Source: a virus. From it: 28,308 nucleotides of DNA. The notes under the pieces are model-generated. The model saw only the letters and a list, made by a program, of their open reading frames with translations. It was not told the origin of the DNA and ran no database searches. The DNA lies in the IMG/VR virus record IMGVR_UViG_3300014838_000065, positions 1-28,308 of that record; one strand, written 5' to 3'. Both the position numbers and the translations under genes were made by a program. How positions within the stretch are numbered: the first letter of the stretch is position 1; the number at the start of each line of letters is the position of its first letter. Of the stretch, positions 1-28,308 are shown in pieces.

Positions 1-180
1 GCGGACCTCGGTGGCGCGTACCGCGGTGGCGCGTACCTCCGTGGCGCGGACCTCCGTGGCGCGGACCTCGGTGGCGCGGACCTCGGTGGCGCGTACCTCC
101 GTGGCGCGTACCTCGGTGGCGCGGACCTCGGTGGCGCGTACCTCGGTGGCGCGGACCTCCGTGGCGCGGACCTCGGTGAT
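1..180 (+). repeat. Tandem 15-bp repeat, 12 units, within the pentapeptide gene
   Basis: Twelve head-to-tail 15-base units lie in register with the codons. Units differ almost only at base 4 (GAC or TAC) and base 10 (CGT or GGT). One unit has CGC for CTC and the last ends GAT. Synonymous positions are nearly invariant, which suggests recent expansion or homogenisation. The array probably continues upstream of the window. Confidence 0.95.
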
Positions 181-405
181 CAATGGATCATCCAAGGCGG
201 TCATCGCAGCGACGGCTATCCGTTTTTTCTACAGCGCTTAAAGAACGACAAAGAGCCGATGATCAAAGCCGGTTGCCGGTACTTCACAATCGCACAAGCG
301 CAGGCTCATTGGGAAACGACGCGAAAGGGAGAAAAGCTTCTCGACGAAACACGCGCGATCGTTCGCGCCATGGTCTACATTATGAATATTCGGGGGCTGA
401 AATGA
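1..405 (+). CDS. Pentapeptide-repeat protein, C-terminal part (5' end outside window)
   Basis: The reading frame is open from base 1 and has no start in the window, so the gene begins upstream. The first 60 residues are twelve uninterrupted pentapeptides of the form A-(D/Y)-L-(G/R)-G, one of them with R in place of the central L. This is the pentapeptide-repeat signature of a right-handed beta-helix. A C-terminal domain of about 74 residues follows, running from QWIIQGGHRSDGYPFF to the final IRGLK; it contains a conserved-looking GCRYFTIAQAQAHW segment and ends in a likely helix. Known pentapeptide proteins include DNA mimics that inhibit gyrase, but most phage examples have no known function and none is assigned here. 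The stop overlaps the next gene's start in an ATGA. A different frame across the repeats gives an artefactual ARTSV repeat protein, which is a shadow. Confidence 0.85.
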   Translation, partial: ADLGGAYRGGAYLRGADLRGADLGGADLGGAYLRGAYLGGADLGGAYLGGADLRGADLGDQWIIQGGHRSDGYPFFLQRLKNDKEPMIKAGCRYFTIAQAQAHWETTRKGEKLLDETRAIVRAMVYIMNIRGLK

Positions 406-512
406 CCGGCCGCGACATCATCATCGATCGGGCGATTCTTATCTGCGAAGGGCTGGCCGCTCTTTGGGGATTCGCCGTCTGGATCATGTTCTGGGTCGGT
501 TTGCCCGCATGA
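402..512 (+). CDS. Small single-pass membrane protein (36 aa), unknown function
   Basis: The start lies in the ATGA that ends the pentapeptide gene, and the stop overlaps the next ATG in the same way, so the gene is coupled on both sides. The N-terminal half (MTGRDIIIDRAILICEG) is followed by a hydrophobic, tryptophan-rich segment (LAALWGFAVWIMFWVGLPA) that could span the membrane once. No family is recognised. Its place between coupled genes is the main evidence that it is real. Confidence 0.6.
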   Translation: MTGRDIIIDRAILICEGLAALWGFAVWIMFWVGLPA

Positions 513-937
513 CCCCGCGCCGCCCTCGTCTTTACGACCGGCCATATCTGGATTGGCTCAAGACCCGATATTGCGTGGCCTGCAGCCGTCCGGGGCCATG
601 TGATCCGGCTCATGTCCGAACCGCGTCGCGGACCCATGACAAGCCTGAAACGGGTGGCGGTCGGAAACCGGATGACAAATGGGCGGTGCCTCTATGCCGA
701 TCATGCCACGAAGCACAGCACGCTTTTGGTGACGAAAGTGAATGGTGGAGATTGGCCGGATTAAACCCGTTCCAATTGGCGGTCGACTACTATTCGCAGT
801 TCGGCGGCAAGGGTGGCAAGCCCAAGCCTCGCACGATAATCAAACCGCGGCTGCCGCCGAGCAAGCGACAGAAAATACCGCAGGGGAAAACATCATGGCC
901 AAGCCGACCCTTCGCCAGCAGTACGAGGAAGTCTTGA
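509..937 (+). CDS. HNH-type nuclease, DUF968/YbcO-like
   Basis: The 142-residue protein starts at the ATG overlapping the previous stop; an upstream in-frame ATG at 464 would run into the previous gene. It carries a metal-binding pattern of the DUF968/YbcO type: YCVACSRPGPCDPAHVRT near residues 20-36, then a glycine-rich stretch, then WAVPLCRSCHEAQHAFGDE near residues 60-77, followed by WWRLAGLNPF. The Cys pairs and the H...CHxxxH residues fit a beta-beta-alpha-metal (HNH/His-Me) nuclease. Lambdoid YbcO is a putative DNA structure-specific nuclease; a similar recombination or replication role fits the Bet gene downstream but is inference. The tail is basic and Pro/Lys-rich and overlaps the next start by 43 bases. 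Confidence 0.75.
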   Translation: MTPRRPRLYDRPYLDWLKTRYCVACSRPGPCDPAHVRTASRTHDKPETGGGRKPDDKWAVPLCRSCHEAQHAFGDESEWWRLAGLNPFQLAVDYYSQFGGKGGKPKPRTIIKPRLPPSKRQKIPQGKTSWPSRPFASSTRKS

Positions 938-1101
938 TCTTGCGGCTGCTGGTTCTAACCGAGATGCAGAGGATATTGGTAAATGCGCCATCAGATCATG
1001 GGATTGCTCGAGATTCGGCAGCGGCGCGGCCTGCAGGGTGTAACGGCGCGCGAGGCATGGTTGTTGAATGCTATCGAGATTCTGTTGAGATGCGAGCTTG
1101 A
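895..1101 (+). CDS. Small phage protein, 5' half of a probably frameshifted gene
   Basis: ATG at 895 has a good ribosome site (AGGGG, about eight bases upstream). The first 29 codons (MAKPTLRQQYEEVLILRLLV... to about 981) are G/C-rich at third positions and read as an amphipathic helical protein. After about 982 this frame loses third-position GC bias and becomes Ala/Arg/Gly-rich nonsense, while the overlapping +1 frame starting at 983 acquires the bias. The simplest reading is one small gene of about 83 aa (895-1147) broken by a single extra base in the AAA of GTAAATG. No family is named. Confidence 0.45.
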   Translation: MAKPTLRQQYEEVLILRLLVLTEMQRILVNAPSDHGIARDSAAARPAGCNGARGMVVECYRDSVEMRA

Positions 1102-1147
1102 GCGCCAGGAAAAGGAAAAACCAAATGGACCGTCCGCACTCAAATAA
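983..1147 (+). CDS. Small phage protein, 3' half of a probably frameshifted gene, or separate 54-aa gene
   Basis: The frame from ATG 983 encodes a 54-residue helical, charged protein (MRHQIMGLLEIRQRRGLQG... to EKPNGPSALK) with strong third-position GC bias. It is immediately preceded by an in-frame TAA, so it cannot extend upstream in its own frame. A weak ribosome site (GAGG at 969-972) could allow independent translation. It may be the out-of-frame C-terminal half of the gene starting at 895. The end overlaps the endonuclease gene that starts at 1125 by 23 bases. Confidence 0.5.
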   Translation: MRHQIMGLLEIRQRRGLQGVTAREAWLLNAIEILLRCELERQEKEKPNGPSALK

Positions 1148-1733
1148 AAAGGATCTGACGGGCCAGAGGTTCAGCCATCTTATGGTGATCGGGCGCGGTC
1201 GTGAGTCAAGCAAATATGGATGGCTTTGTCTGTGTGACTGCGGCCAGAAACGCATCTTAAAACCAATTCATCTGATTGAAGGCGTCGTCAAATCGTGCGG
1301 ATGCCGTCGGGCCGATTCAACCCGAGCGCAATTCACCACACACGGCGGCACAGGGACCAAAGAATATCGAGCGTGGCAATCCATGAAAAATAGGTGCTCT
1401 GGAAAATATCACAAAGGCAACAAAATTTATTATTTGGAGCGTGGCATAAAGGTTTGTCTTGAATGGGAAAATGACTTTGAATCGTTCCTTGCCCACATAG
1501 GCCCAGCGCCATCTTCCCGACATTCTGTTGATCGTTACCCGAATAATGATGGCAATTATGAACCGGAAAATGTGAGATGGGCAACTCGGGAGCAGCAGAT
1601 GGAAAACGCCCGGTTTCCCCGGCGCCCAAATATTCCCGTCGTCATGTTTCGCGGCAAAGAGATGCTTCTTCCTGAAGCTTATCGATCGAGCGGATCAACG
1701 CTGAAATATCCTGTCGTAAGAGATAGGGTTTAG
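1125..1733 (+). CDS. HNH/AP2-like homing endonuclease-type protein
   Basis: I place the start at ATG 1125, preceded by a purine-rich AGGAAAAGG; an in-frame TTG at 1098 is an alternative. The 202-aa protein opens with DLTGQRFSHLMVIGRG, then a compact zinc-finger-like unit (CLCDCG near residues 38-43, SCGCRR near 59-64). It then has YRAWQSMKNRC, a GIKVCLEWENDFESFLAHIG helix region, and the late HNH-type motif (VDRYPNNDGNYEPENVRWAT) around residues 135-155. This architecture is common in phage-borne homing-type endonucleases of the HNH/AP2 group, although the catalytic residues look degenerate. Bases 1360-1560 are clearly more AT-rich than flanking genes, consistent with separate acquisition. 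It probably nicks or cuts DNA; its target is unknown. Confidence 0.75.
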   Translation: MDRPHSNKKDLTGQRFSHLMVIGRGRESSKYGWLCLCDCGQKRILKPIHLIEGVVKSCGCRRADSTRAQFTTHGGTGTKEYRAWQSMKNRCSGKYHKGNKIYYLERGIKVCLEWENDFESFLAHIGPAPSSRHSVDRYPNNDGNYEPENVRWATREQQMENARFPRRPNIPVVMFRGKEMLLPEAYRSSGSTLKYPVVRDRV

Positions 1734-1786
1734 TTTGGATGGGATGTAGAAAGAGCGCTTTCCGAACCAAAAGCGAGGAGGTTTCA

Positions 1787-1993
1787 ATGAAGCCTGTAGC
1801 GAGCAGTAACATTTCTCACATCGGATACGCCGACGGCGCTCTGACCGTCCGGTTTCACTCGGGCAACGAGTACACCTATCACGGTGTCACGCCGCAGGAG
1901 CATGACGAGTTGATGGCGGCGGACAGCAAGGGCAAGCACCTGAACGAGCACATCAAGTCGAAGTACGACGGGAAGAAAAAGGACGCGAAATGA
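1787..1993 (+). CDS. KTSC domain protein
   Basis: The start at 1787 is fixed by GAGGAGG ending eight bases upstream; a longer in-frame start at 1739 lacks support. The 68-residue product matches the KTSC domain in order: MKPVASSNISHIGYA, a beta-strand pair LTVRFHSGNEYTYHGVTPQ, then the helix ending SKGKHLNEHIKSKY that holds the motif's K/H/K residues. KTSC proteins are small and often phage-encoded, sometimes fused to lysyl-tRNA-synthetase-like or nuclease partners; their biochemical role is not established. The basic tail (DGKKKDAK) overlaps the next gene by an ATGA. Confidence 0.85.
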   Translation: MKPVASSNISHIGYADGALTVRFHSGNEYTYHGVTPQEHDELMAADSKGKHLNEHIKSKYDGKKKDAK

Positions 1994-2994
1994 GCTACGC
2001 CTACTGGACCGATGCGATCGCCGGCAAAAAGCCCAAGGCCATTGTCGATCAATGCGAACTCGGTTTTTACCGCAAGTCGATCAGCGAGCGCAACGAAAAG
2101 GGCAATTCGCGCCGCATCGGATGGGAACCCGTCGCGGTATTCATGGATGGCGATGTGATGGTGGCGCGCGTCGGCAATCGGGAAGTCACGGACCAGGACA
2201 AACTTGCAGATTTATGGAGTTGGATAGCGAGCAATCCGATCAGCGAGGCCGAATATCGTAGGGTGGCCGAATCAGGCCTAGATTGGAGCGATGCCCACGA
2301 CCCATCGAAGAACAAGCCGCGCGAGGCCGCAGAACCGACGAAGAACGATTCTCTATCACCTGAGGAAATTCTGATTGCGCTGCTAGTCGATTCCACCGCT
2401 GGCGTATCGCAATACACCGCAGTCGATAGCGACACGATGGCAGGGCAGGCTTTAAGCCTCAAAAACGAGATCACCGATATCGCCGGCAAACTGGATAAGG
2501 TCCGCGAATCCTTGGTCCGACCGCACATCGACGCGCAGCGCGAGGTGAACGACAGGCTTAATCCGATCATCAAGGATGCCAAGGCGCAGGCTCAGGCGTT
2601 ATTGCGGGCTATTGGGGGATGGGAGTATACCAAGCGGGAGGCACAGCGAGCGGCCGAGGCAGCGCAGAGGCGCAAGGAGGAAGATGAACGCAAGGCTCGT
2701 GAATGGCACGACGCCACGCCCGCAGGCGCAGTACCAGAGCCATTGCCGCCATCCGGACCACCGATCAAATCCAACGCGCCGCCGCCATCGACCCAAGTTG
2801 CCGCGGCGGTCGGCCGCAAGGCAAGCGTGAAGGTCAAGCAGTTTGTCGTCTCGATTGATGAAGACAAGGCATTCGCTCAGTTCAAGGGAAATGCCGAATT
2901 GTCGGCCTTGCTCATATCGCTGGCGCAGAAGGCGATCGACGCCGGATTGCCGGTTCCTGGAGCGGTTACGGAAGAACGCTCCGTCGTTCGCTAA
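1990..2994 (+). CDS. Phage protein with central coiled coil, upstream of bet, unknown function
   Basis: A 334-residue protein coupled by ATGA to the KTSC gene. Residues 1-90 look globular with aromatic residues (MSYAYWTDAIAGKKPKAIV..., WEPVAVFMDGDVMVARVG). Residues about 120-235 form a long charged helical region rich in Lys/Glu/Ala (KLDKVRESLVRPHIDAQ, EYTKREAQRAAEAAQRRKEE), probably a coiled coil. A Pro-rich linker (about 245-265) leads to a C-terminal domain (KASVKVKQFVVSIDEDKAF...). Proteins of this kind are often found beside RecT/Bet genes in phages, which suggests a replication or recombination accessory role, but I do not recognise a named family. Confidence 0.75.
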   Translation: MSYAYWTDAIAGKKPKAIVDQCELGFYRKSISERNEKGNSRRIGWEPVAVFMDGDVMVARVGNREVTDQDKLADLWSWIASNPISEAEYRRVAESGLDWSDAHDPSKNKPREAAEPTKNDSLSPEEILIALLVDSTAGVSQYTAVDSDTMAGQALSLKNEITDIAGKLDKVRESLVRPHIDAQREVNDRLNPIIKDAKAQAQALLRAIGGWEYTKREAQRAAEAAQRRKEEDERKAREWHDATPAGAVPEPLPPSGPPIKSNAPPPSTQVAAAVGRKASVKVKQFVVSIDEDKAFAQFKGNAELSALLISLAQKAIDAGLPVPGAVTEERSVVR

Positions 2995-3009
2995 TTGTAA
3001 AACAATCCG

Positions 3010-3040
3010 TTGACATTTGAAATTGACGGGCCGATTATAG
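3010..3040 (+). promoter_or_regulatory. Candidate sigma-70-like promoter ahead of bet
   Basis: A perfect TTGACA at 3010-3015 is followed after 17-19 bases by an AT-rich GATTATAG element (3033-3040) in an otherwise GC-rich 67-base gap. This is the only real intergenic gap between 1787 and about 6590, so a promoter for the bet operon is reasonable. The -10 match is only partial. Confidence 0.4.
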
Positions 3041-3061
3041 GCCGAAATCAGAGGTGTTGGG

Positions 3062-3937
3062 ATGAACCAGATCATTGTAGCAGAGCAGCCGCGATCCGTC
3101 TTAGTGGATATGAGTCGGCGCTACGGAATGGAGCCCGCAGCATTTGAGGCTACCGTCCGGGCGACGTGTATGCGTCCCGACAAAAACGGTCGGATTCCAA
3201 GTCGAGAGGAATTTGCGGCATTTCTCTTGGTCGCCAAGGAATACGGACTCAACCCAATCACCAAGGAAATTTACGCGTTCACCGCGAAGGGCGGCGGAAT
3301 CGTTCCGATCGTCTCGGTTGATGGTTGGGTCAACCTCGTCAATTCGAACAAGCACTGCGACGGCTTTGAATTCGAAATGGAACATGATGAGGACGGGAAG
3401 CTGGTTTCCTGCACTTGCCGGATGTTCCGTAAGGATCGATCGCACGCGGTTACGGTGACCGAATATCTATCCGAGTGCGTGCGAAATACCGAGCCATGGG
3501 CGATGAAGCATCGGATGCTACGCCACAAGGCTATGATCCAGGCAGCTCGCTATGCGTTCGGTTTTGCCGGGATTTTCGACGAGGACGAGGGCCGCACGAT
3601 TGCCGAAGCTGTGGACGTAACGCCGCGCCCGCGTGTTCCGAGCCCGAGCGAGATGCCCGACGCCGCATTGATCGAGAACGTTTCGGATATTCCGATCAAG
3701 GCGGACGACCCGATCAGCACTGGCCCGCAGCGAGACGCCAGCGTTCCGAGCGTCGCTGAGGACTATGACGGGTTCGTCAGCTACATGGTGGAGCAGATCG
3801 GAAAGTCCGATGCCGCTGATAAGCTCGAGGCGCTGCTCAATCGCCCGACGATCCGAACTGAAATGGACGCGCTCTTGCCGCCGGACCGCGACGAACTGAT
3901 GGGCTTGCACGACAAGAAAATTAGGACGTTCGAATGA
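3062..3937 (+). CDS. bet: RecT/Bet-family single-strand annealing protein
   Basis: The 291-residue protein has the hallmarks of the lambda Red-beta/RecT family in its N-terminal 170 residues: an early helix (LVDMSRRYGMEPAAFEATVRATC), the block FAAFLLVAKEYGLNPITKEIYAF, the strand-turn GGIVPIVSVDGWVNLVN, and a downstream EPWAMKHRMLRHKAMIQAARYAFGFAGIFDEDEG region. Family members coat single-stranded DNA and anneal complementary strands during phage recombination and replication. The C-terminal third is Pro/Ser/Asp-rich and ends in a helical domain, fitting the variable partner-binding end of the family. ATG 3062 is preceded by GAGGTGTTGG. The end overlaps the next gene by ATGA. No partner 5'-3' exonuclease is visible in the window. 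Confidence 0.88.
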   Translation: MNQIIVAEQPRSVLVDMSRRYGMEPAAFEATVRATCMRPDKNGRIPSREEFAAFLLVAKEYGLNPITKEIYAFTAKGGGIVPIVSVDGWVNLVNSNKHCDGFEFEMEHDEDGKLVSCTCRMFRKDRSHAVTVTEYLSECVRNTEPWAMKHRMLRHKAMIQAARYAFGFAGIFDEDEGRTIAEAVDVTPRPRVPSPSEMPDAALIENVSDIPIKADDPISTGPQRDASVPSVAEDYDGFVSYMVEQIGKSDAADKLEALLNRPTIRTEMDALLPPDRDELMGLHDKKIRTFE

Positions 3938-4110
3938 TTGATCGGCAGAACGGAAAAATCCTCATTGAGTGCGATTCCTGCGATGAGGTTTTTGAAGGGG
4001 ATGAAGGTGAAGAATTCGCCGTTGTTTGGAATGCGGCCAAACGAGAAGGATGGCGCACCAAGAAAATTGGTGAGGAATGGGTGCATGGCTGCGGAAAGTG
4101 TCGCGTATGA
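3934..4110 (+). CDS. Small zinc-ribbon protein (58 aa)
   Basis: Coupled by ATGA at both ends, this acidic 58-residue protein carries two CxxC pairs, CDSC (C13, C16) and CGKC (C53, C56). Between them lies a compact region with VVWNAAKREGW. The pattern is that of a small zinc ribbon. The location between the annealing protein and a further phage gene suggests a role in nucleic-acid metabolism, but no specific function can be given. Confidence 0.7.
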   Translation: MIDRQNGKILIECDSCDEVFEGDEGEEFAVVWNAAKREGWRTKKIGEEWVHGCGKCRV

Positions 4111-4937
4111 CTGAGATCGCCATGCGCCGCGAAGGCAATCATCTGGTTCCGGTCGATCCGGTCAGCGCTGAGATGCTGGCCGAGATACCGACGACCAAGG
4201 ATGTTCTGGTGACGGTCAAAGTTCCCAGAAACCTAAGACAATTTAGATTGGTCTGGGCGCTGGCAGATATTATCGCCAAGTCTGTCGATTGGTTGACTGA
4301 CCGAGAATCTGCCATGGATTGGTTGAAAATAAAATCGCGCCACGTCCGGATGATCCAAGACCCATTGCGCGGCACGGTGGCGATTGTTCCGAAGTCGATT
4401 GCGTTCGCATCGCTGGATCAGACGGGTTTCGCGCGGCTTTTAAACCGCATGGTATATGTTACCGTAACGGAGATAATTCCGGGCCTCGAAGAGGGTGCGC
4501 TGCGGGCCGAACTAGAGGCCATTGCTGGCGTCGATACGAAGCCCGCCAGTGAGCCCGATCCCGCGAAGCCACCCAAAGCCACCCGCGCCAAGAAAAACGC
4601 ACAGGATCAAGTTTCTGCAGCGGGAGGAGGTGAGCAAACCGGACCGGTCGGAGCACCGCAGCCCAACACCGACGCTCCGACCGGGAACCGCGCCGCTCCG
4701 ACCAACGAGGCGGAATATATCGCCGCTTTTCGGTCTTGGCTGAAAAAGCAGGACAGCAGGTTTCCCACGTTCGACCACTTTAACGGCGAGGTCCATCGCC
4801 AGATGCGCCTTGATTTGAAGATATCTACGGCAGTTCGGAAAAATCTAGAACGAGAGATAGGAGAGTATTTTGACGAAAAAGATAAGAGAAGTCGTTCCAC
4901 GTCCGTATCGGAGAACGGATCGGCGGAAAGTGTTTGA
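4107..4937 (+). CDS. Phage protein, DUF1367-like N-terminus
   Basis: Start at ATG 4107 in the ATGA overlap gives 276 residues. The N-terminal part (GNHLVPVDPVSAEMLAEIP, KVPRNLRQFRLVWALADIIA) resembles DUF1367 phage proteins, in which a short 'LVP' strand is followed by a PRN-x-(R/F)H/Q segment. This assignment is by eye and tentative. A low-complexity Pro/Ala/Lys linker (about residues 145-195) joins a helical C-terminal domain (AEYIAAFRSWLKKQ... FNGEVHRQMRLDL). The last 23 codons overlap the start of the downstream HNH gene, and the Ser-rich tail may be an altered end produced by that insertion. Confidence 0.65.
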   Translation: MTEIAMRREGNHLVPVDPVSAEMLAEIPTTKDVLVTVKVPRNLRQFRLVWALADIIAKSVDWLTDRESAMDWLKIKSRHVRMIQDPLRGTVAIVPKSIAFASLDQTGFARLLNRMVYVTVTEIIPGLEEGALRAELEAIAGVDTKPASEPDPAKPPKATRAKKNAQDQVSAAGGGEQTGPVGAPQPNTDAPTGNRAAPTNEAEYIAAFRSWLKKQDSRFPTFDHFNGEVHRQMRLDLKISTAVRKNLEREIGEYFDEKDKRSRSTSVSENGSAESV

Positions 4938-5229
4938 GGATAATTTTATTCCGGAGCCAAATTCTGGCTGTTATCTTTGGCTTTTGCGATTTGATCCCAA
5001 GGGATATGGCAGGTTTTGGGATGGAGAAAAAACCGTAACGTCCCATAGATTTTCTTTCCAAAACAGCAAGGGGCCCATTCCCCCCGATAAATGGGTGCTG
5101 CATTCCTGCGACAACCCAGCGTGCGTAAACCCAGATCACTTGTACTTGGGAGATCACGCTAAAAATATGAAAGACATGGTTGAGCGAGGCCGATCTAGAT
5201 GTGGCGAGCGGAATTCGTGGCCAAATTAA
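4870..5229 (+). CDS. HNH_3-type endonuclease, N-terminal part, frameshifted
   Basis: The likely start is TTG 4870, preceded by a strong GGAGAG about four bases upstream and lying inside the end of the previous gene. The 119 residues contain a classic HNH_3 core: SGCYLWLLRFDPKGYGRFW, the SHRFSF block, WVLHSCDNPACVNPDHLYLGD with catalytic-type His and the N-P-x-H metal site, then NMKDMVERGRSRCGERNSW. Family members continue into a C-terminal helix-turn-helix after a GERNxxAKL-type junction. Here the frame ends at SWPN, and the expected AKLSE... sequence sits in another frame (5199-5387). The gene is AT-rich relative to neighbours and looks like an invading homing endonuclease that is now broken. 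Confidence 0.8.
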   Translation: MTKKIREVVPRPYRRTDRRKVFEDNFIPEPNSGCYLWLLRFDPKGYGRFWDGEKTVTSHRFSFQNSKGPIPPDKWVLHSCDNPACVNPDHLYLGDHAKNMKDMVERGRSRCGERNSWPN

Positions 5230-5387
5230 GTGAGATTCAGGTAAAGGAAATTATTGCATCTTCGGAATCTGCCCAGATCATATCTGATAAATACAACATC
5301 AGCATTACCCACGCCTATCGGTTGAAACAAGGCGGTTTAAGATGGAAATATTTGGAGGCGAAAGATGAAAAAAATACGCAAGCCTAA
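5199..5387 (+). CDS. Out-of-frame C-terminal HTH part of the HNH_3 endonuclease
   Basis: Beginning near 5220 this frame reads AKLSEIQVKEIIASSES, then AQIISDKYNISITHAYRLKQG and LRWKYL. That is the recognisable DNA-binding helix-turn-helix that normally ends HNH_3 homing endonucleases. The ATG at 5199 lies in the other frame's coding region, and its first eight codons are probably not functional. Restoring one G in the TGG at 5218-5220 would join the two frames as GERNSWAKLSE. Independent translation of a free HTH peptide is possible but unproven. The tail overlaps the next start. Confidence 0.5.
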   Translation: MWRAEFVAKLSEIQVKEIIASSESAQIISDKYNISITHAYRLKQGGLRWKYLEAKDEKNTQA

Positions 5388-5670
5388 AATTCCTCGCGGG
5401 GAGGATCCCCAAGTCACAATCAAGAATCAGGAGCGGTTAATCAGTTTTCTGGTTGATCGCTGCCAGCAATGGCAGAAGCGGATTGATTCCCTTCATAATA
5501 TGGACCAATCCATCCAAAAATCTCATGAGCTAGAGCGTGAGATATTTAATCGGACGGCTAGGGAATTGAACGACAAAACCAATGCCTATACTAGAATGTT
5601 AGGCTGGCAGGATTGCGCGAGGGAAATGCTAGAACTCCGCGCCGATACCATGGCGGCGTCGCTGCCATGA
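5365..5670 (+). CDS. Coiled-coil phage protein, unknown
   Basis: ATG 5365 follows GGAGGCGAAAG, a strong ribosome site. The 101-residue product is basic at the N-terminus (MKKIRKPKIPRGEDP) and then helical and charged (IKNQERLISFLVDRCQQWQKRIDSLH..., ELEREIFNRTARELND), consistent with a coiled coil. No family is recognised. It ends in an ATGA shared with the next gene. Confidence 0.65.
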   Translation: MKKIRKPKIPRGEDPQVTIKNQERLISFLVDRCQQWQKRIDSLHNMDQSIQKSHELEREIFNRTARELNDKTNAYTRMLGWQDCAREMLELRADTMAASLP

Positions 5671-5873
5671 TGGTCCGCAACGCAAATGATCGGGCGGAAA
5701 AGGTTTCCGGCCTGACCGAGCAATATAGGGCTGGCGAGATATCCGAGCCGGTATTCGTTGCGTCGCTGCATGCGCTGGTCGATGTCGATCAGATCAGGTT
5801 TGCCTTGGACATGAACCGCGCCGCCCATAAGGCGAGCGCCAATTACAGAAGGAGAATGCAAAATGCTGTTTGA
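5667..5873 (+). CDS. Small helical phage protein (68 aa), unknown
   Basis: I choose the ATG in the ATGA overlap at 5667 over the longer frame at 5613. The product is charged and helical (NDRAEKVSGLTEQYRAGEISEPVFVASLHAL...), with a bihelical look like many small phage accessory proteins. No named family. Its end overlaps the next start by eleven bases and supplies that gene's ribosome site (AGAAGGAG). Confidence 0.6.
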   Translation: MMVRNANDRAEKVSGLTEQYRAGEISEPVFVASLHALVDVDQIRFALDMNRAAHKASANYRRRMQNAV

Positions 5874-6177
5874 TCCAAAATGGGAAGTACGCGCGGATGT
5901 TTTTTCGATCGAATCTCTCGTTAGCTGGCTTGAGAAACAACCAGCTAATAAAGCATATTGCTACTATGACCATGATGGATGTCTCCTTCATAAATATTTC
6001 TCAGCAGTAGGATTAAATCCAGTTTGGATAGGCGGACTGACATTCCAGACAAAAGATTTTCCAAATGTTTATCAGCCAATTCCAGAATTCATGCAGGATA
6101 TCTCTGCAGAAGAGCCTCACACATTCGGAGGCGCACTGGCTCGCGCCCGCGAAGCCGATCAAAGGATTTCAAAATGA
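5863..6177 (+). CDS. Hypothetical phage protein (104 aa)
   Basis: ATG 5863 is preceded by AGAAGGAGAATGC. The protein is aromatic-rich and globular (FSIESLVSWLEKQPANKAYCYYDHDGCLLHKYF), with no membrane segment or recognised motif. Its base composition is more AT-rich than the surrounding genes, hinting at a different origin. The end is coupled by ATGA to the next gene. Confidence 0.6.
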   Translation: MLFDPKWEVRADVFSIESLVSWLEKQPANKAYCYYDHDGCLLHKYFSAVGLNPVWIGGLTFQTKDFPNVYQPIPEFMQDISAEEPHTFGGALARAREADQRISK

Positions 6178-6587
6178 ATGACACCGCACTTTCGGACCAA
6201 GTTAGCCAGATGGTGGCCGAAAATCAGCATCTTCGCGTAAAATCGGAAAACGACGACAAACGGCTGGCACTGATGGGCGATCAATACGATGAACTCGCCG
6301 CATCGGTGGATGGCCTGCGCGACAAGCACGAGCGGAAAATCCACGACATGCGGACCGAGCGGGACCAAGCCGTGCGCCAGTTCAAGACCATCGAGGCGTT
6401 GCTGCTGCAGTCGTCGGCGATTATCATGCAGGCGCTACGGGCTAGGCAGGGCGACGATACGCCAGCGACTATCCCCGCCAAACCGATGGCTGTATCCAGC
6501 CACCCGCTGTTGCCGCTGGCCAATACGGCGCAGTTCGACGATGAAATCGGTCAGATCGTGACGACGCTGCGGTCAGGAACTGGTTAA
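6174..6587 (+). CDS. Coiled-coil phage protein (137 aa), unknown
   Basis: Starting in the ATGA overlap at 6174, residues about 5-80 form a long heptad-like helix (QVSQMVAENQHLRVKSEND, LAASVDGLRDKHERKIHDM, RTERDQAVRQFKTIEALLL). A Pro/Ala-rich segment and a short C-terminal helix (FDDEIGQIVTTLRSG) follow. Coiled-coil proteins like this are frequent in phage early regions; function cannot be assigned. Confidence 0.65.
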   Translation: MNDTALSDQVSQMVAENQHLRVKSENDDKRLALMGDQYDELAASVDGLRDKHERKIHDMRTERDQAVRQFKTIEALLLQSSAIIMQALRARQGDDTPATIPAKPMAVSSHPLLPLANTAQFDDEIGQIVTTLRSGTG

Positions 6588-6589
6588 AC

Positions 6590-6781
6590 ATGATCAAGGT
6601 TTTTGCCGTCGCAGTTTTACTAACCGGCCCCGCGCAAGCCTATCCGGCTCAGTGCCAGCGCAACCATGGCCCTGTATATGCCTGCCACGTCTGCTACCGC
6701 GGCCATAATGCGATGACCCTGACCGAATACGAATGCTCGGCGAAGGAAGACCGCCGACAGAAATATCTCCCTTCAAACTAG
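6590..6781 (+). CDS. Small secreted cysteine-rich protein (63 aa)
   Basis: The N-terminus has a short basic start and a hydrophobic core ending in an AxA-type site (MIKVFAVAVLLTGPAQA), a likely Sec signal peptide of about 17 residues. The mature part has four cysteines (C23, C32, C35, C49) that could form disulfides in the periplasm. It sits two bases after the coiled-coil gene. No family recognised; an exported phage accessory role is inferred. Confidence 0.6.
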   Translation: MIKVFAVAVLLTGPAQAYPAQCQRNHGPVYACHVCYRGHNAMTLTEYECSAKEDRRQKYLPSN

Positions 6782-6794
6782 GAAAGAATTACCC

Positions 6795-7067
6795 ATGAAG
6801 CTGTTAACCGCCATCGCCATCATTTCGCTGTCAATTTTGGGCCAGGCATCTGCCCAAGCGCCTGTTGAGCAATTCAAGATTGAACTGACCGCAGCGGAGC
6901 TGCAAACCGTCGGCGCGGGGCTCGGGAAGTTGCCGTTTGAGCAGGTTGCGCCGATAATCAACAAGCTAAACGAGCAGTTAGCGGCTATTAACAAGGCCAA
7001 GGCGGAGGCCGCTAAGGCCGATGTCGACAAAGTCGATGTCGACAAAAAGGCACCCGATGGCCATTGA
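6795..7067 (+). CDS. Small exported helical protein (90 aa)
   Basis: ATG 6795 is preceded by AGGAAAGAA. Residues 1-21 (MKLLTAIAIISLSILGQASAQ) are a clear Sec signal peptide with an ASA cleavage site. The mature protein is helical (IELTAAELQTVGAGLGKLPFEQVAPIINKLNEQL) with a Lys/Ala/Asp-rich tail containing two VDK repeats. Proteins of this form occur in alphaproteobacterial phages without known function. Confidence 0.65.
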   Translation: MKLLTAIAIISLSILGQASAQAPVEQFKIELTAAELQTVGAGLGKLPFEQVAPIINKLNEQLAAINKAKAEAAKADVDKVDVDKKAPDGH

Positions 7068-7320
7068 AATCACCGGCAGCGACCTGTCCCGCGCCCCGAG
7101 CCTGGAGCCAAGCGATGATTACCCCGATCGGGTGGAGATTCGGCTGGTCTGGAAAGTCGGAGACCGGAATATGGTGAGGTCCTACGAGATCAGCTCCGCG
7201 GAGTTCTTCGGCCGTGGCAATTACGGTGCCCCGCTGCCGGCCGAGGCCATCGTCCAGCATATCGATCGGATGCGCAGGCAGGGGCCGCCGGGCGATAAAA
7301 AGCGCAAGGGTGGGGTATGA
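7057..7320 (+). CDS. Hypothetical phage protein (87 aa)
   Basis: ATG 7057 fits the short overlap with the previous gene; an in-frame ATG at 7021 would add a repeat-like tail that belongs to the other frame. The product has beta-rich character (RVEIRLVWKVGDRNMVRSYEIS) and a basic C-terminus (GDKKRKGGV). It overlaps the methyltransferase start by ATGA. No family recognised. Confidence 0.55.
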   Translation: MAIEITGSDLSRAPSLEPSDDYPDRVEIRLVWKVGDRNMVRSYEISSAEFFGRGNYGAPLPAEAIVQHIDRMRRQGPPGDKKRKGGV

Positions 7321-8711
7321 CAGCGGCAAAAGCCAAAACGCGCCCAGCGCCTCCGCAGGCCCAGCAATGGCCTGCCGACAAGATCGAGCGCTGGCAGACA
7401 CACAAACTCCTCGCATATCAGAGAAATGCACGTACCCATTCCGACGAGCAAGTAGCCCAAATCGCTGCAAGTATGAAGGAATTTGGCTGGACCATCCCGA
7501 TTTTGATCGACGAGGACGGCATAATCATTGCCGGACACGGCCGGACTCTGGCGGCAGCCCAACTCGGCATTAACGAGGTTCCGGTCATGATCGCGCGCGG
7601 ATGGACCGAGGCGCAGAAGATGGCCTATCGCATTGCGGACAATAGGCTACCAGAATCGGCAGGATGGGATGCCGACATGCTGCGCCTTGAGTTGACCGAA
7701 CTAGGCAAGATGGGGTTCGACCTCGCATTGACAGGTTTCGACGACCTCGAGCTCGTCCAGTTTATGGCGACTCCGAACGTTGCCGACCCCGAGGAAACGC
7801 CGGAACCGCCGGTCAATCCGGTCTCGCGCAAGGGCGATTTGTGGATGCTCGGGAATCATCGGCTATTGTGCGGGGATTCGCTCAATAAGGATGAGGTTGA
7901 CGCTTTGCTGAATGGGACGGTCCCTGATCTTGCCAACTGTGATCCACCCTATGGGATCGGCATTGTGAAGCGCTCCTCCGACGGAGGAGCGAAGCCATTT
8001 GGGTCACAAGGCCGTGTCCACGGCCTTGGTAGAGCAGGCTTTGGTCGCGTGCACGGGAACGCGGCCAAAGCAATCATCCAAACTGGCGTCTACGCTGAAG
8101 TAATTGGGGACGACAGCACCGACACAGCCATCGCCTCGTATCAAATCCTTATGGACATTGGAGTTAAGCGCCTCGTGCTGTGGGGCGGAAACTATTATGC
8201 CGAAGCGTTACCCCCCTCGCGGTGCTGGTTTGTATGGGACAAGGAAGTCACAGGCACATTCGCTGACGTTGAGTTGGCGTGGACGAACTGCGATCAGGTA
8301 GCCCGATTATTCCGGCATCAATGGAACGGCCTCATGAAGGCGTCCGAAAAGGGCCAAGCGCGCGTCCATCCCACACAAAAACCTGTCGCTCTGGCGGAGT
8401 GGGTGATTGATACGGTTACACCCCGATCTCGAACCGTGCTGGACCTTTTCGTCGGCAGCGGGTCTACATTGATTGCGGCTGAGCGCAAGGAGTGCTCATA
8501 TTTTGGCATGGAATTGGCTGAGCCTTACGTCGATGTCGCAGTGCAGCGTTGGCAGACCTATACCGGCCAAGAGGCCACACTCGAATCAACCGGCGAGACC
8601 TATGCGGAAACGGCCGCAAACCGGGCCCACGTTGAGCAAAAGCCAAAGAGGGCACCAAAGCGGCCCAAACCGAAGAAACGAACCAGCAAGCGAGCGGAGG
8701 CAGCCGAATGA
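7317..8711 (+). CDS. ParB-like domain / N6-adenine (beta-class) DNA methyltransferase fusion
   Basis: The 464-residue protein begins with a ParB/Srx-like domain (residues about 22-115) with NARTHSDEQVAQIAASMKEFGW and the nucleotide-binding motif GHGRTLAA. The methyltransferase half has DPPYG (209-213, motif IV), then LDLFVGSGSTL (375-385, SAM-binding motif I), and HPTQKP (351-356). Motif IV before motif I marks a beta-class amino-methyltransferase, most likely adenine N6 or cytosine N4. No restriction partner lies beside it, so it is an orphan enzyme, probably protecting phage DNA. This ParB-methylase fusion is well known in phages and prophages. The linker after DPPYG (219-252) is encoded by three consecutive DNA hairpins. 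The C-terminal tail is Lys/Arg/Pro-rich. Confidence 0.93.
   Translation: MTAAKAKTRPAPPQAQQWPADKIERWQTHKLLAYQRNARTHSDEQVAQIAASMKEFGWTIPILIDEDGIIIAGHGRTLAAAQLGINEVPVMIARGWTEAQKMAYRIADNRLPESAGWDADMLRLELTELGKMGFDLALTGFDDLELVQFMATPNVADPEETPEPPVNPVSRKGDLWMLGNHRLLCGDSLNKDEVDALLNGTVPDLANCDPPYGIGIVKRSSDGGAKPFGSQGRVHGLGRAGFGRVHGNAAKAIIQTGVYAEVIGDDSTDTAIASYQILMDIGVKRLVLWGGNYYAEALPPSRCWFVWDKEVTGTFADVELAWTNCDQVARLFRHQWNGLMKASEKGQARVHPTQKPVALAEWVIDTVTPRSRTVLDLFVGSGSTLIAAERKECSYFGMELAEPYVDVAVQRWQTYTGQEATLESTGETYAETAANRAHVEQKPKRAPKRPKPKKRTSKRAEAAE
7971..8071 (+). repeat. Three consecutive inverted repeats within the methyltransferase gene
   Basis: Hairpin 1 has perfect 10-bp arms (7971-7980 and 7982-7991) around one base. 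Hairpin 2 has perfect 10-bp arms (8007-8016 and 8019-8028) around two bases. Hairpin 3 has 13-base arms (8038-8050 and 8059-8071) with one mismatch that would be a G-U pair in RNA, around eight bases. They occupy the codons for a Gly/Arg/Ser-rich linker. Confidence 0.9.
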
Positions 8712-8887
8712 CCATCCTCATGATTGTATTCGTATTATCCGACCTAGGCCGATGGGAGTTCTCCAACATCGAGCACATCAACAGCGCCGTATTCGACACC
8801 CGCGCCTATTGCGAGCGCCTAGCTGCAGCGGCCAGCGACGAGCATACGCGGGCATTCTGCGTGGAAAATCATGGAGTTGATGCGTGA
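8708..8887 (+). CDS. Small phage protein (59 aa), unknown
   Basis: Starts in an ATGA overlap with the methyltransferase. The N-terminus is hydrophobic (MTILMIVFVLSDLG) and the rest is soluble with two cysteines (AYCERLAAAA, AFCVENHG) that could pair. No family. Coupling and codon usage support it as a real gene. An 85-base gap follows, holding the ribosome site of the small terminase gene and a weak GC-rich dyad (GGGCC...GGCCC). Confidence 0.55.
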   Translation: MTILMIVFVLSDLGRWEFSNIEHINSAVFDTRAYCERLAAAASDEHTRAFCVENHGVDA

Positions 8888-8972
8888 TCCGCAATAAGTA
8901 GCAACGCCTTGTAACCGTGTTATAAACGCCACTAGCGGGCCGCGCGAGGCCCACAGAGAGGCGCATCAAGCG

Positions 8973-9566
8973 ATGCCGGCACTTCCCAAGCAAAAAGATG
9001 AAAAGCTCGCCCAGAACCTCGCTAAGGGCACTATGACTATTCAGGCGGCGTGTAAGGATGCTGGGTTCACGGCTAATCCAGCGGCATGCACGAAGAAAAC
9101 GACCCAACCGCACATCAAGGAACGGGTTGCTGAACTGAGGTCGATGCGCGAAAGGGTGGTTAATCGCGTTCTCAGCCAAGAGATGGAAACCTCGGCCCAA
9201 GTCGCTCAAAAGCTTGGTATTACGCGGGAAAAGATACTGCAGGGCCTGTATTACAATGCCCAAAGGTGCCTGCGCGGCCAGCCGGTGCTGGATGCGAACG
9301 GCGTTCAAACCGGTCAATATGCAGGAAAACCTGACGCAAATGGTGCCAACCAGGCATTCAAATTGCTCGGGCTCGAATGTTTCGGGATGTTCGTGGAGCG
9401 CCTGGAGATCGGCGGCCCGGGCGACTTCAGCCGGATGTCCGACGATGAGCTCGCCAAGCGGGCGCTTGAGGACGCCGCGGCGCTGGGTCTGCCGGCGGAG
9501 GCTACCGAGGCGCTGATGTTGACGTTTGCGCCTGAGAAGCCCGATGAGCCGGAAGATGTATCGTAA
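8973..9566 (+). CDS. terS: Terminase small subunit
   Basis: The 197-residue protein has an N-terminal helix-turn-helix region typical of small terminases (LAQNLAKGTMTIQAACKDAG FTANPA followed by PHIKERVAELRS) that would bind the packaging site. A central helical oligomerisation region follows (SAQVAQKLGITREKILQGLYYNAQRC). The block NQAFKLLGLE...VERLEIGGPGDFSRMSDDELAKRAL is characteristic of phage TerS C-terminal parts. It lies about 1.4 kb upstream of the large subunit, separated by a run of small genes. TerS recognises viral DNA and hands it to TerL. Confidence 0.85.
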   Translation: MPALPKQKDEKLAQNLAKGTMTIQAACKDAGFTANPAACTKKTTQPHIKERVAELRSMRERVVNRVLSQEMETSAQVAQKLGITREKILQGLYYNAQRCLRGQPVLDANGVQTGQYAGKPDANGANQAFKLLGLECFGMFVERLEIGGPGDFSRMSDDELAKRALEDAAALGLPAEATEALMLTFAPEKPDEPEDVS

Positions 9567-9582
9567 CATTTCGTGAAGGCTG

Positions 9583-9611
9583 TTACGTAAATAAATCTGG
9601 CGTTACGTAAC
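9583..9611 (+). promoter_or_regulatory. Pair of TTACGTAA palindromes, candidate operator
   Basis: Two identical 8-bp palindromes (9583-9590 and 9603-9610) lie exactly 20 bp apart, two helical turns, in the 142-base gap after terS. The second extends to a perfect 10-bp palindrome GTTACGTAAC. A related GTAACA half-site lies at 9562-9567. The spacing suggests a cooperative dimeric regulator; none is identified in the window. Confidence 0.5.
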
Positions 9612-9651
9612 AATCGTGGTAAGTTGTTTTCATCAGCAACGGAGCAAGCAA

Positions 9652-9705
9652 ATGGACGCCGCACACAAGTCTTCCCGCCTCTACCATTGGGTTGACGCAG
9701 GATAG
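9652..9705 (+). CDS. Possible 17-codon leader peptide
   Basis: ATG 9652 has a good ribosome site (GGAG eight bases upstream) and opens a 17-residue frame (MDAAHKSSRLYHWVDAG) ending at 9705, three bases before the start of the next gene. The position suggests a translated leader that couples or tunes expression of the gene at 9709. Its small size makes it uncertain. Confidence 0.3.
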   Translation: MDAAHKSSRLYHWVDAG

Positions 9706-9708
9706 CGC

Positions 9709-9957
9709 ATGACACCGATCGAGCGAATTCAGATTATCACCGAATTGAAGCGGGCTTTCCCGTCCCATAAGCGACTGCATGAGGCGCTGAGCGATTACGA
9801 GGTGCTGGCGATCGAGGCAAACCGGTACAAGCCGGTGACCTCGTCCAAGCCGAATTCACGGGCGGCCTACATGCGGGAGCACCGCAAGAAAGAGCGGGAG
9901 TTGATTCGGCAGGCTAAAGCGCTAGAACCGGATCGCAGGAAGAAGGAGGTAAAATGA
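9709..9957 (+). CDS. Hypothetical basic helical protein (82 aa)
   Basis: ATG 9709 is preceded by CAGGATAGC. The protein is helical throughout, with PIERIQIITELKRAFPSHKRL at the start and a very basic C-terminal half (YMREHRKKERELIRQAKAL, DRRKKEVK) suited to nucleic-acid binding. It is coupled by ATGA to the next gene. No family recognised; its place between the terminase subunits is usual for small phage accessory genes. Confidence 0.65.
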   Translation: MTPIERIQIITELKRAFPSHKRLHEALSDYEVLAIEANRYKPVTSSKPNSRAAYMREHRKKERELIRQAKALEPDRRKKEVK

Positions 9958-10220
9958 CAGAATCCATCGTTTACAGCCAGAAGGACGACCGTGCTGAGAT
10001 GTTGAAGCAGATGGCAAAGCCGCTTCATGAGAGGTTGATGGATCAGGCAAAGGCTGAACGGCGGCGTGCTGAGCATCTTCGCGGTTGCTTGTTCACGGGT
10101 GAATGGCCCGGCGCATCTCACTTACGGCAAGCCTCAATGCTTGAGGAGGCTGCGATCAAACTGCAGTCCGCAGAAGCCGCGAAGACCAATCGGCGCCGGA
10201 AGAAGGAACAGGCCAAATGA
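9954..10220 (+). CDS. Hypothetical helical protein (88 aa)
   Basis: Coupled by ATGA on both sides. The protein is charged and helical (DDRAEMLKQMAKPLHERLMD, KAERRRAEHLRGCL), with a second helix pair (SMLEEAAIKLQSAEAAKTNRR). No motif is recognised. Confidence 0.65.
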   Translation: MTESIVYSQKDDRAEMLKQMAKPLHERLMDQAKAERRRAEHLRGCLFTGEWPGASHLRQASMLEEAAIKLQSAEAAKTNRRRKKEQAK

Positions 10221-10354
10221 GCGACGACTTTGAGCCTGATGCGACGTCGGAGATTTTGTGCCGGATATCGGCGGGATGGACGCATCTGGACAACATGGCG
10301 GTATCGCTGATGCTGTGGTGCGGGATTATCGAGCTAGCGAGGATTTTGACATGA
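10217..10354 (+). CDS. Small phage protein (45 aa)
   Basis: The start in the ATGA at 10217 gives MSDDFEPDATSEILCRISAG followed by a mildly hydrophobic helix (MAVSLMLWCGIIELARILT). Both ends are four-base overlaps, which is the main evidence. Possibly membrane-associated; no family. Confidence 0.55.
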   Translation: MSDDFEPDATSEILCRISAGWTHLDNMAVSLMLWCGIIELARILT

Positions 10355-10644
10355 CCGACATCGTAGAGCGCCTGAGCCAGATCGCGAACGCCAAGATGGG
10401 CGATCCGATGCCGGAGTGTTTGCGGAGAACGTCCACATTTGAGCCTATGGCGGAGGGCGATAAGGCGTCGATTGGGTTGGGCATCAACAATTGGGCCACG
10501 CCACTATCAGCGCTCGCAGCAGAGGCCATCGCGGAGATCCTGCGGCTGCGGCACATCATCGAGCAGATGCGCGGCGTGGCAGGGATGGCCTCGACGGGAG
10601 GGCCGACGTTCGCGGACATCAAGCGGGAGATAAAGGGCAAGTGA
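10351..10644 (+). CDS. Hypothetical phage protein (97 aa), MTDIVERL-type
   Basis: Start at ATG 10351 in the overlap rather than the longer upstream frame. It begins MTDIVERLSQIANAK, a very common opening of small phage proteins that carry a C-terminal 'AIAEILRLRHIIEQM' helix, also present here (about residues 55-75). The shared layout is recognised; the function is not known. It ends in a GTGA overlap with the next gene. Confidence 0.65.
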   Translation: MTDIVERLSQIANAKMGDPMPECLRRTSTFEPMAEGDKASIGLGINNWATPLSALAAEAIAEILRLRHIIEQMRGVAGMASTGGPTFADIKREIKGK

Positions 10645-10808
10645 CCCGCTGGTGGCACCACTACCGCAACGAGGGTCATGTGTGGCTGCTGTTCAGCCAG
10701 CATCGGTTTGAGGGCGTGTTTGGTGCCGAGGCTGCGCGCAAGGGGCGGTTGAGAGAGTACCTGCGCCGGCACATCGCGAGGTTTAACCCGCCGAGGAGGG
10801 CGTTTTGA
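10641..10808 (+). CDS. Small basic protein (55 aa), GTG start
   Basis: GTG 10641 overlaps the previous stop in a GTGA. The product is Arg/His/Trp-rich (MTRWWHHYRNEGHVWLLF, AARKGRLREYLRRHIARFNPP), highly basic, and may bind nucleic acid. Its stop overlaps the next ATG by one base. No family recognised. Confidence 0.55.
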   Translation: MTRWWHHYRNEGHVWLLFSQHRFEGVFGAEAARKGRLREYLRRHIARFNPPRRAF

Positions 10809-10954
10809 TGCGAAATGCTGGCCACATCAAAGTTGCCTGCAAATGTGGATGGGAAGGGCCGCAGGACGATTTGCGGTTGGTCCACGGCAATAGGTATTGC
10901 CCTAACTGCGGAAGATATTTCAAAGTATGGCCTACGCCAACTGAGCCAAAATGA
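10808..10954 (+). CDS. Small zinc-ribbon protein (48 aa)
   Basis: A 48-residue protein with CKCGW (C11, C13) and YCPNCG (C31, C34), a compact zinc ribbon of the CxCGW...CxxC type. It resembles in layout the protein at 20138 (CGCGW...YCGFC). It is overlapped at both ends (TGATG upstream, ATGA into terL), so it is probably translated with the terminase. Role unknown. Confidence 0.65.
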   Translation: MRNAGHIKVACKCGWEGPQDDLRLVHGNRYCPNCGRYFKVWPTPTEPK

Positions 10955-12651
10955 ACGGCCCTCTCGACCAGGCCCTGCGCCGCAAGCAGCTAGAGGCCTT
11001 CGCCGGCCTGCTGGCAGAGAAGCGGCGCCGGGCGGCCAAGGTCGAGCATCAGACGCGCGGATATCGGGACGAGGACGGTGTTTGGCGCGGCGGGCTGCTG
11101 TCATTCATGCGAGCGTTCTGGCACATACTTGAGCCCGGTAAAAAGCTGATGGAAGGCTGGGTAATCGAGGCTATCTGCGAGCATCTAGAGGCGGTTGCAT
11201 ATGGCGAGGTAACGCGGCTTTTGATCACAGTCCCGCCAGGATGCTCAAAGTCGCTTTTGACCGACGTGTTCTTCCCGGCGTGGCTTTGGGCAATCGGGAA
11301 GGCTGAACTTCGGTTCATGGCGTTTTCCTATTCGGTCGACCTGACGCAGCGGGATAACGGTAGGTTCCGCGATCTGATCATGCATCCCGAGTTTCAGGCG
11401 ATGTACAAGAGCGAGTTCACGCTGCGGAAGGTTGGTGAGACCAAGGTTACAAACAATAAGCACGGATGGAAGATCGCGTCGTCGGTCGGCGGTCTCGGCA
11501 CCGGCGAGCGCGCAGACTTCCTGATCGTGGACGATCCCCATTCGGTTAAAACGTCGGAATCGGAGGATGTGAGAGACGAGACAATCCGGTGGTTCCGCGA
11601 GGTGCTGTCCGACCGCATGAACGACATGAGCAAGGGAGCGATTATCGTGATCATGCAGCGGGTTCATCAACACGACGTTGCGGGCGTGATTATGGACGAG
11701 GAGTTCGACTACTGCCATTTGTCGATATCGATGGAGTTCATGTGGGATGCGGACGAGAACGGCGAGCCCTATGCGACGGCTATAGGCTGGACGGATCCAC
11801 GGTGGCGCGAGGATATGGACGAGTGCGACGGCGCGCTGATGTGGCCGGAGCGCTTCCCGGAGGCCGTGGTCGAAAGCCTCAAGCGGGAAAAGGGGCCCTA
11901 CGCTTATGCAGCTCAGTACCTTCAGACGCCGGAAGCCCGCGGCGGCGGCATTATCAAGCGCGAGTTCTGGCAGCCGTGGGATGGCAAGTTCCCGGCGTTC
12001 TCGTATATCTTCGCATCGCTTGATGGCGCGTTTACCGAGGACGAGCAGAACGACCCTTCCGGCTTAACCGTTTGGGGAGTGTTCGAGGACGATCAAGGTC
12101 ACAACCGCGCAATGCTCATCTTTGCATGGGAAAAAAGGCTGGAGTTCGAGGGCCAGAGACTGCGGCCAGAGACGGGCGAGAACCAACGCGAGTTCATGGA
12201 GCGCCAGATGGGCGAGTGGGGGTTAGTCGAATGGACGGCCCACACGCTCAATTACTGGAAATGCGACAGATTACTGATCGAGGGTAAGGCGTCCGGGCTG
12301 AGTGTTGCCCAGGCTTTACAAAAGCGATATCGCAACAGGAACTGGTCAGTCGAGGTAATGGATGTCAAGGGCGACAAGGTAGCCCGAACAATCGCAGTTC
12401 AGGCCACTTTCTCGAACAAAATGGTCTATGCTCCCACCGCTAAGGATTGGTGTCAGAAGGTCATAGCCCAGATGGCGATCTTCCCGTACGGGGATCATGA
12501 TGATTTGCACGATTCCGCAACACAAGCCATGAAGCACCTCCGCGACCTTGGCCTGCTGGAGTTTGACGACGACATTAGGGCGGAGGAACTGCGGAACGCG
12601 CGGTTGCCGGAGAAGGACAACAAGCTCAAGAATTATTTGCCAGGCACATAA
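10951..12651 (+). CDS. terL: Terminase large subunit (packaging ATPase/nuclease)
   Basis: The 566-residue protein has the two domains of a phage packaging motor. In the ATPase domain are a Walker A variant VPPGCSKS (94-101), a Walker B LIVDDPH (191-197) and a coupling motif IIVIMQRVHQHD (231-242). In the RNase H-like nuclease domain are acidic residues at D358 (FASLDGAF), E444 (LLIEGKASG) and the D517-D521 cluster (GDHDDLHDS). Together these support ATP-driven DNA translocation into the prohead and cutting of the concatemer. The Walker A differs from GxxxxGKS by having PPGCSKS, a form seen in other phage terminases. It starts in an ATGA overlap with the zinc-ribbon gene. Confidence 0.95.
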   Translation: MNGPLDQALRRKQLEAFAGLLAEKRRRAAKVEHQTRGYRDEDGVWRGGLLSFMRAFWHILEPGKKLMEGWVIEAICEHLEAVAYGEVTRLLITVPPGCSKSLLTDVFFPAWLWAIGKAELRFMAFSYSVDLTQRDNGRFRDLIMHPEFQAMYKSEFTLRKVGETKVTNNKHGWKIASSVGGLGTGERADFLIVDDPHSVKTSESEDVRDETIRWFREVLSDRMNDMSKGAIIVIMQRVHQHDVAGVIMDEEFDYCHLSISMEFMWDADENGEPYATAIGWTDPRWREDMDECDGALMWPERFPEAVVESLKREKGPYAYAAQYLQTPEARGGGIIKREFWQPWDGKFPAFSYIFASLDGAFTEDEQNDPSGLTVWGVFEDDQGHNRAMLIFAWEKRLEFEGQRLRPETGENQREFMERQMGEWGLVEWTAHTLNYWKCDRLLIEGKASGLSVAQALQKRYRNRNWSVEVMDVKGDKVARTIAVQATFSNKMVYAPTAKDWCQKVIAQMAIFPYGDHDDLHDSATQAMKHLRDLGLLEFDDDIRAEELRNARLPEKDNKLKNYLPGT

Positions 12652-12674
12652 ACCAACGAGGAAAGGTTGATCAA

Positions 12675-12986
12675 ATGCATCCGTCAAACGACGACACCGG
12701 TGCGTCGATGGAAATGCCCCGATACAAGAGCCACAAGCAGGTTTGGGCGCTGGAGATCAAGGACGTTTTGCCGCTTTCCTATGAGGCTCAATTGGAGACA
12801 CAGCACACTCCGCAGCCTCGCTCGGTCACGTTCGTGGATAAGGGGTATGCGCCTATTTGGTGCCCTCCCGATATGTTCTCTCGTTACATGCCTGTTTCTG
12901 GCGACTTCTTCGTCCAATACGAGGACGGCTACAAATCGTTCAGTTCGCGCAAGGCGTTCTTTGAAGGCTATTCCTTGGTAACGTAA
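12675..12986 (+). CDS. Hypothetical phage protein (103 aa)
   Basis: ATG 12675 follows GAGGAAAGG. The C-terminal block (SGDFFVQYEDGYKSFSSRKAF) is a recurrent phage motif in which a small domain ends 'DGYxSxSPxxxFExGY'. Such proteins are commonly annotated only as phage proteins and lie near terminase or capsid genes. The stop overlaps the next ATG by one base. Confidence 0.7.
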   Translation: MHPSNDDTGASMEMPRYKSHKQVWALEIKDVLPLSYEAQLETQHTPQPRSVTFVDKGYAPIWCPPDMFSRYMPVSGDFFVQYEDGYKSFSSRKAFFEGYSLVT

Positions 12987-13171
12987 TGGGCGGCTTCAAG
13001 GTCAAATCATTGCCGCCCACCGCTCCCATCGGCGACGGCGTCGCGCTAACATCTATAAATCATCCGCGACCGGTGTGGTGGGCTCGCCCGTACTGGGCTT
13101 TTCGCTGCTGGTATTCGCAAAGGACGATTAAATGCCGCACCTCATCGACACCACCAAAGACGAAGCGCTGA
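12986..13171 (+). CDS. Small Trp/Pro-rich protein (61 aa), uncertain
   Basis: ATG 12986 overlaps the previous stop (TAATG). The first 48 codons have strong third-position GC bias (MGGFKVKSLPPTAPIGDG..., PRPVWWARPYWAFRCWY). The last dozen overlap the next gene and read poorly. The gene fills an otherwise empty 145 bases. Function unknown. Confidence 0.5.
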   Translation: MGGFKVKSLPPTAPIGDGVALTSINHPRPVWWARPYWAFRCWYSQRTIKCRTSSTPPKTKR

Positions 13172-13422
13172 ACCCGGCGTCGCTGGCATGCATTGACTTG
13201 CTGATGCAGGTTCTGGCGGACGCGAAGGCCGGCAAGGTCACATCAGTTGCGATCGTGGCATGCGGCCCGTCGGACTTCGGTGCGAACATGGCGGGCCCGA
13301 ACGCGATGGGGATGAACATGGGTATTGACGTGCTCAAGGCGAAGATCATTGCGGCGGTGTCATCGCCTGCGGCACCTCAGTCGCCGATCCTGCGGTCTCG
13401 GCCGGTGGGGCCGAGGCGATAG
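13132..13422 (+). CDS. Hypothetical phage protein (96 aa)
   Basis: ATG 13132 has a weak GGACG site upstream. The protein has an alpha/beta look: a helix CIDLLMQVLADAKAGKV, a strand SVAIVACGPSD, then a Met/Gly/Asn-rich loop (GANMAGPNAMGMNMG) and a helix VLKAKIIAAV. The Pro/Arg tail is probably disordered. No family is recognised. The stop abuts the next ATG exactly. Confidence 0.65.
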   Translation: MPHLIDTTKDEALNPASLACIDLLMQVLADAKAGKVTSVAIVACGPSDFGANMAGPNAMGMNMGIDVLKAKIIAAVSSPAAPQSPILRSRPVGPRR

Positions 13423-13608
13423 ATGGAAGCTCCTGTCGCCATATCGACGCTAGAACTCGGCCAGTTCGACGTTGACTATGACGATTTGCCGTACATGGAG
13501 GGTGCCGATCCGATCGACAATGCGGTGTACCGGTCCAAGCGGTTTCCGAAGAATGTTTTCGTGTATCATTCGGACGGCGAGCAGTGGGACTGCTTCGTAT
13601 GGACGTAG
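13423..13608 (+). CDS. Small acidic protein (61 aa)
   Basis: The start directly follows the previous stop. The protein is acidic and aromatic (FDVDYDDLPYMEGADPID..., VFVYHSDGEQWDCFVWT) and small enough to be a single beta-rich domain. No family is recognised. Confidence 0.5.
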   Translation: MEAPVAISTLELGQFDVDYDDLPYMEGADPIDNAVYRSKRFPKNVFVYHSDGEQWDCFVWT

Positions 13609-13702
13609 TATGAAAACCACAGCATGGCACCGTACTGGATCGTGCCGGGTCGTTCCTTGGTATTTTGGCTTAATGCGCGCCGAATTCGAGGAGCGGAGAG
13701 AG

Positions 13703-13897
13703 ATGACTGATCCCGATGGTATATTCGGAGATACTTTCCAAATCCGGTGGGCGCGTGCAGGACGCCTTCCTTATGAGTTCGACAACGCAGGACCATTCGG
13801 ATTTCTGAGCACGGTATCAACGCCTATCGGAGTTAAAACTTACGGGGATCGGTCTTTGTGGCGAGTGTTCATAACCTACTTCCGTTCGCCCGGATAG
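13703..13897 (+). CDS. Hypothetical protein (64 aa)
   Basis: I place the start at ATG 13703 because AGGAG lies nine bases upstream. The same frame is open from ATG 13610, directly after the previous stop, which would give 95 residues but has no ribosome site; bases 13624-13710 could alternatively encode a 28-aa peptide in another frame. The sequence (DTFQIRWARAGRLPYEFDNA...) is beta-rich. No family is recognised. Confidence 0.5.
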   Translation: MTDPDGIFGDTFQIRWARAGRLPYEFDNAGPFGFLSTVSTPIGVKTYGDRSLWRVFITYFRSPG

Positions 13898-14064
13898 AAA
13901 TCGACCGTTGCGACCGCGCTACACTTAGCCTAACCTGCCGGTTCAAGCATTCGGGGCACTCCTCCTGCGTGGGCACGGCCATGCTGGCAACGAAACTCTG
14001 GCCTCCGTTCCCTGAAATGCTGCTCGTAGACTGCGGCCAAGGCTGGGGAACCGTGCGAGATTGA
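13858..14064 (+). CDS. Hypothetical Cys-containing protein (68 aa), GTG start
   Basis: The frame at 13858-14064 has good codon bias and fills the gap before the portal gene. No ATG exists near its start, so GTG 13858, which overlaps the previous gene by 40 bases, is the best candidate. It has four cysteines (residues 18, 27, 37 and 59) and a C-terminal LLVDCGQGWGTV segment. Function unknown. Confidence 0.5.
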   Translation: MASVHNLLPFARIEIDRCDRATLSLTCRFKHSGHSSCVGTAMLATKLWPPFPEMLLVDCGQGWGTVRD

Positions 14065-14073
14065 GGGAACGGC

Positions 14074-16302
14074 GTGGCAAACACAGCACTCGCGACCGAC
14101 GATATTGAGGTCATCATCGAAAATGATCCGGACAACTCGGTTAGGGTTGACAGCGCTACGGGCGCCATTGAAACCGATACCGAGGACGGCGGTGTGGTCG
14201 TCCAGCTTAACCCGCCAGCATCCGAGGGTGAAGGCGAGGCCGACCTCAAGAAGTTCTATGAAAACCTCGTCGAGCGGGTAGGCGACGATAAGCTAGGCGT
14301 GATCTGCGACGACTTGATGGAGCAAATCCAGGCGGACGACAATTCCCGGAAGCAGACATTGGACACTCGGGCTCGAGGCCTCGGTCTGCTCGGGCTGCAA
14401 CTGGAACAGCCCAAATCTGGGGTTGGCGATTCGGCAGGATCGGCCGATGGTATGTCGGTGGTGACCAACCCGCTGCTGCTCGAGGCGTGCCTCAAGTCAT
14501 GGGCCAATGCGCAGGCGGAGCTCCTGCCGGCGGACGGGCCCTGCAAGGTCGAGGATTTCGACGTCGACGAGCCGGAGGCCAATCAGGAACTTGCGGACGC
14601 TTTCGGACGGGACATGAACTTCTACCTGACCACGATCGCGTCCGAATACGGACCCGATACCTCGCATATGCTGCTGTGGGGTACGGTATTCGGCGGTGCT
14701 GGGATCAAGAAGGTTGCTGTCTCGCCGCAGTTGAGGCGGCCGTCGTCGGAAAGCGTGGATATCAAGGATTTCATCGTTTCGGACACTACGAAAGACCTCA
14801 AGTCGTGCGAGCGGCTTACGCACCAGATCATGATGCGGCCGTCGGTAATGAAGCGGCTGCAAATGAAGGGGTTTTACCGCGACATTCCGATGCAACCAGC
14901 GGTGGGACCGGAGCCTAATGCGGTCGATGCGAAGATCGCGGCTATCCAAGGGACATCGCCGAACCCCGCCACGCGGCCGGAGGATCAGCCTTATACGTTG
15001 TGGGAGACACAATGCGAACTAAACCTGCCGGACTTCGCAAAGCCTCCCTACGCGCCTGCGGGCTTCGCCAGTAAGGGCATTGCGCTGCCGTTCCTCGTGA
15101 CGATCGACAAGGATTCGCGGACCATCCTGGCGCTGCGGCGGGACTGGAAGCCGGAGGACGAGGAATGCACCCGCAAGCAGATGTATGTGAAATACCCGTA
15201 CATTCCGGGGCCTGGGTTTTACGGGACTGGATTGCTGAACATCTTGGGGAATGCGTCGGCGGCGATGACCGCAGCGTGGCGGCTGTCGCTCGACGCTGGC
15301 ATGTATGCCAATTTCCTGGGCGGGTTGGTTTCGGAGATCGGGAACCGGCAGAAATCCAACGTCTTGCGGCCGGCACCCGGAGAATTTACGCCGATCCAGA
15401 CCGGTAGCCGTCCGATCTCGGACATCATCATGGCACTCCCGTACAAGGATATTACGCCAGGCCTGATGAACTTGATGGACAAGATCACCGCCCAGTCCAA
15501 AGAGGTCGGCGGTGCGGCCGAGGTTCCAGTCGGAGAGGGTGTCCAGAATATTCCTGTGGGAACCATGCTGGCGGCGATCGAGCAGGCCACGAAGTTGATG
15601 GCCGCGGCGCACAAGGGCATGCACAACGCCCAGAGCGAGGAATTGGGACTGATTGCCGACCTGTTTCGAGAGGATCCGGAGTCGTTCTGGAAGGGGAACA
15701 AGAAATACAAGAAGTTCTGGAACGAGCAGAAGCTGTTCACGGCATTGAATACTTGCAATCTGGTTCCGAAGTCGGACCCGAACGTGCCGAGTCATGTGCA
15801 CCGACTGATGAAAGCTGTCGCATTGGTGCAGATATTGGCCATACCGCAGTTCGGACCGCTGTTGTCGGCCGCAGGTGTGTTGGATCGTGTGCTCGCCGCA
15901 ATGAAAGAAGACCCGAACGGCATTCGCGTGCAGCCCGCCGCGCCGTCGGGCCAGCCATCGCCCGAAGAAATCACGGCGCAGGCCAAAGCCAAGGAAGCCG
16001 AGACCAAGGCCGAGAAGGTCAAGGTGGATGCGGCGAAGGTCGCGACCGAATCGCAGGACCGGCAGAAGGAACTTGAGGGTGAGCAGGCGCTTGAGACCAC
16101 GAAGCTTGCGCAGACGATGATTGCCCACGCCGGCGACCAGAAGGCGGCCGATCGGGCCCATACGGTCGACGTCCACAAGCATGCTCTGAACGTCGCCAAG
16201 ACGGTGCATGACGCATCGATCGACCGCGGGCAATTGGCATTGGACACCCATCAGGCGCTCAATCCTCCAACGCCGGCAGGTTCGGCCGAGTCGTCGACGT
16301 GA
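14074..16302 (+). CDS. Portal protein
   Basis: At 742 residues this lies in the size class of large (P22-like) portals. The start is GTG 14074 with GAGGGA upstream. After an acidic, variable N-terminus come helix-rich portal features: NPLLLEACLKSWANAQAELLP (about 130-150), HMLLWGTVFGGAGIKKV (about 200), the KYPYIPGPGFYGTGLLNILG segment (about 375) and the helical block SAAMTAAWRLSLDAGMYANF. From about residue 640 to the end is a Lys/Glu/Ala-rich helical region that fits a portal barrel or coiled coil. It follows terL and precedes scaffold and capsid genes, as expected. The portal forms the dodecameric ring through which DNA enters the head. Confidence 0.85.
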   Translation: MANTALATDDIEVIIENDPDNSVRVDSATGAIETDTEDGGVVVQLNPPASEGEGEADLKKFYENLVERVGDDKLGVICDDLMEQIQADDNSRKQTLDTRARGLGLLGLQLEQPKSGVGDSAGSADGMSVVTNPLLLEACLKSWANAQAELLPADGPCKVEDFDVDEPEANQELADAFGRDMNFYLTTIASEYGPDTSHMLLWGTVFGGAGIKKVAVSPQLRRPSSESVDIKDFIVSDTTKDLKSCERLTHQIMMRPSVMKRLQMKGFYRDIPMQPAVGPEPNAVDAKIAAIQGTSPNPATRPEDQPYTLWETQCELNLPDFAKPPYAPAGFASKGIALPFLVTIDKDSRTILALRRDWKPEDEECTRKQMYVKYPYIPGPGFYGTGLLNILGNASAAMTAAWRLSLDAGMYANFLGGLVSEIGNRQKSNVLRPAPGEFTPIQTGSRPISDIIMALPYKDITPGLMNLMDKITAQSKEVGGAAEVPVGEGVQNIPVGTMLAAIEQATKLMAAAHKGMHNAQSEELGLIADLFREDPESFWKGNKKYKKFWNEQKLFTALNTCNLVPKSDPNVPSHVHRLMKAVALVQILAIPQFGPLLSAAGVLDRVLAAMKEDPNGIRVQPAAPSGQPSPEEITAQAKAKEAETKAEKVKVDAAKVATESQDRQKELEGEQALETTKLAQTMIAHAGDQKAADRAHTVDVHKHALNVAKTVHDASIDRGQLALDTHQALNPPTPAGSAESST

Positions 16303-16391
16303 TTGCCGCCGCTATCTTTTTTGGAGTGATCTCTGCTGCGGTTATAATCATCGTGATATACGCGCTGTGGACAGGTGTCCGCCATGACTGA
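16299..16391 (+). CDS. Tiny transmembrane peptide (30 aa)
   Basis: GTG 16299 lies in a GTGA shared with the portal stop. It encodes MIAAAIFFGVISAAVIIIVI followed by YALWTGVRHD: one hydrophobic helix of about 22 residues with a short polar tail. The stop overlaps the next ATG by eight bases. Double overlap and composition make it plausible; a holin-like or membrane-anchor role cannot be claimed. Confidence 0.4.
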   Translation: MIAAAIFFGVISAAVIIIVIYALWTGVRHD

Positions 16392-16725
16392 CATTCTCGG
16401 TGTTGTCTTAGCGTTCGTCATATTTGGTTCGGCCTTTGCCAAGGAAGGCGACGGCCATTCGAGTTCGCCGCTGGCCGGCTGGTTCTCTGGCCTGAAATCT
16501 GGCAGGGGTCCGTGTTGTTCGGACGCCGACGGCAACGTGGTTTTAGACAGTGATTGGGTTTCGAAAGACGGTCATTATCGCGTGTTCATCATGCGCGAAT
16601 GGCTCGACGTTCCCGACGAAGCAGTGATTAAGGAGCCAAACCTTGACGGCAGGACGATTGTTTGGCCGCTGTGGATCGACGGGAAGCCAACGATCCGATG
16701 TTTTATTCCCGGATCGATGACGTAA
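16384..16725 (+). CDS. Exported protein (113 aa)
   Basis: From ATG 16384 the product starts with a Sec-type signal (MTDILGVVLAFVIFGSAFA, cleavage near residue 19). The mature part has a Cys pair (GPCCSDADGN), a DSDW segment, YRVFIMREWLDVPDEAVIKEP and a C-terminal PTIRCFIPGSMT. Similar exported proteins of unknown function are common in Bradyrhizobium genomes and their phages, which supports the host guess. No enzymatic motif is seen. Confidence 0.7.
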   Translation: MTDILGVVLAFVIFGSAFAKEGDGHSSSPLAGWFSGLKSGRGPCCSDADGNVVLDSDWVSKDGHYRVFIMREWLDVPDEAVIKEPNLDGRTIVWPLWIDGKPTIRCFIPGSMT

Positions 16726-16813
16726 GTTAGGACCGTTTGCCAAAATTCGGCTTCCGTGCGATATGTGGAGCCAGCAGACCGCCGCCCGCGCCGGGTAATC
16801 ATGAGGATTCACC

Positions 16814-17647
16814 GTGGCCCATCCCTACCAGCAGCACAAACAGCATCTTGTCGAAAAGTCCCGAGTTGCCGAGCGGACGAAGGCGTGCCGCGCCCGCGGC
16901 GGCCGCGTTCATGAGGACGAGGCCGAGGACAAGGTTCTGATCAAGAAGATGATCAAGAAGCAGGTAGGCGCGCCGGAGGGCAAAAAGGCCAAGCGGCGCG
17001 CAGATCGGGTTATGCGCGCTCACGGCGGGAAGGTCGGCCGCAAGAAGGGTTCCCACGTCGTCGTGAACGTGAACGCTGGCGGCAAGGAGCCGATGCCCGT
17101 TCCGATGCCGCCGCCGGCAATGGCAGGTCCGCCGCCCGGACCGCCTCCGGGACCGGTTGCTGGACTTGGTGGTCCGCCGCCTCCGGGAATGCCGCCGGGC
17201 GGTCCTCCCGGCATGATGCCGCCACGGGCTCGCGGCGGGAAGGTGAAGGGCACGGAAGATTTTAGGCATTCGATCGCAGCCACGCTGCCCGGCAAGAAGA
17301 ACGTTCCGATGCCGAGTATTCATGCCCGTGCCCGGGGCGGCAAGGTCAAGTCCGGTCCGGCTTGGATGGAGGGCGTCCGCGCCGGCACCCAGCCGCAACA
17401 CAGCGATGGCCTAGCCACGACGAACACGCGGGCCAATCTGGACCGTGGGCGGCCGATTAGCTTTCGCTCTGGAGGTGTAGTTAAATCCTTTAGGGCCTAT
17501 GGGGGCCGAACCGAGGCCGATGGAAAGATGGGCGGAGGCCCAAAACTACCGGGCGGCGTCGTGGCAGCGGAAACTAGACTCGCCCAAGCGTCTCGATCCA
17601 AGCGGAGATACGCTAAGCCTATTCGCGAGATTGACGGAGCCAAATAA
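16814..17647 (+). CDS. Basic RGGK-motif protein with Pro/Gly-rich centre (277 aa)
   Basis: GTG 16814 follows GAGGATTC. The protein is strongly basic and carries a recurring short motif of the form R-A-x-G-G-(K/R)-V: RARGGRV (near 27), RAHGGKV (near 68), RARGGKV (twice, near 138 and 173), RSGGVV and RAYGGRT near the end. Residues about 94-137 are almost only Pro, Gly, Met and Ala. Such repeats with long disordered linkers appear in virion-region proteins of several phages, with no agreed function; binding of DNA or of the portal/head interior is a guess. It overlaps the next ATG by one base. Confidence 0.65.
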   Translation: MAHPYQQHKQHLVEKSRVAERTKACRARGGRVHEDEAEDKVLIKKMIKKQVGAPEGKKAKRRADRVMRAHGGKVGRKKGSHVVVNVNAGGKEPMPVPMPPPAMAGPPPGPPPGPVAGLGGPPPPGMPPGGPPGMMPPRARGGKVKGTEDFRHSIAATLPGKKNVPMPSIHARARGGKVKSGPAWMEGVRAGTQPQHSDGLATTNTRANLDRGRPISFRSGGVVKSFRAYGGRTEADGKMGGGPKLPGGVVAAETRLAQASRSKRRYAKPIREIDGAK

Positions 17648-17841
17648 TGCCTCTTGTTGAAATGACGGAAGAACAGATCGCCAAGCGGTATCTGTTGGAT
17701 CATAACTTGGTCGCCATTGATTTCGATTTGGCAAAATCCGAGGGCGGCTTGGCGTCACATCTGATGATTTACGATGCGACGAACCATCGCTACCTCGCGA
17801 GCGCGCTTGCGAAAAGCCGACTTGGCCGGAAAGCCGCCTAA
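17647..17841 (+). CDS. Hypothetical protein (64 aa)
   Basis: Start shares one base with the previous stop. It opens with a helix (MTEEQIAKRYLLDHNLVAIDFDLAKSEGG) followed by SHLMIYDATNHRYLASALAKS and a basic end. No family recognised; tight spacing supports it. Confidence 0.6.
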   Translation: MPLVEMTEEQIAKRYLLDHNLVAIDFDLAKSEGGLASHLMIYDATNHRYLASALAKSRLGRKAA

Positions 17842-18071
17842 TGGCGCTCGGTAAACCATCGGATCCGGTTCGGATTTATGCCGACGATGACGTTCGTCTG
17901 CCGCGCAGGCTGTCGGCGTTTTTACAAGGGCGGATCGACGCGCTTTCGGAGGAAGTCCTTAACGGCCAGATGGCGGAAAAGGAATATCGGTACTACACGG
18001 GGCAGATCGCTGGATTGCGAGAAGCCTTGTCGGAATGTGACAGATTGGGTAAAGAACTTTCAGGCGATTGA
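17841..18071 (+). CDS. Hypothetical helical protein (76 aa)
   Basis: One-base overlap with the previous stop. The C-terminal two-thirds (RLSAFLQGRIDALSEEVLNG..., YRYYTGQIAGLREALSECDR) form a helical hairpin of a type frequent among small phage proteins. Function unknown. Confidence 0.6.
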   Translation: MALGKPSDPVRIYADDDVRLPRRLSAFLQGRIDALSEEVLNGQMAEKEYRYYTGQIAGLREALSECDRLGKELSGD

Positions 18072-18108
18072 AACCGGCCATGCTGGTGCGGTAATTCGGG
18101 ATGCTCCC

Positions 18109-18438
18109 ATGGTCGTTACCGCCGAAAACGCAGACTTTGTTATTCAGCTTCTCGCTTATATCGAAAGCAGGTTTGCGGTTGGTGCCGAATATTCTGGCGG
18201 CGGAATTTCACCAACAAATGAACCATATGTTGTTCTGACCGGCGGGGGATGGTTTGAGACCATTGCTCAGGCCGCTGATGATGCTCGTGCTAAATTTGAT
18301 AGCTATGCGGTTGATCAAGTTGGCACCCTTTATTGGCGTATCCGGCCGGAATTTGAATTAACAAAAAAAGGATGGCGGTTTTACATGCGCCTTTTGATTT
18401 CCAACAAATCGGCATCCCATGAGGTTGCCGATGCTTAA
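18109..18438 (+). CDS. Hypothetical protein (110 aa)
   Basis: ATG 18109 is the first in-frame ATG once the overlap with the previous gene is excluded. The protein is alpha/beta: NADFVIQLLAYIESRFAVGA, then a Gly-rich turn, PYVVLTGGGWFETIAQAADDA and VGTLYWRIRPEFEL. No motif is recognised. It overlaps the next start by eight bases. The ribosome site is weak. Confidence 0.55.
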   Translation: MVVTAENADFVIQLLAYIESRFAVGAEYSGGGISPTNEPYVVLTGGGWFETIAQAADDARAKFDSYAVDQVGTLYWRIRPEFELTKKGWRFYMRLLISNKSASHEVADA

Positions 18439-18757
18439 TAGGCGCGGATTTCTGATCGGACTGGGCGCGTTAATCGCAGCCCCAGCTATTGTCCGGGCCG
18501 GCATCATTATGCCGATCAATCCGACGCTGATCCTTCCCGATAAAATCGAAGTTGTGACTTTCCCCATTGAGGGTCGCGCTTGGTTCAGGGACGGCGCGGC
18601 CTCATTTGAGGGCGATGTATGGACAATGCCAACCAATTTATTTCCGGACGACAGTGTCGAGCGCTGGCTTCGCCTCAAGAAGCGCCATGAAACCAAATTC
18701 GCCGAGATTTACGACAAATTCGGTCAAGCGATTGGAGATCAAGGAACAAATGGCTAA
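18431..18757 (+). CDS. Exported protein with Tat-like signal (108 aa)
   Basis: ATG 18431 gives an N-terminus with a twin-arginine pattern (NRRGFLIG) followed by a hydrophobic stretch ending APAIVRA, so a Tat or Tat-like signal is likely. The mature part includes INPTLILPDKIEVVTF, a WFRDGAASFEGDVW segment and a basic helix near the end (WLRLKKRHETKFAEIY). Short 'RRxFL...APAIVRA' proteins recur in structural regions of alphaproteobacterial phages, with unknown function. It overlaps the GroES-like gene by eight bases. Confidence 0.7.
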   Translation: MLNRRGFLIGLGALIAAPAIVRAGIIMPINPTLILPDKIEVVTFPIEGRAWFRDGAASFEGDVWTMPTNLFPDDSVERWLRLKKRHETKFAEIYDKFGQAIGDQGTNG

Positions 18758-19163
18758 ATCCAATGCAATGCAGAAGATGCGTGCGATTTCGCAATCCACG
18801 CTTTCGGAGATCGACCGTCACCTCAGCGAGCTAGGCAAATTCGACGGCGAGGTTCTGCATAGCCAAGTGCTTTGCATGACATATACCCAGCCCGAGACCA
18901 CTTCGGGCGGCATTATCCTACCCGATTCGGCCATCCAGGAAGATCGATTTCAGGGCAAGATCGCCCTTGTGATTGCGATGGGCCCAGGCGCCTTCAAAGA
19001 CGATGCGGTGGCGCAGTTCCACGGCGTTTCTCTCAAAATCAACGATTGGGTTCTGGTCCGGCCGTCCGACGGGATGGAGATGTTTTACAACGGCTGCTCG
19101 CTGCGGCTGTTTCAGGATGTCGATATCCGGATGAGGATCGCGGACCCGAGCCGGTGGTGGTGA
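18750..19163 (+). CDS. GroES/Cpn10-like co-chaperonin
   Basis: ATG 18750 follows AAGGA. The 137-residue protein has a Cpn10 core from about residue 38: an opening strand with VLCMTYTQPETTSGGIILPDS (the region of the mobile loop that docks on GroEL), GKIALVIAMGPGAF, then INDWVLVRPSDG and a C-terminal strand region LRLFQDVDIRMRI. It is longer than cellular GroES (about 95 aa) because of an N-terminal helical extension of about 38 residues. Phage GroES homologues such as T4 Gp31 adapt host GroEL for capsid protein folding; with scaffold and capsid genes downstream the same job is likely here. Confidence 0.85.
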   Translation: MAKSNAMQKMRAISQSTLSEIDRHLSELGKFDGEVLHSQVLCMTYTQPETTSGGIILPDSAIQEDRFQGKIALVIAMGPGAFKDDAVAQFHGVSLKINDWVLVRPSDGMEMFYNGCSLRLFQDVDIRMRIADPSRWW

Positions 19164-19169
19164 CCAGCC

Positions 19170-19487
19170 ATGGATATGGTTGAGTGTGTGGCCCGAGCGC
19201 TGTTTCAGCGCGACGTCGACGAGGATGTCTGCGATGGGACTTGGGAGGATAATGTGGCGATCCATGATCGCATATTGGCCGATTCCCGCGCCGCCATCGC
19301 TGCAATGCGCGAGCTAACTCTTGACCTGATTGAGGCTGGCGCGGCGGAGGAATGGAGAATGATTCAGTCAGTCGCCGCGCCAAAACCATGGGCTGATGTT
19401 CACGATCTGGCAAAACCGCCTCTGCGAACTCAGGCTAGATCGGTATTCCAGAGAATGATAGATGTCGCATTGAAAGACGGGGAATGA
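19170..19487 (+). CDS. Hypothetical phage protein (105 aa)
   Basis: ATG 19170, or 19176 two codons later. The layout is familiar among small phage proteins: a short N-terminal VARALF helix, an acidic stretch, then ILADSRAAIAAMREL, and a final helix with MIDVALKDGE. Function unknown. The stop overlaps the RNA ligase start in an ATGA; the last bases share a 15-base identity with the region before the gene at 20365. Confidence 0.6.
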   Translation: MDMVECVARALFQRDVDEDVCDGTWEDNVAIHDRILADSRAAIAAMRELTLDLIEAGAAEEWRMIQSVAAPKPWADVHDLAKPPLRTQARSVFQRMIDVALKDGE

Positions 19488-20128
19488 GCGAATATCACAA
19501 AATTGATACATTGTTTGAACGAGACAAGAGCACATTCGTTGTTGACCCTTCGATGCTTAGATCTTCGGTTCTCGGCACTATCCGCGAGTGGGATGTTACA
19601 GAGAAAATCGACGGCACCAATATCCGCGTGACTTTATCGGCAACAGGTGAAGTTTCATTCGGCGGTCGTACTGATGCCGCCCAAATATCAGCCGACCTAA
19701 TCCAGTACCTAATTCGAACGTTTCAACAGGACCAACTCAAGGCAGCGCTTTGGCTAGATCAGACGAAGCCGATTGATGTAGTGCTTTACGGCGAAGGGTA
19801 CGGTGCCGGCATTCAAAAGGGTGGTGGACTATATCGCGCCGACAAATCATTCATCTTGTTTGATGTTATGGTCGGGGGCCAGTGGTGGTTAGACCGCAAA
19901 GATGTAGCGGATATTGCGGGCAAATTAAGTATCGAAACCGTGCCTTATCTTGGTCGAATGACACTAGACCAGATCGTGGCCCATGTACGATTGCCATTCG
20001 CATCTAAAATAGGATCGGCTCAGGCGGAGGGCGTCGTTGCCCGGCCGGTCGAAACATTATTCGATAAGCGGATGAAGCGGGTCATCATCAAGCTTAAAAC
20101 CAAAGATTTTCAGTCCGGAAAGCGCTGA
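19484..20128 (+). CDS. RNA ligase, Rnl2-like, nucleotidyltransferase domain only
   Basis: The 214-residue protein shows the ordered motifs of the covalent nucleotidyltransferase superfamily in the Rnl2 style. Motif I is EKIDGTN with the adenylated Lys at K41. Then come FGGRTD, motif III VVLYGEGYG, motif IIIa FILFDV, motif IV AEGVVARP and motif V VIIKLKTKDF. It would form an enzyme-AMP intermediate with ATP and seal RNA nicks. T4 Rnl2 has an extra C-terminal domain of about 100 residues; this protein stops shortly after motif V, so it is a minimal version. Its place in the structural region is unusual. Coupled by ATGA to the gene before it. Confidence 0.85.
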   Translation: MSEYHKIDTLFERDKSTFVVDPSMLRSSVLGTIREWDVTEKIDGTNIRVTLSATGEVSFGGRTDAAQISADLIQYLIRTFQQDQLKAALWLDQTKPIDVVLYGEGYGAGIQKGGGLYRADKSFILFDVMVGGQWWLDRKDVADIAGKLSIETVPYLGRMTLDQIVAHVRLPFASKIGSAQAEGVVARPVETLFDKRMKRVIIKLKTKDFQSGKR

Positions 20129-20137
20129 GGGAATAGT

Positions 20138-20362
20138 ATGCATTACGGTCATCCAGCTCACACCAATCAGCCGACGGACCTGACGATCCTGTATTGCGGA
20201 TGCGGGTGGCATTCGGACGAGTTGACCATAACGCAGATGCACGATTTGGGTATTCCTTGGTATTGCGGGTTTTGCGACAATAAAAATGTGCGTTGGGTTA
20301 GATTTGATCCATCAGAGCGAGCGGCGGCCCGTCGTGCAGCCGGTCTGAAAGACGGGGAATAA
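20138..20362 (+). CDS. Small zinc-ribbon protein (74 aa)
   Basis: ATG 20138 has GAGGGAA upstream. It contains CGCGW (C20, C22) and YCGFC (C43, C46), a zinc ribbon with the same CxCGW...YCxxC layout as the protein at 10808. The C-terminus is a basic helix (ERAAARRAAGLKDGE). It sits two bases before the scaffold gene. Possibly a nucleic-acid- or protein-binding accessory; function unknown. Confidence 0.65.
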   Translation: MHYGHPAHTNQPTDLTILYCGCGWHSDELTITQMHDLGIPWYCGFCDNKNVRWVRFDPSERAAARRAAGLKDGE

Positions 20363-20364
20363 CC

Positions 20365-21387
20365 ATGGCAGGCGATGACGAGATTGTCGTAACGATTGAG
20401 CCCGGAGATGAGCCGATCGGCGGGTCGGAGGTGGTCTTAGTCGATGAGACCGGCATCACTTCCGGCACCACGGTCAAGAAGGCGTCGGACGATCCGGTGG
20501 AGACGCTTAAAAGCCAGCTTGCCGAGAAGCAGGCGGCTCTGGATAGCGCTAACCAGCAGATCAGCACCGCAAGCACCACGGCGACACAGGCCATCCAGCG
20601 GGCACAGCAGGCCGAGCGGGATGCCACGCAGGCTAGGACGCAGGCCGCAGAGAGCAATCGGACCACTGTCGACAGCGGGATTGCCGCGGCCAAGGCCGAG
20701 GGCGACGCCGCCGAGGAGGCCTATAAGGCGGCATTTGAGGCCGGGAATGCGGGCGAGATGGCAAAGGCGCAGCGGCGTATGTCGCGCGCGGAGGCCGATA
20801 TGGCGCGGCTTGAGGAGGCCAAGGGCGATTTGGCCGAGGCACCAACCCAACGCCGGACCGAGCAACGGACCGAGGCACCGCAGTCCGATCCGGTTGAACA
20901 GTTCATCAACTCCCGCACCGCACCAACGCAGGCGTGGCTCCGAGCGCACCGGGATTATCTGACGGACCCGAAAAAGAATGCGAAGATGCAGGCGGCGCAT
21001 TTTGATGCCGAGAGCGAAGGGTTTGCGCTGGATTCGCCGAAGTATTTCGACCACGTGGAGAGGTTTTTGGGCATGAAGAAAGCGGCAGAACCGGAACCGA
21101 AACCCAATGGTGGTGCAGAGGCAACATCACAGCGTCGGCCCACCGCACCGGTCGCGCCTGTTACGCCATCGGGCGGTGGTATGAGCGGGGATAGCAATAC
21201 CGTTAGGCTAACGAAAGCAGAGGCTGAGGCGGCTCAAGACGGGACCGTACAGTGGAACTACGATGATCCGACTGGAAAGGGGCGCTTCAAGAAAGGTGAC
21301 CCTATAGGCCTGACTGAATACGCCCGCCGCAAACTAACGATGACCAAGCAGGGCCGATATCACAACGGCTCGGTCGACGGGACCTGA
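20365..21387 (+). CDS. Putative capsid scaffolding protein
   Basis: The 340-residue protein is acidic at the start and then strongly helical. Residues about 45-160 are a long Ala/Glu/Gln/Arg-rich coiled coil (ETLKSQLAEKQAALDSANQQ, DMARLEEAKGDLAEA). A compact part near 175-235 (QAWLRAHRDYLTDPKKNAKM, YFDHVERFLGM) is followed by a Pro/Gly linker and a final segment with a basic end. Low complexity, helicity, position between GroES-like and capsid genes, and a recurring 'AWLRAHPDYLTDP' block all point to a scaffold. Such proteins guide prohead assembly and then leave. This is by architecture, not by close homology. Confidence 0.7.
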   Translation: MAGDDEIVVTIEPGDEPIGGSEVVLVDETGITSGTTVKKASDDPVETLKSQLAEKQAALDSANQQISTASTTATQAIQRAQQAERDATQARTQAAESNRTTVDSGIAAAKAEGDAAEEAYKAAFEAGNAGEMAKAQRRMSRAEADMARLEEAKGDLAEAPTQRRTEQRTEAPQSDPVEQFINSRTAPTQAWLRAHRDYLTDPKKNAKMQAAHFDAESEGFALDSPKYFDHVERFLGMKKAAEPEPKPNGGAEATSQRRPTAPVAPVTPSGGGMSGDSNTVRLTKAEAEAAQDGTVQWNYDDPTGKGRFKKGDPIGLTEYARRKLTMTKQGRYHNGSVDGT

Positions 21388-21389
21388 CG

Positions 21390-22223
21390 ATGGCAGATTT
21401 TTATTGCGTGAAGTGTGATTCGGATCGTGAGCAAGATTGCCATTGTTATGATGATGAATATGTGCCGCCGCCGTCTCCGCGCAAGGTGCTCTCCGACCAG
21501 TCCATTCAGGATTTGTGGGGCATCGGATTCACGATTGTCCCACGGGTTGATAGTGCGAAGGTTTATGATCTAGCAGCCGGGGCTGCGCCTGCTGGCATGG
21601 TTTACCAATGGAACGACGGTTCTACCGTCAATGGATGGAAAAATGTTCCAGCCTCGCGGCATCCTGGGATGTTTGCGCCGTATTGCGTTACGGGCGATAT
21701 CGAGGTTAGCGGCCTATGGCTGATGGAGCGGCCGAAAGCCGAGGTAGACGCATTCCACACTGCGGCGCATGCGAAGGCGCTCCAGAATGTCGATGATTGG
21801 TATGAACGGACGGCGGCGCTGGGCTTTACCGGCAGCGTCACGGTCCTATCGGAAGGCAGCGACATTGTTCGTGAGATCGGCACCAAGACAATTGAGGATG
21901 CGACGAAGATACCGCGCGAGTTGACGCCGTATATCGGCCAGATATTCGCGATGCGGGACGAATTATGGAAGACCGCGGATAGATGGTGGGGCAAGCCGAC
22001 GCCCGAATATGAGGAATATGAACGTCTCGCTGCGGCCAATCCGGAATGGTCGCGCGGTCAGATAATGAATGCGGTCCTGACGTCGATCGCGATTGAAAAC
22101 ACCCGAAAATGGCTCAATGAAAGGGCGCAACATGACAAAAGCACCGACGGCGGCAGCGCAGGAAATGCCGAACCCGGCACCCAAGCGGCGTGGCCGGCCC
22201 CCGACGAAGGCACGTCCGGTTGA
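21390..22223 (+). CDS. Head-region protein with YQWN...RHPG domain and N-terminal Cys cluster
   Basis: The 277-residue protein begins with a probable zinc cluster (FYCVKCDSDREQDCHC; C6, C9, C17, C19). Residues about 70-120 form a domain (VYQWNDGSTVNGWKNV, ASRHPG, TGDIEVSGLWLMERPK) that clearly matches a stretch of the next gene's protein. The rest is helical (about 120-245) with a disordered Gly/Ser/Pro tail. No named family is recognised. The gene sits between scaffold and capsid genes, so a virion or assembly role is likely. Confidence 0.65.
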   Translation: MADFYCVKCDSDREQDCHCYDDEYVPPPSPRKVLSDQSIQDLWGIGFTIVPRVDSAKVYDLAAGAAPAGMVYQWNDGSTVNGWKNVPASRHPGMFAPYCVTGDIEVSGLWLMERPKAEVDAFHTAAHAKALQNVDDWYERTAALGFTGSVTVLSEGSDIVREIGTKTIEDATKIPRELTPYIGQIFAMRDELWKTADRWWGKPTPEYEEYERLAAANPEWSRGQIMNAVLTSIAIENTRKWLNERAQHDKSTDGGSAGNAEPGTQAAWPAPDEGTSG

Positions 22224-22818
22224 TGACATGGAGGCGGGTTTCGAGCCTGCTGCGCATCGTCCTGCCGCTCGGCAAGCCGCCCGGGATTCGACCCGCGATA
22301 CGGTGAAGGTCACGTCACGCCGCGGCGCCATGGTCGTTACGGGCCGCAATGGCGAGCAGCTTACGCGGCGCCGCACTCAGGTCGGCGACCCTTACGATGT
22401 GCCGCTGAACGAAATTCCGGATGGATGGGCATACCAGTGGAACCCGGTTACCGTCCACGGCGAGGAACAGATTCGCCAGCAGAACATGCATTATGCGAAC
22501 GGATGGCGCGCGGTCGATGCCACCCGGCATCCGGGGCGTTGGCTCAAGCCCGGTGCGACCGGCGACATCATCGTGGAGGGCTTACGGCTCGAGGAGCGGC
22601 CCAAGGAACTGAACGACGAAGCTTTGCGGGAGGAAACCCACAAGGCCCGCCAGCAGGTTCGGGACCAGACCGATTCGCTACGGCTGTCGAAGAAACTGCC
22701 GGAGGGGTTTGATGCCGGTCAGAAGTATCGTGGTACGGGCGCAGATGTTAGGCTAACTATCGATCGCAGCCTCGAACTGCCCCCGAGCGACTATCAGCCT
22801 GCGGATGACGACGCGTGA
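22132..22818 (+). CDS. Head-region paralogue with YQWN...RHPG domain and AT-hook
   Basis: ATG 22132 gives 228 residues overlapping the previous gene by 92 bases; TTG 22093 is an alternative. Near the N-terminus PKRRGRPP (17-24) is an AT-hook-type minor-groove DNA-binding motif. Residues about 97-160 (WAYQWNPV, YANGWRAVDATRHPG, TGDIIVEGLRLEERPKE) match the neighbour's domain, with an extra insertion of about 12 residues. The C-terminal part is helical, then acidic. The two genes probably arose by duplication. Function unknown. Confidence 0.65.
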   Translation: MTKAPTAAAQEMPNPAPKRRGRPPTKARPVDDMEAGFEPAAHRPAARQAARDSTRDTVKVTSRRGAMVVTGRNGEQLTRRRTQVGDPYDVPLNEIPDGWAYQWNPVTVHGEEQIRQQNMHYANGWRAVDATRHPGRWLKPGATGDIIVEGLRLEERPKELNDEALREETHKARQQVRDQTDSLRLSKKLPEGFDAGQKYRGTGADVRLTIDRSLELPPSDYQPADDDA

Positions 22819-23114
22819 CGCGCGTTGTGTACGCGCAAGACGGTCGATCTGGCTGGACTTGGCAAGTCCACCATCTATCAGATTTCAATTTTGAAAGGCT
22901 AAATCCAAACATTGAAGGCGCTCCCATTTATTGGAACGGCGATAAGCTTTGGCCGAAGCCAGTCGGCGCAATTGTGGTGAAGGAATGTGACGAAATCAAA
23001 CATTCGGAATACAAACTGAAATACATGGGTTCATGCGGTGAAATGCATGAAACGTTTAGTGATTTTATCAATTGCAAATCATGTTTGCATTTTGAAGCCA
23101 AAGAGGACCAATGA
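22815..23114 (+). CDS. Hypothetical protein (99 aa), GTG start, AT-rich
   Basis: GTG 22815 overlaps the previous stop (GTGA) and the stop overlaps the next ATG (ATGA). The product is aromatic-rich (SGWTWQVHHLSDFNFERLNP), with four cysteines, two as CKSC near the end. Its base composition is clearly more AT-rich than both neighbours, suggesting a separate origin. No family is recognised. Confidence 0.6.
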   Translation: MTRVVYAQDGRSGWTWQVHHLSDFNFERLNPNIEGAPIYWNGDKLWPKPVGAIVVKECDEIKHSEYKLKYMGSCGEMHETFSDFINCKSCLHFEAKEDQ

Positions 23115-24733
23115 CATCCATACTTCTAGCAGTCCCGACCTATAAAAACCAGCTCACCGCATCGACCTTCCTGACCACGCACGCGCTGACAAACCTGATG
23201 CGGTCGAAGGGCATTCCGATGGGGGTAACGGCGATTTCGTCGCCGGACATCGAATGGGTGCGCAATTTCCTTTTAACGTACTGGTACGACAAAACGCCGC
23301 AGTACAGTCACATGCTGTTCGTGGACGATGACATGGCGTTCATGCCCGACGTCGTGGTCGACATGCTGCTATTCAACGAGCCCGTGGTCGGCGCGCTGTA
23401 CCCGAAGAAGGTCTATCCGGTGCAATGGGCGGTTTCTGGCATTGCCAACCCGGAATCGCGCGGGCCGTTCCTCGAGGTCGAGGGGCTGGGATGCGGGTGC
23501 TTCCTGATCCGCCGCGACGCGGTGACTACCATGATCGAAAAGATGCCGCACCTGATCGACACGAAGAAATATGCGACGGAAAACGACTTCATGAACCGGG
23601 AAGGGCTCAATCGCCTGATCCGGCTGTTCAACTGCATCGAGGACACCGATAAGGGTCGGGTTTCCGAGGACATCTCGTTCTGCCGGCGCTGGCGGGAATG
23701 CGGCGGTCAGGTATGGGCTGCGACGCACCACAAGATGGTTCATGTCGGGCCTCATGAGTATGCCCAGACCTATGCGGAATGGGCGCAGGTGGAGATGAAA
23801 AAGGACGCCGATACGCGGGAGGCTGAGATTGCCGCCGCGCCGATCTTCAAGGAGCGTCCCGCACTGCGGGGCAAAGCCTGCAAGCACGGGCTATTCATCT
23901 ACAATCCGAACGACACGTTTATTGGGGCGTCGATGGAGGCTTACGGGGAATGGTGCGAGTACGAGATTGATCTGCTTCGGAAGTTTATCAAGGAAGGCGA
24001 CACGGTTATCGATGTCGGTGCCAATATTGGGACGCATGCGATCGCGTTTTCCATGATGGTGGGCAAGACTGGCAAGGTTTTTGCGTTTGAGCCCCAGCCT
24101 CGATTGGAGGCTATCCTTGCGGCCAACATCCATTTGAACAAGCTGCAAAACGTGTTTTGGTCGGATAAGGCGGTGGGAGATTTTGTAGCTCCAATCAGGA
24201 TTTTGGATATTCCGCCGGATACTGTCCAATATAATTTTGGGGCGGTGAATATTTTCAAAGGGCCAAAGCCGGGATACCCAGACAATGGGCTGGACACCGA
24301 CATGGTCACCATCGACTCGTTCGCCGCCGATATGTCGCCGACGGTCATCAAGATCGACGTAGAGGGCATGGAGGCGGACGTGGTGCGCGGCGCGCGGGAG
24401 ACCATCGAGCGGTGCGGGCCGATCCTGTACATCGAGAATAATGGTGATGATTCGGAGGCTATCACGCCGGCCTTGGACGAGATCGGTTATCGGGCGTATT
24501 GGTCCATAGGTCCGTTTTTCCATCCCATGAACGCATTCAAAAACCCCACCAATATCTGGGGCAACAAGCTTCAAAAGCTCGCTGCAAACCTGATCGCAGT
24601 TCCCAACGATGAAATAGAGCGCTGGGTGCCATTCGTTAAAGCTGAGATGCCTCTGTTTATCGGCGCGGACGACAACTGGCGCAAGGCTATCGAGCGGATG
24701 GCGGCGGCTTACCACAAGCAGGCAGCGGAATGA
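23111..24733 (+). CDS. Glycosyltransferase (GT-A) / FkbM methyltransferase fusion
   Basis: A 540-residue two-domain protein. Residues 1-240 form a GT-A-type glycosyltransferase: start strand ILLAVPTYKN, metal-binding acidic motif LFVDDDM (D72-D74), GLGCGCFLIRRD and GRVSEDISFCRRW, where SED could supply the base. Residues about 275-445 form an FkbM-family SAM-dependent methyltransferase: VIDVGANIGTHA (299-310) binds SAM, VFAFEPQP follows, and VIKIDVEGMEADVVRGA (412-428) is the FkbM hallmark. The fusion would transfer a sugar and O-methylate it, or act on a glycan twice. The substrate (virion protein, host envelope or DNA) is not visible. It is coupled by ATGA at both ends to small genes within the late operon. 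Confidence 0.88.
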   Translation: MTSILLAVPTYKNQLTASTFLTTHALTNLMRSKGIPMGVTAISSPDIEWVRNFLLTYWYDKTPQYSHMLFVDDDMAFMPDVVVDMLLFNEPVVGALYPKKVYPVQWAVSGIANPESRGPFLEVEGLGCGCFLIRRDAVTTMIEKMPHLIDTKKYATENDFMNREGLNRLIRLFNCIEDTDKGRVSEDISFCRRWRECGGQVWAATHHKMVHVGPHEYAQTYAEWAQVEMKKDADTREAEIAAAPIFKERPALRGKACKHGLFIYNPNDTFIGASMEAYGEWCEYEIDLLRKFIKEGDTVIDVGANIGTHAIAFSMMVGKTGKVFAFEPQPRLEAILAANIHLNKLQNVFWSDKAVGDFVAPIRILDIPPDTVQYNFGAVNIFKGPKPGYPDNGLDTDMVTIDSFAADMSPTVIKIDVEGMEADVVRGARETIERCGPILYIENNGDDSEAITPALDEIGYRAYWSIGPFFHPMNAFKNPTNIWGNKLQKLAANLIAVPNDEIERWVPFVKAEMPLFIGADDNWRKAIERMAAAYHKQAAE

Positions 24734-25023
24734 CTATCATCGACAGCGGGCTACCGGACATTCCTACGCCAAGCCAGCAGGAGATTGATGCGTGGAATGA
24801 ATGGTCGTCCAGTCGCCCAGATATCGTCCGCAAGATGTGCGAGAGCCTCCCGCCTTGGTATTATTATGATATGCCTAAAACTGGCCAAGTGGCTGTTGTG
24901 GAGGCTTATTCTGAGGACGGGACGGTTCGGGTTCTAATCGTTGGAGATTCGGTCAGCATCCCGTCTATCGTACCCATTGGAGTATTCGGAGTCGATCCAA
25001 ATGACTTGGTACGCAGGCAATAA
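24730..25023 (+). CDS. Hypothetical protein (97 aa) after the fusion enzyme
   Basis: Coupled by ATGA. The protein is Pro/Trp/Tyr-rich in its first half (SQQEIDAWNEWSSSRPD, LPPWYYYDMPKTGQ) and then forms beta strands (VAVVEAYSEDGTVRVLIVGD, IVPIGVFGVDP). It could be a small beta-barrel, but no family is recognised. It is the last plus-strand gene before the minus-strand cassette; its stop touches the A-tract of the minus-strand terminator. Confidence 0.65.
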   Translation: MTIIDSGLPDIPTPSQQEIDAWNEWSSSRPDIVRKMCESLPPWYYYDMPKTGQVAVVEAYSEDGTVRVLIVGDSVSIPSIVPIGVFGVDPNDLVRRQ

Positions 25024-25049
25024 AAAACCCCGCCATTTCTGACGGGGCC
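25021..25049 (-). terminator. Rho-independent terminator of the minus-strand cassette
   Basis: Read on the minus strand, a CCCCGTC/GGCGGGG stem (25041-25047 with 25028-25034, one mismatch, six-base loop) is followed by six T (25022-25027). It lies about 20 bases after the stop of the Ig-like gene. It may also impede plus-strand readthrough but lacks a T-tract in that direction. Confidence 0.8.
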
Positions 25050-25069
25050 AAGTCGGGAGGTAACCTGAT

Positions 25070-25822
25070 TTAGGCGACAGTCTGGGTCAGGACCGATGAG
25101 GTCGAGCCAGCGTTATTAGCGTCGCCACTATAGACCGCCGTGATGGCGTGAGAGCCGGCAGGGGCGGCAAAGGTCGCCGAGAACGTGGTCGTTCCGGTGG
25201 AGTCCAGAGTGCCTGTGCCGAGTACGGTGGCGCCATCCAGGAACTGCACTGTTCCAGTTGGCGACGGTGATACGGGCGCCGCGGCGATGGACGATTGCGG
25301 CAGGTTCTGTATGGTGCTGGGCGCGCCAGTGGCGGTGGACTTGGCTTGTGGCGTGGCAGCGGACGTCTGCACCACAACAGCGGTGAGAACCACCGGAGTG
25401 CCCACGGTCCCCGGGTTGGTACCTGAGGTTACGGTAATGGAGGTTGCCGCAGTTCCGCCGATGCCTGTACCGGTTCCCGTCGCTGACGGTGTATTGGCGA
25501 GGATAGCGTCGGAAATCTCTTGTTTATGCGCGTTGATGGCCGCGAAGATCGCGTTCACCTTGGCGACGCCGGCGGGGCTGATAGGCTCGCCAGCCAATGC
25601 TTGATCGAGCTGGGTCTTGATGCCTGAGGTGAGGGTGATTAGCGAATCAACTTCGGTTTTCTCTGCGGCAGTGTTGGCAAGTACGTCGTCGAGGGTTGCG
25701 TCGGCCATGGCCTGGTGCCTTTCAATGGCGGTGAATTCTCTGAGCGATAGCTGTTCTAGATGGATCAGCCGGCTTTCGATCCGAGCAAGTGTTGCCAGCA
25801 CATGGGGCCACGAGAACTGCAT
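25070..25822 (-). CDS. Ig-like (Big_3-type) domain surface protein
   Basis: This minus-strand gene encodes 250 residues. ATG 25822 has AGGTGG just upstream; ATG 25708 is an alternative. Residues 1-110 are helical, with a coiled-coil look (TLDDVLANTAAEKTEVDSLI..., VNAIFAAINAHKQEI). A Thr/Gly/Ala/Ser-rich linker covers about 110-180. The C-terminal about 65 residues form a bacterial Ig-like repeat of the Big_3 type (GTVQFLDGATVLGTGTLDS, HAITAVYSGDANNAGS). Phage Ig-like domains sit on virion surfaces and can aid weak adhesion to cell surfaces or glycans. No signal peptide is evident. Opposite orientation, its own terminator and a candidate promoter mark it as part of a moron-like insert. Confidence 0.8.
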   Translation of the reverse strand: MQFSWPHVLATLARIESRLIHLEQLSLREFTAIERHQAMADATLDDVLANTAAEKTEVDSLITLTSGIKTQLDQALAGEPISPAGVAKVNAIFAAINAHKQEISDAILANTPSATGTGTGIGGTAATSITVTSGTNPGTVGTPVVLTAVVVQTSAATPQAKSTATGAPSTIQNLPQSSIAAAPVSPSPTGTVQFLDGATVLGTGTLDSTGTTTFSATFAAPAGSHAITAVYSGDANNAGSTSSVLTQTVA

Positions 25823-25864
25823 GCCACCTAATACGCTAAAATCATGAATGTTCCAATATGGATT

Positions 25865-25969
25865 TTAGCAGCCGTCGCAAACGCGCGGGTTGAACGATTC
25901 GGCCGGCGGTGCGCAATCGGTCTCGCCGTCAACGTGTTCGCAGCCTCGTGCGGGAACGCCCGAACCCAC
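25865..25969 (-). CDS. Possible small Cys-rich protein (34 aa), minus strand
   Basis: Between the two other minus-strand genes, GTG 25969 opens a 34-residue frame with four cysteines (C10, C18, C31, C34) and many acidic residues (EHVDGETDCAPPAESF, VCDGC). The frame remains open well upstream of the GTG. The ribosome site is weak. It fills a 154-base gap that otherwise holds nothing I can identify. Confidence 0.3.
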   Translation of the reverse strand: MGSGVPARGCEHVDGETDCAPPAESFNPRVCDGC

Positions 25970-25976
25970 TTCGTCG

Positions 25977-26153
25977 TTAACGAATGGGTGATCCGAAGTC
26001 GTGCAGGCCGAGAATCCCCACGAGGATAAACAGGATTAGCCAGCCGCCGAACGGCCCCCATGCGTAGGGGGATGGGCGCCACGGGTTCATGCCGAAAATC
26101 CCGAAAACACCGACGAGAACGTAGATGAGCCAAAACCAAATATTTGCACCCAT
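25977..26153 (-). CDS. Small two-helix membrane protein (58 aa), minus strand
   Basis: ATG 26153 on the minus strand is preceded by GGAGGAATCGTC, a strong ribosome site. The protein has two hydrophobic helices: residues 3-22 (ANIWFWLIYVLVGVFGIFG) and 36-52 (FGGWLILFILVGILGL), joined by a Trp/Pro-rich loop (NPWRPSPYAWG). Similar small membrane proteins are common in Bradyrhizobium and its phages. It may sit in the inner membrane; a superinfection-exclusion role would suit a moron but is only a hypothesis. Confidence 0.75.
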   Translation of the reverse strand: MGANIWFWLIYVLVGVFGIFGMNPWRPSPYAWGPFGGWLILFILVGILGLHDFGSPIR

Positions 26154-26194
26154 GACGATTCCTCCGTTAGAAGCGCCCGACCAGAAGCAATGTG

Positions 26195-26222
26195 TCTATA
26201 CCACGAAAGTTCCATCTGGTAA
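26195..26222 (-). promoter_or_regulatory. Candidate promoter of the minus-strand cassette
   Basis: On the minus strand TTACCA (26217-26222) and TATAGA (26195-26200) are spaced by 16 bases, about 40 bases before the ribosome site and start at 26153. It lies inside a dyad with perfect 7-bp arms GTCTATA/TATAGAC (26194-26200 and 26223-26229), which could be an operator. Confidence 0.45.
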
Positions 26223-26231
26223 TATAGACCT

Positions 26232-26615
26232 ATGGCAAAACCGGATCTTGATTGGTTTGCCTCGATGCTGCCGCCCAAGCGGGCCAGATCGAGGCGGCAG
26301 TCAGAACTTCATAAGTTTATCTCTACGCCGTGTCCCTATTGCGGTGACGAAATGAGCAAAATGTTACCCCGTCACGGCAAGCAAAATTCGACCGACATGA
26401 AATTCCCGACGCGCGATCACATAGTTCCCAAATCCAAAGGAAAAACATTGTCTGGGAATAAAATCATCGTGTGTCGGGAGTGTAACGAACTCAAAGGCCC
26501 CCGCGACTTGAAGGAGTTTTTTATCTATCTGGCGTCACATCCTCCGTCACCGCGAAAGCTAAAGCGCATTCATCACGTCAAGCGTCTGCTATTCGAAATG
26601 GCACCGTCAGATTGA
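26232..26615 (+). CDS. HNH endonuclease
   Basis: The 127-residue protein carries a canonical HNH core: CPYCGDEM (about residues 34-41), then TRDHIVPKSKGKTLSGNKIIVCRECNELKG (about 59-88). The central DH, the Asn and the CxxC pairs are all in place, and the metal site looks intact. The N-terminus is basic. The gene is somewhat AT-rich and lies between the minus-strand cassette and the capsid module, typical of a mobile homing-type nuclease; some HNH proteins near capsid genes instead assist terminase. No clear ribosome site precedes ATG 26232. Confidence 0.8.
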   Translation: MAKPDLDWFASMLPPKRARSRRQSELHKFISTPCPYCGDEMSKMLPRHGKQNSTDMKFPTRDHIVPKSKGKTLSGNKIIVCRECNELKGPRDLKEFFIYLASHPPSPRKLKRIHHVKRLLFEMAPSD

Positions 26616-26651
26616 CAGCTATATGAAAAACGAATATAGCCAATCTAATTA

Positions 26652-26681
26652 CTCGGGGAGCGCAAGGCTCCGAGAGCTTTT
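26652..26681 (+). terminator. Hairpin with short T-tract after the HNH gene
   Basis: CTCGGGGAGC and GCTCCGAG form a stem with one bulged G around a short loop, followed by AGCTTTT (T at 26678-26681). This could be a weak terminator or processing hairpin before the decoration/capsid genes. The rest of the 26616-26814 gap shows no gene or promoter that I can support. Confidence 0.4.
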
Positions 26682-26814
26682 AGGGCAAGCGGAAGTTAGC
26701 AGCGTCTCTCTTCCCAGCCACGTCAATCGTTCCCCGCGCGGAATGATATTTTCCGGCTAAAATCCAAGGCAGGGCCTGCTTAGGAAGCCTCCAAAAGGGA
26801 GCTTGCCTACCGCC

Positions 26815-27441
26815 ATGGCCAACACACAAACCGCTTTCGGATTCCGCCATGTCGGGTTTCTGCCCGGCGCATCCCCCGATTACCAGCTTTCCACGCGGCT
26901 GATCGCATCAAGCAACACCACGTCGATTTATTTCGGTGATCCGATCATCAAAGTGGCGACCACCCAGTACATCGCTGCCGCAACCGCCAACACCATCACC
27001 GTCGACGGCATATTTCAGGGGTGCATGCTCATCCCATCCACCGGCGGCGCTCCAGTATTTTCGCCATACTATCCTGGGGCGGCCGGCGCCGACGTGACGG
27101 CCTACGTGATAGAGGCCCCCAGCGCACTGTTCATGGCCGCCGCCACCAATACCAACATCCCGAACACCCTGATCGGACAGAATATCGGTTTCTCGACCGG
27201 TACGGGCTCGACGTTCGGTGCCGGACTTTCCGGATATACGCTGGATCAGAGCACCACGGCCACCACCAATACCCTGCCGTTCCAGCTTGTGGCACTGCTC
27301 GGTGCACCCGGCAATAGCAACTGGGGCAGCGGCGGCGCGGGTGCCGGAGCAGGCAACGGTGCCGATTCAACTTCGGCGTACAATTGGTGCATCGTCTGCT
27401 TCCAAAACCAACGCTTCAAGCAGCTAACGGGAGTGGCGTGA
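26815..27441 (+). CDS. Putative capsid decoration/head-stabilising protein
   Basis: I take ATG 26815; TTG 26803 is an alternative but too near the GGGAG. The 208-residue protein starts MANTQTAFGFRHVGFLPGASPDY, an opening widespread in proteins encoded just before the major capsid protein. It is Thr/Ala/Gly/Ser-rich, beta-rich and has few charged residues (YFGDPIIKVATTQYIAAATA, VTAYVIEAPSALFM, Gly-rich GSGGAGAGAGNGAD near the C-terminus). Proteins in this position often form trimers or spikes on the capsid surface. Function is by position and composition. Confidence 0.7.
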   Translation: MANTQTAFGFRHVGFLPGASPDYQLSTRLIASSNTTSIYFGDPIIKVATTQYIAAATANTITVDGIFQGCMLIPSTGGAPVFSPYYPGAAGADVTAYVIEAPSALFMAAATNTNIPNTLIGQNIGFSTGTGSTFGAGLSGYTLDQSTTATTNTLPFQLVALLGAPGNSNWGSGGAGAGAGNGADSTSAYNWCIVCFQNQRFKQLTGVA

Positions 27442-27478
27442 TCTGAGCAATCGGACGCACGCGCGACCATGATTTAAT

Positions 27479-27484
27479 AGGAGG
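27479..27484 (+). promoter_or_regulatory. Shine-Dalgarno that fixes an ATC start for the capsid gene
   Basis: A perfect AGGAGG lies five bases before ATC at 27490. No ATG, GTG or TTG occurs in this frame between the in-frame stop TAG at 27478-27480 and ATG 27562, which has no ribosome site. A copy of the eight bases ending in CAT, at 27463-27470, is followed by ATG-ATT-TAA. Confidence 0.8.
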
Positions 27485-27489
27485 CGACC

Positions 27490-28308
27490 ATCCCCGTAGC
27501 TCTCGCAAATATTCGCTCCGAACTCCTGCCCGGATTATTTGACGTACGCGGTTCGTACGAAATGATACCGAGACAATGGGACAAGGTTTTCAAGACCCAC
27601 AAATCGAACATGGCGGTCGAGAGATCGACGCAGATGGCGTTTGTGGGTCTGCCGTTCCTCAAGGACGAGGGTGCGGCCACTCAGTTCGACAACAATGCCG
27701 GCGAGAGGTTTACGTGGGCGTTCGTGCATATCGAGGTGGCGCTGGGCTACGCGATTACCCGCAAGGCCATCGACGACAATCTGTACAAGGCACAAGTCAA
27801 TCCGACTAACCTAAAACTGCAGGAAGCGTTTGCGCAGTTCAAGGAAATCCAGGGCGCCAACGTCTTGAACCTTGGCAACGTCTACAATTCCGCGCAGATC
27901 GGCGACGGCCAGGCGCTGTTCTCGACCGCGCATCCATTCGATGGCGGCACATGGGCGAACACCTCGAGCGTTCCCAAGTCGCTCAACGAGTCATCGCTTC
28001 TCGCCAACATGACCAACGTCCGCACCAATTTCGTCAACGAACGCGGTCTTCGTATTTTGTCCCGCGCCCGTCGACTGGTTGCGCCGACCGGTCTCGAGGC
28101 CGTTGCGATCCGCCTGTGCAAGACCGAGCTCCGGCCCGGCACCGCGCAGAACGACGTCAACGCCATCCTCACCCTGTCGGGCGGACTGCCGGAAGGCTTC
28201 ATCGTCCTGGACTTCCTCACATCCGCCTTCGCGTGGTTCCTCACGACGAATATCGAAGGCCTCATCCATATGCTCCGTATTCCTTACGAGAGCGACATGT
28301 GGGTTGAC
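27490..28308 (+). CDS. Major capsid protein, N-terminal part (3' end outside window)
   Basis: The frame runs open from 27481 to the end of the window, so at least 273 residues are visible. Product features resemble Mu gpT-type/HK97-fold major capsid proteins: PVALANIRSELLPGLFDV at the start, HKSNMAVERSTQMAF, EVALGYAITRKAIDDNLY, ALFSTAHPFDGGTWAN and RILSRARRLVAPTGLEAVAIR. The expected first Met is an ATC codon at 27490, five bases after AGGAGG; the first canonical start (ATG 27562) would delete 24 residues. The order decoration-capsid after scaffold and portal is standard. I infer the shell subunit role; the 3' end is missing. Confidence 0.85.
   Translation, partial: MPVALANIRSELLPGLFDVRGSYEMIPRQWDKVFKTHKSNMAVERSTQMAFVGLPFLKDEGAATQFDNNAGERFTWAFVHIEVALGYAITRKAIDDNLYKAQVNPTNLKLQEAFAQFKEIQGANVLNLGNVYNSAQIGDGQALFSTAHPFDGGTWANTSSVPKSLNESSLLANMTNVRTNFVNERGLRILSRARRLVAPTGLEAVAIRLCKTELRPGTAQNDVNAILTLSGGLPEGFIVLDFLTSAFAWFLTTNIEGLIHMLRIPYESDMWVD

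Follow-up and report, generated by a model that had tools for sequence, protein, structure and literature searches.

Translation starts at AUU or AUC are very rare, and the best-known case is an autoregulated translation factor. In infC, which encodes the factor IF3, the start is ATT in E. coli and ATC in Streptomyces, and IF3 acts as a repressor of starts of this kind (PMC5472188). For the weak starts GUG and UUG, a known prokaryotic trend is that a strengthened Shine-Dalgarno (SD) sequence offsets the weaker codon (PMC5622118). Homing-endonuclease genes (HEGs), in turn, cluster beside essential phage genes, capsid genes among them (PMC10448857).

The locus described here lies in a linear viral sequence of 28,308 bp (hereafter, the window), which constitutes an entire IMG/VR record and whose end falls within the capsid gene. 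Its major capsid protein appears to begin at ATC. Since initiation at AUC or AUU is normally poor, this is an odd choice for the most abundant protein of the virion. We examined the site in the window and in its relatives, referring to ATC and ATT together as ATY.

The capsid start site in the window and its relatives

The window's capsid protein matched the phrog_371 major head protein profile (E=1.2e-7), as did all 19 aligned family members, and it is 59.7% identical to the annotated major capsid protein of phage MW202675. No solved structure matched it by sequence, and the confidence of its AlphaFold2 model (pLDDT 31.6) was too low for use on the question of an HK97-like fold. Homologues of the gene preceding it also stand before the capsid gene in relatives, and in annotated phages a gene of similar size stops 2-24 nt ahead of the capsid gene. 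The features of this junction are as follows:

26815-27441, plus strand: upstream gene of about 200 aa (MANTQ...), phrog_37556, of unknown function; TTG at 26803 is an alternative start
27442-27489, plus strand: 48-nt leader that separates the capsid start from the upstream gene and holds no homing-endonuclease gene
27463-27470, plus strand: first copy of the 8-bp repeat GCGACCAT; the second copy is at 27484-27491
27469-27477, plus strand: two-codon mini-ORF ATG ATT TAA, in the capsid frame and seen in the window only
27476-27485, plus strand: leader core AATAGGAGGC, common to all ATC/ATT alleles, with a single occurrence in each ATY record
27478-27480, plus strand: in-frame stop TAG, present in all five ATY alleles
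27479-27484, plus strand: SD sequence AGGAGG, exactly 5 nt from the start codon in every ATY allele
27490-27492, plus strand: ATC start codon of the major capsid protein, homologous to the ATG, GTG, TTG, ATT and ATC starts of relatives
27490-28308, plus strand: major capsid protein gene, cut by the record end (273 of about 304 codons present)
27562-27564, plus strand: ATG at codon 25 (M25), the next in frame, rejected as the start (no SD sequence; Gln in L005/L006 and in L147)

Several neighbouring genes were also observed. An HNH nuclease gene (26232-26615) lies just 5' of the gene preceding the capsid gene, near the spot at which relatives carry a NUMOD4-HNH insertion. A minus-strand gene (25070-25822) that encodes a bacterial Ig-like domain (Big_3_5) sits among forward-strand genes, and positions 23111-24733 encode a 540-aa protein with an N-terminal phrog_1574 region and an FkbM methyltransferase.

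The capsid frame reads ATG ATT TAA TAG GAG GCG ACC ATC CCC GTA GCT, with the spacer CGACC (27485-27489) standing between AGGAGG and ATC; the initial annotation had placed both elements exactly. It had also stated, correctly, that no ATG, GTG or TTG occurs in frame before 27562. Upstream, the frame is closed by the TAG at 27478, four codons 5' of ATC, and an N-terminal extension is therefore excluded. The near copy that it had noticed in the leader is likewise real: GCGACCAT is repeated exactly, and the first copy ends in a genuine ATG (27469) that is followed by ATT TAA. Shuffling of 51-nt leaders yields a direct repeat of 8 bp about 0.9% of the time, so that its occurrence in the window is only mildly unusual; none of the other ATC/ATT leaders has it.

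Relatives were gathered with the capsid protein, and the codon corresponding to the first residue was read in each, a comparison that the initial annotation had proposed. Across 88 nonredundant sequences (L148, whose frame is shifted, was left out), this codon was ATG in 66, GTG in 13, TTG in 3, ATT in 4 and ATC in 2. ATG also occupies the homologous position in the annotated phages MW202675, HTVC023P and DSL-LC04, and the annotated start of Pag-Yong1 lies one codon further upstream. An IMG/VR-wide search with a motif covering residue 2 onward recovered 104 family members, 97 with NTG, 7 with ATT or ATC and none with any other first codon. Separate pattern scans returned 7 ATH and 97 NTG sequences, whose exact sum is the 104 obtained when the first codon was left free, and a looser AGGAGG-plus-ATH pattern returned the same seven contigs only.

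Overall, the window and seven further contigs carry five distinct alleles in which the homologous start codon is ATC or ATT; their DNA is 75-83% identical. Three of these alleles were each found in two assemblies, differing by 1-3 SNPs over 2.8-33 kb. At the conserved start they offer ATT or ATC with no usable NTG, and all five have a strong, well-spaced SD sequence (AGGAGG plus 5 nt). Within codons 2-25, the ATY alleles show 138 synonymous against 20 nonsynonymous codon differences; in the same frame upstream of the start the counts are 4 and 125, a random pattern. Since codons 2-25 are constrained and the upstream frame is random, translation starts at or next to ATY.

These results bear on two simpler readings of the site. 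The true start could lie downstream, at M25 or at the N-terminal TTG of some alleles, leaving the preceding codons untranslated; M25, which the initial annotation had kept as an alternative, is indeed the window's first standard start and the one that gene callers would choose. However, the constraint on codons 2-25 in the ATY alleles is strong and acts at the protein level, M25 has no SD sequence before it and is replaced by Gln in the ATC allele L005/L006, and both the ATG relatives and the annotated phages use the upstream position, so that a downstream start is highly improbable. The initial annotation had also allowed for an error, and a sequencing or assembly error of ATG would need to alter just one base in a metagenomic record. 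Yet ATC or ATT occurs in five diverged alleles, seven contigs besides the window among their sources, always together with AATAGGAGGC, and the error-type codons AAG, ACG and AGG account for 0 of the 104 family members; the chance that ATC is such an error is close to nil. Because the alleles recur, the first codon is only ever NTG or ATY, codons 2-25 are constrained and position 25 can be Gln, we take ATC/ATT to be the start and not an error. Judged by sequence comparison, its recurrence at the capsid start is genuine, and initiation at ATC, as first proposed, is well supported by the relatives' homologous starts and the synonymous constraint. Four more alleles have the same AATAGGAGGC-N4-ATY at the corresponding start, which is far beyond chance.

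Shine-Dalgarno strength, spacing and nuclease genes at weak starts

In relatives, the upstream and capsid genes lie 11-16 nt (coupled) or 42-68 nt apart, or a reverse-strand HNH gene takes up the gap; in the window the distance is 48 nt. Among the 57 ATG relatives in which the end of the upstream gene was located, 30 have it no more than 20 nt from the capsid start; where several hundred nucleotides separate the two in an ATG relative, it is mostly another plus-strand gene that ends at the start. The gaps of weak-start relatives contain a reverse-strand NUMOD4-HNH gene or a decayed copy of it (L051), or measure 42-68 nt. Proteins encoded in the gaps of L005, L024 and L060 match NUMOD4 and HNH_3; the short gap of the window, and those of L058 and L068, hold no HNH gene. 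The HNH gene of L051 has an internal deletion and, therefore, decay of this gene does happen.

Weak-start gaps were measured from the conserved upstream gene, as automatic assignment of the nearest upstream gene was misled by frames antisense to HNH genes. Such long plus-strand frames, antisense to the HNH gene and stopping at capsid codons 3-4, were observed in L030, L024, L060 and L062. These open frames reaching the capsid start are probably due to chance, and they could couple translation.

The weakness of the start codon went together with the strength of the SD sequence and the width of the gap. AGGAGG precedes 14 of 19 non-ATG starts vs 4 of 63 ATG starts (p=1e-8), the gap exceeds 35 nt in 15/16 vs 15/54 (p=3e-6), and an HNH gene occupies it in 7/19 vs 1/63 (p=9e-5). 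When reduced to phylogenetically independent pairs, the association with GGAGG was retained (7.3 pairs in the same direction, 0 against, median p=0.016), that with the gap was borderline (p=0.06), and that with the HNH gene was not significant (about 3.5 with, 1 against). Exceptions occur: L041 has an HNH gene together with ATG, and L118 has GTG together with coupling. A sister lineage at about 63% protein identity has ATG in 80 of 80 loci, and its upstream gene ends at most 16 nt from the start in all 50 nonredundant loci tested, i.e., the two genes are tightly coupled.

Our favoured explanation, to which we assign a probability of about 0.7, is that the ATC start belongs to a capsid gene whose translation became uncoupled after the insertion or decay of a mobile gene, and which would now be initiated through a strong SD sequence and a weak start. 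In the ancestor, as in most relatives and in the sister lineage, the capsid gene would have started with ATG just past the stop of the upstream gene, a position that permits translation by coupling. Insertion of a mobile NUMOD4-HNH gene may then have broken this tight junction, and the gap of 42-68 nt seen in the window, L058 and L068 is possibly the scar of such a gene. Once uncoupled, the capsid gene would rely on independent initiation from a full-strength SD sequence, with the perfect AGGAGG and its exact 5-nt spacing holding the 30S subunit at ATC and the ordinary initiator tRNA presumably reading this codon to place fMet at position 1. The strong SD sequence would thereby free the start codon to weaken to GTG, TTG, ATT or ATC while initiation continued at an acceptable rate. 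The AATAGGAGGC-NNNN-ATY module, which at least five related alleles from uncultured soil phages have in common, may have spread by recombination. The initial annotation had suggested that ATC may tune capsid output, as in infC, which is plausible; compensation would fit the full AGGAGG of all ATY alleles at least as well.

The shared leader and alternative explanations

The core AATAGGAGGC was found in 6 of 6 ATY leaders (five distinct alleles, two near-copies) and in 0 of 61 other GGAG leaders, and all five ATY alleles follow the pattern AATAGGAGGC-NNNN-ATY-CCN with TAG in frame. A capsid gene tree was built without the start codon. Four changes are required to explain the ATY rows on it, with well-supported branches forcing three or more of them, and the weak starts GTG, TTG, ATT and ATC interchange among close relatives. 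A single origin of the ATY capsid gene by descent was rejected, as placing these rows in one clade gave an AU p of about 1e-47; leader exchange or convergence is therefore required. A leader common to capsid bodies that fall outside one clade suggests recombinational exchange of the leader, with convergence a possible alternative source.

RNA folding revealed no clear difference in leader accessibility between the start-codon classes. Hairpins lie 5' of the SD sequence in four of the five ATY leaders (z -2.4 to -5.2), the window having no simple one, and GC-rich stable hairpins were noted at L006 2922-2955, L024 2923-2956, L058 ~1800-1835 and L068 ~2950-2976. None of the ATY leader hairpins has a clear terminator T-run (L068 has a possible one), and a promoter and terminator scan around the capsid start region gave nothing above chance. 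A self-splicing intron at the start was rejected, with 0 Rfam matches in the window and the five ATY loci. A special initiator tRNA was rejected as well: neither the window nor the ATY records that were checked encode a tRNA with an anticodon for AUC/AUU. As a separate observation, L196 (the record of L030, whose capsid start is TTG) carries 14 tRNA genes at 4681-6197, including tRNA-Met (CAT). Wider use of ATY starts was likewise rejected: in a homologous-start check of ten records, the capsid gene was the only one to combine ATY with a strong SD sequence, and the other odd start codons were alignment-edge artefacts.

A look-alike of the capsid N-terminus was observed in L183 (G001), the record of L006. 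The protein encoded at positions 12605-12841 has 79 aa and carries a Tat-like signal (MNRRGFLTGLIATLAAPAIVR), and its end is 61% identical to the capsid N-terminus (IRDHLLPGLFDVSGSYEMLPRQWARLF). Its only match in the phage collection is a capsid protein, limited to the capsid-like stretch; it may be a capsid N-terminus mimic or the relic of a gene fusion.

Several other explanations of the ATY starts can be weighed against these data. By analogy with infC and sigR, AUC and AUU may be kept for their sensitivity to IF3, full capsid translation setting in only when free IF3 or host competition drops late in infection. The identical leader and the restriction to two AUY codons across diverged capsid bodies look selected, the confinement to the capsid gene in the ten records agrees with such a role, and repression of ATT/ATC starts by IF3 has the infC precedent (PMC5472188). 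However, GTG, TTG, ATT and ATC vary freely between close relatives, as would be expected of rate tuning rather than of a specific switch, and a strong SD sequence would cancel part of the penalty; we therefore consider IF3 control unlikely. A related scheme, in which a nuclease hot spot with a transferable leader places the capsid gene under AUU/AUC and makes it dependent on initiation factors, the module spreading by recombination at the start codon, appears similarly doubtful.

Alternatively, the start codon and leader may have changed to resist a neighbouring homing endonuclease that cuts at the capsid-start junction. An HNH gene accompanies weak starts (10/22 vs 1/66 leaders), and the clustering of HEGs around capsid and other essential phage genes (PMC10448857) is in line with this; several ATY alleles, though, have no HNH gene, and L041 keeps ATG beside one, which leaves immunity improbable. 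The mini-ORF of the window (27469-27477) could also feed terminating ribosomes into re-initiation at ATC, as its TAA directly precedes the TAG of the leader core and the two share a frame. Its absence from the other four ATY alleles and the lack of an SD sequence before its ATG make this very unlikely. Uncoupling offset by a strong SD sequence remains the explanation that we prefer.

Comparison with known systems

The repeated occurrence of AUU/AUC, behind one fixed leader, on the most heavily made phage protein calls into question the idea that a start codon of this kind implies low output. With ATG, GTG, TTG, ATT and ATC all found in close relatives, this family provides a natural series, and a testbed, for the trade-off between SD strength, coupling and start codon. 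Gene callers will truncate capsid proteins that start with ATY. The data further suggest that mobile nuclease genes may reshape the expression of their essential neighbours.

A search of open-licence papers turned up no account of a capsid gene initiated at AUU/AUC. AUU/AUC initiation, SD compensation and capsid-adjacent nucleases are each known; their conjunction, with a fixed leader on a major capsid gene, was not encountered in that literature. Like infC, the capsid gene is initiated at AUU/AUC, and annotations of genes of this kind often place the start wrongly at a standard codon nearby (PMC5472188). Unlike infC, it encodes a virion structural protein and not a translation factor, so autoregulation is inapplicable, and it lies beside a mobile-gene insertion site. 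The related phages resemble those with free-standing HEGs (PMC10448857) in carrying NUMOD4-HNH beside the capsid gene; here, however, insertion accompanies an altered SD sequence and start codon in the neighbouring gene, and the window's own gap contains no such nuclease gene. As in the compensation of GUG and UUG (PMC5622118), a weak start is paired with a strong SD sequence among close relatives, but the capsid case extends this pairing to AUU and AUC, within one shared leader module.
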